Part shown: one piece after another, positions 1 to 64,000 of the stretch
Layout of the letters: the number at the start of each line of letters is the position of its first letter
How positions within the stretch are numbered: position 1 is the stretch's first letter
NCBI RefSeq assembly: GCF_900101025.1
Contig: NZ_FMUH01000005.1
Coordinates: forward strand, 248,001-312,000
Length of the DNA stretch: 64,000 bases
Origin: Klenkia marina
GTDB taxonomy: Bacteria; Actinomycetota; Actinomycetes; Mycobacteriales; Geodermatophilaceae
Direction: 5' to 3'
Translations under genes and position numbers: made by a program
The notes under the pieces: model-generated
Databases searched by the model: none
What the model saw: only the letters and a program-made list of their open reading frames with translations
Told to the model about the DNA's origin: nothing

Positions 1-65
1 GCGTGGCCGACCTGCTGGCCGGCGTCGACTGGTACCGCCGCCTGGTGCAGGAGCTGCCGGCATGA
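1..65 (+). CDS. C-terminal end of an unidentified protein (cut by window edge)
   Basis: Only about 20 codons are visible, read from base 3 and ending in a TGA at 63-65. The peptide ends [12 protein letters not shown]. The stop overlaps the ATG of the MFS gene at 62 as ATGA, so the two are probably translationally coupled and in one operon. Too little is present to name a family. Confidence 0.6.
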   Translation, partial: VADLLAGVDWYRRLVQELPA

Positions 66-1546
66 GCGCGTCCTCCTCCGCGGTGCGCGCGCAGACCCTG
101 TTCGCCGTCGTCGGTGCCCTGTCGGTGGTGGAGGTCGCCAGCGGTGTGCTGCAGGGCTTCTACACACCGGTCTTCTCCGACGTCGCCCGCGCGCTGGGCA
201 TCGGAGACGGCGACGTCAACTGGTTCGAGGCCGCCCAGCTCGTGGCCTCCGCGCTGCTGGTGCCGGTGCTGGCGCGGCTGGCCGACCTGCACGGCCACCG
301 GCGGGTGCTGCTGGTCTCCACCGCGGTCACGGCGCTGGGCACCTGGGTGATGGCCCTGGCGCCCACCACCGGGCCGGCCGGCTTCGCGGTCTTCGTCGTC
401 GGCTCCGCCCTGCAGGGCGCCTACGTGGTCTGGCTCCCCCTCGAGGTGGCGATCGTGCACCGGCGCGCAGCCGCCGACGACCACCGCACCCGCCGTGCCG
501 CCGGCGTGCTGGTCGCCTTCCTGCAGGTCGGGGTGCTGGCCGGCGCGCTCAGCAGCGGGGCGCTGGTCACCGCGCTGCCCGTGCCCGTGCTGCTCGCGCT
601 GCCCGCGGTGGTGGTGACGATCTGCCTGGCCGTGGTCCGGTTCGGTGTCGAGCCCGACGCCCCGCGGGCGCCGGGTCGGCTCGACCTGCCCGGGCTGGGG
701 CTGCTGACCGCCGCGCTGCTGCTGGTCATGGGCGGTCTGGTCGCGTTGCGGCTGCTCGGCCCCGGGTCGGTCGTGCCGTGGGCGCTGGTGGTGGCCGGCC
801 TGGCCACCGGGTGGCTGCTGGTGCGCGTCGAGGCCCGGCAGCACGAGCCGCTGCTCGACGTCCCGGTGCTCGTCGCGCCCGGGCAGTGGCCGATCCAGGC
901 CACCGCCTTCCTGTCGGGCATGTCGGTGCTGGGCGCGCAGATCCCGCTGTCCACCTTCGCCCGCGCGGACCCGGCGGTCACCGGCTACGGCCTGGGCGCC
1001 AGCGCCTCGTTCGTCTCGGTGCTCATCGGGCTGTACGTGCTCACCCTGCTCACCGGTGCCCTGCTGCTGCCGCTGCTCTCCCGGTGGCTGGGGGGCCGGC
1101 GGGCGATGGCGGCGGGGGCGGCCACGGTGGCCGTCGGCTACGCGCTGTGGCTGCCGTTCCACGACACCGCGGTGCAGGCGCTGACCAACATGGCCGTCGC
1201 CGGCGTGGGATCCGGGCTGCTGGTGGCCGCGCTGCCCGCCGCGGCGGTGGCCGCCGCGCCGGCCGACCGCACCGGTTTCGCCGCCGGCATGACCAACAGC
1301 AGCAAGACCGTCGGCGGAGCCATCGCCTCGGCGGTCTTCGCGGTCGCGCTGGCCGCCACCGGCAGCATCGACGACCCCGCGGCCGGCTCCGCACCGCTGT
1401 CGGGCTACCTCACGGTGTGGACCGTCTGCGCCGTCGCCGCGGCCCTGGCCGCCGTCGTCCTCGTGACCTCCGAACGCCGGAGGCCCGGAACCGCAACGGT
1501 TCCGGGCCTCCGGGGTTCGACCGACCGGACTGGTCAGTCGAGGTAG
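62..1546 (+). CDS. MFS transporter, 14-TM drug-exporter type (DHA2-like)
   Basis: This 494-residue integral membrane protein probably exports drugs or metabolites by proton antiport. The chain is almost entirely hydrophobic helices, with the MFS loop-2/3 type motif [11 protein letters not shown] near residues 80-90. The length fits the 14-helix DHA2 class better than 12-helix carriers. [17 protein letters not shown] stretch in the last third matches the conserved motif near helix 13 of that class. It starts at the ATG overlapping the upstream stop. Its 3' end is odd: a perfect 16-bp hairpin lies inside the last codons, and the stop at 1544-1546 overlaps the 3' end of the convergent sigma gene. 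The substrate cannot be told from sequence. Confidence 0.85.
1477..1513. terminator. Hairpin between convergent MFS and sigma genes
   Basis: Perfect 16-bp inverted repeat (arms 1477-1492 and 1498-1513, loop GCAAC) without a T-tract. It lies within the last codons of the MFS gene and just beyond the stop of the sigma gene, so it could stop transcription from both sides. Confidence 0.7.
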
Positions 1547-2709
1547 TCGCGGAGCACCTGGCTCCGGCTGGGGTGGCGCAGCTTGCTCATCGTCTTGGAC
1601 TCGATCTGGCGGATCCGCTCGCGGGTCACGCCGTAGACCTGGCCGATCTCGTCCAGCGTCCGCGGGGTGCCGTCGGACAGGCCGAAGCGCAACCGCACGA
1701 CGCCGGCCTCGCGCTCGCTGAGGGTCTGCAGCACCGAGGTGAGCTGCTCCTGCATGAAGCCGTAGGAGACGGCCTCGACCGCGACGACGGCCTCGGAGTC
1801 CTCGATGAAGTCACCGAGCTGGCTGTCGCCCTCGTCGCCGATGGTCTGGTCGAGCGAGATGGGCTCCCGGGCGTACTGCTGGATCTCCAGCACCTTGTCC
1901 GGGGTGATGTCCATCTCCTTGGCCAGCTCCTCCGGAGTGGCCTCGCGGCCCAGCTCCTGCAGCAGCTCGCGCTGGATGCGACCCAGCTTGTTGATGACCT
2001 CGACCATGTGCACCGGGATGCGGATGGTGCGCGCCTGATCGGCCATCGCGCGGGTGATCGCCTGGCGGATCCACCACGTCGCGTACGTCGAGAACTTGAA
2101 GCCCTTGGTGTAGTCGAACTTCTCCACCGCACGGATCAGGCCCAGGTTGCCCTCCTGGATCAGGTCCAGGAACGCCATGCCGCGGCCGGTGTAGCGCTTG
2201 GCCAGCGACACCACGAGGCGCAGGTTGGCCTCGAGCAGGTGGGTCTTGGCCCGCTCGCCGTCGCGCACGACCCAGTTGAGGTCGCGGCGCATGGTGGGGG
2301 TGAACTTGGCGTCGGTGTCGGCCAGCTTGTGCGCGGCGTAGAGCCCGGCCTCGACGCGGCGGGCGAGGTCGACCTCCTGCTCGGCGGTCAGCAGCGCGAC
2401 CCGGCCGATGAGCTTGAGGTAGGCACGGACGGCATCGGTCGAGGTGGCCAGCTCGGCATCCTTGCGGGCCTTCTGCAGGGCGAGCGACTCCTCCTCGTCC
2501 CACTCGAACGAGGTCGTCGACGGGGCCGGGACGGCGGGCTCGTCGGCGAGGTCGGCCTCGTCCTCCTCGAGCTCGGTCTCCTCCGCGTCGGCGTCCGGCG
2601 CGGGCGCGATCTGCACGGACTCCGCGTCGGCCGAGCGGGCCTTGCGGGCGCCGGCTGCGGTCTTCTTGCGCGGGGTCTTCGTGGTGCTGCTGGCCACTGT
2701 CGTGCTCAT
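1534..2709 (-). CDS. sigA: Primary RNA polymerase sigma factor (RpoD/SigA/HrdB type)
   Basis: This 391-residue protein is the housekeeping sigma subunit that directs RNA polymerase to vegetative promoters. A lysine-rich then strongly acidic N-terminus (residues 1-75) precedes region 1.2 (about 88-120). Region 2 follows with the core-binding and -10 helices (160-230, including [12 protein letters not shown]), then region 3 (240-315). Region 4 has the -35 helix-turn-helix [20 protein letters not shown] at 351-370. The start at 2709 follows an AGGAGAGG ribosome site, and the reading frame upstream of it lacks sigma features. The gene stands alone, with a 230-bp upstream region and a convergent MFS gene downstream. 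Regions 2-4 match primary (group 1) rather than stress-type sigma factors. A second RpoD-like group 2 sigma elsewhere in the genome cannot be excluded. Confidence 0.95.
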
Positions 2710-2939
2710 CCAGCCTCTCCTGGGGGTGTCGTGCGGCGTCGCGAGGACTGCTGAGGTCCTGGCGGAGAGGCCGCCCACGGAGGGACGGCACAGGCCGCCC
2801 ACGGTGAGGGACGGGGGGTCTGCGGCTGCGCCGGAGCGCGGCCTGTGCCATTTTAATCCGTTTCCCGCACGAGGGGGTGACGGCGGGTACCCCTGCGGGT
2901 CAGGACCACACCTGCCCACCGCGATCCGGTCGTGCGCGA
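2710..2939 (-). promoter_or_regulatory. Upstream region of the primary sigma gene
   Basis: This 230-bp gap holds the only AT-rich patch in the neighbourhood. On the minus strand it contains TAAAAT (bases 2850-2855), a five-of-six match to a vegetative -10 box. No good -35 hexamer sits 16-18 bp upstream of it. If it is used, the sigma mRNA has a leader of about 135 bases. The aldo/keto reductase gene ends at the far side of the gap. Confidence 0.35.
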
Positions 2940-3938
<999 letters not shown>

Positions 3939-3975
3939 GCGTCCAGCGAACCCCTTCGAGTGCGCTCGAAGTCAA
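3939..3975 (-). promoter_or_regulatory. MerR-type promoter/operator of the aldo/keto reductase
   Basis: On the minus strand a TTGACT -35 box (3970-3975) is separated by 19 bp from a weak -10 TTCGCT (3945-3950). The spacer holds the perfect dyad CTTCGAG-N4-CTCGAAG (3954-3971). Over-long 19-bp spacers with a central dyad are the signature of MerR-activated promoters. The -10 ends 6 bases before the ATG, so the mRNA is probably leaderless. The -35 box overlaps the TGA of the merR gene. Confidence 0.7.
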
Positions 3976-4343
3976 GCCGGGCGCTCGTACCAGCCGATCT
4001 TGTGGTCGATGGCGGCCAGGTGGGCCGTGGTCTCGTCGAGCTCGCGCTGCACCCGGGTCCGGTGCGCGCGCAGCAGCTGCAACCGCTCGGCCTCGGTGCC
4101 GGCGCCGGCCCGGACCAGCGCGGCGTACCTCTTGACGTCGCGGATCGGCATGCCGGTGGCCCGCAGCCGGGTGACCGTCTCGATCCACTCGAGGTCGCGG
4201 TCGGTGTAGCGCCGCCGTCCCCCGGCGTCGCGGTCGACGTCGCCGAGCAGCAGCCCGTCGCGCTCGTAGTACCGCAGGGTGTGGGCGGTGAGCCCGGTGC
4301 GCTCGACGACCTCGGCGATGCCCAGTGCGGGGACGGTGGTCAC
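3972..4343 (-). CDS. MerR family transcriptional regulator
   Basis: This 123-residue DNA-binding protein distorts over-spaced promoters to switch them on. The N-terminal winged helix-turn-helix is clear: [20 protein letters not shown] at residues 8-27, followed by [26 protein letters not shown] coiled-coil dimerisation helix follows (about 80-115). There is no cysteine pair for metal binding, so it resembles the AdhR/NmlR-like electrophile sensors more than metal sensors. The start chosen is the GTG at 4343. It sits directly upstream of the aldo/keto reductase it probably controls and 33 bp from a divergent thioesterase gene. Confidence 0.88.
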
Positions 4344-4376
4344 CGACCCAGTGTGCGCCGGGCAGGATCGGCAGGC

Positions 4377-5153
4377 GTGGCCTACTTCGAGCGGTTGAGC
4401 AGCACCCCGGACGGCGGGGGCAGGTTCCGGGCGACCGAGCACACCGGCGGCGGCTGGAACCCGGCCGAGCAGCACATCGCCCCGACCGTCGGGCTGGTGG
4501 CGCACTGCCTGGGCGGCGCGGGCGGCCCGGTGCAGAAGCTGTCGGTGGAGATCCTCGGCGTGATCGGCATCGACGAGGTCGAGGTGGCCCTGGCCGTGGT
4601 GCGGCCGGGGCGGACGATCGAGCTGGTCGAGGCCACCGTCACCTGGGCCGGGCGCGCGGTGGTGCGGGCGCGCGCGTGGCGGTTGGCGGGGTCGGACACG
4701 TCGGCGGCCGCGCTGGTCGCCGAGCCACCCCTGCCCCCGCGCGACGAGCTGGCGGCGTGGGACATGAGCGCGGGGTGGCCCGGGGGCTACATCGCCTCGC
4801 TGGAGGTGCGGCACCGCGACGTCGGCCCGGGCCGGGCGCAGGCGTGGCTGCGGTCGCGGCAGGAGCTGGTGGACGACGAGGACGTCACCGACCTCACCCG
4901 GTTCCTGCTGCTGGCCGACACCGCGAACGGCCTGGTGCAGAGCGACGAGCGGCGCCGCTGGTTCTACCCGAACGTCGAGCTGACCGCGCACCTGTTCCGG
5001 GCCCCGGCGGGTGGGTGGGTGGGCATGGACACCTCGGTGAGCTGGGGGCCGGGCGGGCACGCCATGACCGCGACCGTGCTGCACGACCAGACCGGTCCGG
5101 TCGGCCGGGTCGCCCAGCTGTGCACGCTGCGCCCGCTGCCCGGCGAGGCCTGA
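4377..5153 (+). CDS. Thioesterase family protein (double hot-dog fold)
   Basis: This 258-residue protein resembles TesB-like acyl-CoA thioesterases of actinobacteria. It has an N-terminal hot-dog segment ([20 protein letters not shown] near residues 17-40) and a C-terminal hot-dog half that includes [21 protein letters not shown]. The likely role is hydrolysis of an acyl-CoA ester in the cytoplasm. The start is the GTG at 4377, only 33 bp from the divergent merR start. The NUDIX gene starts 3 bases after its stop, so the two are probably co-transcribed. The substrate is not predictable. Confidence 0.8.
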
Positions 5154-5156
5154 GCC

Positions 5157-5819
5157 GTGCCCAGGGGTGTCGACGTCCCCGACGGCCGGGGCCGCACCGG
5201 GCTGGACCGGGTGGGGCGCGACCTGACCGGCAACCCCGACGTCGTCGTGCGCGACGTGGAGGTGACCAGCGACGGGTGGCACGTGCTGCGGCGCACCACC
5301 TACGACCGCCGACGACCCGACGGCACCTGGACCACCGAGTCCCGCGAGACCTACGACCGCGGCAACGGCGCCACCGTGCTGCTGCACGACCCCGACCGGG
5401 ACACCGTGCTGCTCACCCGGCAGTTCCGCTTCCCCGCCTACGTCAACGGCCACCCCGACGGCGTGCTGCTGGAGGCGGCCGCCGGGCTGCTCGACGAGGA
5501 CGACCCCGAGACCGCCGTGCGGCGCGAGACGCAGGAGGAGCTCGGGGTGACCATCGCCGGCCCGCTGGTGCAGGCCTTCGACGCGTTCACCAGCCCGGGA
5601 TCGGTGACCGAGCGCCTGCACTGCTACGTCGGGTCCTACTCCCCCGCCGACCGCACCGGTGCCGGCGGCGGGCTCGCGGAGGAGGGCGAGGACATCGACG
5701 TGGTCGAGCTGCCGTTCGTCCAGGCGCTGGCCATGGTGGACGACGGCCGCATCCGCGACGCGAAGACGATCATGCTGCTGCAGTGGCTGGCTCTCCGGGG
5801 GCGGAGCCGGGGGGCCTGA
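5157..5819 (+). CDS. NUDIX hydrolase (NudK/ADP-sugar pyrophosphatase type)
   Basis: This 220-residue protein hydrolyses a nucleoside diphosphate linked to another moiety. The Nudix box follows GX5EX7REUXEEXGU: it begins at AAAGLLDEDDPETAVRRE and ends TQEELGV (about residues 105-127). The segment before it, LLTRQFRFPAYVNG, resembles GDP-mannose pyrophosphatase NudK and ADP-ribose pyrophosphatases. The GTG start lies 3 bases after the thioesterase stop. The SDR gene follows within 6 bases, so the three genes look like one operon. The exact substrate (GDP-mannose, ADP-ribose or another) is open. Confidence 0.88.
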   Translation: MPRGVDVPDGRGRTGLDRVGRDLTGNPDVVVRDVEVTSDGWHVLRRTTYDRRRPDGTWTTESRETYDRGNGATVLLHDPDRDTVLLTRQFRFPAYVNGHPDGVLLEAAAGLLDEDDPETAVRRETQEELGVTIAGPLVQAFDAFTSPGSVTERLHCYVGSYSPADRTGAGGGLAEEGEDIDVVELPFVQALAMVDDGRIRDAKTIMLLQWLALRGRSRGA

Positions 5820-5825
5820 GCCACC

Positions 5826-6815
5826 ATGTGCGGCGTGCCCGCGCTGACCCGTCTCGCCGATGCCCTGCTCGACCGCGCCGTCGTCCCCGGCTACAGCAAG
5901 GTGGGGCCGGCGCTGCGCCGCCGGTGGTGGCCGGCCGACCCGGCCCCGGGGTCGATGGCCGGCCGCCGGGTGCTGGTCACCGGGGCGACCTCGGGCATCG
6001 GGACGGCGATCGCCGAGGGGCTGCTCGGGCTGGGTGCCACCGTGCACGTGCTGGGCCGCGACCGTGCGAAGACCGACGACCTCGTGGCCCGGCTCGAGCG
6101 CGGGATCCCGGGCGGGGTCGGGGGCCGGGGCCGGGCGGACGGCGCCCGGGTGGTGGCCGAGGTGTGCGACGTCGGCGACCTCGACGCGGTCCGCACCTGG
6201 GCGGAGGAGTTCACCGGCCGGGTCGACGAGCTGCACGGGCTGGTGCACAACGCCGGCACGCTGCCGGCCGAGCGCTCGGAGACCGCGCAGGGCCACGAGC
6301 TGACCCTCGCCGTCCACGTGCTGAGCCCGCACCTGATGACCGCACTGCTGACCGACGTGCTCTCCCCCGACGCAGCCGTGGTCTGGATGTCCTCCGGCGG
6401 CATGTACGGCGCGGGGCTGCGCGCCGACGACCTCGAGTTCACCGACGGCGAGTACAGCGGGGTGCGCGCCTACGCCCGCACCAAGCGCATGCAGGTGGTG
6501 CTGGCCGCGGAGTGGGCACGCCGGCTGCCCGGCCGGCACGTGTACTCGACCCACCCGGGCTGGGTGGCCACCGACGGCGTGACCGCGTCGATCCCCGCGT
6601 TCGGCAAGGTCATGGCCCCGTTGCTGCGCACACCCGCCGACGGCGCCGACACCACGGTCTGGCTGCTGGCCACCCGTCCGGCGTCCCGTCCGCCGCACTT
6701 CTGGCACGACCGGGCGCAGCGACCCTCGACGCTGGGGTGGGAGCGCGGGCAGGACCCGGGCAAGGTCCGCCGCTTCCTGGATCAGGTCGCCACGGCGGCC
6801 GACGTCCCCGGCTGA
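5826..6815 (+). CDS. Short-chain dehydrogenase/reductase (DHRS12/retinol dehydrogenase-like)
   Basis: This 329-residue NAD(P)-dependent oxidoreductase has a 40-residue N-terminal extension before the Rossmann fold. The cofactor motif VLVTGATSGIG lies at about 47-57, followed by the NAG motif in LVHNAGTL. The catalytic serine is in WMSSGGMYG, and the YxxxK motif is in YARTKRMQ. The 'DRLA...YSKVGPALRRRWW' leader is like that of actinobacterial DHRS12 relatives. It is the last gene of the thioesterase-NUDIX-SDR run. Its 3' end overlaps the convergent IclR gene by 34 bp. The substrate is unknown. Confidence 0.88.
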   Translation: MCGVPALTRLADALLDRAVVPGYSKVGPALRRRWWPADPAPGSMAGRRVLVTGATSGIGTAIAEGLLGLGATVHVLGRDRAKTDDLVARLERGIPGGVGGRGRADGARVVAEVCDVGDLDAVRTWAEEFTGRVDELHGLVHNAGTLPAERSETAQGHELTLAVHVLSPHLMTALLTDVLSPDAAVVWMSSGGMYGAGLRADDLEFTDGEYSGVRAYARTKRMQVVLAAEWARRLPGRHVYSTHPGWVATDGVTASIPAFGKVMAPLLRTPADGADTTVWLLATRPASRPPHFWHDRAQRPSTLGWERGQDPGKVRRFLDQVATAADVPG

Positions 6816-7609
6816 ACGGTGGCGTGCGGGCGGCGTTGCCAGGCGGCCCACTCGCCGCTGATGTCGCCGGCGGTGCGCAGCAGCAGCGGGAGGTGCTGCT
6901 CGAGCAGCACCTCCCGGCTGGTCTCGGCGGCGTGCACCGTGACGTTGGCCGCGGCCTGCACCACCCCGGCGCCGTCGCGCACCGGCACGGCGACCGATCG
7001 CACGCCGGGCGCCAGCTCCTCGTCGGCCAGCGCCCAGCCACGCGCCCGCACCTCGGCCAGCTCGTCGTGCAGCTGGGCCGCCGTCCGGCCGATGTACCGG
7101 GGCAGCCCGGAGCGGGACGCCGTGGTCAGCGCCTCGTCCAGCTCGTCGGACCCGAGCGCGGCGAGCAGCACCTTGCCCTGCGAGGTCTGCACGGCAGGGA
7201 ATCGCGTGCCGATCTCGACCCGCAGCGTGATCAGCTTCGGCACCGCCACCCGGGCGACGTAGACGATGTCCGAGCCGTCGAGCTGGGCCATCGAGGAGGA
7301 CTCACCGGTGCGGGCGACGAGGGACTCCAGGTGCGGGCGGGCGATGTCCCACAGGCCCAGCGCGCCGACGTAGGCCATGCCCAGGTCCAGCACCTTCGGG
7401 GTGAGCCGATAGCCGCCCTCGCCGGCCGCTGCATACCCCAGCTCCTCCAGGGTCAGCAGCAGCCGGCGGGCGGTGGGCCGGGCGAGCTCCGCCGCGGCCG
7501 CCACCTCCGACAGCGTCATCACCGGGCGCCGCTCCGAGAAGCACGACAGCACGTCGAGCCCCCGGGCCAGCGCCTCGACGAAGTCGGGCCCGTGCCCCCG
7601 CCCGGCCAT
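6782..7609 (-). CDS. IclR family transcriptional regulator (PcaR/PcaU/PobR-like)
   Basis: This 275-residue regulator has an N-terminal winged helix (FVEALARGLDVLSCFSE, TLSEVAAAAELARPTARRLL, residues 10-65). It also has a C-terminal effector-binding GAF-like domain. The length and the opening 'FVEALARGLDVL' resemble the beta-ketoadipate regulators PcaR and PcaU, fitting the intradiol dioxygenase nearby. Its ATG shares one base with the stop of the amidohydrolase (TGATG), so both are made from one transcript and it is probably autoregulated. The likely operators are the CGGACA-N2-TGTCCG palindromes in the 9.1-9.2 kb divergent promoter. The effector is presumably an aromatic or ring-cleavage intermediate. 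Confidence 0.9.
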   Translation of the reverse strand: MAGRGHGPDFVEALARGLDVLSCFSERRPVMTLSEVAAAAELARPTARRLLLTLEELGYAAAGEGGYRLTPKVLDLGMAYVGALGLWDIARPHLESLVARTGESSSMAQLDGSDIVYVARVAVPKLITLRVEIGTRFPAVQTSQGKVLLAALGSDELDEALTTASRSGLPRYIGRTAAQLHDELAEVRARGWALADEELAPGVRSVAVPVRDGAGVVQAAANVTVHAAETSREVLLEQHLPLLLRTAGDISGEWAAWQRRPHATVQPGTSAAVAT

Positions 7610-9066
7610 CAGGAGCCGAACAGCGAGCCCCGGGCCTCGCGGGTCTCGTCGCTCTTGTAGTCGGTGTAGGTGTAGGGGTTGTCCAGGACGTCGCCGCCGT
7701 CGTCGGGCATGGCCGGGTTCATGCCGGCCTGCCACGTCTCCTCCCCCATCGCCCCGCGCAGGTGCTCGACGGTGGCGTCGACGGCCGAGCGCACGGCGGC
7801 GCCGTCGTAGCCGACCAGCTTGCCGTCGCGCTTCACGACGCGTCCGCCCACCAGGACGGTGTGCACGTCACCGCGCTGGGCCTGGAACGCCACGTGGCCG
7901 TAGGGGTTGAGCAGCGGGAAGGACACCGGCGACGCGTCGTTCTTGATCAGCACGACGTCGGCGGTCTTGCCCGGCTCCAGCGAACCGAGGTCGTCGCGGC
8001 CCAGCGCCTTCGCCCCGCCCCGGGTGGCCCAGTCGACGACGTGCTCGGCGCGCAGGTGCACCTGGGTCACGGTGTTGCCCTCGACGTGGGCCTCGAGGTG
8101 CTCGCGCGAGCGGTCGGCACCGAGCGTGGTGCGCATGGCCGAGAACAGGTCGGCCGACCACCAGACGCTGGTGTCCATGGACAGGGACACCGGGATGCCG
8201 TGCTTGCGCACCTGCCAGGTGGGCGGGTAGCCCTGCCCGGCGCTCTGCTCACTCTCCGTGGACACCGACACCGAGCCGCCGGTGGCGGCGATGCGGTGGT
8301 AGCTGTCGGTGTCCAGCGACGCGGCGTGCACGTAGACGGTCTCGGGGGTCATGAACCCGGCGTCGTGCATGAGCTGGATGGAGGCGTCGGACGTCGCGCC
8401 CCAGACGCCGGCGTGCGTGGTGACCGGCAGGCCCAGCTCCCGGGCGACCTCGAAGGCGGCCTTCTCCGGGAACGCCGGGTCGCCGGTGACGTCGAAGGCC
8501 AGCTGCAGACCGAGCTTGCCCTCGTCCTTGCGCCGGCGCAGGAACGCCTGCACGGCCGGGTCGGCGGTCCACTCCCACGGGCCGGCCTGGATGTTGCCGT
8601 AGGCGAGCACGAACCGGCCGGGGACGGCGAGCAGGGCGTCGGCGGCGGCCTCGGCGTGCTCGACGGTCTGCAGGCCGTGGCTCCAGTCGACGGTCGTGGT
8701 GACGCCGGCCTCGAGGCCCTCCCAGGCGCTGAGCAGGTTGCCGGCGTGCACGTCCTCGGGGCGGAAGCTCGTGCCGTGCTCGAGGTAGTACCAGACGAAG
8801 TACTGGGTGAGGGTCCAGTCGGCGCCGTAGCCGCGCATCGCGGTCTGCCACATGTGCCGGTGGGTGTCGACCATGCCGGGCATGACGACGCCGCCGGTGG
8901 CGTCGACCTCCTCGGTGCCCGCGGGCACCTCCAGCGCGGTGCCGACGGCGGCGATCGTGCCGTCGACGACGAGGACGTCGGCGCCGGGCAGGACGGTGTG
9001 CGCGTCGTCCATGGTCAGCACGGTGCCGCCGCGCAGGACCACGGGCCGGGTGTCGGGGCTGGACAT
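7609..9066 (-). CDS. Amidohydrolase/aminohydrolase (TrzA/AtzB/SsnA group)
   Basis: This 485-residue metal-dependent hydrolase probably removes an amino or amide group from a ring compound. It has the beta-sandwich plus TIM-barrel plan of the family. The first metal motif is degenerate: VDTHRHMWQ gives HRH where HxH is expected, which is intact. Further conserved residues are His in TTHAGVWG, the VHAASLD segment and Asp in SMDTSVWW. The C-terminal GSLEPGKTADVVLI is characteristic. The start at 9066 follows a GAGGAGACAT leader. The gene is translationally coupled to iclR and diverges from the CoA-transferase operon, so the set probably forms one catabolic pathway. It resembles s-triazine and purine-type deaminases, but the substrate is not known. 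Confidence 0.85.
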   Translation of the reverse strand: MSSPDTRPVVLRGGTVLTMDDAHTVLPGADVLVVDGTIAAVGTALEVPAGTEEVDATGGVVMPGMVDTHRHMWQTAMRGYGADWTLTQYFVWYYLEHGTSFRPEDVHAGNLLSAWEGLEAGVTTTVDWSHGLQTVEHAEAAADALLAVPGRFVLAYGNIQAGPWEWTADPAVQAFLRRRKDEGKLGLQLAFDVTGDPAFPEKAAFEVARELGLPVTTHAGVWGATSDASIQLMHDAGFMTPETVYVHAASLDTDSYHRIAATGGSVSVSTESEQSAGQGYPPTWQVRKHGIPVSLSMDTSVWWSADLFSAMRTTLGADRSREHLEAHVEGNTVTQVHLRAEHVVDWATRGGAKALGRDDLGSLEPGKTADVVLIKNDASPVSFPLLNPYGHVAFQAQRGDVHTVLVGGRVVKRDGKLVGYDGAAVRSAVDATVEHLRGAMGEETWQAGMNPAMPDDGGDVLDNPYTYTDYKSDETREARGSLFGS

Positions 9067-9248
9067 CGATGTCTCCTCGAGGTGTTCGCGGACATCTGTC
9101 CGCACAACGGTCACGCCCACACTGTCGTGACCCAGGACACCTGTCAAGCGGCGTCGCGACCCGTTTGACACGGCGCCCCCGCGGTGGTGAGCTGCGGTCC
9201 AGACCACATCGGACAGGTGTCCGCGCAACCAGGGAGTGCCCCGCCCCG
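9067..9248. promoter_or_regulatory. Divergent promoter region with symmetric IclR-type operators
   Basis: Minus promoter: TTGACA (9142-9147), 17 bp, CAGTGT (9119-9124). Plus promoter: TTGACA (9165-9170), 17 bp, TGAGCT (9188-9193, weak). A 16-bp palindrome lies exactly 44 bases downstream of the first base of each TTGACA: GCGGACATCTGTCCGC at 9088-9103 for the minus side, and the same core (CGGACA-N2-TGTCCG) at 9210-9223 for the plus side. A third, partial copy (GGACA-N2-TGTC, 9135-9145) overlaps the minus -35. The simplest reading is repression of both operons by the adjacent IclR protein. Confidence 0.7.
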
Positions 9249-10400
9249 ATGACCGAACCCACCGGCCCGCTGGCCGGCCTGCTCGTCGCGGACTTCTCCC
9301 GCGTGCTGGCCGGCCCGTACTCGACGATGCTGCTCGCCGACCTGGGGGCCGAGGTGGTCAAGGTCGAGGGCCCGGCCGGCGACGACACCCGGCACTGGTC
9401 GCCGCCAGTGCGGGACGGCGTCAGCACGTACTACCTGGGCATCAACCGCAACAAGCGCTCGGTGGCGCTGGACCTGAAGGACGACGCCGACCGGGCCACC
9501 GCGCAGGAGCTCGCCCGGCGGGCCGACGTCCTGGTGGAGAACTTCAAGCCCGGCGGGCTGGCCCGCTTCGGCCTGGACTACGAGACGGTCGCCGCGACCA
9601 ACCCGGCCGTCGTCTACGCCTCGATCAGCGGCTTCGGCAGCCAGGAGGGCGGCTCGCACCTGCCCGGCTACGACCTCATCGTGCAGGCCATCTCCGGGCT
9701 GATGAGCCTCACCGGCTCCCCCGACGGCGAGCCCTTCCGCGCCGGCATCTCGGTCTTCGACGTCGTCGCCGGGCTGCACGCCACGATCGGTGTGCTGTCC
9801 GCGCTCAACGCCCGGCACGAGACGGGCAGGGGCCAGCACGTCGAGGTCAGCCTGATGGCCTCCGCGTTGTCCGGGATGGTCAACCAGAGCTCGGCGGCCG
9901 TCGCCGGCGGGGTCGTGCCGTTCCGGATGGGCAACAGCCACCCGTCGCTGTTCCCCTACGAGCCGCTGGAGTGCGCCGACGGCGAGCTGATCATCACCGC
10001 CGGCAACAACGGGCAGTTCCGCAAGCTGGTCGAGGTGCTCGGGGTCCCCGAGCTGGCCGACGACCCCCGCTTCGCCCGCAACGAGGACCGCACGGCCAAC
10101 CGCGACGAGCTGCGGCCGCTGCTGGTCGAGCGGCTGCGCACCCGCGGCAAGCAGGAGTGGTTCGAGGCGATCTTCGCCGTGGGCGTGCCGTGCGGGCCGA
10201 TCAACACCGTCGACGGCGGCGTGGCCTTCGCCGAGCAGGTCGGGCTGGACCCCGTCGTCCGGGTGGGCGGGGGCGATCGAGCGATCCCCTCGATCCGCAA
10301 CCCGATCACCTTCTCGGCGACCCCGCCGTCCTACCGCCTGCCCCCGCCGGGCCTCGACGAGCACGGCGACGAGATCCGGAAGTGGTTGAGCGAGCGATGA
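9249..10400 (+). CDS. CaiB/BaiF family CoA-transferase (class III)
   Basis: This 383-residue enzyme would move CoA from a donor thioester to a carboxylic acid. The N-terminal GLLVADFSRVLAGPYSTMLLADLGAEVVKVE signature region and the catalytic Asp142 in LPGYDLIVQA are intact, as is the GINRNKRS segment. The ATG at 9249 lies 25 bases after an operator palindrome. Its stop overlaps the next start as ATGA, so it is coupled to the citryl-CoA-lyase-like gene. With the ring-cleavage dioxygenase downstream, it may activate a ring-fission acid for C-C cleavage; that role is inference. Confidence 0.92.
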   Translation: MTEPTGPLAGLLVADFSRVLAGPYSTMLLADLGAEVVKVEGPAGDDTRHWSPPVRDGVSTYYLGINRNKRSVALDLKDDADRATAQELARRADVLVENFKPGGLARFGLDYETVAATNPAVVYASISGFGSQEGGSHLPGYDLIVQAISGLMSLTGSPDGEPFRAGISVFDVVAGLHATIGVLSALNARHETGRGQHVEVSLMASALSGMVNQSSAAVAGGVVPFRMGNSHPSLFPYEPLECADGELIITAGNNGQFRKLVEVLGVPELADDPRFARNEDRTANRDELRPLLVERLRTRGKQEWFEAIFAVGVPCGPINTVDGGVAFAEQVGLDPVVRVGGGDRAIPSIRNPITFSATPPSYRLPPPGLDEHGDEIRKWLSER

Positions 10401-11191
10401 CCGGACCACGCACCTACGAGACCGCGCTGGGCGCCTCCTCCCGCGAGACCATCACGCTGCTGGGCACCGACCTGGCCCGCGACGTGATGGGCACCGTCGG
10501 GTTCGGCGAGCTGGCCTTCTGGCTGGCCACCCAGCGCCGTCCCACCCCGGGTCAGGTGCGGGTGTTCGAGGCGGTGCTGGCCGCGCTCGCCGACCACGGC
10601 TTCACCCCCACCGCGATCGTCACCCGGCTGACCTACCTGTCGGCGCCGGACTCGGTGCAGGGCGCGCTGGCCGCCGGCCTGCTCGGCGGCGGCTCCCGCT
10701 TCCTGGGGGTCACCGAGGACTGCGGCCGCTTCCTCGACGACGTCCTGGTCGCGCAGGACCGGCTCCCCACCGACGACGCCGGCTGGGACGCCCTCGCCCT
10801 GACCGTGGTGCAGCGCGAGCGGGAGGCCAGGCGGTTCGTGCCGGGGCTGGGTCACCACGTGCACAAGGACGGCGACCCCCGCACCGCACGGCTGATGGAG
10901 ATCGCCGCCGAGGAGGGCCAGCTCGGCCCGCACCTGGCCCTGTTCGCCGCGATCGGGCGGGTGCACCCGCAGGTGCTGGGCAAGACGCTGCCGCTCAACG
11001 GCGCCGGCGTCTGCGGGGCGGCGCTGGCCGACCTCGGGCTGCCGCTGCCGCTGCTGCGCGGGTTCGCCCTGCTCGCCCGCACCGCCGGGCTGATCGGTCA
11101 GCTGGCCGAGGAGCTGCGGCACCCCGTCGCCAACGACATCTTCCTGTCCGTCGACCTGAACAACCGCTCGGTCGCCCCCGACCCGAGCTGA
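10397..11191 (+). CDS. Citryl-CoA lyase-like protein (citrate synthase C-terminal fold)
   Basis: This 264-residue protein corresponds to the acyl-CoA-binding and cleavage half of citrate synthase and ATP-citrate lyase. The conserved GLGHHVHKDGDPR (around residue 153) matches the citrate synthase GFGHRVYKNGDPR block with its catalytic His. The segment that normally carries the catalytic Asp (NVDxxxG) reads NGAGVCG here, so that Asp is missing. It is translationally coupled to the CoA-transferase gene. It is probably a C-C lyase acting on a CoA thioester made by its neighbour, but the altered active site means chemistry and substrate are uncertain. Confidence 0.8.
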   Translation: MTGPRTYETALGASSRETITLLGTDLARDVMGTVGFGELAFWLATQRRPTPGQVRVFEAVLAALADHGFTPTAIVTRLTYLSAPDSVQGALAAGLLGGGSRFLGVTEDCGRFLDDVLVAQDRLPTDDAGWDALALTVVQREREARRFVPGLGHHVHKDGDPRTARLMEIAAEEGQLGPHLALFAAIGRVHPQVLGKTLPLNGAGVCGAALADLGLPLPLLRGFALLARTAGLIGQLAEELRHPVANDIFLSVDLNNRSVAPDPS

Positions 11192-11222
11192 CCCCCTCAT
11201 CCCTGGAACCGAGGAGACCGCA

Positions 11223-12083
11223 GTGCAGCTCGTCACCGAGGACAACATCACCGATCTCGCGGCCGCCCGGTGGGCCACCGCGCACGACCCCCGCACCGGT
11301 GAGCTGATGAGCGCGCTGGTGCGGCACCTGCACGCCTTCGCCCGCGAGGTGCAGCTGACCGAGGCCGAGTGGATGGCCGCGATCCAGTGGCTGACCCGCA
11401 CCGGGCAGATCAGCAACGACAAGCGCGAGGAGTTCATCCTCACCTCCGACGTGCTGGGGCTGTCGATGCTCGTCGTCCAGATGAACCAGCGGCTGGACCC
11501 CCGGGCGACCCCGGCCACTGTGCTCGGGCCCTTCCACATCGACGGCTCCCCGGTGCGGGAGTACGCCGAGGACATGTCCGAGGGCGTGCGCGGCACCCCG
11601 CTGCTCCTGCACGGCACGGTGCGCGACCTCGACGGCGCCGCCATCGGCGGGGCGGTGCTCGACGTCTGGCAGGCCGACGACGACGGGCTGTACGAGAGCC
11701 AGCACGCCGAGGTCGACGAGGCCCGGCTGCGCGCCAAGTACACCGCTCGCGAGGACGGCTCCTTCGCCATCCGCACCGTGGCCCCGCTCGGCTACACCAT
11801 CCCGATGGACGGCCCGGTCGGCGAGCTGATCTCGCGCACCGACATCTCGGAGTTCCGGCCGGCGCACTTCCACGTGCTGCTCAACGTGCCCGGGTACCGG
11901 CCGCTGATCACCCACCTGTTCCAGGAGGGGGCCGACTACCTGGACAGCGACGTGGTCTTCGGGGTCAAGGAGCAGCTGGTGGTGCGGTACGAACCGCGCG
12001 AGGGCGGCACGATGCCCGACGGCACCCCGGTCGAGGGGCCCTGGTTCGAGGCCACCTACGACTTCGTCCTCCAGCCCGCCTGA
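11223..12083 (+). CDS. Intradiol ring-cleavage dioxygenase (catechol/hydroxyquinol 1,2-dioxygenase type)
   Basis: This 286-residue cytosolic non-haem Fe(III) enzyme splits a catechol-type ring between the two hydroxyls. All four iron ligands are visible: Tyr157 (DGLYESQ), Tyr191 (PLGYTIP), and His215 and His217 (RPAHFHVL). An N-terminal helical dimerisation domain (1-100) with GPFHIDGSP at 102-110 places it with the catechol/hydroxyquinol 1,2-dioxygenases. Length (about 280-300) favours the hydroxyquinol or chlorocatechol branch. A GAGGAG site precedes the start, 31 bp after the lyase-like gene, so it belongs to the same operon. It converges with a secreted relative across a gap of 3 bases. 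Confidence 0.9.
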   Translation: MQLVTEDNITDLAAARWATAHDPRTGELMSALVRHLHAFAREVQLTEAEWMAAIQWLTRTGQISNDKREEFILTSDVLGLSMLVVQMNQRLDPRATPATVLGPFHIDGSPVREYAEDMSEGVRGTPLLLHGTVRDLDGAAIGGAVLDVWQADDDGLYESQHAEVDEARLRAKYTAREDGSFAIRTVAPLGYTIPMDGPVGELISRTDISEFRPAHFHVLLNVPGYRPLITHLFQEGADYLDSDVVFGVKEQLVVRYEPREGGTMPDGTPVEGPWFEATYDFVLQPA

Positions 12084-12086
12084 CGC

Positions 12087-12989
12087 TCAGCGCCCCGGCG
12101 GCTGGCCACCGCCGCCGGGGCCGCCCCCTCCGCCCACCGAGCCGCCGCCGGCCGCGGTGGACGTGTCGACGGCGACGCCCATCGTCACCGTGAAGCCGTC
12201 CTCGACCGACCCGGTGACGGTCGGGGTCTCCAGCTCCCAGCCGTCGGAGAAGACGCCGTCGGTGGCCAGGCTGACCCGGGACAGGTTGGCCACCGACGCC
12301 TCGTAGCCGTCGGTGGCGTAGACGGTCTCGCAGGCGTCCTGCGGCATCGCGATCTGCGACGTGGCGACCGCGTTGGCCGAGTCGGTGATCGAGTCCACGT
12401 CGGGGTAGACCTCGAAGTGGACGTGCGGCCACCGGCCGTCGTAGCAGGCCGGCCAGATGCTGGTGAAGGTCACCACCCCGTCGGCATCGGCGACCTGCAC
12501 GCCGCGCAGGAAGTTCTGGTCGGTGACGCCGTCGGAGTACAGCGAGTAGCCGCCCTCCCGGGTGGCGTGCCACACGTAGACCGCCGCGCCCTCGTACGGC
12601 GCCCCCTCCACCAGGTCCTGCACCGTGAGCCGCAGGGTCATCGGGACGCCCTCGGCGGTGCCGGACAGCTCGCCGAAGCTGGTGGTGATGTCCGAGCGGA
12701 CGATGCCGCTCTGCGACAGCACGTCCGGGCCGTTGGAGCCGTCGCCCGGGTAGGGGCCAGCGGTCTCCTCGGGTATCTCCCCCGCCGAGGTGGTCGACGT
12801 CGTCGCAGCCGTCGCGCTGGTCGTCGTGCTGCTCCCGCAGGCCGCGAGCCCGAGGGTCGCCGCGCCGATGCCGAGGAACCCCAGGACGCGGCGGCGGGAC
12901 AGCAGGGTGTCCAGGTCGAACCGGAGGCCCTGGTCGACCACCTCCTCGTCGGGGCGGGGCAGCGGGCGGCCTTCGTAGCTCGTCGTCAT
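12087..12989 (-). CDS. Secreted intradiol dioxygenase-like lipoprotein
   Basis: This 300-residue exported protein has the intradiol dioxygenase beta-sandwich. A twin-arginine-like signal SRRRVLGFLG (31-40) leads to the lipobox LGLAAC with Cys51. A Thr/Ser/Ala-rich tether then precedes the catalytic domain. Candidate iron ligands are Tyr in YSLYSD and the two His of WPHVHFEVYP, and the CYDGRWP Tyr may contribute. The C-terminus is a Gly/Pro-rich tail. Extracellular intradiol dioxygenases of this type occur in actinobacteria and have been linked to lignin-derived catechols. The single-gene unit converges with the cytosolic enzyme, suggesting external and internal processing of related aromatics. 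The start used is ATG 12989. Confidence 0.85.
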   Translation of the reverse strand: MTTSYEGRPLPRPDEEVVDQGLRFDLDTLLSRRRVLGFLGIGAATLGLAACGSSTTTSATAATTSTTSAGEIPEETAGPYPGDGSNGPDVLSQSGIVRSDITTSFGELSGTAEGVPMTLRLTVQDLVEGAPYEGAAVYVWHATREGGYSLYSDGVTDQNFLRGVQVADADGVVTFTSIWPACYDGRWPHVHFEVYPDVDSITDSANAVATSQIAMPQDACETVYATDGYEASVANLSRVSLATDGVFSDGWELETPTVTGSVEDGFTVTMGVAVDTSTAAGGGSVGGGGGPGGGGQPPGR

Positions 12990-13180
12990 GCCCCCACCGT
13001 CGTGGCCCCGCCCAGGCCGCCGGGCAGCGAGGGCTGAGGGTCGCCTGTGCGCTCGCGCCGCGCACCGGACGCCTGGTCCGCGTCCGCTCCCGGTCCGCCG
13101 ACGGGGCCGGGACCCCGCAGTCGAGCGCAGGGTGCCCGGGGGCGCCGGACGGTGTCGGACCCGCACGCGAGACTGCACGC

Positions 13181-14794
13181 GTGGTGTCGACGGTCGTGCT
13201 GCAACGGGTGGGCGACGGTGTCCGCGCGCACCTCGACGACGGCACCGCGCACGACCTGGCCCGCGCCGAGCTGCCCGCCTGGGTCGCCGCGCACGAGGCC
13301 GACCGCCCCCGCTGGGTCTGGGACGAGGCCACCCGCTGGTACCCCGCGCTCCTCGCCGCGGGCGTGCGGGTCGAGCGGTGCACCGACCTGCGGCTGACCC
13401 ACGCCGTCCTGCGCCGGTCCCCGCACGTCGACCAGCAGCTGCTCGCCGGGCCGGGGACCGACGGCTGGGACGCCCTGGCCCCGGTGGTGGCCGAGGAGGC
13501 CACCCTCTTCGACCTCGCCGACCCCGCCGACGAGCTCGACCCGGTCGCCGAGCACGCCGCCCAGCAGCGGGCCCTGGCCGCGTCCCCGCAGCGCGGCCGG
13601 CTCGGGCTGCTGCTGGCCGCCGAGTCCGCGGCCGCGCTGGTCGCCGCCGAGATGCAGCACGCCGGCATGCCGTGGCGGGCCGACGTCCACGACCGGCTGC
13701 TCACCGAGCTCGTCGGTCCCCGCCCGCCCGCCGGGCAGCGACCTGCGGGCCTGGAGGCCATGCTGCCGGGCATCCGGGCCGCGTTCGGCCAGCCCGCGCT
13801 GAACCCCGACTCGCAGGTCGAGCTGCTGGCCGGCCTGCGGGCCGGCGGGCTCGACGTCGACGACACCCGCTCGTGGACCCTGCGCGAGATCGACCACCCC
13901 GGCATCGAGCCGCTGCTGCGCTACAAGAAGCTGCTGAGGCTGGTGCAGGCCAACGGCTGGGCGTGGCTGGACACCTGGGTGCGCGACGGGCGGTTCCGCC
14001 CGGTGCTGCTGCCCGGCGGGGTGGTCACCGGCCGCTGGGCCGCGCAGGGCGGCGGCGCGCTCAGCGCGCCGGCCCAGCTGCGCGGGGCGGCGGTGGCCGA
14101 CGAGGGCTGGCGGTTCGTCGTCGCCGACGTCGCCCAGCTCGAGCCCCGCGTGCTGGCCGGCATGAGCGGGGACACCGCGATGGCCGAGGCGGCCCGTGCG
14201 CGCGACCTGTACCAGGGCGTGGTCGACGCCGGCGTGGTCGCCACCCGCGCGCAGGCCAAGGTCGGCCTCATCGGCGCGCTGTACGGCGGCACCCGCGGCG
14301 AGAGCGGGCTGGTGCTCCCCCGGTTGGCCCGCCGCTACCCCGCCGCGCTCGGCCTGGTCGAGCAGGCGGCGCGGGCCGGCGAGCGCGGTGAGGTCGTCAC
14401 GACAAGGCTGGGCCGCGGATCACCCCGACCGGGCCCGTTCGGCGGCGGCGACGACCCTGCGTCCGGGCGCGCCGCCGACGCCCGGCGCCGCTCGTGGGGC
14501 CGGTTCACCCGCAACTTCGTCGTGCAGGGCACCGGCGCCGAGTGGGCGTCGTGCTGGCTGGCCGACCTGCGCAACCGGCTCTGGCGCCTGGGCGACGGTC
14601 GGCTGACCGATCGGCCGCACCTGGTGTTCTTCCTGCACGACGAGGTGGTGGTGCACACCCCCGCCGGCCTCGCCGACGAGGTCACCGCCGCCGTCCGGGC
14701 CGCCGCCGCCGAGGCCGGCCGGCTGCTGTTCGGCGACTTCCCCGTCGACTTCCCGCTCGACGTCGCGGTGGTCGGCTCCTGGGCCGAGGCCTGA
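13181..14794 (+). CDS. Bifunctional 3'-5' exonuclease/DNA polymerase (family A, actinobacterial)
   Basis: This 537-residue protein is a short PolA relative found in actinobacteria. The N-terminal 190 residues are a degenerate exonuclease-like domain. Polymerase motif A is VVADVAQLEPRVLA, motif B is RAQAKVGLIGALYGG and motif C is FFLHDEVVVH, so the two catalytic acidic residues are kept. The 5'-nuclease domain of full-length Pol I is absent. It probably acts in repair or gap filling rather than replication. It starts at GTG 13181 (GTG GTG TCG). The DUF1349 gene follows 10 bases downstream. The exonuclease catalytic acids are not obvious, so that activity is doubtful. Confidence 0.88.
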   Translation: MVSTVVLQRVGDGVRAHLDDGTAHDLARAELPAWVAAHEADRPRWVWDEATRWYPALLAAGVRVERCTDLRLTHAVLRRSPHVDQQLLAGPGTDGWDALAPVVAEEATLFDLADPADELDPVAEHAAQQRALAASPQRGRLGLLLAAESAAALVAAEMQHAGMPWRADVHDRLLTELVGPRPPAGQRPAGLEAMLPGIRAAFGQPALNPDSQVELLAGLRAGGLDVDDTRSWTLREIDHPGIEPLLRYKKLLRLVQANGWAWLDTWVRDGRFRPVLLPGGVVTGRWAAQGGGALSAPAQLRGAAVADEGWRFVVADVAQLEPRVLAGMSGDTAMAEAARARDLYQGVVDAGVVATRAQAKVGLIGALYGGTRGESGLVLPRLARRYPAALGLVEQAARAGERGEVVTTRLGRGSPRPGPFGGGDDPASGRAADARRRSWGRFTRNFVVQGTGAEWASCWLADLRNRLWRLGDGRLTDRPHLVFFLHDEVVVHTPAGLADEVTAAVRAAAAEAGRLLFGDFPVDFPLDVAVVGSWAEA

Positions 14795-14804
14795 GGATGG
14801 TCCG

Positions 14805-15386
14805 GTGATCGACCCCGACCTCCTCGCCGCCGCGACCTGGACCACCGAGCCCGCCGCCGTCCGCCGCACCGACGAGGGCCTCGAGGTGAGCGCGGTGCGC
14901 GGCAGCGACGCCTGGCGGGTGACCTCCTACGGCTTCGTGCACGACGACGCGCACGGGCTGCTGGCCCCCTTCGGCGCGCGCGACGCGGTCGAGGTGCGCT
15001 TCCGGTTGGACTACGACCAGCAGTTCGACCAGGCCGGGGTGCTGCTGCGCGCCTCCCCGCAGACGTGGGTGAAGGCCGGCGTGGAGGTGTCCGACGGCGT
15101 GCCGCAGGTCGGCGCCGTCGTCACGGCCGGGCGGTCGGACTGGTCGGTCGCGCCCGTGCCCGACTGGCACGGACGCGAGGTCACCGTGCGCGCCAGCCGC
15201 GAGGGCGACGCGGTCACCGTGCGCGCCCGGGTCGACGACGAGCCCTTCCGGCTGGTCCGGGTCGCCCCGGTCGACCCGGACCTCGAGCTGCGCGCCGGGC
15301 CCTACTGCTGCGCCCCGACCCGCGACGGCCTGGTCGTCACCGTCACCGGCTGGCGGCGCACCGCGCCCGACGCCGCCCTGCACTGA
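14805..15386 (+). CDS. DUF1349 domain-containing protein
   Basis: This 193-residue protein belongs to the DUF1349 (YeaO/'regulation of enolase 1') family with a concanavalin-like beta-sandwich. Typical pieces are FRLDYDQQFDQAGVLLR (around 68-84), WVKAGVEVSDG and the C-terminal GPYCCAPTRDGLVVTVTGW. Members may bind carbohydrate, and their biochemical role is not settled. It has no signal peptide. It lies 10 bp after the polymerase gene and converges on the isochorismatase gene. Confidence 0.85.
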   Translation: MIDPDLLAAATWTTEPAAVRRTDEGLEVSAVRGSDAWRVTSYGFVHDDAHGLLAPFGARDAVEVRFRLDYDQQFDQAGVLLRASPQTWVKAGVEVSDGVPQVGAVVTAGRSDWSVAPVPDWHGREVTVRASREGDAVTVRARVDDEPFRLVRVAPVDPDLELRAGPYCCAPTRDGLVVTVTGWRRTAPDAALH

Positions 15387-15393
15387 GCGGGGG

Positions 15394-16020
15394 TCAGCCC
15401 GCGCGGCCGCCGGTGGCCGAGACGACCAGGTTCGACCCGGGCAGGGCTGCGCCCTCGCCCACCGCGGCCACCCAGGCGTCGGTGTCGGCGACCGCGGCCC
15501 AGTTGGAGTGCAGCAGCGCCATGAGCGCGGTGTGCACCTCCCGCGCGGGCACCGACCCGGCCTCGTTGACCAGGTCGATCGAGCCGGTGGCGTCGGCGAG
15601 CACCTCGGCGCGCAGGCTGTGCACCTCGGACTCGGCCGCCGAGGCCAGCACGCAGTTGTTCGCCATGTAGCCGACCAGGGTGACCGTGTCGACGTCGTGC
15701 TCGCGGAGCCAGGCGAGCAGCTCGGTGCCGGCGAACACGGTGCCGAACTGCTTCTCGGTGCGGAACCACTCCGGGCGCAGCCGGCGCTCGACCTCGGGGT
15801 GCAGCTGCCACTCGGGGGTGGTCGGGTCGAAGACCGGCGCGCCGGGCCCGCTGGTGTGCTGCACCACCGCCACGGGCAGGTCCGCGGCGGCGGCCGCGTC
15901 GAGGGCGCGGCCGATCGCGCCGACGGACGCGGTGTGCGGCGGGTGCTGGATCTCCAGCGGGCCGGTCGTGTACTGCACCTGGACGTCGACGACGACCAGG
16001 GCACGGCGGGGTGCGGTCAC
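15394..16020 (-). CDS. Cysteine hydrolase, isochorismatase family
   Basis: This 208-residue hydrolase carries the family's Asp-Lys-Cys triad: Asp12 in VVVDVQ, Lys90 in FRTEKQFGTVF and Cys123 in GYMANNCVL. Relatives hydrolyse isochorismate, nicotinamide or N-carbamoyl compounds. The sequence resembles general amidase-type members, and no acyl-carrier domain is present. The start is GTG 16020. It diverges from a PucR-family regulator 43 bp away, which suggests control by that regulator and a role in nitrogen-compound breakdown (inference). Confidence 0.88.
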   Translation of the reverse strand: MTAPRRALVVVDVQVQYTTGPLEIQHPPHTASVGAIGRALDAAAAADLPVAVVQHTSGPGAPVFDPTTPEWQLHPEVERRLRPEWFRTEKQFGTVFAGTELLAWLREHDVDTVTLVGYMANNCVLASAAESEVHSLRAEVLADATGSIDLVNEAGSVPAREVHTALMALLHSNWAAVADTDAWVAAVGEGAALPGSNLVVSATGGRAG

Positions 16021-16063
16021 GGGGCAGCTCCTTGTCGGTGGACCCCCACCCTAGGATCCCCGG

Positions 16064-17275
16064 ATGCCCTCCGACCGGCTCCAGCAGCTGGTGGACTCCC
16101 TCGCCGAGCAGCTGCAGCGCTCGGTGGTGGTCGACGACCCCCAGGTGCGCATGCTGGCCACCAGCCGGCACTTCGGCGACGAGGACGACGTCCGGGTGCG
16201 GGCGGTGCTGCAGCGCGATGCCGGCAGCGCGGCGGTGGCGCACGTGCTGGGCAGCGGGGTGGCGTCGTGGCGGGCCGCGGGCTGGATCCCGGCAGCACCC
16301 GGCATCGGCATGCACCCGCGGTGGTGCCTGCCGGTGCGCTGGCACGGCGAGCTGCTCGGTCTGCTGATGGTGATCGACGCCCGCGGTGAGCTGGCGGCCG
16401 ACGACGTCGAGCTGATCGAGGCCGCGGGCACCCGGCTGGCCGCCGTCATGGAGGGCGAGCGGCACGCCGCCACCGCCGCGACGGCGGCCACCGCGGCCGC
16501 CGTCGGCGGGTTGCTGTCCGGGGTGCCCACCGAGCGGGAGCGGGCACTGGCCGACCTGGCCACCACCGGTGCCGCCCCGTCCGGCCGGCACGTGCGCGCC
16601 GTCGTCCTGCGCGCGACCGGGGTGGGCCCGGGCGACGTCGGGCAGGCCCGGGCCGCCGTCCGGCGGGGGCTCGACGTGCTGGCGTCGCGCCCCGGGGCGG
16701 CCGTGCTCGGCGCCGTCGACCCGGCGGACCCGACCACCGGCACCGGCCTCGTGGTCACCGCCGGCCCGCTGGACGACGCCGCCACGGCCGAGCTGGCCGG
16801 CCGCGCGGTGGCCGAGCTGACCGCGGTGGCCGCCGGCCGGTTCGGCGCCGTCGCCGGCACCGGGCCCGGCGTCCGCGGTCTGGCCGAGGCCTGGCGCTCG
16901 CACCGCCCGGCCGAACTGGCCACGAGGGCGGTCCCCCGCCTCGCACCGGGGCCGGTCGTCGACGGGTCGGCGCTCGGGGTCCACGCCGTGCTGCTGCGGG
17001 TGCCGGCCGAGCGGTGGGACGAGACCGCCCTGCCGCCCGAGCTGGTCGCGCTCCGGGCGGCCGACCCCGAGGGCCGGCTCACCGGCACCCTGGCCGCCTG
17101 GCTCGACGCCGGGGGGCGCGCACCGGTGGCTGCCGAGGCGCTGCACGTGCACCGCACCACGTTGCACTACCGGCTGGACCGCGTCCGCGAGCTGACCGGT
17201 GCCGACCTCGACGACGGTAAGACCCGGCTGCGGCTGCACCTGGGCCTCGCCGTGGCCCGCTTGCTCGACGGCTGA
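16064..17275 (+). CDS. PucR family transcriptional regulator (CdaR-like)
   Basis: This 403-residue regulator has an N-terminal GAF-like sensory segment (about 1-135, including WCLPVRWHGELLGLLMVIDA). A middle GGDEF-related CdaR region follows. The C-terminal helix-turn-helix is of PucR type: VAAEALHVHRTTLHYRLDRV near residue 362. A TAGGAT -10-like box (16052-16057) ends 6 bases before the ATG, so the mRNA may be leaderless. It faces away from the isochorismatase-type hydrolase, its probable target, and is followed by a strong hairpin terminator. Confidence 0.88.
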   Translation: MPSDRLQQLVDSLAEQLQRSVVVDDPQVRMLATSRHFGDEDDVRVRAVLQRDAGSAAVAHVLGSGVASWRAAGWIPAAPGIGMHPRWCLPVRWHGELLGLLMVIDARGELAADDVELIEAAGTRLAAVMEGERHAATAATAATAAAVGGLLSGVPTERERALADLATTGAAPSGRHVRAVVLRATGVGPGDVGQARAAVRRGLDVLASRPGAAVLGAVDPADPTTGTGLVVTAGPLDDAATAELAGRAVAELTAVAAGRFGAVAGTGPGVRGLAEAWRSHRPAELATRAVPRLAPGPVVDGSALGVHAVLLRVPAERWDETALPPELVALRAADPEGRLTGTLAAWLDAGGRAPVAAEALHVHRTTLHYRLDRVRELTGADLDDGKTRLRLHLGLAVARLLDG

Positions 17276-17280
17276 CCGGC

Positions 17281-17312
17281 CGCCCGGTTGCTCGCGGGCG
17301 AGCAACCGGGCG
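17281..17312 (+). terminator. Hairpin terminator after the PucR gene
   Basis: Perfect 14-bp inverted repeat (17281-17294 and 17299-17312, loop CGGG), 5 bases after the stop of the PucR gene. No T-run follows, as is usual in this GC range. Confidence 0.75.
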
Positions 17313-17404
17313 CCGCGACCTGCTCTCCCCGGAGGTGGTGCCGTGGGTCACACCCCGCCGATGATCACCTGCGTGGGTCGACGGCGACCCGGCAGGAGGG
17401 CCCG

Positions 17405-18274
17405 ATGAGCACGTTCACCACCAGCGACGGCGTCGACCTCGACGTCCGCGACACCGGACCCACCGCGAGCGGCCGCACCCTGGTGCTCGTGCACGGCTGG
17501 TCGCAGTCCCGTGCCACCTGGGACCGGGTGGTCCCCTCGCTGGCCGAGCACCACCGTGTCGTCAGCTACGACCAGCGCGGCCACGGGCTGTCGGCCAAGC
17601 CCGACCACGGGGCACGGATCGCGCGGCTGGCCACCGACCTGCACGAGCTCACCGGGCACCTCGGGCTCTCCTCCTACGACCTGGTGGGCCACTCGATGGG
17701 CGCCTCGGTCGGGTGGAGCCTGGTCGACAACCACGGCACCGGGTCGCTGGACTCGTTCGTGGTCCTCGACCAGCCCAGCGCGTGCGTGGTGCTCCCCTGG
17801 ATGACCCCGGAGCAGGGCGCCGAAGCCGGCGCGATCCTCGACTTCCCGACCACCGAGGGGTTCGTGGGTGCGGTCGGTGCCCCCGACGCCCGCGAGGCAC
17901 GGCACGCCTTCCTCGCGTCGATGCTGTCGGACGCCGTCCCCGCCGACGACCTCGCGCACCTGTTCGCGGAGAACCTGCAGATGCCCGGCGGGTGGGGGGC
18001 GCGGCTGCTGCTGGACCACGCGATGCAGGACTGGCGCGACGTGCTGCCGCGCATCGACGTCCCGGTGCTCGTCGTGGGCGGCGAGGTCAGCCACGTGTCG
18101 CCGGACTCCCAGCGGTGGACCGCCGCGCACGTCCCGGGCGCGCAGCTGCGCGTCTTCACCGCCGAGGAGGGCGGGTCGCACTTCCCGTTCTTCGAGGGAC
18201 CCGAGCACTTCGCGACGGCGCTGCTCGCGTTCCTCGCGGACACCCCGGGCCCGCGGGCCGGCCAGGGTGGCTGA
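17405..18274 (+). CDS. Alpha/beta hydrolase
   Basis: This 289-residue alpha/beta-hydrolase fold protein has nucleophile Ser97 in GHSMGAS, the oxyanion-hole motif HGW (30-32) and the catalytic His in GGSHFPF near the end. The YDQRGHGLS segment is typical of non-haem chloroperoxidase/esterase-like hydrolases. It starts at the ATG at 17405, preceded by GGAGGG. The SDR gene starts inside its last codons (GTG 18267), so the pair is translationally coupled and probably acts on one substrate, for example an ester or lactone followed by alcohol oxidation (inference). Confidence 0.88.
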   Translation: MSTFTTSDGVDLDVRDTGPTASGRTLVLVHGWSQSRATWDRVVPSLAEHHRVVSYDQRGHGLSAKPDHGARIARLATDLHELTGHLGLSSYDLVGHSMGASVGWSLVDNHGTGSLDSFVVLDQPSACVVLPWMTPEQGAEAGAILDFPTTEGFVGAVGAPDAREARHAFLASMLSDAVPADDLAHLFAENLQMPGGWGARLLLDHAMQDWRDVLPRIDVPVLVVGGEVSHVSPDSQRWTAAHVPGAQLRVFTAEEGGSHFPFFEGPEHFATALLAFLADTPGPRAGQGG

Positions 18275-19070
18275 GGGCCGGCTGGCCGGCAAGGCCGCCG
18301 TGGTCTTCGGTGGCGGCCTGAACACCGGCCCCGGCGGCGTCGTCTCGATCGGGGCCGCGTCGGCGACGACGTTCGCCCGGCACGGCGCCCGCGTGGCGGT
18401 GGTCGACCGGGACCCCGAGGCCGCGCAGCGCACGGTGGCGGCGATCGGTGAGGACAGCGGCGGTGCGGCCGTCGCCCTCGTCGCCGACGTGACCGACCCC
18501 GGCCAGGTGCAGCGGGCCGTCGCCCAGGCGGTGGCGCACCTGGGCCGGATCGACGTCGTGCAGAACACCGTGGGAGCGGCGCGCCTCGGCGGGCTCGACG
18601 AGCTCACCCTGACCGACTGGCACCGCACGCTGGCGCTGAACCTGGACACGGTGTTCCTCGCGGCCCAGGCCACGATGCCGCACCTGCTCGAGCGCGGTGG
18701 GTCGATGGTCAACGTCTCGTCGACGGCATCGATCCGCTGGACCGGGTACCCGTACCCGGGCTACGCCGCGGCGAAGGCCGGGGTGAACCAGCTCACGCGC
18801 AGCCTGGCCCTGCAGTACGCCGCCCGCGGCGTGCGGGTGAACGCGGTGCTGGCCGGGCTGATCGACACCCCGCTGGTCTACGCGCAGCTGGGCGGCGAGG
18901 CGGACGACGACCAGGTGCGGGCCGAGCGCGACGTGCTGAGCCCGACCGGCCGTGCGGGCACCGCGCAGGACGTCGCCGACGCGGCCCTGTTCCTGGCCTC
19001 GGACGAGTCCCGCTACGTCACCGGCGTGCTGTTGCCGGTGGACGGCGGCCTGGCGGCCCGCGCCGTCTGA
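18267..19070 (+). CDS. Short-chain dehydrogenase/reductase
   Basis: This 267-residue classical SDR has a cofactor motif VFGGGLNTGPGGVVSIG (residues 13-29) that departs from TGxxxGIG, with an insertion between the glycines. NTVG replaces the usual NNAG. The catalytic Ser (NVSSTAS) and YAAAKAG (YxxxK) are intact, and the C-terminal GVLLPVDGGLAA is standard. The chosen start, GTG 18267, overlaps the upstream alpha/beta hydrolase gene by 8 bases. It probably oxidises a hydroxyl compound with NAD(P). Confidence 0.88.
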   Translation: MAEGRLAGKAAVVFGGGLNTGPGGVVSIGAASATTFARHGARVAVVDRDPEAAQRTVAAIGEDSGGAAVALVADVTDPGQVQRAVAQAVAHLGRIDVVQNTVGAARLGGLDELTLTDWHRTLALNLDTVFLAAQATMPHLLERGGSMVNVSSTASIRWTGYPYPGYAAAKAGVNQLTRSLALQYAARGVRVNAVLAGLIDTPLVYAQLGGEADDDQVRAERDVLSPTGRAGTAQDVADAALFLASDESRYVTGVLLPVDGGLAARAV

Positions 19071-19110
19071 GCACCGCGCCGGGGTCGACACCGCTCCGCG
19101 ACCGTCCCGG

Positions 19111-19716
19111 TCAGCCGGCGAGGCCGCGGGCCAGCAGGTCCACCACCTGTTGCACGAAAGCATCGTCGGCGGTCACCCCGGCCGGGGCGACCACCTGCAT
19201 GCCGATCCCCCGCAGCAGGCCCAGCAGCGCTGCCGCCAGGGCGTCGGCGTCGGCGTCGGACCGCACCGAACCGTCCGCGACGCCCGCCCGGACCAGGTCG
19301 GCCAGGGCGGCGCGGAACGAGGCGTCGCGCTCGGCGAACAACGGCGCCAGCACGGGTTCGCCGGCCACCGACTCGGCCCACAGCAGCAGGAACGCTCCGG
19401 TCGAGGGCTGCCGCTCGCGCACGTTGCCCAGGTAGGCCCGGACCACGGCGGTCAGCTGGGCCAGACCTGCGGCCTCGACCGGCGGGACGGCGAAGCGTTG
19501 GGCGTCGCGGACGACGGCGCCGAGCAGTTCGTCGCGGCTGCCGAACGCTGCGTGCACGATCCCCCGGCTGTAGCCGGCCTCGCGCCCCACCTCGGCGAGC
19601 GTCACCGCACCGGACCCGCGCTGGGCGATCAACCGGGTGGCGGCGTCGAGGACGCGGCGCTCGGTCTCGGCCCGTCGCTGCTCCTGGGTCCGCCCGTCCG
19701 CCGGGGCTGAGCTCAC
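19111..19716 (-). CDS. TetR family transcriptional regulator
   Basis: This 201-residue repressor-type protein has an N-terminal TetR helix-turn-helix (RRVLDAATRLIAQRGSGAV, then TLAEVGREAGYSRGIVHAAFGSRDELL, residues 20-65) and a helical ligand domain. Its GTG start overlaps the stop of the alcohol dehydrogenase gene as GTGA. It therefore ends a minus-strand operon and is probably autoregulatory for it. No operator for it was recognised. Confidence 0.9.
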   Translation of the reverse strand: MSSAPADGRTQEQRRAETERRVLDAATRLIAQRGSGAVTLAEVGREAGYSRGIVHAAFGSRDELLGAVVRDAQRFAVPPVEAAGLAQLTAVVRAYLGNVRERQPSTGAFLLLWAESVAGEPVLAPLFAERDASFRAALADLVRAGVADGSVRSDADADALAAALLGLLRGIGMQVVAPAGVTADDAFVQQVVDLLARGLAG

Positions 19717-20888
19717 CCGCCCGGTTCGAAGACCGTGCGCACGCAGCCGTCCTCCTTCTCCTTGAAGATCCGGTAGCCCTCGGCCGCCTGCGACAGCGGC
19801 ATCGTGTGGGTGGCGAGGTGCTCGGTGGTGAGGGCCCCGCTCTCCATGTGGGCGAGGATCTCCGGCACGTACCGCTGGCCGTGCTGCTGGGCGCCCCGCA
19901 CGGTGAGGCCCTTGTTCATCGCCGCCCCGAGGGGGAACTTGTCGACGGGGCCGGCGAAGACGCCGAGCACGAAGACGCTCCCGCCCTTGCGGCAGGCCCG
20001 GATGGCCTCCCGCACGGCCGAGGGCCGGTCGGTCTGCAGCCGCAGCTGCTGCTTGACCTGGTCGAAGGCACCCTGGATCCCGGTGCTGTGCGCCTCCATC
20101 CCCACGGCCTCGATGCACACGTCGGGCCCGCGGCCGCCGGTGCGCTCGCGCAGCTCGGCGACGACGTCGGTGGTGGAGTAGTCCACCGCCTCGGCCCCGA
20201 TGTGCTGGCGCACCTGCGCCAGCCGCTCGGGCAGCCGGTCGATCACCACCACCTGCTCGGCGCCCAACAGGATGGCGGCCCGCGCGGCCATCTGGCCCAC
20301 CGCGCCGGCGCCCCACACCGCGACGACGTCCCCGGGCTTCGTGCCACCCAGGTGCGCGCCGGTCCAGCCGGTGGTCACCGAGTCCGAGGCGAACAGCGCC
20401 CGGGTGTCGGACACCGCGTCGGGGACGACGAAGCAGCCGACGTCGGCGTAGGGCACCCGCATGTACTCGGCGTGGCTGCCGGCGAACCCACCCATGGCGT
20501 GGGAGTAGCCGAAGCAGCCGCCCGGGCTCTGGCCCCACAGGCCCTCGGTGATCCCGGGGTTCGGGTTGCCGTTGTCGCAGAGGGAGTACAGCTCCTGCGA
20601 GCAGTACCAGCAGTGCCCGCAGGCGATGAACGACGGGACGACGACCCGGTCGCCCACCTGCACCTTCGTCACGGCCTTGCCGCGCTCGACGACGGTGCCG
20701 GTGAACTCGTGGCCCAGCACGTCGCCGGCCCGCATCGCCGGGATGTACCCGCCGATGAGGTGCAGGTCCGACCCGCAGGTGACCGTCTTGCTGATCTTCA
20801 GGATGACGTCGTGGTCGTTGAGCAGCTGCGGCTCGTCGACCTCCTCCACGGCGACCTCGTTGACCCCGGCCCAGATCGCGGCCTTCAC
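19713..20888 (-). CDS. Zinc-dependent alcohol dehydrogenase (medium chain)
   Basis: This 391-residue MDR protein is of the glutathione-independent formaldehyde dehydrogenase-like branch. Catalytic zinc ligands are Cys in TVTCGSDLHL and His in GHEFTGTV. The structural zinc lobe CGHCWYCSQELYSLC (from about 93) is complete. The nucleotide motif is GAGAVGQ. Length and the long middle insertion match the 380-390-residue 'zinc-dependent alcohol dehydrogenase' group common in actinobacterial stress loci. It starts at a GTG overlapping the previous stop (GTGA) and is followed by an overlapping tetR gene. The substrate is unknown; aldehyde detoxification is plausible. Confidence 0.9.
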   Translation of the reverse strand: MKAAIWAGVNEVAVEEVDEPQLLNDHDVILKISKTVTCGSDLHLIGGYIPAMRAGDVLGHEFTGTVVERGKAVTKVQVGDRVVVPSFIACGHCWYCSQELYSLCDNGNPNPGITEGLWGQSPGGCFGYSHAMGGFAGSHAEYMRVPYADVGCFVVPDAVSDTRALFASDSVTTGWTGAHLGGTKPGDVVAVWGAGAVGQMAARAAILLGAEQVVVIDRLPERLAQVRQHIGAEAVDYSTTDVVAELRERTGGRGPDVCIEAVGMEAHSTGIQGAFDQVKQQLRLQTDRPSAVREAIRACRKGGSVFVLGVFAGPVDKFPLGAAMNKGLTVRGAQQHGQRYVPEILAHMESGALTTEHLATHTMPLSQAAEGYRIFKEKEDGCVRTVFEPGG

Positions 20889-21340
20889 AGCACGCCCTCC
20901 TTCGGCGCCCGGGCCGCGGCGCCCTCCAGCGCGGCGCCCTGCAGCGTGGCCTTCCGGGTGCCGTGCGGCTGGGGGTCCACCCGCAGCACCTCCCCCACCT
21001 CGGCGAGCTGCTTGGTGCGGCGCAGGGCCGCCCGCAGCTCGCCGACCTGCTCGTCGGTGGGGGTGCCGTGGAACCGGGCCGACAGCTCGGTCCCGCGGTC
21101 ACCGGGGGCCGGCTGCATCCGCACCTCGAGGTCGGGGCCGAGGGCCTCGAGCTCGGGGAACGGGCCGGCGAGGTCGTCCCGGAAGACCGTGACGGCCCGC
21201 CAGCGGGCGGCGGCCACCTCGCGCGGCTCGGTGGTGGACGCCTGCCCCACCCCGGGGACGTGCGTGTGCTGCAGCTTGGCCAGCGCCGTCCCCCCGAACT
21301 CGGCGGCCTTGCCCAGCACCTGCTGGAGGGGGCCGGTCAC
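20885..21340 (-). CDS. Conserved hypothetical protein, possibly SRPBCC-related
   Basis: This 151-residue soluble protein has a central WRAVTVFRDDLAGPFPEL...LEVRMQPAPGDRGTELSARFHG stretch resembling the beta-strand pattern of SRPBCC/polyketide-cyclase-like proteins that often accompany this type of alcohol dehydrogenase. I do not recognise a definite family. GTGA overlaps at both ends couple it to DUF3618 upstream and the dehydrogenase downstream, so it is part of the stress operon. Confidence 0.7.
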   Translation of the reverse strand: MTGPLQQVLGKAAEFGGTALAKLQHTHVPGVGQASTTEPREVAAARWRAVTVFRDDLAGPFPELEALGPDLEVRMQPAPGDRGTELSARFHGTPTDEQVGELRAALRRTKQLAEVGEVLRVDPQPHGTRKATLQGAALEGAAARAPKEGVL

Positions 21341-21921
21341 CGCTGGTCCTGCACGGTCTCCTTGGCCTGCTGGGCCTGGTCCTGCACGTCGCCGGCGGCC
21401 GACTGGCCCTGCTCCTTGACCGCCTGCACGGCGTCGGTCGCGGTGCTCTGCACCGACTGCAGCGCCTCCTGGGCGGCGGGCTGCAGCTCCTGCGCGGCGT
21501 CCTGGGCGACCTGTTTGGCGTTCTCCAGCAGCGGCTGGGCGGCCTCCTCCACCTGGGCGGCGAGCTGCTTCTCCTTCTCGCTGGTGGGCAGCAGGGAGGA
21601 GACCAGCCAGCCCACGCCGAAGGCGATCAGCCCGGCGGCGACGGGGTTGCCACGGGTGCCCGACAGGGCGGCGTCGGGAGCCTGGGCGATGCCCTGCGCG
21701 GCGTCGTGCGCCCGGGCGCTGACCGCGCCGGCCGACGAGGAGTCCGAGCCGAAGACCTTGCCGCGCAGGTCGTCGACGGCCTGCTTGGTGCGGGTCACCC
21801 GGCGGTCGACCACGCGGGCGGGGTTGACCTTCTCGTTGAGCGCGTCGACGTCGTAGCCGAGGTCGGCGCGGGTGGCCTCGATCTGCTGGCGGATGACGTC
21901 GGGGTCGTTGCTGGTGGTCAT
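21337..21921 (-). CDS. DUF3618 domain-containing membrane-associated protein
   Basis: This 194-residue protein opens with the DUF3618 signature (DVIRQQIEATRADLGYDVDALNEKVNP, residues 8-34). One transmembrane helix follows (NPVAAGLIAFGVGWLVSSLL, about 91-110). The C-terminal half is Ala/Gln/Val-rich heptad-like helix, as in LEA proteins. DUF3618 proteins sit beside holin-X genes in many actinobacteria, and a cell-envelope stress role is likely but unproven. It starts 19 bases after the holin-X stop. Confidence 0.9.
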   Translation of the reverse strand: MTTSNDPDVIRQQIEATRADLGYDVDALNEKVNPARVVDRRVTRTKQAVDDLRGKVFGSDSSSAGAVSARAHDAAQGIAQAPDAALSGTRGNPVAAGLIAFGVGWLVSSLLPTSEKEKQLAAQVEEAAQPLLENAKQVAQDAAQELQPAAQEALQSVQSTATDAVQAVKEQGQSAAGDVQDQAQQAKETVQDQR

Positions 21922-21940
21922 CTGGGGGTCCTCTCGGGGG

Positions 21941-22435
21941 TCAGGAACGGGGGGTGACGGCGTCGGGGACCCGCTGGAGGGTCTCCACCGTGCGCTCGGG
22001 CGTGGGGTTGACGGTCTTCAGGCGCTTGCGGCCCAGGACGAACAGCACGGCGGCCACGACGCCCCAGACGAGGGCGACGATCAGCGCCGCCCAGCCCGCG
22101 GGGATGGCGCTGGCCAGCGCCGCCCACAGGGCGAGGCTGAGGAACAGCACGGTCAGGTGACCGGCGTAGCCGGCGCCGCCGAGCATCCCGGCGCCGGCGC
22201 CGGCCTTCTTGGCCTCGACGGTGAGCTCCGCCTTGGCCAGCGCGAGCTCCTGGCGCATGAGGGTCGACAGGTCGCGGCTGACGTCACCGATGAGCTTGCC
22301 GACCGGCACGCCCTCGACGTCGGGGTGGCCGTCCTCGGTCTGCCGGCCCATGCCGGCGTGCGGGGCGGCGGCCGCGCTGACGTCGGTCGGGCTGACGCCG
22401 GGGTGCTCGCCGTGGGCGCCGTAGGGGGTGCTCAT
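21941..22435 (-). CDS. Phage holin family protein (actinobacterial Holin-X, superfamily III)
   Basis: This 164-residue protein has an N-terminal cytosolic part containing GKLIGDVSRDLSTLMRQELALAKAEL. Two transmembrane helices follow (about 90-112 and 116-138), then a short basic tail. Despite the name it is chromosomal and not linked to phage genes here. Such proteins usually accompany DUF3618. Its ATG overlaps the stop of the LEA-like gene (ATGA). Confidence 0.88.
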   Translation of the reverse strand: MSTPYGAHGEHPGVSPTDVSAAAAPHAGMGRQTEDGHPDVEGVPVGKLIGDVSRDLSTLMRQELALAKAELTVEAKKAGAGAGMLGGAGYAGHLTVLFLSLALWAALASAIPAGWAALIVALVWGVVAAVLFVLGRKRLKTVNPTPERTVETLQRVPDAVTPRS

Positions 22436-23244
22436 GCCTGACCACCGCTGTAGGGCGAGGGCGGCACGGGGCTGTACCCGGTCACCGGGTCGTAGCCGGG
22501 GCCCGCGGACGGCGGGGTGGCCGGCGGCACCGCGGGCGGCAGGTCCGAGCCCCCGGCCGGCGCGACGACGGGGGGCGTGACGGGGGGCGTGACGGCGGGG
22601 GCGACCGGCGACGGCACGGCACCGGGCAGCGGTCCGGTCCCGGTGGTGACGTCGTGCGGCGGTGTCCCCGCGGTCCCCGGTGTCCCCGCGGTCCCCGGGG
22701 TGCCCGAGGACGACGCGGTGTCGTCCTTGTGCGCGGCGACGACGCCGGTGGTGAGCCGGCCGGCGAGCACGCCGGCCACGGCCGCGCCGACCAGGAACGC
22801 GCCCGGACGGCGGCGGGCGAAGCGGCGGACGTCCTCGAGCAGGTCACCGGGCTCGCGGTCGCGCAGGTGACCGGCCAGGCCCTCGACCCGGTCGGTGGCC
22901 TGGCGGAGCAGGTCGGTGGCCGGCCCGGAGCCGCCCTCGCCGTTGGTCAGCGAGCGCAGCTCGTCGGCCAGGGCACCGAGGCTCTCGGCCGCCTTCTGCT
23001 GGCCGGCGCGGGCCTGCTCGGTGGCCTGGCCGCGGCCCTGCTCGAGCAGGTCGGAGGCCTGCCGGCGGGCCTCACCGGTGACCTGCTTGGCCTGCTCGGC
23101 GGCGGTGCCGGCGACCTGCTGGGCGGCGCCGGCGGCGGACTGCCCGACCTGGGCAGCCTGGTCCTTCGCGACGTCCTTGGTGCTGCCGGGAGTGCTGTCG
23201 GTCGAGCTGGTGGTGTCGCCGGGGGCGTCGAGGGAGTGGGACAT
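22432..23244 (-). CDS. LEA-like membrane-anchored protein with Pro-rich tail
   Basis: In this 270-residue protein, residues 25-100 are an Ala/Gln/Lys/Glu-rich amphipathic helix with repeats such as AAQQVAGTAAEQAKQV and QASDLLEQGRGQATEQA, like late-embryogenesis-abundant proteins. A predicted membrane helix follows RRFARRRPGAFLVGAAVAGVLAGRL (about 140-165). The last 90 residues are Pro/Gly/Thr-rich and include tandem GTPGTA repeats. No enzyme motif is present. A desiccation- or envelope-protective role is inferred from composition and from its DUF3618 and holin-X neighbours. It is coupled to holin-X by ATGA. Confidence 0.8.
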   Translation of the reverse strand: MSHSLDAPGDTTSSTDSTPGSTKDVAKDQAAQVGQSAAGAAQQVAGTAAEQAKQVTGEARRQASDLLEQGRGQATEQARAGQQKAAESLGALADELRSLTNGEGGSGPATDLLRQATDRVEGLAGHLRDREPGDLLEDVRRFARRRPGAFLVGAAVAGVLAGRLTTGVVAAHKDDTASSSGTPGTAGTPGTAGTPPHDVTTGTGPLPGAVPSPVAPAVTPPVTPPVVAPAGGSDLPPAVPPATPPSAGPGYDPVTGYSPVPPSPYSGGQA

Positions 23245-23270
23245 CTGTTCCTCCTGGGTGTACGGGTGGG

Positions 23271-23468
23271 TCAGGGGATCGCCGGCGCCGCGGCGGGCGC
23301 GGCGACCGGGACAGGGGCGCGGCGGTGGTGACAGACGGCCAGGCGGTGCAGCAGCCCCGCGGCCACGACGACGCCGGCCAGGGGCGAGGCCCCGGGGACC
23401 GCGACGGCGACGAGCACCGCGAGCGCCAGGATCAGCAGCAGGGGCAGCGAACGGGAGCTGGGGAGCAC
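23271..23468 (-). CDS. Small hydrophobic membrane protein
   Basis: This 65-residue protein is mainly one or two hydrophobic helices (LPLLLILALAVLVAVAVPG, then LAGVVVAAGLL) and ends Ala/Pro-rich. The GTG start has GAGGTG 5 bases upstream. The gene fits neatly between the Mn catalase and the LEA-like gene on the same strand. No homologous family was recognised; it is kept because of its ribosome site and operon position. Confidence 0.55.
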   Translation of the reverse strand: MLPSSRSLPLLLILALAVLVAVAVPGASPLAGVVVAAGLLHRLAVCHHRRAPVPVAAPAAAPAIP

Positions 23469-23523
23469 GGGGACACCTCGTCCATCGGTGGTGACGGGTC
23501 CTGCGGTGGGTGGGGCGGAGCGC

Positions 23524-24387
23524 CTACTTGAGGGCGTCCTTGGCCTTCTGCAGCAGGCCGGTCATGTCTGCCGGAGGCGTGCCGTACAGGCGGGGGTCGC
23601 CCGGCGGCAGGATCGGGGCGTCGGCGTGCGCGGCGATCGGGGCGGCCGAGAGCGTGTTGTCGCTGCCGTCCAGTGCCGGGCCGTTGGCCCAGCGGCCGGA
23701 TGCGGCGTCCGGGCCGTCGGAGGCGTCGATGAACACGTGCGCGAACTCCGGCAGCTCCTCGTCGAGCGGGAACGCCTCGGGCACCGGGATGCCGTCCAGG
23801 CCGTCGGCCTTGAGCTCCTCCATAGCGGCGAGCCACTGCTGCTGGTGCATGTGGTCGCGGGTGAGCAGGAAGCGGAGCAGGTCCTTCACGCCGTGGTCGT
23901 CGGTCATGTTCCACAGGCGGGCGACCTGCAGGCGGCCCTGCATCTCGGCGGTGGCGTTGTAGGAGAAGTCGGCGAACAGGTTGCCGCTGGCGGTGACGTA
24001 GGCACCGGTCCAGGGGTTGCCCATGCTGTCCATGTAGGACGCGCCGCCGCCGTTGGCGATGGTGTGCTGCGGGTTGGTCATCCCGTAGCCGGCGGCCGCC
24101 TCCTTGGTGCGGTCGGCGGCGTCGGGCTTGAGCGGCGCGTGGTCCAGCAGCCGGTCGATCATCGTCACGATCATCTCGACGTGGGCGAGCTCCTCGGTGC
24201 CGATCGCCAGCAGCATGTCCTTGTACTTGCCGGGCAGGCGGCAGTTCCAGCCCTGGAGCAGGTACTGGGTGGCGACGGTCATCTCGCCCCACTGGCCACC
24301 GAGCACCTCCTGCATCTTGCGGGCGAAGTCGGCGTCGGGGCCGTCGGGCTTGGCCTCGAACTGCAGTGCGTGGGTGTGGGTGAACAC
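23524..24387 (-). CDS. Manganese catalase
   Basis: This 287-residue dimanganese catalase breaks down hydrogen peroxide without haem. The ferritin-like four-helix bundle carries the metal-ligand segments MTVATQYLLQGWN (36-48), GTEELAHVEMI and FSYNATAEMQGRLQVARLW, and the later TRDHMHQQQW supplies further Glu/His residues. The start is GTG 24387 behind AGGAGA. The plus-strand Nramp transporter 1.8 kb away could supply its manganese. The gene lies between a histidine kinase and the LEA/holin-X set on the same strand, consistent with a stress regulon. Confidence 0.93.
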   Translation of the reverse strand: MFTHTHALQFEAKPDGPDADFARKMQEVLGGQWGEMTVATQYLLQGWNCRLPGKYKDMLLAIGTEELAHVEMIVTMIDRLLDHAPLKPDAADRTKEAAAGYGMTNPQHTIANGGGASYMDSMGNPWTGAYVTASGNLFADFSYNATAEMQGRLQVARLWNMTDDHGVKDLLRFLLTRDHMHQQQWLAAMEELKADGLDGIPVPEAFPLDEELPEFAHVFIDASDGPDAASGRWANGPALDGSDNTLSAAPIAAHADAPILPPGDPRLYGTPPADMTGLLQKAKDALK

Positions 24388-24458
24388 GGGGTCTCCTGGG
24401 TGCTGGGTGGTGCTCGGCGTCGTGCACCGCGTCGCGGCCTCGACCCCTTCCTCCCCAC

Positions 24459-24477
24459 CCCCGGTGGCCCACCGGGG
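24459..24477 (-). terminator. Possible terminator between histidine kinase and Mn catalase
   Basis: An 8-bp perfect hairpin (CCCCGGTG, loop GCC, CACCGGGG) lies in the 117-bp gap downstream of the kinase stop. It has no T-run. If active, it would separate the kinase transcript from the catalase. Confidence 0.35.
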
Positions 24478-24504
24478 CCGGTCGGTGGCCCCCGCGGGCC
24501 TGCT

Positions 24505-25197
24505 TCACCGGTCGGGCAGGTCGACCACCACGCTGAGGCCGGCGTCGTCCCGCCGGCAGCCCACCTGCCCGCCCAGCTCGTGGGTCTGCCGCTGCACCGA
24601 CCACAGCCCCAGGCCGGTCAGGTCGGTCGGGGGCCGCTCGGCCTGCAGGTCGGCGACCACGCGGTCGGGCACGCCGTCCTGGGTCACCACGAGCCGCGCC
24701 CACCCGGGCCGGGCGCCCACGGCCAGCACCACCGGGCGCCCCTCGCCGTGCCGGTGGGCGTTCTCCAACAGGTTGGTCAGGATCCGCTGCACGCGGGCGT
24801 CCCCGACCAGCACCACGGCGGCGTCCGGCGCCATCGCCAGCCGCACCTGCCCGGCCGGCAGCCCCGAGGCCTGCAGGCTCGCCCGGACGACGTCGACCAG
24901 CGGGCGCGGCCACCCGCCGGGCAGCGCGCCGCCGGTGGCCACCGCGGTGCGCAGCATCGACACCAGGCTGTCGGCCTGGGCCAGGGCCAGCTCGGTGAGC
25001 TCGCTGCCGTCCTCGACCGGGTGCGGTCCGTCGAGGTGGGCCAGCAGCGCCCGCAGCGACGCCAACGGGGTGCCCAGGTCGTGGCACAGCGCCCGCAGGA
25101 CGGCGTCCTGGGTGCTGATCGCGGGAGCCGCGCCGCGCCGGCGCATGCGCGACCGCCACCGCGGCGGGGCGGGCGGTGTGTCGAGGCCGATCGTCAC
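24505..25197 (-). CDS. Short sensor histidine kinase (no sensory domain)
   Basis: This 230-residue protein consists only of the transmitter module. The phospho-acceptor His lies in ALCHDLGTPLASLRALLAHL (around 38-57), the N box is LTNLLENAHRHGEG, and a G2-like GLGLWSVQRQTHELGG is present. The G1 box (VTQDGVPDRV) departs from DxGxG, so ATP binding may be weak. The start is GTG 25197 because GGGGAGGTG precedes it. It has no membrane or PAS segment. It diverges from a response regulator 74 bp away, forming a likely two-component pair of unknown signal. Confidence 0.75.
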   Translation of the reverse strand: MTIGLDTPPAPPRWRSRMRRRGAAPAISTQDAVLRALCHDLGTPLASLRALLAHLDGPHPVEDGSELTELALAQADSLVSMLRTAVATGGALPGGWPRPLVDVVRASLQASGLPAGQVRLAMAPDAAVVLVGDARVQRILTNLLENAHRHGEGRPVVLAVGARPGWARLVVTQDGVPDRVVADLQAERPPTDLTGLGLWSVQRQTHELGGQVGCRRDDAGLSVVVDLPDR

Positions 25198-25271
25198 GGA
25201 TACACCTCCCCCTGCGGTGTCCCGGGCCAGCCACGCCCGAGGCCACCCCGTGACCCCGGTGAGGACAGCAC

Positions 25272-25970
25272 GTGCACCCCGATCCCCACGCTGCACCACC
25301 CCCGGCGGCGACGACGGACGCGCGCCCCGTCGACGTCGTCCTGGTCGACGACCACGCCCTGTTCAGCCGCGGGCTGGCCGCCCTGCTGCCCGTGGTGAGC
25401 AGCGGCCGGGTGCGCGTCGTCGGCACGACCGACGACGCCTCGGCCGCCGCGGCCCTGGTGCGCCGCGCGCAGGCCGACCTGGCGCTGGTGGACCTCTCGA
25501 TGCCCCCGCCCGGCGGGGTGCGGGCCATCCAGGCCATCCGCCGCACCGCACCGGGTGTGCGCGTGGTGGCCCTGTCGGGCACCCCCGACGAGGACGAGCA
25601 GCTCGAGTCGCTGCGGGCCGGGGCGGAGTCGTTCCTGCCCAAGACCAGCGACCCCGAGGCGCTGGTGCCCCCGCTGCTGGCACTGCTGCAGGGCTGGTCG
25701 GTCGTGCCCACGGCGCTGCTGCACCGCATGCTGGCCGACGCCGCGCCCCGGGAGGACCAGGGCGTGCTCGGCCGGCTGTCCGCCGACGACCGGCGGCTGT
25801 GGCGGCTGGTGGCCGCGGGGACGTCGACGCTGGACATCGCGCTGGCCCTGCACGTCTCCGAGCGCACCGCCAAGCGGCTGGTGGCCGGTCTGCTGCGGCA
25901 GCTGCGGGTGAGCAGCCGCACCGAGGCGGCGGCGCTGGCTGGTCGGGTGGGGCTGGATCCGCAGCACTAG
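25272..25970 (+). CDS. Response regulator (NarL/FixJ-like)
   Basis: This 232-residue protein has an N-terminal receiver domain with the acidic pair in VVLVDDHALF (about 22-31), phospho-acceptor Asp in LALVDLSMPPPGG (about 75) and Lys in FLPKTSD. The C-terminal helix-turn-helix is GerE-like but divergent (LSADDRRLWRLVAAGTSTLDIALALHVSERTAKRLV), lacking the usual LTxRExEVL opening. It diverges from the short kinase, its probable partner. Its targets may include the adjacent catalase and Nramp genes, which is inference only. Confidence 0.85.
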   Translation: MHPDPHAAPPPAATTDARPVDVVLVDDHALFSRGLAALLPVVSSGRVRVVGTTDDASAAAALVRRAQADLALVDLSMPPPGGVRAIQAIRRTAPGVRVVALSGTPDEDEQLESLRAGAESFLPKTSDPEALVPPLLALLQGWSVVPTALLHRMLADAAPREDQGVLGRLSADDRRLWRLVAAGTSTLDIALALHVSERTAKRLVAGLLRQLRVSSRTEAAALAGRVGLDPQH

Positions 25971-26200
25971 GTCGGTGGACGGGGTGCGGGGTGGCGGCAT
26001 CGGTGGTCCTCGCGGCGTCGTGGGGCAGGACGGCCGCGGGCTGGACCTCGGGTGGACGACTCGAGCCCACCGCACCTCGGCGCCCACGGCCACCCGGGGC
26101 GTGACCTTGGCCCGGCCGTGCCACGTTCCGCTGTCGAGGTTTGGCCCGCGAGGGCCACCGCCCGGCCCCCGCGGGCCCCTGCCCCGGGCACGGAGAGGGC
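25971..26200 (+). promoter_or_regulatory. Upstream region of the Nramp transporter gene with two palindromes
   Basis: The last 100 bases hold two related inverted repeats: TTGGCCCGGCCGTGCCA (26108-26124) and TGGCCC-N4-GGGCCA (26042 plus 100, i.e. 26142-26157). They lie 45-95 bases before the GTG start and could be a metal-regulator operator. No confident -10/-35 pair was found. Confidence 0.3.
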
Positions 26201-27487
26201 GTGTTCCTCAGCCGCGTCGAGGCCGCCACGCTGCCGCCCCCCGCTCCCCAGCGACCCGCACCCCGACCCGCTGCTGCCCGACGTGCGCGGTTGTGGCCCA
26301 TGCTCGGCCCGGCCTTCGTCGCGGCGATCGCCTACGTCGACCCGGGCAACGTGGCCACCAACGCCACGGCCGGGGCCTCCTTCGGCTACACGCTGCTGTG
26401 GGTGGTCGTGGCGGCGAACGTGCTGGCCGTGCTGGTGCAGACGCTCACCGCCAAGCTGGGGCTGGCCACCGGGCGCGACCTGGCCACGCTGTGCCGGCTG
26501 ACCCTGCCGAAGCCGCTGACCCGCCTGCTCTGGGCGCAGGCCGAGGTGGTCGCGATCGCCACCGACCTGGCCGAGATCGTCGGCGGCGCCGTGGCGCTGA
26601 ACCTGCTGTTCGGCATCCCGCTGCCGATCGGCGGGTTGCTCACCGCCGGCGTCGCCTTCGCACTGCTGGGCCTGCAGCGGTTCGGCCACCGGCCGTTCGA
26701 GCGGGCGGTGACCGGGTGCCTGCTCGTGATCGCCGCCGGCTTCGGCTACACGATGGTCGACGCCGGGGTCGACCCCGCCGGCGTCGTCGCGGGGCTGGCG
26801 CCCACGCCGCTGACGGGGGACGCCGCGGTGCTCGCGGTCGGCATCCTGGGCGCCACCGTGATGCCGCACGTCGTCTACGTGCACTCCGCTCTGACCCCGG
26901 GCCGCTACGGGGACGCCGTGACCGCCGGGCGCACCCGGGCCGGGCGGGGCCGGCTGCTGCGCGCCCAGCGGCTCGACGTCCTGCTGGCGATGGTGCTGGC
27001 CGGGCTGGTCAACGCCGTCCTGCTGGTGGTGGCGGCCGGGCTGTTCGCCGGCCAGGGCGAGCAGAGCCTGGAGAGCGTGCACGCCGGGCTGGCCGAGCAG
27101 TCGGGCCAGGGTGCCTCGATCGCGTTCGCGCTGGCCCTGCTGGCGTCGGGGTTCGCGGCGTCCTCGGTCGGCACGCACGCCGGCCAGGTGGTGATGGCCG
27201 GGTTCCTGCAGAAGCACATCCCCGTGCTGCTGCGCCGCACCATCACCGTCGCGCCGGCCGTGGGCCTGCTGGTGTGGGGCGCGGACCCCACCACGGCACT
27301 GGTCTGGTCGCAGGTGGTGCTCAGCTTCGGCATCCCGTTCGCGCTGGTGCCGCTGGTGTGGCTCACGGCCCGCCGCTCGGTCATGGGCGCCTGGGTCAAC
27401 CGTGCGACGACGACGGCCGCCGCCGTCCTGGTGGCGGTCGCGGTCACCGCGCTGAACGCCTGGCTCGTCGTCGACGTGTTGACCTGA
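26201..27487 (+). CDS. Nramp family divalent metal transporter (MntH-like)
   Basis: This 428-residue proton-coupled importer handles Mn(II)/Fe(II). The helix-1 metal motif DPGNVATN (about 47-54) and the helix-6 motif MPHVVYVHS (around 222-230) are intact. About 11 membrane helices can be traced. The start chosen is GTG 26201, with GGAGAGG just upstream; an ATG 60 bases earlier is possible. Manganese supply for the nearby Mn catalase is the natural guess. The radical SAM gene follows after 23 bp, perhaps in the same transcript. Confidence 0.92.
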   Translation: MFLSRVEAATLPPPAPQRPAPRPAAARRARLWPMLGPAFVAAIAYVDPGNVATNATAGASFGYTLLWVVVAANVLAVLVQTLTAKLGLATGRDLATLCRLTLPKPLTRLLWAQAEVVAIATDLAEIVGGAVALNLLFGIPLPIGGLLTAGVAFALLGLQRFGHRPFERAVTGCLLVIAAGFGYTMVDAGVDPAGVVAGLAPTPLTGDAAVLAVGILGATVMPHVVYVHSALTPGRYGDAVTAGRTRAGRGRLLRAQRLDVLLAMVLAGLVNAVLLVVAAGLFAGQGEQSLESVHAGLAEQSGQGASIAFALALLASGFAASSVGTHAGQVVMAGFLQKHIPVLLRRTITVAPAVGLLVWGADPTTALVWSQVVLSFGIPFALVPLVWLTARRSVMGAWVNRATTTAAAVLVAVAVTALNAWLVVDVLT

Positions 27488-27510
27488 CCGCGGCGGGGCA
27501 TTCCCTGCGG

Positions 27511-28635
27511 GTGTCCCAGCCGAGCCTGTTCGACGAGCTGGACGACGCCGAGGCCCGGGCCGCGGAGACCCCGGTGGAGAACCGGCTGCTGCAGGTGCGG
27601 CGGATCTACGCCGAACCCGCCGCCGCGGCGTCCCCGCGGGGCCGGCAGGTGCTCGCCCGCTTCCCGGCCGCCGAGGTGGTCGAGGTCGCCAGCCACTGGG
27701 GCGTGCCCGAGCTGCACGGCAACGCCGGCAACGTCGAGCGCTGGGTGCGGGTGAAGACCGAGACGCTGGTGCTCGGGGTGAAGAAGTCCATCGCCACCCG
27801 CGAGAACGGCCGATCGGCGAACTGGATCGCCCCGTCGGCGGCCAACGGCTGCGCGATGGCCTGCGCCTACTGCTACGTGCCCCGCCGCAAGGGCTACGCC
27901 AACCCGATCACCGTGTTCACCAACATCGAGCAGATCACCGCGCACCTGCGCCGGCACGTCGCGAAGCTGGGCCCGAAGCCCGAGCCCGACCAGTGCGACC
28001 CCGCGGCCTGGGTCTACGACGTCGGCGAGAACGGCGACTGCTCGGTCGACGCCGTGGTCAGCGACAACGTGGCCGACCTGGTGGCGCTGTTCGCCGAGCT
28101 GCCCACGGCCAAGGCGTCGTTCGCGACGAAGTGGGTCAACCGGCAGCTGCTGGACCTCGACCCGCGCGGGCGCACCCGCATCCGGTTCTCGGTCATGCCC
28201 GACGACGACGCCCGGTTGCTCGACGTGCGCACCAGCCGGGTGGCCGAGCGGATCGCTGCGGCCGACGACTTCGTCGCCGCCGGGTACGAGGTGCACCTCA
28301 ACCTCTCACCCGTCGTGCTGCGGGAGGGCTGGGAGGCCGACTGGACGGCGCTGCTGCAGCAGCTGTCCGACGTCCTCGACCCCGCCACCCGCGCGCAGGC
28401 CGCCGCCGAGGTGATCATGCTGACCCACAACGAGGCGCTGCACGAGGTCAACCTGGGTTGGCACCCGCAGGCCGAGGCGGCGCTGTGGCGCCCGGACCTG
28501 CAGGAGGTCAAGACCTCGCAGAACGGCCAGCTCAACGTGCGCTACCGGGCCGACGTCAAGCGGGCGGCGGTGGCCCGGCTCCGGGGGCTGATCGCGCAGC
28601 ACGCCCCCTGGTTGACGGTCCGGTACGCCTTCTAG
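27511..28635 (+). CDS. Spore photoproduct lyase family radical SAM protein
   Basis: This 374-residue enzyme has the radical SAM cluster motif CAMACAYC (Cys114, Cys118, Cys121; CX3CX2C) typical of spore photoproduct lyase. Other SPL-like segments are FATKWVNRQLL, RIRFSVMP and LTHNEALHEVNLGWHP. True SPL repairs the UV-induced thymine dimer of spores, and actinobacterial members of this family are uncharacterised. The opening SQPSLFDELDDAEARAAET looks like a short disordered leader. The start is GTG 27511. The stop overlaps the convergent GNAT gene by the four bases CTAG. UV or desiccation DNA repair is plausible but unproven. Confidence 0.88.
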   Translation: MSQPSLFDELDDAEARAAETPVENRLLQVRRIYAEPAAAASPRGRQVLARFPAAEVVEVASHWGVPELHGNAGNVERWVRVKTETLVLGVKKSIATRENGRSANWIAPSAANGCAMACAYCYVPRRKGYANPITVFTNIEQITAHLRRHVAKLGPKPEPDQCDPAAWVYDVGENGDCSVDAVVSDNVADLVALFAELPTAKASFATKWVNRQLLDLDPRGRTRIRFSVMPDDDARLLDVRTSRVAERIAAADDFVAAGYEVHLNLSPVVLREGWEADWTALLQQLSDVLDPATRAQAAAEVIMLTHNEALHEVNLGWHPQAEAALWRPDLQEVKTSQNGQLNVRYRADVKRAAVARLRGLIAQHAPWLTVRYAF

Positions 28636-29117
28636 GCGACGTCCCGGCGGTAGACCAGCAGGTCGGTGCCCGGGACCGGCGACCAGTCGCGCTCGGGCAG
28701 CCGGGTGAACCCCAGCCGCTCGTAGAGCCGGTGCGCGGCGGTCATGCGCGGGTCGGTCGACAGCACCATCGCGGTCTTGCCGGCGTCCGCCGCGCGCTGC
28801 AGGCAGGCTCGCACCAGGGCCTCGCCGATGCCCCGACCACGCACGGTCGTGTCCACGACGAGCATCCGGAACGCCGCCTCGTGCGGGCCCTCGGTCACCT
28901 CGCCGAACTCGCCGTCGAGCACCAGGGCCACGCTGCCGACGAGGGCGCCGTCGAGCCGGGCGACCAGCAGGTGCGACTGCGCGGCACGACCGGCGACGTC
29001 GGCCAGCTTCTCCTGGTACTCCGGCGGCGCCCACCCCTGCGACACGTAGGTCTGCACCGTGAGGTCGGCGATGGCGGGGAAGTCGGCGGGCTGCGCGGGT
29101 TCGACGACGAGGGTCAC
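28632..29117 (-). CDS. GNAT family N-acetyltransferase
   Basis: This 161-residue protein has the GNAT acetyl-CoA motif A, MLVVDTTVRGRGIGEALVRACL (about 93-114), and the motif B region STDPRMTAAHRLYERLGFTRLPER. The start is GTG 29117; longer in-frame starts upstream lack family features. The substrate (small molecule or protein N-terminus) is unknown. It is a single gene convergent with the radical SAM gene. Confidence 0.88.
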   Translation of the reverse strand: MTLVVEPAQPADFPAIADLTVQTYVSQGWAPPEYQEKLADVAGRAAQSHLLVARLDGALVGSVALVLDGEFGEVTEGPHEAAFRMLVVDTTVRGRGIGEALVRACLQRAADAGKTAMVLSTDPRMTAAHRLYERLGFTRLPERDWSPVPGTDLLVYRRDVA

Positions 29118-29298
29118 GCGGTGCGACGGTAGCCCGCGCTCCCCACCCGTCCCACACGCCCCAGATCGACGGCGCCGCCGGTGTGGCGAGCGGACCGGTC
29201 CGCCCGTCGTCCCTAGGTTCACGAGCACGCCACCGCAGGACCGGCCGCCGAAGCCCGGACCGACGCCCCGAGCCCACCGCCACCACCCGGAGTACACC

Positions 29299-29574
29299 GT
29301 GATCCGTCTGAAGAAGTCCCCCGCCGACGTCGCCGTCACCTTCGCCCTCGCCGAGGAGGCCATCACCGGCCCCGTCTCGGTCGTCGGCGACTTCAACGGC
29401 TGGACGCCGGGCACGCACACGCTGAAGAAGCGCAGCAACGGCACCCGCAGCATCGTCGTCAAGCTGCCCGTCGGCGAGCAGGTCCGCTTCCGCTACCTCG
29501 CCGACGGCGGCGTGTGGCTGGACGACCCGACCGCGCACGCGCACGACGAGCAGGGCTCGCTGCTCCACCTCTGA
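29299..29574 (+). CDS. Isoamylase early-set (CBM48-like) domain protein
   Basis: This 91-residue stand-alone carbohydrate-binding domain shows the CBM48 signature: SVVGDFNGWTPGTHTLKKR (residues 30-48), VRFRYLADGGVWLDDP and the ending HDEQGSLLHL. Such domains bind alpha-glucans such as glycogen in starch-active enzymes, and alone they may target a partner to storage polymer. The start GTG 29299 has CGGAG about 6 bases upstream. A very strong terminator follows its stop. Confidence 0.88.
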   Translation: MIRLKKSPADVAVTFALAEEAITGPVSVVGDFNGWTPGTHTLKKRSNGTRSIVVKLPVGEQVRFRYLADGGVWLDDPTAHAHDEQGSLLHL

Positions 29575-29577
29575 ACG

Positions 29578-29624
29578 GGTACGACGAAGCCCCCACCGGG
29601 ATCCGGTGGGGGCTTCGTCGTACC
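29578..29624. terminator. Bidirectional terminator between CBM48 and desaturase genes
   Basis: Perfect 22-bp inverted repeat (29578-29599 and 29603-29624, loop GAT). It fills the whole space between the stop of the CBM48 gene and the stop of the desaturase at 29625, so it can serve both convergent genes. Confidence 0.85.
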
Positions 29625-30869
29625 TCAGGCTGCTGCGGCGGCCTCGGTGGCCTGGCGGGCCCGGGTCGCCGAGATGCGCTGCGCGCGGTCGTAGACCCGG
29701 CGCACCTTGGGCCCACCGGTGGTGAGCTTGTAGAGCAGGGCGACCTGCTCGGGGGCGTTCTTGGCGGTGGTCGCGGCCATCCAGCCGTTGGGCAGCGAGA
29801 GCCGGAAGACCTTGTGCCACGCGCTCGCGACCTGCTTGGGCAGCGAGGCGGTGTGGTAGCGCAGGCCGTACTCGTCGAAGATCGCCTTCACCTTCGGCGC
29901 GATCTCGGCGTACCGGTTGCTGGGCAGGTCGGGGAACAGGTGGTGCTCGACCTGGTGCGACAGGTTGCCGGTCATGGTGTGCATGGCCTTCGAGCCCGAG
30001 ATGTTGGCCGAGCCCAGCATCTGGCGCAGGTACCACTCACCGCGGGTCTCGCCCTCGATGGAGGTCTTCTCGTAGGTCTCGACGCCCTCGGGGAAGTGCC
30101 CGCACATGATCACCGAGTGCGACCACAGGTTGCGCACCAGGTTGGCGACGAAGTTGGCGGCCAGGGTCGGCACGAAGCTCGGGCCCGACAGCGCGGGGTG
30201 CACCAGGTAGTCCTTGGTGGCCTGCTTGCGGATCTTCTTCAGCACCTGCTTGGCGGCGGCCTTGAACTTCGGGTCGTTGCGCCGCTCCTTGGTCGCCAGG
30301 TTCTTGCCCAGCTCGAGGTCGTAGGCGGCGATGCCGTACTCGAAGAAGCAGGCGTTGACGAAGTTCCACAGCGGCTGCGCCAGGTACAGCGGGATCCACT
30401 TCTGGTCCTCGTCGACCCGCATGATCCCGTAGCCGAGGTCGTTGTCCTTGCCGATCACGTTGGTGTACGTGTGGTGCAGCTCGTTGTGCGAGTGCTTCCA
30501 CTGCTCGGCGGGGCTGGCCATGTCCCACTCCCACGTCGTGGAGTGGATCTTCGGGTCGCGCATCCAGTCCCACTGGCCGTGCAGGATGTTGTGGCCGATC
30601 TCCATGTTCTCCAGGATCTTGGCCACGCTCAGGCCGGCCGTCCCGATGATCCAGGCCGGGGGGAACTTGCTCAGCAGCAGCACCGCGCGGCTGGCCAGCT
30701 CGAGCTTGCGCTGGACGTCGATGACCTTGCGGATGTAGGCCGCGTCGTCGGCGCCGCGGCTGTCGACGACCTCCTGGCGGATCGTGTCGAGCCGACGGCC
30801 GATCTCCTCGACGTCCTCGGCGGACAGGTGGGCGACCGGGTTGTCGGACTTCTTCTGCAGGGCGGTCAT
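29625..30869 (-). CDS. Membrane fatty-acid (acyl-CoA) desaturase, DesA3-like
   Basis: This 414-residue diiron membrane enzyme puts a double bond into acyl chains. The three His boxes are GHNILHG, HSHNELHHT and HQVEHHLFPDLP. The length matches the 400-430-residue mycobacterial stearoyl-CoA delta-9 desaturase DesA3. It starts at ATG 30869 after GAGGAGAG. The ferredoxin reductase gene lies 29 bp upstream on the same strand and is the expected electron donor, as in the Rv3229c-Rv3230c pair. A role in membrane fluidity control is likely. Confidence 0.93.
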   Translation of the reverse strand: MTALQKKSDNPVAHLSAEDVEEIGRRLDTIRQEVVDSRGADDAAYIRKVIDVQRKLELASRAVLLLSKFPPAWIIGTAGLSVAKILENMEIGHNILHGQWDWMRDPKIHSTTWEWDMASPAEQWKHSHNELHHTYTNVIGKDNDLGYGIMRVDEDQKWIPLYLAQPLWNFVNACFFEYGIAAYDLELGKNLATKERRNDPKFKAAAKQVLKKIRKQATKDYLVHPALSGPSFVPTLAANFVANLVRNLWSHSVIMCGHFPEGVETYEKTSIEGETRGEWYLRQMLGSANISGSKAMHTMTGNLSHQVEHHLFPDLPSNRYAEIAPKVKAIFDEYGLRYHTASLPKQVASAWHKVFRLSLPNGWMAATTAKNAPEQVALLYKLTTGGPKVRRVYDRAQRISATRARQATEAAAAA

Positions 30870-30898
30870 GTCGCTCTCCTCAGCTCGGGGAACAGGGG

Positions 30899-31972
30899 TC
30901 AGTGGTCGATGTCGCAGGCGCCGGCCGCGGCGCTGATGCAGGTCTGCACCAGCACGCCGTCGCCGGGGGCGGCGACGGTGAGCTCGCCGTTGCGGATGTC
31001 GCGGACGGCGCCCTCGCGCAGCGGGAGGACGCAGCCGTAGCAGATGCCCATGCGGCAACCGCTGGGCATGATCAGCCCGGCCTCCTCGGCGGCGTCCAGG
31101 ATCGGCGTGGCGCCGTCGGACTCCACCGTCGTGCCGGTCTTGTTGTAGGTGACCGAGCCGCCCTCGCCGGTGACGAGGACCCGCGGACGGAACTGCTCGA
31201 TGAGCAGCTGGTCGGCGATGCCCTCGGCGGCCCAGTGCTCCTCGAGCGCCTCGAGCAAACCGGCCGGGCCGCAGGCCCAGGTGGTGCGCTCGTGCAGGTC
31301 GGGCACGAGGTCGGCCAGCTCGGCGGGCTTGAGGAAGCCGTCGCGCTCGGTGTGCCGCTCGACCAGCCGCAGCCGACCGGAGGCGGCCATCGCCCGCAGC
31401 TCGGGGCCGAAGACGACGTCGTCGGCGGTGGGCGCGGAGTGCACCAGGACGGCGTCGGGCAGCTCGTCGAGGTGGTTGCGCAGCATGCCCATCACCGGCG
31501 TGATGCCGGAGCCGGCGGTGACGAAGAGCGCCTTCGCCGGCCGCTGCGCCGGGAGGGTGAACTCACCGGTGGCCTGGTCGAGCTGGACGACGGTGCCCGG
31601 CTGCAGCTCGCGGACGACGTGGGTGCTGACCTTGCCGTCGGGGATGGCCTTGACGCAGATGCTGATGGTGCCGTCGGTGGCCGCCCGGTCGGAGGTGACC
31701 GAGTAGGCCCGCCACTGCCGGACGCCGTCGACGTCGACCCCGATGCGGATGTACTGGCCGGGCACGTGCTCGCGCCAGCCACGACCGGGCTTGATCACCA
31801 CGGTGACGGCGTCGGCGGTCTCGTGGCGCTTGGCCACGACCTTGCCGCGCAGGTCCGCGCCGCTGCGCAGGGGGATGAACAGGTCGAGGTAGTCGCGGGG
31901 CAGCAGCGGGGTGGTGGCGGCCTCCACGAGGCGCGTCACGCGGTCGCGCAGCCCGAGTCCGGTCGAGGTCAT
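30899..31972 (-). CDS. Ferredoxin-NADP reductase with C-terminal 2Fe-2S ferredoxin domain
   Basis: This 357-residue electron-transfer protein is like Rv3230c. The FAD domain has RAYSVTS (about 118-124), the NADPH domain has GSGITPVMGMLRN, and WACGPAGLLEALE is the usual end of that module. A plant-type 2Fe-2S domain follows, with CRMGICYGC and a later Cys in VQTCISAA. It feeds electrons to the downstream desaturase. The start is ATG 31972. It diverges from a PucR-type regulator across 120 bp containing a palindrome. Confidence 0.92.
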   Translation of the reverse strand: MTSTGLGLRDRVTRLVEAATTPLLPRDYLDLFIPLRSGADLRGKVVAKRHETADAVTVVIKPGRGWREHVPGQYIRIGVDVDGVRQWRAYSVTSDRAATDGTISICVKAIPDGKVSTHVVRELQPGTVVQLDQATGEFTLPAQRPAKALFVTAGSGITPVMGMLRNHLDELPDAVLVHSAPTADDVVFGPELRAMAASGRLRLVERHTERDGFLKPAELADLVPDLHERTTWACGPAGLLEALEEHWAAEGIADQLLIEQFRPRVLVTGEGGSVTYNKTGTTVESDGATPILDAAEEAGLIMPSGCRMGICYGCVLPLREGAVRDIRNGELTVAAPGDGVLVQTCISAAAGACDIDH

Positions 31973-32092
31973 GGATCGATGATGTCCTACACAGGGGGGT
32001 GAACACCTGTGCCTCCGACGTGAATCGAGGAGTAGTTTTCACCCTCTGCGAACAACGATTCGGGGAACTCCCCGGTCAGCGAGGAGGTGCCG
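31973..32092. promoter_or_regulatory. Divergent control region of ferredoxin reductase and PucR genes
   Basis: The palindrome CACAGG-N10-CCTGTG (31990-32011) lies 18 bases from the reductase start. It is the best operator candidate for the PucR-type regulator. A GAGGAGG ribosome site at 32081-32087 sits 5 bases before GTG 32093 and decides the regulator's start over the GTG at 32087. Confidence 0.45.
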
Positions 32093-33241
32093 GTGCCCGA
32101 GACCCGCACGCTGTCCCCCACCGTGGCCCACGCGATCCGCCGCGAGCTGCCCCAGGTCGCCGAGGCCACGGTGGCCACCATCGTCGCCGAGGTGCCCGCG
32201 TACGCCGACGCCTACGCCGACGGCATGAGCGCCACCATCGAGAACGCGGTGCAGCTGGCGCTGGGCGGGTTCCTGGAGCTGGCCACCACCCGCGGCGCGG
32301 CGGCCGCCGACACCCCGATCCAGCCCGCGCTGGACGCCTCCTACCGGCTGGGCCGCGGCGAGGCCCGGGGTGGCCGGTCGATGGACGCCCTGCTGGCCGC
32401 CTTCCGGGTGGGCGCCCGGGTGGCCTTCCGCGGTCTGGCCGACCGGGCCGTGGCCGCCGGGTTGTCCGCGGCCCAGCTGGCCCGGTTCGCCGAGCTCGTC
32501 TTCGCCTACATCGACGCGCTCACCGCGGCCAGCGTCGCCGGGCACAGCGACGAGCGGCAGGCCAGCGGCCGGGTGCGCAGCCAGCTGCTGGAGAAGCTCG
32601 GGCTGCGGCTGCTGGCCGCCGCGCCGCACGACGAGCTGGTGGCCGCCGCCGAGCGGGCCGACTGGGCTCCCCCGCGCACGCTGACCGCTGTCCTGCTGCC
32701 GGCCTCCCGGGTGCGCGGGGCCCTGGCCCTGCTGGACGACCGCACGCTGCAACCCGGCGACGACGACGTCTCGGTGCTGCTGGTGCCCGACGCCGAGGGG
32801 CCCGCACGCGCTGCGCTGCTGCGGGCGCTGGAGGGCAAGGAGGCCGTCGTCGGCCCGCCCCGGCCGTGGACCGACGCCGCGGCCTCCCACCGCCGGGCCG
32901 TCCGGGTGCTGGAGCTGGACCCGACCGCACCCGGTCCGACGCCCGTGGACACCCAGCACCGGCTGTGCGAGCTGGTGCTGCACGCCGACGAGGACGCGCT
33001 CGCCGACCTGCGCGCCGCCGCGCTCGCCCCGCTCGACGAGCTGACCGGGGGTGCGCGCGAGAAGCTCACCGAGACCCTGCGGGCCTGGCTGCTGCACCAC
33101 GGACGACGGGACGCCGTCGCCGCCGAGCTGTTCGTGCACCCGCAGACCGTGCGCTACCGCATGGGCCAGCTGCGCGAGCTGTACGGCGACCGCCTGGAGG
33201 ACCCCCGCACCGTCCTGGAGCTGACCCTCGCCCTGGCCTGA
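32093..33241 (+). CDS. PucR family transcriptional regulator
   Basis: This 382-residue helical regulator has an RsbRD-like N-terminal domain (about 1-165, including YRLGRGEARGGRSMDALLAAFRVGARVAFR). Its C-terminal PucR helix-turn-helix is AVAAELFVHPQTVRYRMGQLRELYGDRL. The start is GTG 32093, based on the ribosome site. It diverges from the ferredoxin reductase-desaturase operon, which is the probable target, suggesting lipid or redox-responsive control; in mycobacteria the equivalent pair is TetR-controlled. The 20-base motif at the end (CCCTCGCCCTGGCCTGA) is duplicated just past the stop. Confidence 0.85.
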   Translation: MPETRTLSPTVAHAIRRELPQVAEATVATIVAEVPAYADAYADGMSATIENAVQLALGGFLELATTRGAAAADTPIQPALDASYRLGRGEARGGRSMDALLAAFRVGARVAFRGLADRAVAAGLSAAQLARFAELVFAYIDALTAASVAGHSDERQASGRVRSQLLEKLGLRLLAAAPHDELVAAAERADWAPPRTLTAVLLPASRVRGALALLDDRTLQPGDDDVSVLLVPDAEGPARAALLRALEGKEAVVGPPRPWTDAAASHRRAVRVLELDPTAPGPTPVDTQHRLCELVLHADEDALADLRAAALAPLDELTGGAREKLTETLRAWLLHHGRRDAVAAELFVHPQTVRYRMGQLRELYGDRLEDPRTVLELTLALA

Positions 33242-33261
33242 CCCTCGCCCTGGCCTGACCG

Positions 33262-33606
33262 TCACACCAGCGGGAGGCCGGTGACCACCCGGGCGGCGAC
33301 GCGGCCGGCGCGGCGCCAGTCGACGGCCGCACCGCCGACCACCTCGAGCGCGGGGTGGTCGGCGGGCAGCTGGGCGTGGTGCACGGCGACCGCGCCCTCG
33401 GCGGTCACCCCGACGCCCACCGACAGCCGCGAGTCACGGGCCGCCGCGTGGGCCAGCTGCACCGCCCCGTACGCCGAGCCCGGCCGGCTGCGCAGCGGGA
33501 CACCCTCCTCCTCCGCGCCGGCGGCCACCTCGCGCAGCACCTCCGCCGGCGCCCCGGGCTCGTGCTCCAGCACGAGCGCCGGCGGCTCGACCCGCTCCTG
33601 CCTCAC
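33262..33606 (-). CDS. pduH: Diol/glycerol dehydratase reactivase, small subunit (PduH/DdrB-like)
   Basis: This 114-residue protein matches the small reactivase subunit: EEEGVPLRSRPGSAYGAVQLAHAAARDSRLSVGVGV is diagnostic. It partners the large subunit to swap damaged cobalamin out of diol dehydratase using ATP. The GTG start overlaps the large-subunit stop (GTGA), and it is the last gene of the operon. It converges with the PucR gene. Confidence 0.9.
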   Translation of the reverse strand: MRQERVEPPALVLEHEPGAPAEVLREVAAGAEEEGVPLRSRPGSAYGAVQLAHAAARDSRLSVGVGVTAEGAVAVHHAQLPADHPALEVVGGAAVDWRRAGRVAARVVTGLPLV

Positions 33607-35489
33607 CCGCTGCCCCGCTCGGGCGCAGCATCCTGGGCGTGGGCGGCGACGAGCCCCGAGGCGACCGCGTTGCGCGGGCCCTGGTCGCCCAGCACGTTGC
33701 CGGTGCCGCAGACGACGCCGTGCTCGGCGAGGGCGTCGGCCACCAGGTCGGGGATCTCGAAGTCCAGCGCCGAGCCACCGAGCAGCACGACGAACTCCAG
33801 CCGGCGCAGGTCGCCGTCGGGGGCGACCTGCCGCAGGGCCCGCAGCGTGTTGACCACGAACACCCGTCGCTTGGCCTCCCGGCGCACCCGCCGGACGGCG
33901 TCCAGGCCGTGCCGCGTGCCGATCGGCACCGGGCCCTCCGGGCCGAGCACCACCACCCGGGCGAACACGTGGGCCGGCAACGGCTGGTCGAAGAACTGCA
34001 CGGTGCCGTCCTCGTGCCGCACGTGGAAGAAGCTCTCCACCTTCGCCAGCGGCCAGCGCTTGACCAGCTCGGCCACCTCGCGGTCGTCGAGGGCCAGCTC
34101 GCTGTCGACCAGCTTGGTGACCAGCTCCCCCGCCCCCGCCACGTGCACGGCGGTGCAGACGCCGTCGGCGGACAGCGAGGCCGCGTCGGTGGACCCGCCA
34201 CCCAGGTCGACCACCACCACCGGTGCCCGGGTGCCCGGCGTCGTGAGCGCGCCGAGCACGGCCATCTCGCCCTCCACGCCGCCGATCACGGCCTCGGCGC
34301 CGAGCTCGGCGGCGACCTGCGAGGCCACGGCCTGCATGCGGCTGCGGCTGGTGCGCACCATCGCCGCCAACCCGACCGCGTTCTCCAGCGTGATCTCCCC
34401 GGCCAGCCCCCCGCGCACCTCGGCCGGCACGAAGGTGTCCACGGCCAGCACGTCGCGGATGGCGCAGTCGACCGCATCGCCCTCACCCGCGCCCTCCCCC
34501 GCGCCCTCCCCCGCGCCGTCGCCCATCGTGTCGGCCATCGTGTCGCGGACCGCGGCGAGCATGCCGCCCACGTGGGTGCCGGGCTCGCCGTGGGCGTCGC
34601 GCAACGGCTGCACCCGGGCCAGCGCGGCCATGATCGCCTCGGCGCCGGCGTCCACGTCGACCTTCGTCGTGCGCACCTCGCCGCGCAGCTCCAGCACGCC
34701 CACCGGGATCCGCCGGTCGGTCACGTCCCCCGCCGGGGTGCGGACGACGACCGCCGACCGGTTGCCGGTCAGCGCCCGGGCCACCGGGGACACCTGCCGG
34801 GTCTGGTCGGGGTCCAGCTCGAACACCGTCGCGATGCCGTAGGTGTTCGAGAGCGTGCGGATGGTGCGGCCCGGCGCGGCGACCTCCACCGCGGCGCGCA
34901 TGCCCAGCGGCACCTTCTCCACCGCCGACACCTCGTCGACCACCGGGACCGGCCGCGCGAGCCGGTTGGTCACCAGCACCGCGTCGTCCCCGGCGAGGAC
35001 GGCGGCGACCACCGGCACCCCGCGGGCGGCGGCGGCGTTCAGCGCCGCGGCGACGTCGTCGAAGTCCCAGCCCGGCGGGACGACGACGACCGCGGGCTCG
35101 GCGACCGGGTGCTCGGCGAGGTCGAGCACCGACACCGTGGTGCCGACGCCGAGGCCCTCGCCGCCCGGGGTGGCCGGGTTGTGCCCGATCATGGTGGACT
35201 CGGTGATCACGGTCTCGGTGATGGTCTCCATCGCCAGCCCGCTGATCACCGGGGTCGCCTCGTTGAGCAGCACCCGGTCCAGCTCGTCCGAGCGCCGTCC
35301 GGCGGCGGCCAGCACCCGACCCACCGCGGTCAGCGCGCCCCGGGTGGAGGCCGGGGTGCCCTTCACCCCGGTGGTCCGGGTCAGCGCGGTGCCCAGGTGG
35401 GTCACCGCGCCGCCCGGGCCGACCAGGGCCAGGCACGCCTCGGTGGTGGAGTTGCCGATGTCGACGCCGACGACGAGCCGGTCGCTCAC
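33603..35489 (-). CDS. pduG: Diol/glycerol dehydratase reactivase, large subunit (PduG/DdrA-like)
   Basis: This 628-residue ATPase is of the actin/Hsp70-like fold. The nucleotide-binding phosphate-1 motif is VVGVDIGNSTTEACLA (residues 6-21), and phosphate-2 is VVVVDLGGGSTDAASLS. It exchanges inactivated B12 in the dehydratase. Slightly longer than the enteric 610-residue protein, it contains a short repetitive acidic insertion GDGAGEGAGEGAGEGDA near residue 340. The GTG start overlaps the medium-subunit stop, and its own stop overlaps the pduH start. Confidence 0.92.
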   Translation of the reverse strand: MSDRLVVGVDIGNSTTEACLALVGPGGAVTHLGTALTRTTGVKGTPASTRGALTAVGRVLAAAGRRSDELDRVLLNEATPVISGLAMETITETVITESTMIGHNPATPGGEGLGVGTTVSVLDLAEHPVAEPAVVVVPPGWDFDDVAAALNAAAARGVPVVAAVLAGDDAVLVTNRLARPVPVVDEVSAVEKVPLGMRAAVEVAAPGRTIRTLSNTYGIATVFELDPDQTRQVSPVARALTGNRSAVVVRTPAGDVTDRRIPVGVLELRGEVRTTKVDVDAGAEAIMAALARVQPLRDAHGEPGTHVGGMLAAVRDTMADTMGDGAGEGAGEGAGEGDAVDCAIRDVLAVDTFVPAEVRGGLAGEITLENAVGLAAMVRTSRSRMQAVASQVAAELGAEAVIGGVEGEMAVLGALTTPGTRAPVVVVDLGGGSTDAASLSADGVCTAVHVAGAGELVTKLVDSELALDDREVAELVKRWPLAKVESFFHVRHEDGTVQFFDQPLPAHVFARVVVLGPEGPVPIGTRHGLDAVRRVRREAKRRVFVVNTLRALRQVAPDGDLRRLEFVVLLGGSALDFEIPDLVADALAEHGVVCGTGNVLGDQGPRNAVASGLVAAHAQDAAPERGSG

Positions 35490-36064
35490 CGGGAGATGGT
35501 CACCTCGAGCTCGACCGGGCCGGCGTCGGCCCGGATGCACTCGAACTCCTTGAGGTGCAGCAGCGCGGCCTTGGCCTGCCAGCGGGGGCGGGCCATCTGG
35601 TCGTTGCGCGTGGGCACCGGCTGCGGCGACTGGCCCTTCGCGTACTGCGCGGCGTTGGACCCGATCGCGCGGAACACCGGGGCGTCCAGCAGCGGCGACT
35701 GCGGGAAGAGCTCGAGGTTCGACAGCCGGGGCAGGTCCTTCTGGTGGATCATCGCCGTCCCGCGCGAGAGCAGCCCGACCGAGACGCCGGAGCCCGACAG
35801 CCGGGCGGCGATGTGGGACACCGCGGCCAGGTCCGCCGTGCCCCAGACCCGGACCACGCGCACCCCCACGCCCTGCTCCTCGATGCCGGCCATCAGCTGG
35901 CGCAGCACCTCGGCGTGCGGCACGCCCACGATGGTCTGGGTGAACGGGTCGCCGAAGGCCGGGGACACCGCGATGACCACCTCGTCGGGCCGGGTGCCGC
36001 GGGTGGCGGGGCCGGTCTCGCGCAGGGTGAGCGTGCGCTCGGCGGGGGCGTCCAGGGTCGTCAT
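35486..36064 (-). CDS. pduD: Diol/glycerol dehydratase medium subunit (PduD-like)
   Basis: This 192-residue medium subunit contains VIAVSPAFGDPFTQTIVGVPHAEVLRQLMAGIEE, TSGGIQ-like SGSGVSVGLLSRGTAMIHQKDLP and LPRLSNLELFPQSP, all characteristic. It helps form the cobalamin pocket. It is shorter than enteric PduD (about 224), lacking part of the N-terminal extension used for encapsulation in microcompartments. This fits the absence of shell genes. It starts at ATG 36064, one base after the large-subunit stop. Confidence 0.92.
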   Translation of the reverse strand: MTTLDAPAERTLTLRETGPATRGTRPDEVVIAVSPAFGDPFTQTIVGVPHAEVLRQLMAGIEEQGVGVRVVRVWGTADLAAVSHIAARLSGSGVSVGLLSRGTAMIHQKDLPRLSNLELFPQSPLLDAPVFRAIGSNAAQYAKGQSPQPVPTRNDQMARPRWQAKAALLHLKEFECIRADAGPVELEVTISR

Positions 36065-36065
36065 C

Positions 36066-37778
36066 TCAGTCCACCTCGGTCTCGGGGTCGGTGGCGGAGG
36101 TGACGTGCCGGAGCTTCTTGAGCTCCTCCCACCGCTCACCCTGCAGCCGGTAGCCGGTGCCCGGGCCGGCGTAGTCGTTGGCGTCGTTGATCGCCGACAG
36201 CGGCGTGAAGTCCGCCGTCAGCACCGCGGCGGTCTGCAGCAGGTCCCCCGACACCCGCTGCCGCAGCACGGTGAGCAGGTTCTCGGCCACGTCGTGGAAG
36301 CCGGTGGCCTCCAGCCCGCGCACCAGGTCCAGCCCGGTCACCCCGCGGTCCATGACCTGCTGGGCGCCGGTGAGGTCGGCCAGCACGTCGCGGAACGGGT
36401 AGTCGTTGGAGCTGTTGGCGTACGTGGCCGCCTCGACCTCCTCGTCGGTGATCCGGGGCAGCTCGAGGTGCTCGAACAGCGCCTGGAGCACCCGCGCCGC
36501 CTTGGCCCGCACCGCGAGGACCTCGGGCTCCCGCACGTGCCGCAGGCCGCCGTCCACCTGCAGGTCGCGCTGGATGGTGTTCCAGTCGTCGTAGTCGTCG
36601 GTGTCGAAGTTCGAGCCGGCGAACATGTTGTCGGAGTTGGGGACGGCGGAGTACCCCGAGCAGACGAAGTCGGTGCCGGGCAGCAGCTGGGGCAGCATCC
36701 GGGCGGTGCGGCGCATCGCCGAGTGGGAGAAGGACTGGTCGTTCCCCGACGCGCACTCCAGGTCCATCATCGAGGCGACCAGGTTCTCCGCGGCGACCGC
36801 ACGGATCCCGCCGGGGACCGCGCCCGGGACGCCGATGCAGCTGATCGACCCGTTCTGCAGGCCCTGCACGCCGGCGCCCTTGGCCATGAGGATGCAGCGG
36901 ATCTCGAGGTAGAGCATCGAGCGGCCCTCGGCGTTGCCCATCTGCACCTCGGACCCGGTGCCCGAGGTGAAGCGCATCTTGATGCCGCGCGAGGCGTAGG
37001 CCGAGGCCAGGAACGTCTTGGACCACGGGGTGTCGTCGCCGTCGACGAACACCGACTCGGTGCCGTAGATCGAGATGGTCTCGGCGTAGGCGGTGATGCC
37101 GCGCATGCCCAGCTCGAGCTCGGTGGCCTCCTCCAGCGCGCACTGGGTGAGCACTCCCCCACGCCCGACCTGGCCGCCGACCTGCAGCGCGATCGCGACC
37201 AGCGGGGCGTACCGGACGACACCGAGGGTGGTCTCCAGTTCGGCGAACCCGCGCAGCGCGCCCTCGGCGGCGTCCACGGCGACCTGCAGCGGGTTGTCCC
37301 GGGCGCTGGTGGAGTGCGCCTGGTTGGCCGGGGTGCGGCGGGCCCGCATCTTCTGCATCCCCTGCATGATCTCGACGACGTTCATCAGCTTGACGACGTC
37401 GAGCACCTTCGCCGGGGTGAGCCCGCGGGTCACCGCGATGACCTCGGCGCGGGAGACCCCGGGGTCGATGAGCATTCGGGCGATCTGCACCGAGGGCAGC
37501 GCCATGGAGGCCTCGGTGGTGGCCACGTCGATCGCGTGGTCGGCGATGAAGCTGTCCATGAAGTCGAAGTCGGCCCGGGCCCGGCCGTCGAGCTCGGTGA
37601 TCACGCCGTCCGCGACGCGCACGCTCGGCTGCGGGTCGAAGTCGCTCTCCATCGCGACCAGGCCCTTCTCGGGCCACTCCTCGACGAACCCGTCGAGGTT
37701 GACCGGGCGCGCCTCCAGGGCCTCGGTGCGCAGCGAGCGCCGCGCCTGCTCGGTCGGCCGCGGTGCGACGGCGGTCAT
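36066..37778 (-). CDS. pduC: Propanediol/glycerol dehydratase large (catalytic) subunit
   Basis: This 570-residue TIM-barrel subunit of coenzyme-B12-dependent diol/glycerol dehydratase turns 1,2-diols or glycerol into aldehydes by a radical route. Many family blocks are present: KLMNVVEIMQGMQKMRARRTPANQAH, SGTGSEVQMG, LYLEIRCILMAKGAGVQGLQNG, VASMMDLECASGNDQ and PNSDNMFAGSN. Length is close to the usual 554-558. Its ATG overlaps the small-subunit stop (ATGA). Glycerol versus propanediol specificity cannot be decided by eye. Confidence 0.95.
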   Translation of the reverse strand: MTAVAPRPTEQARRSLRTEALEARPVNLDGFVEEWPEKGLVAMESDFDPQPSVRVADGVITELDGRARADFDFMDSFIADHAIDVATTEASMALPSVQIARMLIDPGVSRAEVIAVTRGLTPAKVLDVVKLMNVVEIMQGMQKMRARRTPANQAHSTSARDNPLQVAVDAAEGALRGFAELETTLGVVRYAPLVAIALQVGGQVGRGGVLTQCALEEATELELGMRGITAYAETISIYGTESVFVDGDDTPWSKTFLASAYASRGIKMRFTSGTGSEVQMGNAEGRSMLYLEIRCILMAKGAGVQGLQNGSISCIGVPGAVPGGIRAVAAENLVASMMDLECASGNDQSFSHSAMRRTARMLPQLLPGTDFVCSGYSAVPNSDNMFAGSNFDTDDYDDWNTIQRDLQVDGGLRHVREPEVLAVRAKAARVLQALFEHLELPRITDEEVEAATYANSSNDYPFRDVLADLTGAQQVMDRGVTGLDLVRGLEATGFHDVAENLLTVLRQRVSGDLLQTAAVLTADFTPLSAINDANDYAGPGTGYRLQGERWEELKKLRHVTSATDPETEVD

Positions 37779-38296
37779 GACGGGCTCCCGGGGGTGGTCT
37801 CGTCGGCGGCGACGGCAGGGGTGACGGCGTCCGGGCTGGTGGCGGCGGTCGCGGCGTCCTCGGGCTCGTCGTCGGCCAGCAGCCGGCGGCGGCCGTAGAC
37901 CTCGGCGGCCTCGCGCACCAGGGCGGCCGACACCGGCGCCGAGTACGTCGACTCCAGCCGGTCGGCCATCGCGGTGAGCTGCGCGGCCGTCGACGCCCGC
38001 GGGCGCAGCGCGTTGTACATGCTCAGCACCTCGGCGTCGGGGATCGCGGTCATCTCCGCGGCTCGCCGGAAGTTCGCCGCCAGCTGCGGGCGGCCGCTGG
38101 CGTCGGCCAGCTGGGCCTGCAGCTCGAGGGTCTCGGGGGCGATCCGGAGGTCCTCGGCGGTGAGCTCGCCGGAGACGACGGCGTCCATGGTCAGGGCGGT
38201 GACCGGCTTGCCCGTGGGGGTGCGCAGCAGCTCGGGCCGGTTGGTCGACAGCGGGTAGTCCGCGACGGTCAGCGTGGGTGGTGCGGGGGTGCTCAT
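37775..38296 (-). CDS. pduE: Diol/glycerol dehydratase small subunit (PduE-like)
   Basis: This 173-residue small subunit contains DYPLSTNRPELLRTPTGKPVTALTMDAVVSGELTAEDLRI and ETLELQAQLADASGRPQLAANFRRAAEM, both diagnostic. The C-terminus is an Ala/Asp-rich tail. It is the first gene of the operon; in enteric and lactobacillary operons the small subunit follows the medium one. The ATG at 38296 faces the GlcG gene across 142 bp. Confidence 0.93.
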   Translation of the reverse strand: MSTPAPPTLTVADYPLSTNRPELLRTPTGKPVTALTMDAVVSGELTAEDLRIAPETLELQAQLADASGRPQLAANFRRAAEMTAIPDAEVLSMYNALRPRASTAAQLTAMADRLESTYSAPVSAALVREAAEVYGRRRLLADDEPEDAATAATSPDAVTPAVAADETTPGSPS

Positions 38297-38438
38297 GCGG
38301 GGTGCTCCTGGGGTCGACGACGTCCTGGGGGCGGTTCCGGTGGGTGCTCCGCGCGACTGTGACAGCCGACACGTTCCGCGTTCGTTGCCTCGTCCCGGGG
38401 GCTGGTCTGCACGCCGCGCAGGGGTTCTCATGTGCCGC
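38297..38438. promoter_or_regulatory. Divergent region between diol dehydratase operon and glcG gene
   Basis: This 142-bp shared upstream region holds TGTGACAGCCGACACG (38358-38373 region) and the palindrome CTCATG-N5-CATGAG (38427-38443), which overlaps the glcG start. Either could bind the GAF regulator encoded just beyond glcG. No cobalamin-riboswitch B12 box was seen. Confidence 0.35.
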
Positions 38439-38846
38439 ATGAGCGCATCACTGAGCCACGCCGACGCCCGCGTCGTCCTCGACGCCGGCATCGCCCACGC
38501 CACCGAGATCGGCCAGCCGATGAACGTGGCCGTCGTCGACGCCGGCGGTCACCTGGTCGCCTTCGCCCGGATGGACGGCGCCATCCGGGCCAGCATCGAC
38601 ATCGCCACCCGCAAGGCCGTCACCTCGGTGCTGATGGAGCTGCCGACCGCCGCCCTCATGCCGCTGGTGCAGCCCGGGGCGGAGCTGTACGGGCTGGAGC
38701 AGACCGCCGGCGGCATGGTGGCCTTCGGCGGCGGCATCCCGCTGACCCGCGACGGCGTGCTGGTCGGGGCGGTAGGCGTGAGCGCCGGGTCGGTGGAACA
38801 GGACGTGTCGGTGGCCGAGGCGGCCGTCGCGGCACTGCCGGGCTGA
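38439..38846 (+). CDS. GlcG/HbpS family haem-binding protein
   Basis: This 135-residue protein of the GlcG/HbpS/PduO-C family shows GQPMNVAVVDAGGHLVAFARMDGA (29-52), SIDIATRKAVTSV and GGGIPLTRDGVLVGAVGVSAGS. HbpS binds haem. The same fold forms the C-terminal domain of the adenosyltransferase PduO, which explains its frequent pairing with diol dehydratases. A second ATG lies 9 bases upstream (38430). It diverges from pduE. Its stop lies in the first unit of a 32-bp tandem repeat. Confidence 0.88.
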   Translation: MSASLSHADARVVLDAGIAHATEIGQPMNVAVVDAGGHLVAFARMDGAIRASIDIATRKAVTSVLMELPTAALMPLVQPGAELYGLEQTAGGMVAFGGGIPLTRDGVLVGAVGVSAGSVEQDVSVAEAAVAALPG

Positions 38847-38930
38847 CCCGCCGCCGGGCCGGTCCGCGGTCGGGCTGACCCGCCGCCGAGCCGGTCCGCG
38901 GTCGGGCTGACCCGCCACCGGGCCGACACG
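38841..38930. repeat. 32-bp tandem repeat, 2.8 copies
   Basis: The unit begins GGCTGACCCGCCGCCGGGCC and recurs with period 32 at 38841, 38873 and 38905. The third copy is truncated near 38930, with one or two mismatches between copies. The first copy contains the stop codon of the GlcG gene, so TGA is repeated in each unit. Confidence 0.8.
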
Positions 38931-39000
38931 CCGAGGTACCGCAACCGGGTCGAACCCTTGCCCGGGCACCCCGCGCCGCCGATGATCCAGGGGGCGCGAG

Positions 39001-40533
39001 GTGACCGGCGCCACGTCGAGGGCGGGAGCGACCGTGGTGGCACGGCGGGTGCAGCAGCCCGGGCGACGACCCGAGCCGGACACCGGCACCGATCCGGCCG
39101 GGCACGCCCGGGTGCTGACCGGGGTCTTCGACGCCGTCCTCTCCGGGGACGAGCGGGGGCCCGCGCCGCGACCGGTGGTGTCGGCGTCCTGGCGGCGCAG
39201 CCTGGCCGCGCACGTGGACCCCGAGCACCGCACACCGCCGGTGGTCTACGCCGAGGACGAGCTGGCCGGCGTGCGCGAGGCGCACCCGCTGGCCGAGGTG
39301 CTCCCGCTGCTGCGCGGCACCCTGGCCAGCATCGCCGACGAGGCCATGCACGTGATGCTGGTGACCGACGCCGGCGGCAACGTGCTCTGGCGCGACGGCG
39401 CGGCCAAGCTGCTGGTCCAGGCCGACCGGGTCGGGCTGTTCCCGGGCACCAACTGGAGCGAGGCCGCGATCGGCACCAACGCCATGGGCACCACGCTGGC
39501 CGTCGACGCCCCGGTGCAGATCCACTCCGCCGAGCACCTGGTACGCACGTACCACTCCTGGACCTGCGTCGCCGCACCCGTGCACGACCCGGACACCGGG
39601 GCCATCCTCGGTGCGGTCGACGTCAGCGGCCCGCTGCACACCGTCCACCCGGCGCTGGTGCAGCTGGTCGCCGCGACCGCGCAGCTGGCCGAGCACCACC
39701 TGCGGGTGCAGCTGGCGATCGCCGACGAGCGGTTGCGGATGGAGAACATGGGCCACCTCGCCCGGCTGGGGCCCTCGGCCGGTGCGCTGGTGACCCGGTC
39801 GGGCCGGTTGCTGGCCGGTCAGCCCTTCGGGTGGTGGCCCGACCGGGTGCCCGTGGGGTCGGAGAAGGTGGTGCTCCACGACGGCACCGAGGTGGTCGCC
39901 GAGCAGCTGCCCGACGGGTGGCTGCTCCGGGCGCCCGCCCGCCCGGCCCGGCCCGCCCCGGCGCCGGCGCTGGTGCTGCGCTTCCTGGGCGGCGCGGTGC
40001 CGCGGGCCCGGCTGGAGGACCGTCCGCTGCCGCTGACGCTGCGGCCCGCCGAGCTGCTCACCGCGCTCGCCGTGCACCCCGACGGCCTGACCGGCGAGCA
40101 GCTGGCGCTGCTGCTGCACGGCGAGACCGGCAACCAGACCACGGTGCGCGGCGAGGTGCACCGGCTGCGCCAGCTGGTCGGCGCCGACCTGCTGCGCACC
40201 CGGCCCTACCGGTTGGCCGCCACCGTCGACAGCGACGTCGTCACCGCCCGCCGTGCGCTGGGCGAGGGCCGGGTCGCCGATGCGCTCACCGCCTCCACCG
40301 GGCTGCTGCTGCCCCGCTCGGAGGCACCGTTCATCCGCGACCTGCGCGACGAGCTGGCCGGCGGGCTGCGCCGGGCGGTGCTGGCCACCGGCGACGTCGA
40401 CCTGCTGCACCGGCTCGCCGACGGCGTGGGCGCCGAGGACCTCACCGTGCACGACCGCCTGCTGGACCTGCTGGCGGACGACGACCCGCGCCGGGGCCCC
40501 GTGCAGGTGCGGCGGGACCGGCTGCTCGCCTAG
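39001..40533 (+). CDS. GAF-domain regulator, DhaR/AcoR-type N-terminus without AAA+ domain
   Basis: The N-terminal two thirds of this 510-residue regulator look like sigma-54 activators of glycerol or acetoin metabolism (SWRRSL, then a GAF domain with DRVGLFPGTNWSEAAIGTNAMGTTLA, about 137-165, and YHSWTCVAAPVHDPDTG). No AAA+ ATPase or Fis helix-turn-helix follows. Instead the C-terminal half carries a winged-helix-like segment (LTLRPAELLTALAVHPDGLTGEQLALLLHGETGNQTTVRGEVHRLRQLVGADLL). It starts at GTG 39001. It is probably the regulator of the adjacent diol dehydratase/glcG genes. It converges with the methyltransferase gene by a CTAG overlap. Confidence 0.8.
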   Translation: MTGATSRAGATVVARRVQQPGRRPEPDTGTDPAGHARVLTGVFDAVLSGDERGPAPRPVVSASWRRSLAAHVDPEHRTPPVVYAEDELAGVREAHPLAEVLPLLRGTLASIADEAMHVMLVTDAGGNVLWRDGAAKLLVQADRVGLFPGTNWSEAAIGTNAMGTTLAVDAPVQIHSAEHLVRTYHSWTCVAAPVHDPDTGAILGAVDVSGPLHTVHPALVQLVAATAQLAEHHLRVQLAIADERLRMENMGHLARLGPSAGALVTRSGRLLAGQPFGWWPDRVPVGSEKVVLHDGTEVVAEQLPDGWLLRAPARPARPAPAPALVLRFLGGAVPRARLEDRPLPLTLRPAELLTALAVHPDGLTGEQLALLLHGETGNQTTVRGEVHRLRQLVGADLLRTRPYRLAATVDSDVVTARRALGEGRVADALTASTGLLLPRSEAPFIRDLRDELAGGLRRAVLATGDVDLLHRLADGVGAEDLTVHDRLLDLLADDDPRRGPVQVRRDRLLA

Positions 40534-42098
40534 CGCCCCTCGGGCAGCCGGGCCACCAGCAGGATGTGGGTGTCGGGCCACTCGAGCTGCTCGCCGGTGC
40601 CCGGGTCGAGCAGCTCGGCGACCGGGGACAGCACGTTCTCGACCAGCCACTCGTTGCGCCACGGGCCCGAGCGCGGGTCGACCTCGAACCCGGCGGCGGT
40701 GACCAACCGGGTCCAGGCGTCGCCGTCCAGGGCGCAGAACCGCTCGTGGGTCTCGCTGAGCCAGTTGTCGGTGTAGCTGCGCTTGGTGAGGAACTCCATC
40801 GCGTCGGCCAGGGACAGCAGCACGTCGTCGCCGTCGACCTCGTACTCGTACGGGACGCCCGCGCCGCGGCGGAAGTCCACGGCGAACTGGTCGAACCTGG
40901 CCCGGGTGGACAGGCCCTCCAGGTGGGCCTGCGGGTCGGGCAGCGCCGCGAGGTCGACCGGGCCGGCGGGTCGTGCGCCGTCGTCCGTCCGGAGCCGGAG
41001 GCGGACCAGCCGGTCGCCGCCGGCCGGGCCGCAGACGTCGGAGTTGATCCAGACCCCTCCGGGCGCGGTCTGCGCCGCGATCTGCTCGGCCAGCCGCTCG
41101 AGCGAGGGCACGCCGTCGCCGTAGCTGAGGATCTCGTGGGTCAGCGCGAAGGTGGTCGTGGTGTCGACCGTGCCGGGCGGGAAGACCGGACCGTTGAGCA
41201 CGTTGGCCTGCACGAAGAAGGTGTTGGGGTTCGCGGCGAACGCACCCTGGGCCTTGCGGTGCTCGCACTCGTCGTACAGGTGCCGCGCCACCTCGACGCC
41301 GAACAGGTCGGACTCGTGCAGGGCGGGCTCCGCCGCGGCCAGCTCGAGCATCGCACCGGTGGCGCAGCCGACGTCCACGATGCGACCGGGTCGCACCCAC
41401 GGTCGGGCCTGGTCCCACTTGCGCTGCGCGGCGGCCTCGAACGCGGCGATGTAGGAGCGGTACTCGCGGGTGGCGGTCAGCCCGCCCTCGTCGCCGACGA
41501 CCGGGTCGGCGCTGATCGTGACCACCGCGTCGGCCAGCCCGTACCGGTCCAGCACCGAGACCGTCGCCGGGTGGGCCAGCTCGCGCCAGGTGTCGTCGCC
41601 GGCGACCAGCATGCCGAGCACGTCCCAGGGCCGGGCCGGGTCACCCGCGTGCCCGGCCTCGACCGGGACGACGCGGAAGCCCAGGGCGCGGTACATCGCG
41701 GTGACCGCCGCGGTGGAGCAGGCGACGACGGTGTCCTCGGGCGTCGGCGTGCGCAGCCCGCCGGTCTCGTGGGCGACCGTCTTGACGGTCAGCTCGGCGA
41801 AACGGTCGGTGGGGGCGACGTCGACGACGCCGACCACCAGGCTCTCGATGCCCTCGGTGAGCGCGAACCGCTCGATCGCCGCTTCCCGCCGGGCGGCGGG
41901 CACCGGGTTGCGCCGGGTGCCGCGGTGGTTGGCCGACGTCACCGCCCAGACGACGACGGCGTCCTGCGCCACCGCGACCGGCTCGCCCGCGGTGTCGACG
42001 ACCTCGCCGGCGAGCAGCGCGTGCAGGTACTCGGCCTGGAACCGCGTGAGCACGTGGTGGCGACCGGGCAGCAGGACGGTGCGGAAGGGCTGGTTCAC
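40530..42098 (-). CDS. Fusion of nucleotidyltransferase-like domain and class I SAM methyltransferase
   Basis: The C-terminal half of this 522-residue protein is a SAM-dependent methyltransferase with motif I VDVGCATGAMLELA at 241-254 and NVLNGPVFPPGTVDTTTT as the later substrate/SAM loop. The first 200 residues resemble the HIGH-type nucleotidyltransferase fold: LLPGRHHVLTRFQAEYLHALL (9-29) matches the GRFQPxHxGH opening, and SANHRGTRRNPVPAARREAAIERF (55-78) the ENxRRNP-R block of NMN adenylyltransferases. The first His pair is shifted, so nucleotidyl transfer is not assured. The start is GTG 42098. Its function is unknown; modification of a cofactor or metabolite is possible. Confidence 0.75.
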   Translation of the reverse strand: MNQPFRTVLLPGRHHVLTRFQAEYLHALLAGEVVDTAGEPVAVAQDAVVVWAVTSANHRGTRRNPVPAARREAAIERFALTEGIESLVVGVVDVAPTDRFAELTVKTVAHETGGLRTPTPEDTVVACSTAAVTAMYRALGFRVVPVEAGHAGDPARPWDVLGMLVAGDDTWRELAHPATVSVLDRYGLADAVVTISADPVVGDEGGLTATREYRSYIAAFEAAAQRKWDQARPWVRPGRIVDVGCATGAMLELAAAEPALHESDLFGVEVARHLYDECEHRKAQGAFAANPNTFFVQANVLNGPVFPPGTVDTTTTFALTHEILSYGDGVPSLERLAEQIAAQTAPGGVWINSDVCGPAGGDRLVRLRLRTDDGARPAGPVDLAALPDPQAHLEGLSTRARFDQFAVDFRRGAGVPYEYEVDGDDVLLSLADAMEFLTKRSYTDNWLSETHERFCALDGDAWTRLVTAAGFEVDPRSGPWRNEWLVENVLSPVAELLDPGTGEQLEWPDTHILLVARLPEGR

Positions 42099-42113
42099 GA
42101 GTTGGATGGTGCC

Positions 42114-42752
42114 GTGCTCCGGGTGCAGAACTTCACGGTGTCCAGCGACGGCTACGGGTCCGGCGAGGGCCAGAGCCTCGAACGCCCCTTCGGGACGGCG
42201 GACCCGGGCGAGCTGATGGCGTGGGCGTTCTCCACCGCCTCGTTCGCCGGCCCGTCGACCGGGGAGGACACCCGGGGCGTCGACGACCTGTTCACCCGGT
42301 CCTACGCGCACGGCATCGGTGCCGAGATCATGGGCGCCAACAAGTTCTCCCCGCACCGCGGGCCGTGGACCGACCTGTCCTGGCAGGGGTGGTGGGGCGA
42401 CGAGCCGCCGTTCCGCACGCCGGTGTTCGTGTGGACCCACCACCTGCGGCCCTCGTTCACCCTCGGAGAGACGACGTTCCACTTCGTGTCCGGGACGCCG
42501 GCCGAGGTGCTGGCGCAGGCCACGGAGGCGGCCGGGGGGCTCGACGTCCGGCTGGGCGGGGGTGCCGCGTCGGTGCGGGCGTTCCTGGACGCCGGCCTGG
42601 TCGACACCCTGCACGTGGCGGTCGCCCCCGTGGTGATCGGGGGCGGCTCGCGGTTGTGGACCTCGCCCGACGAGCTCGACGACCGCTACCACCACGAGCA
42701 GGTGGCCAGTCCCGCCGGCCGTGCGGTGCACCACCTCTACTGGCGCCGCTGA
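42114..42752 (+). CDS. Dihydrofolate reductase/RibD C-terminal family protein
   Basis: This 212-residue NADPH-dependent reductase has the RibD-C/DHFR-like fold: NFTVSSDGYGSGEGQS at the start, GAEIMGANKFSPHRGPW as the cofactor segment, DVRLGGGAASVRAFLDAGLVDTLHVAVAPVVIGGGSRLW near the end. Such proteins are common in actinobacteria and are not true DHFRs. The GTG start at 42114 leaves only 15 bp to the divergent methyltransferase start, so the two promoters must overlap coding DNA. Confidence 0.88.
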   Translation: MLRVQNFTVSSDGYGSGEGQSLERPFGTADPGELMAWAFSTASFAGPSTGEDTRGVDDLFTRSYAHGIGAEIMGANKFSPHRGPWTDLSWQGWWGDEPPFRTPVFVWTHHLRPSFTLGETTFHFVSGTPAEVLAQATEAAGGLDVRLGGGAASVRAFLDAGLVDTLHVAVAPVVIGGGSRLWTSPDELDDRYHHEQVASPAGRAVHHLYWRR

Positions 42753-42938
42753 CCGTCAGGCCCTGTGGTCGACGACCACGTGCCACAGCGCCGAGCGGCC
42801 GGTCAGCAGAACCTCCCCGCCGGTCACGGTCAAGGGCGCAGGCCGCAGAGGGGGCCCTGATCGGGCTTCGGAGTGAGGTCGGGTGAGGGTCGCAGCGAGC
42901 AGCCAGGAATGTCGTACCCCTCCCCTAGCGTGCAGGTC
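42753..42938. other. Intergenic region before the 13E12-type gene
   Basis: This 186-bp gap holds a 15-base palindrome GTGGTCGACGACCAC (42765-42779), nested in CTGTGG...CCACAG. It is a possible terminator for the RibD-like gene or a protein site. A TAGCGT -10-like box (42926-42931) lies 7 bases before the ATG of the DUF222 gene, suggesting a leaderless transcript. Confidence 0.4.
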
Positions 42939-44693
42939 ATGGAGACGAGGGCGCGGCTGGGGGTGGCCCTGCAGGTCGCCGTCGTCACCCCGCCCCCGCC
43001 TTCGTCGGCCGAGGTGCTCGACCGCCCGCAGCGGCTGTGCGACGTCCTCGCCCCGCGCATGCTCGACGACGTCGCCTGCGCCGGTGAGCTGCAGCGAATC
43101 ACCGACCTGCGGGCCCGGCTCGACGCCTACGAGGTCGGCGTGGTGGCTCGGCTGGCCGACCTCCGCCCCGAGCTGTGGGAGCACGGTGACCTTCCCGGCG
43201 GCCCGGTCGACGGCTGGTCACCGGTGCGCGAATTCCCCGGGCTGAGCGAGTTCTTCGTCGACGAAGTGGCGGCCGTGCTCAACCTGTCGCGCACTCGGGC
43301 GCACACCGTCGCGAACACCGCGCTCGTCCTGGTGCATCAGCTGCCCTCGACCTGGCACGCCCTGGCTGACGGCCGCATCGACCTGCCCCGCGCCCGCGCA
43401 CTGGTTGCCGTGCTCGGCTGGCAGCAGCCCGAGGTCGACGCCGAGGTCATCTCCGCCGTGGAGGCCGAGGCGCTGGCCTGGGCGATCTCCGGGGAGGGCC
43501 CGTACCGGCTGCAGAACCGCACGGCCGCGCTCCTGCTGGAGCACGACGCAGCCGCCGCCGACCGTGCGCGGAAGCAGGCCCAGCGCGATGCCGACGTGCA
43601 GGTCCGTGGCCGGCGAGACGGGCTGGCCGACCTCGTCGTGACCCTCGACCCGGCGGTGGCGACCGCCTGCCGCGACGCCACCGACCGCTACGCACGGATG
43701 TGGAAGTCCGACGGCGACGACCGGCCGATCGGTCAGCTGCGCACCCTCGTCGCCGCCGACCTCCTGCTGCGCGCCTGGGACACGACCCGCCCGCCGGTGA
43801 CCGCGCACGTCACCATCCACGCGCCGTTGCCGTCCCTCACGCCACCGCGGCCGACTGCCGACATCCCGGCCCCGCCGGCCCGGACAGCGTCGGGGCCGCG
43901 GCCCGACGACGGGCAGTCCAGAGCGGGCGTCCCACAACGTCACGGCACGGTCGGCGGGCACCCCGTCACGGCGGCGCACCTACGCCAACTGCTGCGGCAG
44001 TGGTCCGACACCGATCTGGACGACCTGCACGCCCCCGACGGCGGCTCCCTGGACGTGGCGCTCACCGACCCCGGCACGGGTCGACTCCGCGCCGTCGTCA
44101 CCGAGGTCGAGCTCCGCCGAGCAGCAGCACGCGGCTGCCCGCAGCACCCCACCACACGCGCCCGCGCGACCGGCTCGACGTGTGGGTGCCCCGTGCTCGA
44201 CGCGCCCTCGGCCACCGACGCCTACCGGCCGACCGCTGCCCAGCGCCGGTTCATCGCCGCCCGCGACCGCGGGTGCCGGCACCCGGGCTGCTCCCGACCC
44301 GCGATCTGGACCGACGCCGACCACGTCGTCGCCCACGACCGCGGCGGCGGGACCGACTGCGGCAACCTGTGCACCCTCTGCCGCCGGCACCACCGGCTCA
44401 AGACCCTCGCCCCCGGTTGGCGCTTCGCGATGTCACCGGACGGGGTGCTGTCGGTGACCACGCCGTCCGGCGTCACCCGCACCACCCGACCGCCCGGCAT
44501 GGGCCACGACATCGACCACCTCGTCCTGGCCCCCGCCGGGCTGCTCACCCGCGATGACCCCGCTCCGGTGCACGGCTCCCTGCCGACCGCGGACGGTGAT
44601 CCGGCAGCGGTCGCCCACCCATGGGCGCCGGACCACCACGGAACCGGTGACGACGAGGCCGATCAGGAGGACGACGACCCTCCCCCGTTCTGA
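42939..44693 (+). CDS. DUF222/HNH endonuclease domain protein (13E12 repeat family)
   Basis: This 584-residue protein has an N-terminal DUF222 domain (about 40-300, with ELQRITDLRARLDAYEVGVVARL and LPRARALVAVLG) and a C-terminal HNH nuclease motif. The HNH core is RHPGCSRPAIWTDADHVVAHD, ending NLCTLCRRHHRLK. Members are present in many copies in actinobacterial genomes (REP13E12 in mycobacteria) and are suspected of mobility or phage-integration roles, without proof. Codon usage looks like the neighbours, and no terminal repeats were seen. Confidence 0.9.
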   Translation: METRARLGVALQVAVVTPPPPSSAEVLDRPQRLCDVLAPRMLDDVACAGELQRITDLRARLDAYEVGVVARLADLRPELWEHGDLPGGPVDGWSPVREFPGLSEFFVDEVAAVLNLSRTRAHTVANTALVLVHQLPSTWHALADGRIDLPRARALVAVLGWQQPEVDAEVISAVEAEALAWAISGEGPYRLQNRTAALLLEHDAAAADRARKQAQRDADVQVRGRRDGLADLVVTLDPAVATACRDATDRYARMWKSDGDDRPIGQLRTLVAADLLLRAWDTTRPPVTAHVTIHAPLPSLTPPRPTADIPAPPARTASGPRPDDGQSRAGVPQRHGTVGGHPVTAAHLRQLLRQWSDTDLDDLHAPDGGSLDVALTDPGTGRLRAVVTEVELRRAAARGCPQHPTTRARATGSTCGCPVLDAPSATDAYRPTAAQRRFIAARDRGCRHPGCSRPAIWTDADHVVAHDRGGGTDCGNLCTLCRRHHRLKTLAPGWRFAMSPDGVLSVTTPSGVTRTTRPPGMGHDIDHLVLAPAGLLTRDDPAPVHGSLPTADGDPAAVAHPWAPDHHGTGDDEADQEDDDPPPF

Positions 44694-45025
44694 CGGGCCG
44701 CCGTGGATCGGCCCGCGGACGGGGCGAGGCGCACGAGGTGCTCGACCGACACCTGCCGGACACCGCAGCCGGCAGCGAGCCGTCGCGACGGGAGGTCGTG
44801 CTCGACCGTGCGGTGCCGCGCGCACTCCGACCGCCCGTCGCAGCACCTCGCGCTCCAGCTCCGACGCGCTACACGGCCGCGAGCAGCTGGGCTGACCAGC
44901 ACGCTGAACTCCGGGCACGGCGAGGTGGTCGTCGTCGACCGGATGCAGGTCCCAGGGCATCGCCACCGCACCTTCCTACCGACAAAACGGTGGCCGGGGT
45001 GCGGGTCCGGCGCCACAGTGCTCGC
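44694..45025. other. 332-bp region without a convincing gene
   Basis: This gap follows the 13E12-type gene. Short open frames exist on both strands. One on the minus strand starts PWDLHPVDDDHLAVPG but dissolves into low-quality Arg/Pro-rich sequence. No frame shows a recognisable domain across its length, so this may be a decayed gene or plain spacer. The stretch CCTACCGACAAAACGG (about 44975-44990) is unusually AT-rich and may hold the promoter of the VOC gene. Confidence 0.4.
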
Positions 45026-45451
45026 ATGACTGCACCCGCCCGGTTCAAGGACCTCTGCCTCGACGCCCGCGACCACCAGGCCCTGGCCGACTGGTGGTGC
45101 GCCGCGATGGGCTACGCCCGCCGCGACGAGCTCGAACCGGCCGACGACGGCTGGGTCCGCCCGCGCAGCTGGCCGGTGCCGATCGTCGACCCCGCCGGGC
45201 ACGGTCCGCTGATCTGGGTCGTCCCGGTCACCGAGCCCAAGGTGGGGAAGAACCGCATGCACCACGACGTCGTCGGCGACACCGCCCGCCTGGTCGAGCT
45301 GGGGGCCACCGTCGTCCGGGCCAAGGACGTCCCGGCGGACGGCGAGGAGCTGGACCCCGACACCGGTGTGATCGAGTGGGACGTCCTCGCCGACCCCGAG
45401 GGCAACGAGTTCTGCTGCTTCGCCCCCGCGGAGGCCGTGCCCGACGCCTGA
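45026..45451 (+). CDS. VOC superfamily protein (glyoxalase-like)
   Basis: This 141-residue protein is of the glyoxalase-like VOC type common in actinobacteria. Indicative segments are ARFKDLCLDARDHQALADWWCAAMGYARR at the start, KVGKNRMHHDVVGDTARLVELGATVVR in the second half and VLADPEGNEFCCFAP at the end. These give the usual His and Glu positions of the fold. Its function is unknown. Start at ATG 45026. The MFS gene follows after 19 bp. Confidence 0.88.
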   Translation: MTAPARFKDLCLDARDHQALADWWCAAMGYARRDELEPADDGWVRPRSWPVPIVDPAGHGPLIWVVPVTEPKVGKNRMHHDVVGDTARLVELGATVVRAKDVPADGEELDPDTGVIEWDVLADPEGNEFCCFAPAEAVPDA

Positions 45452-45470
45452 GCGTGCGAGCATCGCCGAC

Positions 45471-46649
45471 GTGGTCGACGGGGGCAGGGAGCGGTTGCCC
45501 CGCGAGGTCCGCGTGCTGGCCGTGGTCGCCTTCGTGGTGGCCCTCGGGTTCGGCATCGTCGCCCCGGCCATCCCGGTCTACGTGCGGGCGTTCGGCGTGG
45601 GCACGACCGCCGTGGGCCTGGCGGTCAGCTCGTTCGCCTTCTTCCGGTTCGTCTCCGCCTTCGGCGGGGGCGCGCTGGTGGAGCGGTTCGGCGAGCGCCT
45701 GGTGCTCACCGCGGGGCTCACCGTCGTCGCGGTCACCACCGGCGCGGCCGGCTTGGTGGGCAATTTCCCGCTGTTCCTGGCCCTGCGGTCGGCCGGCGGG
45801 GTCGGCAGCGCGATGTTCACCGTCGCCGCGCTCTCGCTGCTGCTGCGGGTCGCCCCTCCCGAGCACCGCGGTCGGTCGGCGGCGACGTTCCAGGGCGGGT
45901 TCATCCTCGGCGGGATCGCCGGCCCGGCCGCCGGCGGACTGCTCGCCGCGCTGTCCCCGCGGTTGCCGTTCCTGCTCTACGCGGGCTTCCTGCTGCTGGC
46001 CGGCGCGGTCGCCCTGGCCCTGCTGCGCCAGCCGCAGCGCGCCGGCGCCGACGCACCCGACACGCCGCCGGCCGCACCACCGCTCCCGCTCGCCGCGGCC
46101 GTGCGCAGCCGGGCCTACGTCGCGGCCCTGGTGGTCAACTTCGGCGTCGGCTGGATGCTGTTCGGCGTCCGCAACTCGCTCGTGCCGCTCTACGTCACCG
46201 AGGACCTCGGCCGCACCGTCGCCTGGGCCGGTGCCGGGCTGCTGGTGGGTTCGGTGGCCCAGGCCGTCGGCCTGCTGCGGTCGGGCCGCATGGTGGACGG
46301 CTGGGGACGGCGCCCCTCGCTCGTCCTGGGCTCGGCACTGGCCACCGGATCGGTCGCTCTGCTGGCCGGCCCGCCCTCGACCGCGGTGTTCCTGGTGTCG
46401 ATGGCGGTCTTCGGGCTCGGCGCCTCGCTGCTGGCCAGCGCACCGGCCGCGCTGGTGGCCGACGTCAGCCCGGCCCGCGGCGGTCGGGTGGTCGCGGTCT
46501 TCCAGATGGCCTCGGACCTCGGCGGCATCCTCGGCCCGCTCGCCGCGGGCGCGCTGACCGACGCCGTGGACTACCAGCTCGCCTTCGGGGTCACCGCCGC
46601 CGTGCTCGCCGCCGGTCTGGTCGCCGCCCTGGCCCTCCCCCGCCGCTGA
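45471..46649 (+). CDS. MFS transporter (12 TM)
   Basis: This 392-residue member of the major facilitator family has 12 predicted helices. The loop 2-3 signature is degenerate (GGGALVERFGERLVLT) and the symmetric second-half copy is SGRMVDGWGRRPSLVLG. It is probably an exporter of small lipophilic compounds. It starts at GTG 45471, 19 bp after the VOC gene, so the pair may act together in resistance to a toxic compound (inference). Confidence 0.87.
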   Translation: MVDGGRERLPREVRVLAVVAFVVALGFGIVAPAIPVYVRAFGVGTTAVGLAVSSFAFFRFVSAFGGGALVERFGERLVLTAGLTVVAVTTGAAGLVGNFPLFLALRSAGGVGSAMFTVAALSLLLRVAPPEHRGRSAATFQGGFILGGIAGPAAGGLLAALSPRLPFLLYAGFLLLAGAVALALLRQPQRAGADAPDTPPAAPPLPLAAAVRSRAYVAALVVNFGVGWMLFGVRNSLVPLYVTEDLGRTVAWAGAGLLVGSVAQAVGLLRSGRMVDGWGRRPSLVLGSALATGSVALLAGPPSTAVFLVSMAVFGLGASLLASAPAALVADVSPARGGRVVAVFQMASDLGGILGPLAAGALTDAVDYQLAFGVTAAVLAAGLVAALALPRR

Positions 46650-46758
46650 CGGCCTCCCCGTCGTCGACCTCGCAGAACGGCAACGCCGCCACGCCGCGGC
46701 ACAGCGCGCCGTCGTTGCGGATCTGCATGATCAACTCTGCGCGGCGGTGGGCCAGCCC

Positions 46759-48180
46759 TCAGCGGCCGGGGATGCGCAGGTCGTACTGGTGGATCTTGCG
46801 GTAGAGGGTGGCGCGGGAGATGCCCAGGTCGGCGGCGGCCTGGACGGCGGTCGCGCCGGGGGCGGTGAGGCAGCGCAGGATCTCGTCGCGCTCGAGCTGC
46901 TCGAGCCGGGTCAGCGGGCGGCTGCCGGCCGACAGCACCTCGGGCCGCAGGTGCGCGAGGTCGACGACGTCGGTGCGGCCGGCCGCCTCGCGCACCACCG
47001 ACCGCAGCTCGCGCACGTTCTCCGGCCAGCTGTACCCGGCCAGCGCGCGCAGCGCCCGCGGGGTGAACTGCACGTCGCGGCGCCGGTGCTCGCGGGCGAA
47101 CGAGCGCGCCAGCAGCTCGACGTCCTCGGGCCGGTGCCGCAGCGGCGGGACCTCGACCACGGCCTCGGCCAGCGCACCCAGCCGCTCGGGCAGCGCCTCG
47201 AACGACGCCGCGGTGAGCACCAGCGGCGGCACACCACCGCGCGGCACCGCGGCGACGAGCTGGTCGGCCGCCCAGGCCGGCAGGGCGTCGGCACCGGCCA
47301 CCACCACGCAGGTGTCGGGCGCTCTGAGCTCGGGGACCCAGAGCGCCAGCCACGCCTCCACCTCGTCGCTGGCCGGTGGGCGGGCGACCAGCACGCGCTC
47401 GCGCCGGGCCACGGCCTGCCGGGCCAGCGCCGCGACCGCCGTCTTGCCCGTGCCCGGTTCGCCCACGACGGTCAGCAACCGCCCCGCCCGGACAGCGGAG
47501 CGCGCCTCCTCGACCGCGTGCGACCACACCCGCGACACCAGCGCCTCGGTGCCGGCCAGCCGGTCGGTGACCACGTGGAAGACCTCGCCCCGCGGCAGCG
47601 CCCGGGCCACCTGGCCGCCGCCGCGGGCGTGCATCAGCGCGGCGGTGTTGCCGGCCGCCGACTGGGCCAGCGCGAGCAGCAGGTCGGAGGACTCCTCGGT
47701 CCAGGTGGTCATGTTGATCGTGCCGGTGAGGTCGCCCGACCGGGGGTCGAGCACGGGGACGGCGGCGCAGGTGTAGCGCCGCAGCGGGGCGACGAAGTGC
47801 TCGCCCGAGCGCACGAGCGACGGCGAGCGGTCGGCCAGGGCCAGGGCCAGCCCGTTCGTGCCCGCCGTCCGTTCGCCGAAGTAGAACCCCGGCGCCAGGT
47901 GCACCCGGTCCAGCGACCGGTTCATGTCGGCGTCGACCGACCAGCGGGCGAGCACCAGGCCCTCGTGGTCGGTCATCATCAACCCGACCGGCTCGGTGCC
48001 CAGCGTGTCGTGCAGTGCACCGAGCACCTCGGCCGCGCAGCGGTAGAACAGCGATCCCGTGTCCACCGACCCGGTGAAGACCGGCTCCACGGCCTCCGGC
48101 GACACGCCGTACTGCTCGCTGCGCACCCACGACGCACGCACCCGTGGTCGGACGGCGTCCAGCTCGTGGTCCACGCGCAC
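46759..48180 (-). CDS. mimR: MimR/AcoR-type GAF-AAA-Fis activator lacking the sigma-54 contact loop
   Basis: This 473-residue activator starts with SWVRSEQYGVSPEAVEP and a GAF domain (ERTAGTNGLALAL, RRYTCAAVPVLDPRSGDLTG). A shortened AAA+ module with Walker A GEPGTGKT (about 243-250) follows, and it ends in a Fis helix-turn-helix (TAVQAAADLGISRATLYRKIHQYDL). No GAFTGA loop is present, so it does not work through sigma-54, as noted for MimR of mycobacterial propane monooxygenase operons. It diverges from the amidohydrolase-DUF59-ADH operon, its likely target. A GTCTCA-AAG-TGAGAC operator candidate lies between them. The start is GTG 48180. Confidence 0.82.
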   Translation of the reverse strand: MRVDHELDAVRPRVRASWVRSEQYGVSPEAVEPVFTGSVDTGSLFYRCAAEVLGALHDTLGTEPVGLMMTDHEGLVLARWSVDADMNRSLDRVHLAPGFYFGERTAGTNGLALALADRSPSLVRSGEHFVAPLRRYTCAAVPVLDPRSGDLTGTINMTTWTEESSDLLLALAQSAAGNTAALMHARGGGQVARALPRGEVFHVVTDRLAGTEALVSRVWSHAVEEARSAVRAGRLLTVVGEPGTGKTAVAALARQAVARRERVLVARPPASDEVEAWLALWVPELRAPDTCVVVAGADALPAWAADQLVAAVPRGGVPPLVLTAASFEALPERLGALAEAVVEVPPLRHRPEDVELLARSFAREHRRRDVQFTPRALRALAGYSWPENVRELRSVVREAAGRTDVVDLAHLRPEVLSAGSRPLTRLEQLERDEILRCLTAPGATAVQAAADLGISRATLYRKIHQYDLRIPGR

Positions 48181-48332
48181 CCCCGGTGAGTCGCCCCCAA
48201 CCTACCCCCGGCGTGACCCCCGTCTCAAAGTGAGACAGCCGGGCCCATCGCGACGTGCGCATGCCGCCCTAGCGTCGGCCGGGAGTGATGCAGCTCCCAC
48301 CGGCGGGGGCCGCGCACGCCCGAGGAGGACCC
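48181..48332 (+). promoter_or_regulatory. Control region of the propane-oxidation-accessory operon
   Basis: The perfect palindrome GTCTCA-N3-TGAGAC (48222-48236) lies 34 bases upstream of a TAGCGT -10-like box (48270-48275). That gives a predicted transcript start near 48282 and a 50-base leader. A CGAGGAGGA ribosome site (48321-48329) precedes GTG 48333. Similar TCTCA/TGAGA dyads are typical targets of AcoR-like activators. Confidence 0.55.
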
Positions 48333-49382
48333 GTGTACAGCAAGGACGGCAACGACTACTTCGTCGTGGACGCGCACATCGCACTGTGGGACGCCCGCCC
48401 CGAGAACCAGCTGAACATCCACGGCAAGCAGTTCATCGACTGCTTCTACGACTACCACCGCAACCTGTCGCCGGAGTCCGAGGTCTGGGACTACGAGCAG
48501 TACCTGTACCAGGGCGGCGAGAAGCTGATGGCCGACGTCTTCGCCGACGGCATCGTCGACCACGCGGTCTTCCAGCCGGCCCGCCTCGGCGAGTTCTACG
48601 AGAACGGGTTCGGCCAGACCGAGGAGGCCTTCGCCCTCGCCCAGGCCCACCCGGACAAGCTGACCTACAACCACTACTGGGACCCGCGGGACGGCGAGAA
48701 CGGCCTGGACAAGCTGCGGGAGAACGCCGAGCGGTTCCAGCTCAAGGGCGTGAAGCTCTACACCGCCGACTGGCACGGCGACAGCCGCGGCTGGAAGCTC
48801 AACGACCCGATGGCCTACCGCTACTTCGAGGTCTGCCGCGAGCTCGGCATCAGGAACATCCACATCCACAAGGGCCCGACCATCCGCCCGCTGGACCGCG
48901 ACGCCTTCGACGTCGCCGACGTAGACCACGTGGCCACCGACTTCACCGACCTGAACTTCATCGTCGAGCACGTCGGCCTGCCGCGCCTGGAGGACTTCTG
49001 CTGGATCGCCACCCAGGAGCCCAACGTCTACGGCGGCCTGGCCGTGGCCATCCCCTTCATCCACTCCCGGCCGCGCTACTTCGCCCAGATCATGGGTGAG
49101 CTCCTCTACTGGATCGGCGAGGACCGCATCCTGTTCTCCAGCGACTACGCGCTGTGGACGCCGAAGTGGCTGGTCGAGAAGTTCGTGGACTTCCAGATCC
49201 CCGAGGACATGACCGAGTACGCACCCATCACCACCGACCAGAAGCGCAAGGTCCTGGGCCTCAACGCCGCGAAGCTCTACGACATCCCGGTGCCCGCGAA
49301 CCTCCAGGTCGCCGAGGCCGACGCGACCGAGACCGGCCCGCGCGACCCCGACGCCGCCGACAAGAACCTGGCGATGGCATGA
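48333..49382 (+). CDS. Amidohydrolase family protein of propane monooxygenase (prm/mim) operons
   Basis: This 349-residue protein belongs to the amidohydrolase-2 clan. It opens VYSKDGNDYFVVDAHIALWDARPENQ and contains FIDCFYDYHRNLSPES, HKGPTIRPLDRDAFDVADVD and FSSDYALWTPKWLVEKFVDFQ, nearly the sequence I recall for the protein that follows mimABCD in mycobacteria. The usual HxH is DAHIA here, so metal binding is atypical. In those operons it is thought to help assemble or mature the diiron monooxygenase. It starts at GTG 48333. The DUF59 gene overlaps its stop as ATGA. No monooxygenase genes are in this window. Confidence 0.88.
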   Translation: MYSKDGNDYFVVDAHIALWDARPENQLNIHGKQFIDCFYDYHRNLSPESEVWDYEQYLYQGGEKLMADVFADGIVDHAVFQPARLGEFYENGFGQTEEAFALAQAHPDKLTYNHYWDPRDGENGLDKLRENAERFQLKGVKLYTADWHGDSRGWKLNDPMAYRYFEVCRELGIRNIHIHKGPTIRPLDRDAFDVADVDHVATDFTDLNFIVEHVGLPRLEDFCWIATQEPNVYGGLAVAIPFIHSRPRYFAQIMGELLYWIGEDRILFSSDYALWTPKWLVEKFVDFQIPEDMTEYAPITTDQKRKVLGLNAAKLYDIPVPANLQVAEADATETGPRDPDAADKNLAMA

Positions 49383-50134
49383 CGGCCGTCCTGCCGCGCA
49401 TCGACGAGACCGCCGTCCGGGACGCCCTGGGCTCCGTGATCGACCCCGAGCTGGACGAGGCCATCACCGACCTCGGCTTCGTCCGCTCGGTGCAGGTCAG
49501 CGGGGCCGACGTCGAGGTGCACCTGCGGCTGCCCACCTCGTTCTGCGCGCCCAACTTCGCCTGGCTCATGGTCAGCGACGCCCGGGACGCCGTCCGCGCC
49601 GTCCCGGGCACCGGCCGGGTCGTCATCGAGCTCGACGACCACCACGACTCCGACCTCATCAACCGCGGCCTGGCCGCCGACGCCGACTACCGCGGCACGT
49701 TCGGCCACGAGGCCGAGGACTCCCTCGACGAGCTGCGGGCCACGTTCCACCGCAAGGCGCACACGGCCGCGATGGAGCGTGCGCTCACCTCATGGGTGCG
49801 GGCCGACCCGAGCCGCACGGAGGACGGCGTCGCCGCCGTCCGGCTGTGCGACCTGCCCGCCGGTCGCGAGACCGAGTCGCTGCTGTCCCGCCGGGCCGCG
49901 CTCGGGCTCCCGCTCGGACCGACCTCGCCGGTGCTGCTCGGACCCGACGGCACCCCGCCCGCCCCCGAGCAGGTCGCCCTGACCTTCCGCAAGGCCCGGT
50001 CGGTGCGCGTCTCCGTCGACGGCAACGCGCACTTCTGCCGCGGCCTGCTCACCACCCGCTACCCCGGCTCGGAGACCGACCAGGTCTTCCGCCCGTCCAT
50101 CGACTCCGCACTCCCCCTGGAGGTCCTGAAGTGA
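49379..50134 (+). CDS. DUF59 (MIP18-like) iron-sulfur/metal assembly protein
   Basis: In this 251-residue protein, the N-terminal 85 residues are a DUF59 domain (DALGSVIDPELDEAITDLGFVRSVQV), found in Fe-S and metal-centre assembly factors. It is followed by a C-terminal extension of about 150 residues with no recognised motif. It sits between the amidohydrolase and alcohol dehydrogenase genes with ATGA and GTGA overlaps, exactly as in prm/mim operons, and is expected to help mature the diiron hydroxylase. Confidence 0.85.
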   Translation: MTAVLPRIDETAVRDALGSVIDPELDEAITDLGFVRSVQVSGADVEVHLRLPTSFCAPNFAWLMVSDARDAVRAVPGTGRVVIELDDHHDSDLINRGLAADADYRGTFGHEAEDSLDELRATFHRKAHTAAMERALTSWVRADPSRTEDGVAAVRLCDLPAGRETESLLSRRAALGLPLGPTSPVLLGPDGTPPAPEQVALTFRKARSVRVSVDGNAHFCRGLLTTRYPGSETDQVFRPSIDSALPLEVLK

Positions 50135-51156
50135 AGGCCGTCCGCGTCACCGGCTACCACCAGAAGCTCGAGCTCACCGACCTCGACAAGCCGGAGGTGA
50201 CCGGCCCGCACGACGTCGTCGTCAAGATCGGCGGCGCCGGCGTCTGCCGCACCGACCTGCACATCCTCGAGGGCCAGTGGGCCGAGAAGAGCCAGGTGCA
50301 GCTGCCGTACACGATCGGCCACGAGAACGCCGGCTGGGTCGACGCGGTCGGCTCGGCGGTCACCAACGTCGCCGTGGGCGACAAGGTGATCCTGCACCCG
50401 CTCATCACCTGCGGGCTGTGCCGCGCCTGCCGCTTCGGCGACGACGTGCACTGCGAGGTCTCGGCGTTCCCCGGCATCGACACCGACGGGGGCTACGCCG
50501 AGTACCTCAAGACCTCGGCCCGCAGCTGCGTGAAGATCGACGACTCCCTCGAGCCGGCGGACGTCGCGGCGCTGGCCGACGCGGGCCTCACCGCCTACCA
50601 TGCGGTGGCCAAGGCGGCCCGCCGCCTGCACCCGGGGGACCGGCTGGTGATGATCGGCTCCGGCGGGCTGGGCCACATCGGCATACAGGTGGCCAAGGCC
50701 CTCACCCCGGCCGAGCTCATCGTGATCGACCGCAACCCCGACGCGCTCAAGCTCGCCGAGTCGATCGGTGCCGACCGCGGCGTGCTGGCCGACGGCAGCC
50801 AGGTCGAGCAGGTGCTGGAGCTCACCGGCGGCCACGGCGCCGAGGTGGTCGTGGACTTCGTCGGCGAGAACGGCTCCACCAAGGAGGGCCTGGCGATGAC
50901 CCGCCGGGCCGGCGACTACTCGGTGGTCGGCTACGGCGAGAACGTCGACGTCCCGACCATCGACCTGGTCTCCACCGAGGTCAACGTGATCGGCAACCTG
51001 GTCGGCTCCTACAACGACCTGGTCGAGCTCATGGCGCTCGCCGCCGCGGGTCGGGTCACCCTGCACACCCAGAAGTACGCGCTGGAGGACTTCCAGAGCG
51101 CCGTCGAGGACCTGGACAACGGCCGCGTCCGCGGCCGCGCCATCCTCATCCCGTAG
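50131..51156 (+). CDS. NAD(P)-dependent alcohol dehydrogenase (propane operon type)
   Basis: This 341-residue zinc MDR dehydrogenase has catalytic ligands Cys in GVCRTDLHI and His in GHENAGWV. The structural zinc lobe is CGLCRACRFGDDVHC, and the nucleotide motif is GSGGLGHIG. In prm/mim operons the equivalent enzyme oxidises the propanol made by the monooxygenase. The GTG start overlaps the DUF59 stop. The gene ends the operon, and its 3' end overlaps the convergent GGDEF gene by 11 bp. Confidence 0.92.
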   Translation: MKAVRVTGYHQKLELTDLDKPEVTGPHDVVVKIGGAGVCRTDLHILEGQWAEKSQVQLPYTIGHENAGWVDAVGSAVTNVAVGDKVILHPLITCGLCRACRFGDDVHCEVSAFPGIDTDGGYAEYLKTSARSCVKIDDSLEPADVAALADAGLTAYHAVAKAARRLHPGDRLVMIGSGGLGHIGIQVAKALTPAELIVIDRNPDALKLAESIGADRGVLADGSQVEQVLELTGGHGAEVVVDFVGENGSTKEGLAMTRRAGDYSVVGYGENVDVPTIDLVSTEVNVIGNLVGSYNDLVELMALAAAGRVTLHTQKYALEDFQSAVEDLDNGRVRGRAILIP

Positions 51157-53890
51157 GGGTCCCCGGGGAGACGGTCCGCACGGTGCCGGCGCGGAACAGT
51201 GCGCCGGCACCGTCGGCCGCGAGCGGCGCCGACAGGTGGTGGCCCTGGGCGGCGTCGCACGCGTCGGCCGCCAGACGGTCGAGCACCTCGGCCTCCTCGA
51301 CGCCCCCGGCCACCACGGTCAGGCCGCTGGCGTGCGCGGCGGCCACGACGAGCGCGACCACGCGCTGGTCGGCCGGGTCGGCCGACAACAGGCTCGGGGC
51401 GACCTTGAGGGCGTCGACCGGCAGGTGCCGCAGGGCCCCGATCGACGTCCGCGCGATCCCGAAGTCGTCGAGGGCGATCCCCACGCCGAGCGTGCGCAGG
51501 TCGGACAACCGGCCCAGGAGGGACGGCGCCTCGACCACGGCGGCCTCGCCGACCTCCAGCACCAGGGCCCGGGCCGGCAGCCCGGCGTCGACGAGCGCCT
51601 CGAGCACCAGGTCGGTCACCCGCGGGTCGCCGAGGAAGCGGGCGGACACGTCGACCGAGACGGTCGGGCCGTCCTCGTCGAGCGCGAGCCCCGCCTCGGA
51701 CCGCCAGGCCGCCAGCTGCGCCGTGGCGGTGCGCAGCACCCACCTGTCCAGCTCGCAGACCAGGTCGGACTGCTCGGCCACCGGCACGAAGGCCTCCGGG
51801 GTCAGCTCGCCGAGGCCCGGGCGGGCCCAGCGCGGCGTCGCCCCGAAGCCCCGCAGAGCACCGGTCAGCACGTCGAGCACGGGTTGGTAGAGGACGTGCA
51901 GCTGGCCCTCGGCCAGGCCGTGGCGCAGGCCCTCCTCGACGTCGCGGCGCTCGTCGATGTGGGCGCGCAGGCCGTCGTCGAAGACCTCGACGCGTCCGCG
52001 GCCGGCGTGCTTGGCGCGGTACACGGCCGCGTCGGCCCGGGCGAGCAGCTCGTCGCCGTCCACCTCGCCGTCCTGGGCCAGGGCGACCCCGACGCTCGCC
52101 CCGACGGAGACCTGGCGTGGCCCGCTGGTCGTGGCCACCACGACGGGGCGGGACGCCGTGCGCACCAGCCGCTCGCCCAGCCGCACCAGCTCGGCGACGT
52201 CGGTGACCGCCTCGACGAGCACGACGAACTCGTCGCCGCCCAACCGGCAGACGGTGTCGCCGGCCCGCGCCACTCGACGCATGCGGCTGGCCACGGTGCG
52301 CAGCACCGCGTCACCGGCGGCGTGGCCGGCCCGGTCGTTGACGCCCTTGAACCCGTCGAGGTCGACGAAGAGCAGCCCGGTGGCGGTCCCGGCGCGGCGG
52401 GCCCGGTGCAGTGCTGCGGTGGTCAACCGCAGTGCTTGGGCGCGGTTGGGCAGGTCGGTGAGCGGGTCGTGCGCGGCCTCGTGGCTCAGTGCGAGCTGCA
52501 GCCGGTCACGGGTGCGGAAGGCGTCGACGAGGCGCTCGACCGAGTCGTGCAGCACCTCGCCCAGCGGACCGGGCACCGGTTCGGCGAGCACGGGGGCCCC
52601 GAGGTCCCCCCGGGCGACGGCCCCGGCCTGGGACTGGATGCGGCGCAGCGACGCCACGGTCGCGCCGAGGGCCAGGCCCACCGAGCGCACCTCCCGCGGC
52701 CCGCCTGCGCCGACGTCGACGAGCCGCCCGCGGCCGATCTCGTCGGCCTGCTCGGCCAGCCCCCGCAGCGAGCGGGTGACCTGCCGGCCGACCAGCCACA
52801 GCAGGAGGACGGTGCCGACGAAGGCGCCGAGCCCGACGAGCACGGTGCGGTCGCGCTCGGCGTCCGCGGCCGCGCCGTCGACGGCTGCGGAGGCCGCGGC
52901 GACCTCCACGGCGCGGCCCAGCACGTCGGTCGTCTCCTCGGTGACGACGCCGGCCGCGCTCACGAGGCTGCGCAGCTGGGTCAGCGTCGGCACGACCGGT
53001 CCCTGGGTGGTCGCGGTGGTCAGCAGCGAGTCCACCTGGACGGCGCTCGGCGTGCCGGCCAGCCCGAGCGCGCGGGTCCGCAGGTCGGCGTCGGCCAACG
53101 AGGCCATCGCCTCGCGGGCGACCATCACCGCGGCGTGGCTGCGCAGCCACTGCCACCGGCGGGTCGGCTCGTCCGGGCCCGTCGCGTCCAGCAGCCACCC
53201 GAGGTAGTCCACGACGTCGGGGTTCAGGCGCGCGGCGAGGTCGGCCACCACCCGCACGTCGCGGATGGCGGCCACCGTCGCGGTGCTGCCGGCCGAGCTC
53301 GCCGCAGCCACCACGACGGTGTCCTGCTGCGCGTGCAGCAGGGCGGCCACGGCCGCCCAGCTCTGCCGCAGACCCGGCAGGTCCAGGGCCCCGCCGCCGT
53401 CCACCCGCGCACGCAGCTCGCGGACGGCGGCCTGCGCCGTGCGGGCGGTGTCCGCCGGGTCCGCGAGCTCGACCGAGCGCTGCAGCTCCAGGTCGGTCTC
53501 GGCCCGCACCCGGTCCCGCGACTGGTCCACCAGGTCCGCGGCGACGGCGGCGAAGGCCGGCGTGATGCCCAGCCGGCCGACGGCATCCGGGTTGTTCAGG
53601 GCGGCCTGGACGACGACCACCAGCAGTTCCTGGTCCACCGCCGCCGAGGCCCGGGCCAGCTGGCCGAAGGCCCGCACCTGCTCGGCGGCCGAGGCCGACG
53701 CCGACGCCTCGGCCTGGGCCCGGCTGCCGAGCACGACGGCGAACGTGGCCACGGTGCTCAACGGCACGAGCACCAGCACGACCAGCAGCGCCCAGAGCGG
53801 GATGCCCCGTCTGGTCCGGTCAGGCTGCCGGTGGAGTGGCCGCACCCCGAGGTTCTCGTCGGGTGCCCACCCGGGCTTGAGCGGGGGCAC
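51146..53890 (-). CDS. Membrane diguanylate cyclase with degenerate EAL domain
   Basis: This 914-residue protein has one N-terminal membrane helix (29-50) and an extracytoplasmic helical sensor of about 300 residues. A second membrane helix (about 350-370) leads to a HAMP-like region. The GGDEF domain has RLGGDEF intact near residues 551-555. The EAL-like domain follows, but its signature EALLRW reads GATPRW (about 682-687), with later acidic residues altered (VAGGVEE for VAEGVET). It can therefore probably make c-di-GMP but not degrade it. The EAL remnant may bind or sense c-di-GMP. The start is GTG 53890. Confidence 0.87.
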   Translation of the reverse strand: MPPLKPGWAPDENLGVRPLHRQPDRTRRGIPLWALLVVLVLVPLSTVATFAVVLGSRAQAEASASASAAEQVRAFGQLARASAAVDQELLVVVVQAALNNPDAVGRLGITPAFAAVAADLVDQSRDRVRAETDLELQRSVELADPADTARTAQAAVRELRARVDGGGALDLPGLRQSWAAVAALLHAQQDTVVVAAASSAGSTATVAAIRDVRVVADLAARLNPDVVDYLGWLLDATGPDEPTRRWQWLRSHAAVMVAREAMASLADADLRTRALGLAGTPSAVQVDSLLTTATTQGPVVPTLTQLRSLVSAAGVVTEETTDVLGRAVEVAAASAAVDGAAADAERDRTVLVGLGAFVGTVLLLWLVGRQVTRSLRGLAEQADEIGRGRLVDVGAGGPREVRSVGLALGATVASLRRIQSQAGAVARGDLGAPVLAEPVPGPLGEVLHDSVERLVDAFRTRDRLQLALSHEAAHDPLTDLPNRAQALRLTTAALHRARRAGTATGLLFVDLDGFKGVNDRAGHAAGDAVLRTVASRMRRVARAGDTVCRLGGDEFVVLVEAVTDVAELVRLGERLVRTASRPVVVATTSGPRQVSVGASVGVALAQDGEVDGDELLARADAAVYRAKHAGRGRVEVFDDGLRAHIDERRDVEEGLRHGLAEGQLHVLYQPVLDVLTGALRGFGATPRWARPGLGELTPEAFVPVAEQSDLVCELDRWVLRTATAQLAAWRSEAGLALDEDGPTVSVDVSARFLGDPRVTDLVLEALVDAGLPARALVLEVGEAAVVEAPSLLGRLSDLRTLGVGIALDDFGIARTSIGALRHLPVDALKVAPSLLSADPADQRVVALVVAAAHASGLTVVAGGVEEAEVLDRLAADACDAAQGHHLSAPLAADGAGALFRAGTVRTVSPGTPTG

Positions 53891-53919
53891 CGCCCATCAC
53901 CCGGGTGGGGGAACGCGGG

Positions 53920-54957
53920 TCAGGCGTCGGCGACCAGCGGGGCGACCTCGGTGCCCAGCAGCTCGATGCCCCGCAGCAGGTCGGCGTGCGCCAGCCGGGG
54001 GTTGGTCATCTGCATCGAGAGCCGGTCGACCCCACCGAGCTGGTCGGCGATGCGGCGGATCTTCTCGGCGACGGTCTCCGGCGAACCCATGAAGAAGGCG
54101 CCGTCGGGGCCGGAGGTGGCGTCGAACTGGGCGCGGGTGGGCTGCCGGAACCCGCGCTCACGGCTGATCTTGGTGAACATCTCGTGCCAGCCGGGGTAGA
54201 TGGTGTCGGCGGCGGCCTCGGTGCTCTCGGCGACGTAGCCGAAGACGTGCAGCCCGACCTGCAGCTTCTCCGGGGCGTGCCCGGCCTGGGCGCCGGCGCG
54301 GCGGTAGAGGTCGACCAGCGGGGCGAACTGGCGCGGCTCGCCACCGATGATCGCGATCATCAGGGGCAGGCCGAGCAGGCCGGCCCGGGCGAAGGACTCA
54401 GGACTGCCGCCGACGCCGACCCAGATGGGCAGCTGCTCCTGCGCCGGACGCGGGTAGACGCCCTGACCGCTCAGGGCGGGGCGGTGCCGGCCGGACCAGG
54501 TGACCTGCTCGGAGTCGCGGATCTGCAGCAACAGCTCGAGCTTCTCGGTGAACAGCGAGTCGTAGTCCGACAGGGAGAGGCCGAACAGCGGGAACGCCTC
54601 GGTGAACGAGCCGCGGCCGACGACGAGGTCGGTGCGGCCGCCCGAGAGGAGGTCGAGCGTGGCGAACTGCTGGAACACCCGCACCGGGTCGGCGGCCGAC
54701 AGCACGGTGACGGCGCTGCCCAGCCGGATGCGCTCGGTGCGTGCGGCGGCCGCGGCCAGGATGATCGCCGGGGCGGAGTCGTAGTACTCGGGCCGGTGGT
54801 GCTCGCCGATGCCGAAGGAGTACAGGCCCACCCGGTCGGCGAGCTCGATCTCCTCGAGCAGGTCGGCCATCCGCTGCTGCGGGCCGACGGCCTCGCCGGT
54901 GGTCGGGTCGGTCACTGCCGCGACGAAGCTGTCGATGCCGATGTGCATGGCCGCCAT
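53920..54957 (-). CDS. LLM class flavin-dependent oxidoreductase
   Basis: This 345-residue luciferase-like monooxygenase has a TIM barrel with GIDSFVA at the start, GIGEHHRPEYYDSAPAIILAAAAARTERIRLGSAV (about 50-84) and PIWVGVGGSPESFARAG. It uses FMNH2 or F420. Two in-frame ATGs are possible (54957 and 54948). It follows the FAD/FeS dehydrogenase gene by 5 bases on the same strand, so it is probably in its operon. The substrate is unknown. Confidence 0.9.
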   Translation of the reverse strand: MAAMHIGIDSFVAAVTDPTTGEAVGPQQRMADLLEEIELADRVGLYSFGIGEHHRPEYYDSAPAIILAAAAARTERIRLGSAVTVLSAADPVRVFQQFATLDLLSGGRTDLVVGRGSFTEAFPLFGLSLSDYDSLFTEKLELLLQIRDSEQVTWSGRHRPALSGQGVYPRPAQEQLPIWVGVGGSPESFARAGLLGLPLMIAIIGGEPRQFAPLVDLYRRAGAQAGHAPEKLQVGLHVFGYVAESTEAAADTIYPGWHEMFTKISRERGFRQPTRAQFDATSGPDGAFFMGSPETVAEKIRRIADQLGGVDRLSMQMTNPRLAHADLLRGIELLGTEVAPLVADA

Positions 54958-54962
54958 GTTAG

Positions 54963-57722
54963 TCAAACGTTCAACCGTTCCGCCAGCACCTCGGCCAGGT
55001 GGCGTCCGCGCACCCCCGCGAGCTGGTCGAGCTGGGTGCGGCAGGAGAAGCCGTCGGCCAGCACCGCGGCGCCCGGCCCGGCCGCGCGCACGGCCGGCAG
55101 CAGCGCGGTCTCGGCCACCGCGACCGACACCGCGTGGTGGCCGGCCTCCGCCCCGAAGTTCCCGGCCAGCCCGCAGCACCCGCCCACGGCGGTGACGTCG
55201 GCCCCCGCACCGGCCAGCAGGGCACGGTCGGCGTCCCACCCGAGCACGGCGTGCTGGTGGCAGTGCGGCTGGGCGACGCCGCGCACCCCGGTGAGGTCCG
55301 GCGGGGTCCAGCCGCGGGCGGTGAGCAGCTCGGCCAGCGTGTGCGTGGCCGCCGCCACCCGCTCGGCCGCCGGTCCGGGCACCAGCTCGCGGGCGTCGCC
55401 GCGCAGCACGGCCGTGCACGAGGGCTCCAACGACACCACGGGCACCCCCCGGTCGAGCGCGGCCACCGTCGCCGCGAGCCGGGCGCGGGCGGTGTCCAGC
55501 TGCCCGGTGGAGATCCAGGTCAGCCCGCAGCAGGTCGGGTCGGGCAGCCGCACCGCGTACCCGGCGTCGGCCAGCACCGCCACGGCGGCCCGGCCGACCT
55601 CGGGGGCGAAGTGGTCGGTGAAGGTGTCGACGAACAGCAGCACCGGGTCGCCGTCCCCCGCGGGCTGCCGGGCGTGCCAGGCGCGGAAGGTCTCCGGCGC
55701 GAAGCGGGGCAGGGCGCGGTCGCGGTCGATCCCGCCGGCGGCCCGGGTCAGCGCGGCGCCGGCCGCCGTCCCCAGCACGGCGTTGACCAACCGCGGCGCT
55801 CGGGAGGCCCAGCGGGCAGTGGTCGGCAGCCAGCCGAGCGACCAGTGCGTGCGCGGCCGCCACCAGCGGCGGTACCGGGCGTGCAGCACCTCGGCCTTGT
55901 AGGTCGCCATGTCGACCCCGGTGGGGCAGTCGACCGCGCACCCCTTGCAGGCCAGGCAGAGGTCGAGGGAGTCCAGCACCTCGGGCGCGCCCAGCCCGCC
56001 GACGAGCTCGCCGTTCGCGGCCTCCTGCAGCACCCGGGCCCGGGCCCGGGTGGAGTCGCGCTCGTCACCCGTGGCCAGGAAGGAGGGGCACATGACCCCG
56101 CCCGTGGCCGTGGCGTCGGCGCGGCAGCGGCCCACCCCGGTGCAGCGGTGCGCGGCCACCGCGAGGTCCCCGCCGTCCTCGGCCAGGGCGAAGGCCCGGG
56201 CGCGCAGGGGGTGGGCCCGCGGCAGGCGCAGGGTGGCGTCGAGCGGTTCGGGGTCGACGAGCACGCCGGGGTTGAGCAGCCCGGCGGGGTCGAAGGCGTG
56301 CTTGACCGCGGCGAAGGCGGCCAGCAGCTCGGGGCCGTACATGCGGGGCAGCAGCTCGCTGCGGGCCCGGCCGTCCCCGTGCTCGCCGCTGATCGACCCG
56401 CCGTACCCGGCGACCAGGTCGGCCGCGGCCTCGACGAACTCCCGCAGCACGTGCGGCCGGTCGGCCAGCGGGAAGTCGATGCGCGAGTGCACGCACCCGT
56501 CGCCGAAGTGCCCGTACACCAGCGCGTCGAGCCCGTGCGCGTCGAGCAGGGCCCGGACGTCGCGCAGGTAGTCGCCCAGGTGCTCGGGCGGGACGGCGGC
56601 GTCCTCCCACCCGGGCCACGCCGGGGCGCCGGCCGGGGTGCGCCCACCGAGTCCGGCGCCGTCCTCGCGGATGCGCCACAGCCGCAGCGCATCGGGTCCG
56701 GTGACGACGAGCGAGTCCAGCGCGCCGGCGTCGGTCGCCAGCCGGCGGGCGGCGTCCCGCGCCGCGCGGTCGGAGTCGCCGGCGACCTCGACGAACAGCC
56801 AGCCCTCGCCGCGCGGCAGGTCGGGCACCGCCTGCGGGCCGCGCCGCCGGCGCACGACGTCGACCAGCCGGGCGTCCATCCCCTCGACCGCGCGCGGGGC
56901 GTGCGGCAGCAGGGCCGGGACGGCGTCGGCGGCCGCCGGCATGTCCGGGTAGCCCAGGACGACCAGCGCCGTGGCCGCAGGCACCTCGGCCAGCGACACG
57001 GTGGCCTCCAGCAGGACCGCGAGGGTGCCCTCGGACCCGGCCAGGAAGCGGCCCACGTGCCGGCCGTTCTCGGGCAGCAGGTGCTCCAGCGAGTAGCCCG
57101 ACACCTGTCGACGGAAGCGGCCCGACCCGGTGCGGATCGCGGCGAGGTTCGCGTCCACCACCGGCCACAGGTCGACCGGGCCCGCGGCACCCGGCCCGGC
57201 GGTGAGCACGTCGCCCCCGGCGGTGGCCACCCGCAGCGACACGACGGTGTCGGCGGCCCGGCCGGCGCTCATGGCGTGCGCGCCGCAGGCGTTGTTGCCG
57301 ATCGTGCCGCCGATTGTGGCCCGCGAGTGGGTGGAGGGGTCGGGTCCGTAGGCCAGCCCGTGCGGCGCGCCGGCGTCGGTGATCCGGTCGAGCACGACCC
57401 CGGGCTGGACGACGGCCGTGCCGGCGGCGGGGTCGAGCTCGAGGATGCGGGTGAGGTGGCGGGAGGTGTCCAGCACCAGCCCGGGGCCGATCGCGTTGCC
57501 GGCGATGGACGTCCCGCCGCCGCGCATCGTCAGCGGCACCCCCAGCTCGCGGCAGACGGCGAGGGCGGCGAGCACCTCGTCGGCGTCGCGCGGGTGCGCC
57601 ACGGCAGCCGGGACCACCCGGTGGTTGGAGGCGTCGGAGCTGTACTCGGCCCGCCGCCGGGTGCCGTCGTCGACCTCGGCGAGCCCGGCGGCGCGGAGGC
57701 GGGCGGTCAGGTCGCTGGGCAC
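54963..57722 (-). CDS. FAD- and Fe-S-binding oxidoreductase (D-2-hydroxyacid dehydrogenase, YdiJ/GlcD-GlcF fusion type)
   Basis: The N-terminal FAD_binding_4 domain of this 919-residue protein has MRGGGTSIAGNAIGPGLV (around 66-83) and TIGGTIGNNACGAHA. An FAD-oxidase C-terminal domain follows (GHFGDGCVHSRIDF, ISGEHGDGRARSELL). Next come two 4Fe-4S motifs (CTGVGRCRADATATGGVMCPS and CLACKGCAVDCPTGVD) and two CCG domains (PTCCGLTW, GGCCGLAGNFG). This layout is that of E. coli YdiJ and D-2-hydroxyglutarate or D-lactate dehydrogenases that pass electrons to quinone. The start is GTG 57722. Confidence 0.9.
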   Translation of the reverse strand: MPSDLTARLRAAGLAEVDDGTRRRAEYSSDASNHRVVPAAVAHPRDADEVLAALAVCRELGVPLTMRGGGTSIAGNAIGPGLVLDTSRHLTRILELDPAAGTAVVQPGVVLDRITDAGAPHGLAYGPDPSTHSRATIGGTIGNNACGAHAMSAGRAADTVVSLRVATAGGDVLTAGPGAAGPVDLWPVVDANLAAIRTGSGRFRRQVSGYSLEHLLPENGRHVGRFLAGSEGTLAVLLEATVSLAEVPAATALVVLGYPDMPAAADAVPALLPHAPRAVEGMDARLVDVVRRRRGPQAVPDLPRGEGWLFVEVAGDSDRAARDAARRLATDAGALDSLVVTGPDALRLWRIREDGAGLGGRTPAGAPAWPGWEDAAVPPEHLGDYLRDVRALLDAHGLDALVYGHFGDGCVHSRIDFPLADRPHVLREFVEAAADLVAGYGGSISGEHGDGRARSELLPRMYGPELLAAFAAVKHAFDPAGLLNPGVLVDPEPLDATLRLPRAHPLRARAFALAEDGGDLAVAAHRCTGVGRCRADATATGGVMCPSFLATGDERDSTRARARVLQEAANGELVGGLGAPEVLDSLDLCLACKGCAVDCPTGVDMATYKAEVLHARYRRWWRPRTHWSLGWLPTTARWASRAPRLVNAVLGTAAGAALTRAAGGIDRDRALPRFAPETFRAWHARQPAGDGDPVLLFVDTFTDHFAPEVGRAAVAVLADAGYAVRLPDPTCCGLTWISTGQLDTARARLAATVAALDRGVPVVSLEPSCTAVLRGDARELVPGPAAERVAAATHTLAELLTARGWTPPDLTGVRGVAQPHCHQHAVLGWDADRALLAGAGADVTAVGGCCGLAGNFGAEAGHHAVSVAVAETALLPAVRAAGPGAAVLADGFSCRTQLDQLAGVRGRHLAEVLAERLNV

Positions 57723-57770
57723 CGCCCGAGTGTGCCCCGCGGGTGGTGCGTCGCGGGTACCGTCCCGCCC

Positions 57771-58577
57771 ATGGGGGCTCGACGGGGATCCCTCGCCGTG
57801 GTGGCGGGGCTGCTGGTGGGGGCGCTGGCCTGGCCCGGGGCCGCCGCCGCGTCGGACGGCGTCGGGCACGACGTCTCCTACCCCCAGTGCGGGCAGGAGC
57901 TCCCGGCCGACTCGGCGTTCGGCATCGTGGGGGTCAACGGCGGGGTGGCCACCACCGTGAACCCCTGCCTGGCCGACCAGCTCGCGTGGGCCGCCGCGCT
58001 GCCGGGCTCCCCCGGGCTGCAGGTCTACGTCAACACCGCCAACCCCGGTCAGCTCGACCCCCGGCCGCCCACCTGGCCCAGCAGCGGCGAGAGCCCCTAC
58101 GGCGCGTGCGCGGGCGACCCGGGGCCGGCGTGCTCCTGGGTCTACGGCCGCACCCGCGCCGCCGTGGACATCCACGCCTTCCTGCTGCCCGCCGCGGCCC
58201 GGGCCGGGGTCGCCGTCGTCCCCGCCGACCTGGTGTGGTGGCTGGACGTCGAGACCATGAACACCTGGCAGACGGGGTCCGCCGCAGCGCGCGCGAACAA
58301 CCGGGTGACGCTGGAGGGCATGGTCTCCTACCTGGCCGAGACCGGGGCGCGGGTCGGGCTGTACTCCACCGACCGGCAGTGGGGCGAGATCGTCGGCTGG
58401 GTGCCGTCGGGCTCGCCGCTGCACGAGCTGGACAGCTGGCTGGCCGGTGCGCTCGACCCGGTGGGCGCCGCCGAGCTGTGCGGGCTGCCCCCGCTGACCG
58501 GTGGCGGGTCCGTCGTGCTCGCGCAGTTCGTGACCGAGCTCGACGACGTCCCGCTGGACCACGACCTGCCCTGCTGA
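57771..58577 (+). CDS. Secreted GH25-like protein
   Basis: This 268-residue exported protein has a signal peptide ARRGSLAVVAGLLVGALAWPGAAAA (2-27). The mature part has GHDVSYPQCGQEL and WWLDVETMNTW, resembling the Asp and DxE active-site strands of GH25 lysozymes. The usual family length is about 200. A role in cell-wall glycan cleavage is possible, but the fold is assigned by motif only. Four Cys may form disulfides. It sits between the FAD/FeS gene (divergent) and the Gfo/Idh gene (15 bp downstream). Confidence 0.65.
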   Translation: MGARRGSLAVVAGLLVGALAWPGAAAASDGVGHDVSYPQCGQELPADSAFGIVGVNGGVATTVNPCLADQLAWAAALPGSPGLQVYVNTANPGQLDPRPPTWPSSGESPYGACAGDPGPACSWVYGRTRAAVDIHAFLLPAAARAGVAVVPADLVWWLDVETMNTWQTGSAAARANNRVTLEGMVSYLAETGARVGLYSTDRQWGEIVGWVPSGSPLHELDSWLAGALDPVGAAELCGLPPLTGGGSVVLAQFVTELDDVPLDHDLPC

Positions 58578-58592
58578 GCCAGACTGCCCCTC

Positions 58593-59642
58593 GTGGACTC
58601 CGGTGCGGTGCGGTTCGGGTTGGTCGGCTACGGGTTCGGCGGGAGGTGGTTCCACGCCCCGCTGCTCGCCGCGGCCCCGTCCGTCGACTTCCTGGGGGTC
58701 GTGACGACGTCGCCGGAGCGGCGCACGCTCGTGGCTGCCGACCAACCCTCGGCAGCGTGCTTCGACTCGCTGGAGGCCCTGGTGGACGCCGGGGCCGAGG
58801 CGGTGGCGATCTCCACCCCGGCCGACACGCACTCGGCGCTCACCGACCGGGCGATCGACCTCGGGCTCGCCGTCGTCTGCGACAAGCCGTTCGCGATGGA
58901 CGCCGACGCGGCGCAGGCATCGGTGGAGAAGGCCGAGGCGGCCGGGCTGCCGCTGTCGCCGTACCAGAACCGGCGCTGGGACTCGGACTTCCTGACGCTG
59001 CGACGGCTGGTCGACGACGGCTCGCTCGGGTCCGTGCGGGTCCTCGAGTCCCGGTTCGAGCGGATGGCCGACGGCGACGGACCCGGCGCGGCCGGTGGCG
59101 GCACGCTGCGCGACTTCGGCAGCCACCTGGTGGACCAGGCGCTGGTGCTGCTCGGGCCGGTGAGCTCGGTGTTCGCGCGCTGGTCGCTGCGGTCCACCGG
59201 GCTGGACGACGACGTGCTGGTGGTGCTCGACCACGCCGGCGGGGCGCGGTCGGTGCTGGGCGGGAGCTGGCGGTCGGGTGCGCCGGGGCCCCGGTTCCGC
59301 GTCACCGGGTCGGCGGGCAGCTACGTGGTGGGCACCGAGGTGCTCGAGAACGGCATGGGCGCGATGGACGGTCAGGAGTTCGCGCTGCTGGCCGGGGAGT
59401 CGCCGGCGTCCCCGACGTGGGGCACCGAACCGGCGTCGGCGTGGGGGCGGCTGCAGCGGGGGGCGTCGGCCACCGTGGTGGAGTCCGAGCGCGGCCGCTG
59501 GGACACCTTCTACCCGGCGTTCGCGGCCGCCGTCCGGGGCACCGGCCCGGTGCCGGTCGACCCGCGCGACGCGGTCGCGACCGCCCGGGTGCTCGACGCT
59601 GCCCGACGCAGCGCCACGACCGGCGAGGTCGTGTCGCTGTGA
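58593..59642 (+). CDS. Gfo/Idh/MocA family oxidoreductase
   Basis: This 349-residue NAD(P)-dependent enzyme has a Rossmann motif GLVGYGFGGRWFH (9-21) and the EKP-type segment CDKPFAMDADAA. The catalytic GGGTLRDFGSHLVDQAL region matches the usual D..xxH motif. Members act on sugars or inositols. It starts at GTG 58593 and is coupled to the following deaminase gene by a GTGA overlap. Confidence 0.9.
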   Translation: MDSGAVRFGLVGYGFGGRWFHAPLLAAAPSVDFLGVVTTSPERRTLVAADQPSAACFDSLEALVDAGAEAVAISTPADTHSALTDRAIDLGLAVVCDKPFAMDADAAQASVEKAEAAGLPLSPYQNRRWDSDFLTLRRLVDDGSLGSVRVLESRFERMADGDGPGAAGGGTLRDFGSHLVDQALVLLGPVSSVFARWSLRSTGLDDDVLVVLDHAGGARSVLGGSWRSGAPGPRFRVTGSAGSYVVGTEVLENGMGAMDGQEFALLAGESPASPTWGTEPASAWGRLQRGASATVVESERGRWDTFYPAFAAAVRGTGPVPVDPRDAVATARVLDAARRSATTGEVVSL

Positions 59643-60118
59643 GCCTCACCGAGGTCGACCGCCGGCACCTGAGCCGCTGCGTCGAGCTGGCCGAGGAGGC
59701 CCTGGACGCCGGCGACGAACCCTTCGGGTCGCTGCTGGTGGCCGCCGACGGCACGGTGCTGGCCGAGGACCGCAACCGCATCGCCGGCGGCGACTCGACC
59801 CGGCACCCGGAGGTCGAGCTGGCCCGCTGGGCGGCCTCGCACGTGCCCGCTGCCGAGCGCCCCTCCGCCACCGTCTACACCTCGGGCGAGCACTGCCCGA
59901 TGTGCTCGGCCGCGCACGCCTGGGTGGGGCTGGGCCGCATCGTCTACGCCAGCTCGTCGGCCCAGCTGGCCGGGTGGCTGGCCGAGCTGGGCGTGGCCCC
60001 GGGCCCGGTGGCGACGCTCCCGGTGCAGGCCGTGGCACCCGGCGTCCCGGTCGACGGTCCCGACGACGAGCTGTCGGCCCGGGTCCGCGAGCTGCACGTC
60101 CGCCTGCACCGCCGCTGA
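59639..60118 (+). CDS. Nucleoside deaminase (guanine/cytidine deaminase family)
   Basis: This 159-residue zinc deaminase has ligands His56 with proton-shuttle Glu58 in RHPEVELARW (HPE for the usual HAE) and Cys86/Cys89 in EHCPMC. The size and the N-terminal ELAEEALDAGDEPFGSLLV fit guanine deaminase-like or tRNA-adenosine-deaminase-like members. The C-terminal region is less conserved. It is coupled to the Gfo/Idh gene by GTGA. Confidence 0.88.
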   Translation: MSLTEVDRRHLSRCVELAEEALDAGDEPFGSLLVAADGTVLAEDRNRIAGGDSTRHPEVELARWAASHVPAAERPSATVYTSGEHCPMCSAAHAWVGLGRIVYASSSAQLAGWLAELGVAPGPVATLPVQAVAPGVPVDGPDDELSARVRELHVRLHRR

Positions 60119-60155
60119 CCCTGCCGCACCGCAGGGGTCGACCGGAGGTGGTGCG

Positions 60156-61919
60156 ATGCCGTTGACTCCGCGCATGGGGAGACGGGACGGCGCAGCGCGG
60201 TCGCTGTGGCGCGAGCTGCTGCCGACGGCCTTCCTGCTCACCGGTGACCAGGTCGCTGCGCAGCACCTGGTCGTCCGCGCCCTCTCCCGCGGCCGGCCCC
60301 CGACCGACCACGACACCGGTGTCGTCGCCCTGGTCCGGGTGCACCGCCGCCGCTGGTCGTCCGCCTGTGCCGGTCGCATCACCGGCGAGCTGCCCGCCCC
60401 CTGGTGGGCCGCTCCAGCCGACCTCGCAGACGCCCGCGACCTCGCGACCCGCCTCGACGCCCTCGACCGCGACGAGCGCACCGCCGTCGTCCTGCGCGGT
60501 CACGAGCAGTGGGACCCCGAGCGCACCACCGCCCTGCTCCCCCACGTCGACCTCGACCCCCTCCTCCAGCGGCTGCCCGCCGACCTGCCCCGGCGACTCG
60601 ACGTCCTCGCCGGGCTCTGCGGCACCGCCGCCCTGCACGACGACGCGGTGGTCGGCGCCGTGCGGGCCACCTCGGCCCGGCGCGCCCGCCGGACGGTCCT
60701 CGGTGCCGTGGGGGTCGCCGCGGTCGTGGCAGCCGGCGTCTGGATGCCGTCCCCGGCGGAGCAGCCGACGGCCGAGCCCACCACCGGTCGGCCCGTGGCC
60801 GCCCGCCCGGACCCGGGAGGGGCGCTCGCCGCGGCACCTCGTGGCCCGCTCGCCGGCGACCCCGACCTGCTCGCCGCCGTCCGTGCGCGGTTGGTCGCCG
60901 ACGGCGGACCCGGCGAGGGCCTGCGCCTGCTGTACGGCGACGACGTCCTGGGTGTCCGCGTGCTGCTCGTCGCCGGGCCCGACGGGGTGCAGTACTGGCT
61001 GACCGGGCCGGACGGGGCCTCCCCCGCCGACCTCGACGTCACGGGCTTCGGCTCCGGCGTGCTCGACGAGACCGCGATGGCCGTGACCGTGCCCGGGGCC
61101 GACGGCGCCGTCCGACTGGTCGTGGTCGCCGAGGAGGGCACCGACCTCGGGGCCCGCACCGGCGTCGACGTCGACCCCTCGACCGGGCTGGTCTCGCAGG
61201 GGTGGGTCGACCTGCCGACCACCGACGGGGTCGCCGCGGCCGTCCTCGACCGCACCTGGCAGCGCGGGCTCCGGGTCCTCGCCGACGGCCCCGACGACGC
61301 CCCCGTCGAGCTGTGGCCCGTCCCGACCGGCGAGCCGAGCTGGTCCCTCGCCGACGCGGGGCCGGGGGCGGCGAGCCGGTCGGGCAACCTCACCGCCTCG
61401 ACCTACGCCTACGAGCGGGCGCTGGCCACCATCGCCGACGCCACCGGGTGGGCGCCGGACCGGCTGCAGGTCTCGGTGCTCGGGGCCACCGACGTGCCGA
61501 CCCCCTCGGGCGGGAGCGACGAGGTGGTGGCCGTCGCCGCGGTGCTGCCCGACGGCGCCGTGGTGACCACCACCGGGTCCGGCTACGTGCGCAAGACGGC
61601 GGGGGGCTTCACGTCGTCGTGGAACGACTGCGGCGGGAGCGCCTACCCGGCCGGGACCGACCCCGCCCGGGTCGTCGTGGCCGCCACCTGCCTGGTCCCC
61701 GGCTCGGACGGCGGGGGGTTCGACCGCACCACCGTGGTCTTCGCCCCACCCGGGGTCGACGTCGAGCTGCGGACCGTGGACGGGGCACCCGTCGAGGTCG
61801 AGCTCGACGCAGGTGCCGGGTGGAGCACCTACGTCGGGGCGCAGGACCTGGCCACCGCCACGGCGGACGGTGCCACGTACCCGGTGGCCGGCCCAGCGGC
61901 GGACGCGCTCGCCTACTGA
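60156..61919 (+). CDS. Membrane-anchored protein with ECF-sigma-like N-terminus
   Basis: In this 587-residue protein, the first 150 residues resemble a decayed ECF sigma/SigE-type core: RSLWRELLPTAFLLTGDQVAAQHLVVRALSR (14-44) and LATRLDALDRDERTAVVLRGHEQW (97-120). The helix-turn-helix is missing. One membrane helix follows (TVLGAVGVAAVVAAGVWM, about 188-205), then a 380-residue extracytoplasmic part with two Cys and beta-rich sequence. The start has a GGAGGTGG site. Sigma-like remnants fused to a membrane anchor are found in actinobacteria but have no assigned role. Confidence 0.7.
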   Translation: MPLTPRMGRRDGAARSLWRELLPTAFLLTGDQVAAQHLVVRALSRGRPPTDHDTGVVALVRVHRRRWSSACAGRITGELPAPWWAAPADLADARDLATRLDALDRDERTAVVLRGHEQWDPERTTALLPHVDLDPLLQRLPADLPRRLDVLAGLCGTAALHDDAVVGAVRATSARRARRTVLGAVGVAAVVAAGVWMPSPAEQPTAEPTTGRPVAARPDPGGALAAAPRGPLAGDPDLLAAVRARLVADGGPGEGLRLLYGDDVLGVRVLLVAGPDGVQYWLTGPDGASPADLDVTGFGSGVLDETAMAVTVPGADGAVRLVVVAEEGTDLGARTGVDVDPSTGLVSQGWVDLPTTDGVAAAVLDRTWQRGLRVLADGPDDAPVELWPVPTGEPSWSLADAGPGAASRSGNLTASTYAYERALATIADATGWAPDRLQVSVLGATDVPTPSGGSDEVVAVAAVLPDGAVVTTTGSGYVRKTAGGFTSSWNDCGGSAYPAGTDPARVVVAATCLVPGSDGGGFDRTTVVFAPPGVDVELRTVDGAPVEVELDAGAGWSTYVGAQDLATATADGATYPVAGPAADALAY

Positions 61920-61935
61920 GCCGGCACCGGGTGGG

Positions 61936-63294
61936 TCAGAGCGGCTCGACCGCGTCGGCCTGCGGGCCCTTCTCGCCGGGGCTGGCGGTGAACTGCACCC
62001 GCTGACCCTCCTCGAGGTCGCGGAAGCCACCGCGGTCGGCGATGGCCGAGAAGTGCACGAACACGTCGGCGCTGCCGTCGTCGGGGGCGATGAAGCCGAA
62101 GCCCTTCTCGCCGTGGAACCACTTCACGGTGCCGCCCTGCCCGCCCTCGATCGGCACCGGCACCGCCCGGGCCTCGCTGCGCGAGCGCTCTCGCGGGGTG
62201 GACCGACCGGGGTCGCGCCGCGCCTCGCGGCGGGCCGGGTCGCGGCGCGGCGGCGGACCGGCGGAGTCCAGCGGCCGGACGACGTCGGCCTGCGGACCTC
62301 GGTCGCCCGTGCTGGCGGCGAACTCGACGCGCTGGCCCTCCTCGAGGTCGCCGTAGCCGCCGTCGTCCTCGATCGCCGAGAAGTGCACGAACACGTCGCG
62401 CGAGCCGTCGTCGGGCTCGACGAACCCGAAGCCCTTGTCGGCGTTGAAGAAGCGCACGGTGCCCTGCTGCAGACCCGAGCCGCGGCCACCGCCGGCACCG
62501 CCCGGGAGCGGCTGCACGTGGGTGGCCTGCCAGCCCCGGTCGCCCTGGGTGGCCTCGAACTCGACCCGCTGGCCCTCGGCGAGGTCGCGGTAGCCGCCGT
62601 CGTCGACGATCGCGGAGAAGTGCACGAAGACGTCGTCACCGCCGTCGTCGGGGGTGATGAACCCGAAGCCCTTGTCGCCGTTGAAGAACCGCACGGTGGC
62701 CTGCGGCAGGCCGGAGCCGGCGTCGTACCCGCCGCCACCGCCACCGCCGCCTGCCAGCGGCTCGACGTGGGTGGCGGACAGGCCGCGCTCGCCCTCGGTG
62801 GCCTCGAACAGCACCCGCTGGCCCTCGTCGAGGCTGCGGTAGCCGCCGTCGTCGACGATCGCGGAGAAGTGCACGAAGACGTCGTCGCCACCGGCGTCGG
62901 GGGTGATGAACCCGAAGCCCTTGTCGCCGTTGAAGAACCGCACGGTGCCCTCGGCGCCGCCGCCGGACGAGCGCGGGGCCTCACGACGCGGCGCCTCGCG
63001 ACGGGGTGCGCGCTCCTCGCGCCGGGGCCCACGGTCGTCGCGCCGGACCTCCCGCGACTGCGAGCGGTCGACCTGCACCGGCGGACCGCCCAGCGGGCTC
63101 ACCCGGTCGGCCTGCAGGCCGCGCTGACCCGGGCTGGCCTCGTACTCGACGCGCGCGCCCTCGTCGAGGCTGCGGAACCCACCGGTGTCCTCGATGGCCG
63201 AGAAGTGCACGAAGACGTCCTCACCACCGTCGTCGGGCCCGATGAAACCGAACCCCTTCTCGGCGTTGAACCACTTCACGAACCCCTGCGGCAT
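61936..63294 (-). CDS. Five-domain cold-shock protein
   Basis: This 452-residue protein is built from five tandem cold-shock domains: 2-68, 115-180, 198-263, 277-342 and 387-452. Each keeps the RNA-binding motifs RNP1 (KGFGFI/V) and RNP2 (DVFVHFSAI). The linkers alternate in type: 69-114 is Arg/Glu-rich (RRxDR, RREAP repeats), 181-197 is an eight-Gly run, 264-276 is Gly-rich and 343-386 is Arg-rich ([12 protein letters not shown]). Normal bacterial CspA is a single 65-70-residue domain. It probably binds RNA or single-stranded DNA cooperatively as a chaperone. The ATG at 63294 begins directly with CSD1; about 70 bp separate it from the divergent-edge flippase-like gene. Confidence 0.93.
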
Positions 63295-63364
63295 GCCCTG
63301 CTCCTGCACTCGACTGCACTGCGAAACCTGTGTGTGTACCCGACCAGCGTCCCATCCGGCACGG

Positions 63365-64000
63365 TCACCCCTCCGCAGGGTGCACCGGCCGGGGTGCCAG
63401 CACCAGGCAGAGCGCCCCGATGGCGGCCAGCAACCAGAGGCTGATGAACCGGTAGACCACGACGGCCGGGACCGCCTGGGCGGCCGGGAGGCCCGCGGCG
63501 ACCAGGGCGGAGGCGACCGCCGCCTCGACCACCCCGATGCCCCCCGGCGTGAGCCGGGTGGAGGAGACCAGGGCGCCGGCGGCGAAGGCCAGCGCGGCTC
63601 CCCGCAGGGAGAGCTCGGCACCGACGGCGTGCACCGCGAACAGCAGGCACAGCGCGTCGAGCACCCAGTTCGCCAGCGCCAGCAGACCGGCCGCCACCGC
63701 GTTGCGCGCCCCCGGGCGGATCGACCCTAGCGAGGTGAGGGCGTCGTCGACGGCCGGGCCCACGACGGCCGGGCGCAGCACGCGGAACCAGCGCGACAGC
63801 GGCGCCAGCACGGTCATGAGCAGCTTGACGACGAGGTTCTTGGCCTCGGCGCTGCGGGTGACCGCGAGCAGCGTGAGCACGGGGACGACGGCGGCCACCG
63901 ACGCCAGCGACGCGACCACCGCGCCCACCGTGCTGCCCGTCGCCGCCGAGCTCACCGCCACGACCGCGGCCAGGGCCACCGTCGAGCAGACCCCCGACAC
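63365..64000 (-). CDS. Flippase-like (UPF0104/lysylphosphatidylglycerol-synthase TM) protein, 5' end cut
   Basis: This partial, at least 211-residue membrane protein is incomplete at the right edge, which is its N-terminal side. It has several hydrophobic helices and the family motif [26 protein letters not shown] near the C-terminus, plus [22 protein letters not shown]. This matches the UPF0104/MprF-type flippase domain (LPG synthase TM). It is probably a lipid or glycolipid translocator. Confidence 0.85.

Follow-up and report, generated by a model that had tools for sequence, protein, structure and literature searches.

A conserved five-cold-shock-domain protein of Klenkia and its three- and four-domain relatives in the Geodermatophilaceae

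The protein encoded at 61936..63294 in the window (the 64,000-nucleotide stretch of Klenkia marina DNA analysed here) carries five cold-shock domains (CSDs) in one chain and belongs to a real, conserved and lineage-specific family of proteins with three, four or five CSDs. At a probability of about 0.6 we favour the explanation that it acts as a chromosomal, multivalent, low-specificity binder of single-stranded nucleic acid, that is an RNA chaperone that would work by avidity.

Domains, linkers and predicted structure

The features of the gene and its immediate upstream region are as follows.

61936..63294, reverse strand: five-CSD protein, 452 residues (ORF list, translation, Pfam)
63301..63305, reverse strand: ribosome-binding site AGGAG, six bases 5' of the ATG start
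63097..63288, reverse strand: CSD1, VKWF type, 91 bits
62953..63096, reverse strand: linker 1, Arg/Glu/Asp/Pro-rich, predicted disordered (R 29% over 7 Klenkia frames; pLDDT below 50 at residues 71-111)
62761..62952, reverse strand: CSD2, VRFF type, 84.9 bits
62704..62760, reverse strand: linker 2, Gly-rich (G 49% over 7 Klenkia frames)
62509..62703, reverse strand: CSD3, VRFF type, nearest to CSD2 (83% amino acid identity), 88.4 bits
62467..62508, reverse strand: linker 3, Gly-rich (G 58% over 7 Klenkia frames)
62275..62466, reverse strand: CSD4, VRFF type, 87.2 bits
62134..62274, reverse strand: linker 4, Arg/Pro/Asp-rich, predicted disordered (R 24% over 7 Klenkia frames; pLDDT below 50 at residues 345-378)
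61945..62133, reverse strand: CSD5, VKWF type, 93.2 bits
63365..64000, reverse strand: flippase-like membrane protein (LPG_synthase_TM; Pfam, NCBIfam), which extends past the window's end and is not counted among the system's parts

The original prediction of a 452-residue chain with five complete CSDs and intact KGFGFI/V and VFVHFSAI motifs is borne out, as the open reading frame lies where it was placed and Pfam PF00313 covers the chain in five stretches (414 bits, with the cut-off at 27; E = 6.4e-127). Taken singly, all five domains pass the same cut-off with 84.9-93.2 bits, and RNP1 and RNP2 (KGFGFI or KGFGFV, and DVFVHFSAI) are complete in each of them. The chain begins at CSD1 and stops at CSD5, without tails, and the top two NCBIfam models, one CspE and one CspA, each match it in five stretches. 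While the first aromatic cluster reads VKWF in CSD1 and CSD5 and VRFF in CSD2-4, the positions that we take to be ligand contacts in B. subtilis CspB (W8, F9, K13, F15, F17, F27, H29, F30 and F38) hold, in each of the five domains, either the same residue or another aromatic in place of an aromatic, with W8 being F and F38 being Y in CSD2-4. Of the CspB contact positions beyond this set, K7 is replaced by R in CSD2-4, R56 by K in CSD5 and Q59 by S in CSD2. CSD4 is the most conserved of the five, with a mean pairwise identity of 96% over seven Klenkia. A 543-residue open frame also runs antisense to the gene (window 61813-63444, forward strand); high-GC DNA often contains long antisense frames.

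An AlphaFold model computed from an 11-row alignment contains five five-stranded barrels (mean pLDDT 69.6, pTM 0.27), and its pLDDT drops below 50 in the linkers, at residues 71-111, 182-194, 265-274 and 345-378. The low pTM and the low pLDDT of the linkers argue for five barrels without a fixed mutual arrangement. Although the linkers had been described as alternating between Arg/Glu-rich and Gly-rich, their composition in K. marina follows the order R-rich (45 residues), G-rich (16), G-rich (11) and R-rich (44), and this R, G, G, R order holds as an average over the seven Klenkia frames examined, in which the gaps between CSDs measure 11-52 residues. In these frames linkers 1 and 4 have a mean length of about 45 residues, 29% and 24% R and a net charge per residue of +0.11, and linkers 2 and 3 have mean lengths of 23 and 21 residues, 49% and 58% G and nearly no R (1% and 7%).

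Such linkers bear on the proposal that the protein is a condensate scaffold, in which five RNA-binding domains and Arg-rich mixed-charge linkers would make it phase separate, in an RNA-dependent manner, into bodies that form under stress and resemble RNP granules. The multivalency of the chain and the predicted disorder of its linkers are consistent with this, as are linker compositions of 19-29% R, with K rounding to 0%, in five groups of relatives (against 8.4% R and 1.3% K in the window's other crude gene calls), the mixed-charge repeats of RDDRG type in several relatives, and the entry of human R/D mixed-charge domains into nuclear speckles (PMC9324279, accessible part). However, the same part of that paper reports no phase separation for an alternating R/D peptide, and the central Klenkia linkers are those nearly free of R. 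Moreover, stretches of 40 residues with at least 25% R occur in 6 of the 37 crude gene calls of the 64-kb window (the CSD gene and five others; these calls, not a proteome, form the composition control), so the R-richness of the linkers alone is unremarkable. We consider a condensate scaffold improbable.

Distribution and descent of the family

A multi-CSD locus is present in 52 of the 96 Geodermatophilaceae genomes searched, belonging to 6 of the 12 genera: g1 (Klenkia, 9/9), g2 (3/3), g3 (1/1), g4 (20/20), g6 (Modestobacter, 18/18) and g9 (1/1). We judged presence and absence from the best E-values together with the loci, with multi-CSD genomes reaching 2.6e-27 or better and the remaining genomes 2.8e-25 or weaker. 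By the same criterion no such locus was found in the 44 genomes of g5, g7, g8, g10, g11 and g24, several of which are incomplete, and since 6 of the 12 genera do without it by this criterion the gene appears inessential to the family's way of life. Phylum-wide, at an E-value of 1e-25 that was calibrated on the family only and would miss divergent arrays such as that of G027, and with at most five candidates scored per genome, none of the 295 other genomes yielded a multi-CSD locus and only K. marina's own passes (1/296); PF00313 matches are present in 264 of the 296, with up to 11 per genome among the matches listed. The top named matches are Klenkia records with 79-86% identity and 'Modestobacter sp. 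Leaf380' with 76%. Among the best 80 of 140 relatives (79 loci), a sample whose search patterns favour Klenkia, nine loci have at least three CSDs in frame (L037-L045, all named Klenkia or Modestobacter), nine have two (L046-L054) and the remaining loci have at most one.

CSDs were counted in 50 frames, including G027 from another family and leaving out the g6 loci G048, G064 and G101. Klenkia has five CSDs in seven frames and four in two, g6 four in 14 and three in one, g2 four in three, g9 four in one, g4 three in 20 and g3 three in one, and G027 has four; across the family there are thus mostly three CSDs in two genera, four in three and five in Klenkia. The two Klenkia genomes with four CSDs are G007, where the contig ends and the remaining match lies on another contig, and G005, where the frame changes before CSD5, and the g6 locus of G048 likewise meets a contig end. 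All five CSDs stand in a single unbroken frame in seven of the nine Klenkia genomes. Interrupted frames, which reflect either sequencing error or tolerated loss, occur in the single-contig G005 and in G064 and G101 of g6. The interrupted multi-CSD loci, in three genomes, are L122, L164 and L166.

A mobile origin is not supported, as 62 loci on viral contigs gave 62 ORFs with one CSD each. The plasmid search returned 1805 records, and the 118 distinct ones among the matches listed span 102-297 bases, which points to one CSD being hit by several query domains. As 34 of the 1805 records cover at least 80% of the query, a multi-CSD gene on some plasmid is possible.

Within the Klenkia protein CSD2 and CSD3 are the closest pair, as had been proposed, with 83% amino acid and 89% nucleotide identity; every other pair has at most 75% and 82%, values that the next-closest pair, CSD3 and CSD4, attains. 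The suggested phylogenetic comparison of the five domains was carried out with a tree of 63 columns and 96 rows from 23 chosen genomes, five of the nine Klenkia among them, in which 41 forks stay open. Klenkia CSD4 and CSD5 form well-supported clades (100/99 and 99/93, respectively), which argues that the five domains are not interchangeable recent copies. CSD2 and CSD3 share a group at 96/96 that also takes in the last domains of the type B loci (described below), although the placement of these inside the Klenkia CSD2 group is probably wrong. The CSD1 clade is weak (99/76) and joins the first domains of g2, g9 and G086, CSD3 reaches 93/0, CSD2 is not clean, and d2-d4 of g6 are not separated from one another. 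The in-place duplication that had been inferred for CSD2 and CSD3 is thus upheld, but it is old: the pair is common to all five Klenkia in the tree, by which a recent duplication in Klenkia was rejected. The extra Klenkia domain is best read as the product of an old d2/d3 duplication, although in the protein alignment the four-domain forms have their gap at CSD4.

A one-residue GG insertion (HFSAI..GG[YF]) marks the first domain in 48 of 49 family loci and the last counted domain in 49 of 49. In the middle domains it is found throughout in Klenkia, g6 and g9, and elsewhere in 0/3 (d2) and 1/3 (d3) of g2, 10/20 (d2) of g4 and 0/1 (d2) of g3. Of 86 distinct single-CSD ORFs in the fetched loci five carry it, all of them pieces of the interrupted L122, L164 and L166, and the other 81 do not. 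Because the insertion is common in the family and missing from these 81 other single CSDs, we argue for a single origin of the three-, four- and five-domain series.

In all 21 pairs of the seven Klenkia frames dN/dS is below 1 (domains 0.08-0.43, linkers 0.20-0.58), and this, together with the unbroken frame in seven of nine Klenkia, rules out that the protein is an assembly fusion of separate genes. Synonymous divergence (dS) is 0.16-0.29 for the CSDs versus 0.40-0.64 for the linkers; among the neighbouring genes it is 0.41-0.57 for the flippase and oxidoreductase and 0.56-0.65 for a 587-residue protein. We rejected the low dS of the domains as a signal, as two-fold codons, in which the domains are rich, hardly vary. 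A smaller difference remains, for example 27% vs 46% for Gly codons.

A further reading is that the array grew by neutral or dosage-driven repeat expansion, expanding and contracting with each CSD an ordinary Csp and the linkage without a function of its own. In its favour, the domain number differs between genera (3-4-5), the unseparated d2-d4 of Modestobacter are as expected under homogenisation, and the K. marina genome has seven CSDs in total, these five and two in separate genes on other contigs, so that five linked copies could replace missing single Csps. Within genera, however, the number is nearly fixed, with five in 7/7 complete Klenkia frames, four in 14/15 unbroken g6 frames and three in 20/20 of g4, while Klenkia CSD4 and CSD5 keep their position identity and the order of linker compositions is kept. 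Such growth is a very improbable explanation.

Gene neighbourhoods and proposed function

All nine Klenkia have the flippase-like gene upstream on the same strand, close by in eight and about 1.6 kb off in L039/G008. A conserved operon was nevertheless rejected, as the short flanks around the loci of other genera yielded neither the flippase nor the other tested neighbours, the exceptions being an oxidoreductase (68%) in L164, on the opposite side of the gene, and a weak match in L130. The start codon is preceded by GCAGGAG in each of the 28 upstream regions of type A listed and in none of the eight of type B. A TGGGA..CTG block some 50-60 bases 5' of the start codon (window 63344-63354) is kept in 9/9 Klenkia. 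The forward-strand protein at window 60156-61919 (587 residues) is without a Pfam or NCBIfam match and evolves fast, with 46-52% identity in three Klenkia, and was not found beside the CSD gene in four others. A small protein at window 59646-60118 (forward strand) is also present downstream in most Klenkia loci and has an HPE...PCxxC-like motif of putative deaminase type.

Type B comprises 11 loci (L155-L163, L165 and L167) from ten genomes of g4 and one of g3, with a weak CSD2 (53-60 bits), and in every one of them lhr stands no more than about 100 bases upstream of the three-CSD gene and on its strand. The two lhr copies searched gave 1290 and 1299 bits with PRK09751, which we take to be the Lhr helicase model; both are pieces cut by the locus end and fall below the full-length cut-off of 1496. 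The remaining nine loci have the same lhr gene by tblastn at 95-97%. Beyond the three-CSD gene, again on the same strand, a nei2-like glycosylase gene is present in all ten loci that reach that far. The one copy put through a family search scores 34.9 bits with PF01149 (cut-off 25.5) and 31.7 bits with the H2TH domain (cut-off 34.7), the other copies having been identified by tblastn; position and family suggest a Nei2 orthologue.

This neighbourhood makes a DNA-repair role a real rival worth testing, namely that the protein protects the genome by coating or remodelling single-stranded DNA or RNA:DNA hybrids in repair with Lhr and a Nei2-type glycosylase, the repair role being ancestral and the Klenkia gene having moved away. 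An opposite-strand gene, however, parts the CSD gene from the nei2-like gene in 10/10 loci, and neither lhr nor nei2 is matched in the window or in the Klenkia, g6 and type A loci examined besides, whose flanks are mostly 1.5-6 kb long. A PafBC/RecA-NDp promoter motif does not rise above shuffled sequence upstream of the CSD gene in nearly all loci (L128 ties the shuffle maximum of 9), and types A and B may represent separate lineages. In mycobacteria the lhr-nei2 operon is induced by damage and gives protection from inter-strand crosslinkers (PMC11323726, accessible part), and CSDs are described as hardly discriminating RNA from single-stranded DNA, which they also bind (PMC7825780, accessible part). 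The neighbourhood suggests that the type B three-CSD gene may be a hitherto overlooked third member next to a known operon for crosslink repair. Overall we regard the repair role as rather unlikely, and rank the RNA chaperone above it because no lhr linkage is seen in Klenkia.

The favoured explanation, a pentavalent single-strand binder, is supported indirectly by the five intact binding surfaces, by purifying selection and by the predicted structure. CSDs bind short single-stranded stretches with little sequence preference. The binding and avidity that we infer, together with the linker roles, RNA over DNA as the main ligand and a role in stress, would then work as follows. Each of the five tethered Csp-type OB barrels would bind a short single-stranded stretch, and their tethering would raise the apparent affinity for long unstructured RNA (or single-stranded DNA), such that stretches of tens of nucleotides might be covered or bridged by one molecule. 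Linkers 2 and 3, which are Gly-rich, would serve as spacers within a CSD2-4 core, while the Arg-rich linkers 1 and 4 might also touch the phosphate backbone non-specifically and leave CSD1 and CSD5 free to move. As a working role, the RNA chaperone would keep transcripts single-stranded under stress, although the ligand could equally be single-stranded DNA. Since three-, four- and five-domain forms exist in one family, the effect of valency on RNA or single-stranded DNA chaperoning is directly testable.

Comparison with known systems

Bacterial Csps have a single CSD as a rule, and human CSDE1 has five (PMC7825780, accessible part). Proteins with two CSDs are described in Caulobacter (CspC and CspD, PMC4551563), and a dinoflagellate protein combines three CSDs with an RRM in a paper that calls bacterial Csps CSD-only (PMC4863620). 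The 'multiple CSDs' of PMC6950789 we read as several genes per genome, and the accessible part of PMC6719143 does not mention multi-CSD proteins. Among the matches listed in the open-licence literature, as far as their accessible parts go, we found no description of a bacterial protein with at least three CSDs. To this extent the claim that such a protein is new in bacteria stands, but the two-CSD Caulobacter proteins and eukaryotic UNR/CSDE1 were already known.

Each Klenkia domain is 46-61% identical to bacterial Csps among the best 50 Foldseek matches. The protein differs from CspA and CspB in having five CSDs and linkers over 452 residues instead of one CSD of about 70, and from single Csps by the GG insertion after HFSAI, seen in 0/81 distinct single CSDs of the fetched loci. 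Like the Klenkia protein, the alphaproteobacterial two-CSD proteins are bacterial chains with multiple CSDs, yet these have two domains and not five. On a model built from the K. marina domains, the domains of the nine fetched two-CSD loci reach 53-73 bits each, against 124-132 for the protein's own domains. Y-box proteins such as YB-1 have one CSD and a charged disordered region, and their disordered parts are tails, not linkers. The 528-residue frame of G027/L168, from another family of the same order, also has multiple (four) CSDs. Its domains, however, are divergent (49-77 bits) and its linkers are rich in Ala, Pro, Gly and Ser, not Arg, and since the GG insertion is found in none of its four domains it stands apart from the series; it is probably an independent case.

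In architecture the Klenkia protein most likely corresponds to eukaryotic UNR/CSDE1, with bacterial Csp domains as the building blocks. Both have five canonical CSDs in one chain, and Drosophila Unr supplies the top three Foldseek matches in the PDB, each a fragment with three CSDs (CSD789, CSD456, and CSD789 with pAbp), one of which has poly(A). These superpose poorly on the whole chain (TM to query 0.18-0.29, rmsd 7.6-16.3), which indicates a likeness of make-up and not of overall arrangement; single Csps follow as the next matches, most of them with a TM to target close to 0.9. In contrast to UNR, which carries further CSDs between the canonical ones (PMC7825780, accessible part), the gaps in Klenkia are linkers predicted to be disordered. 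The UNR-specific PF23456 gives 19.7 bits on the Klenkia protein, below its cut-off of 27, and the Klenkia domains fit the bacterial CspE and CspA models of NCBIfam best. A bolder reading, possible although on the unlikely side, is that this lineage independently built the UNR/CSDE1 architecture through a 3-4-5 series of Csp domains with Arg-rich disordered linkers, as an organiser of single-stranded DNA and RNA in the response to damage and drying that in some relatives is joined to the Lhr-Nei2 genes. As a counterpart of UNR/CSDE1 in bacteria, the family lends itself to studies of convergence.
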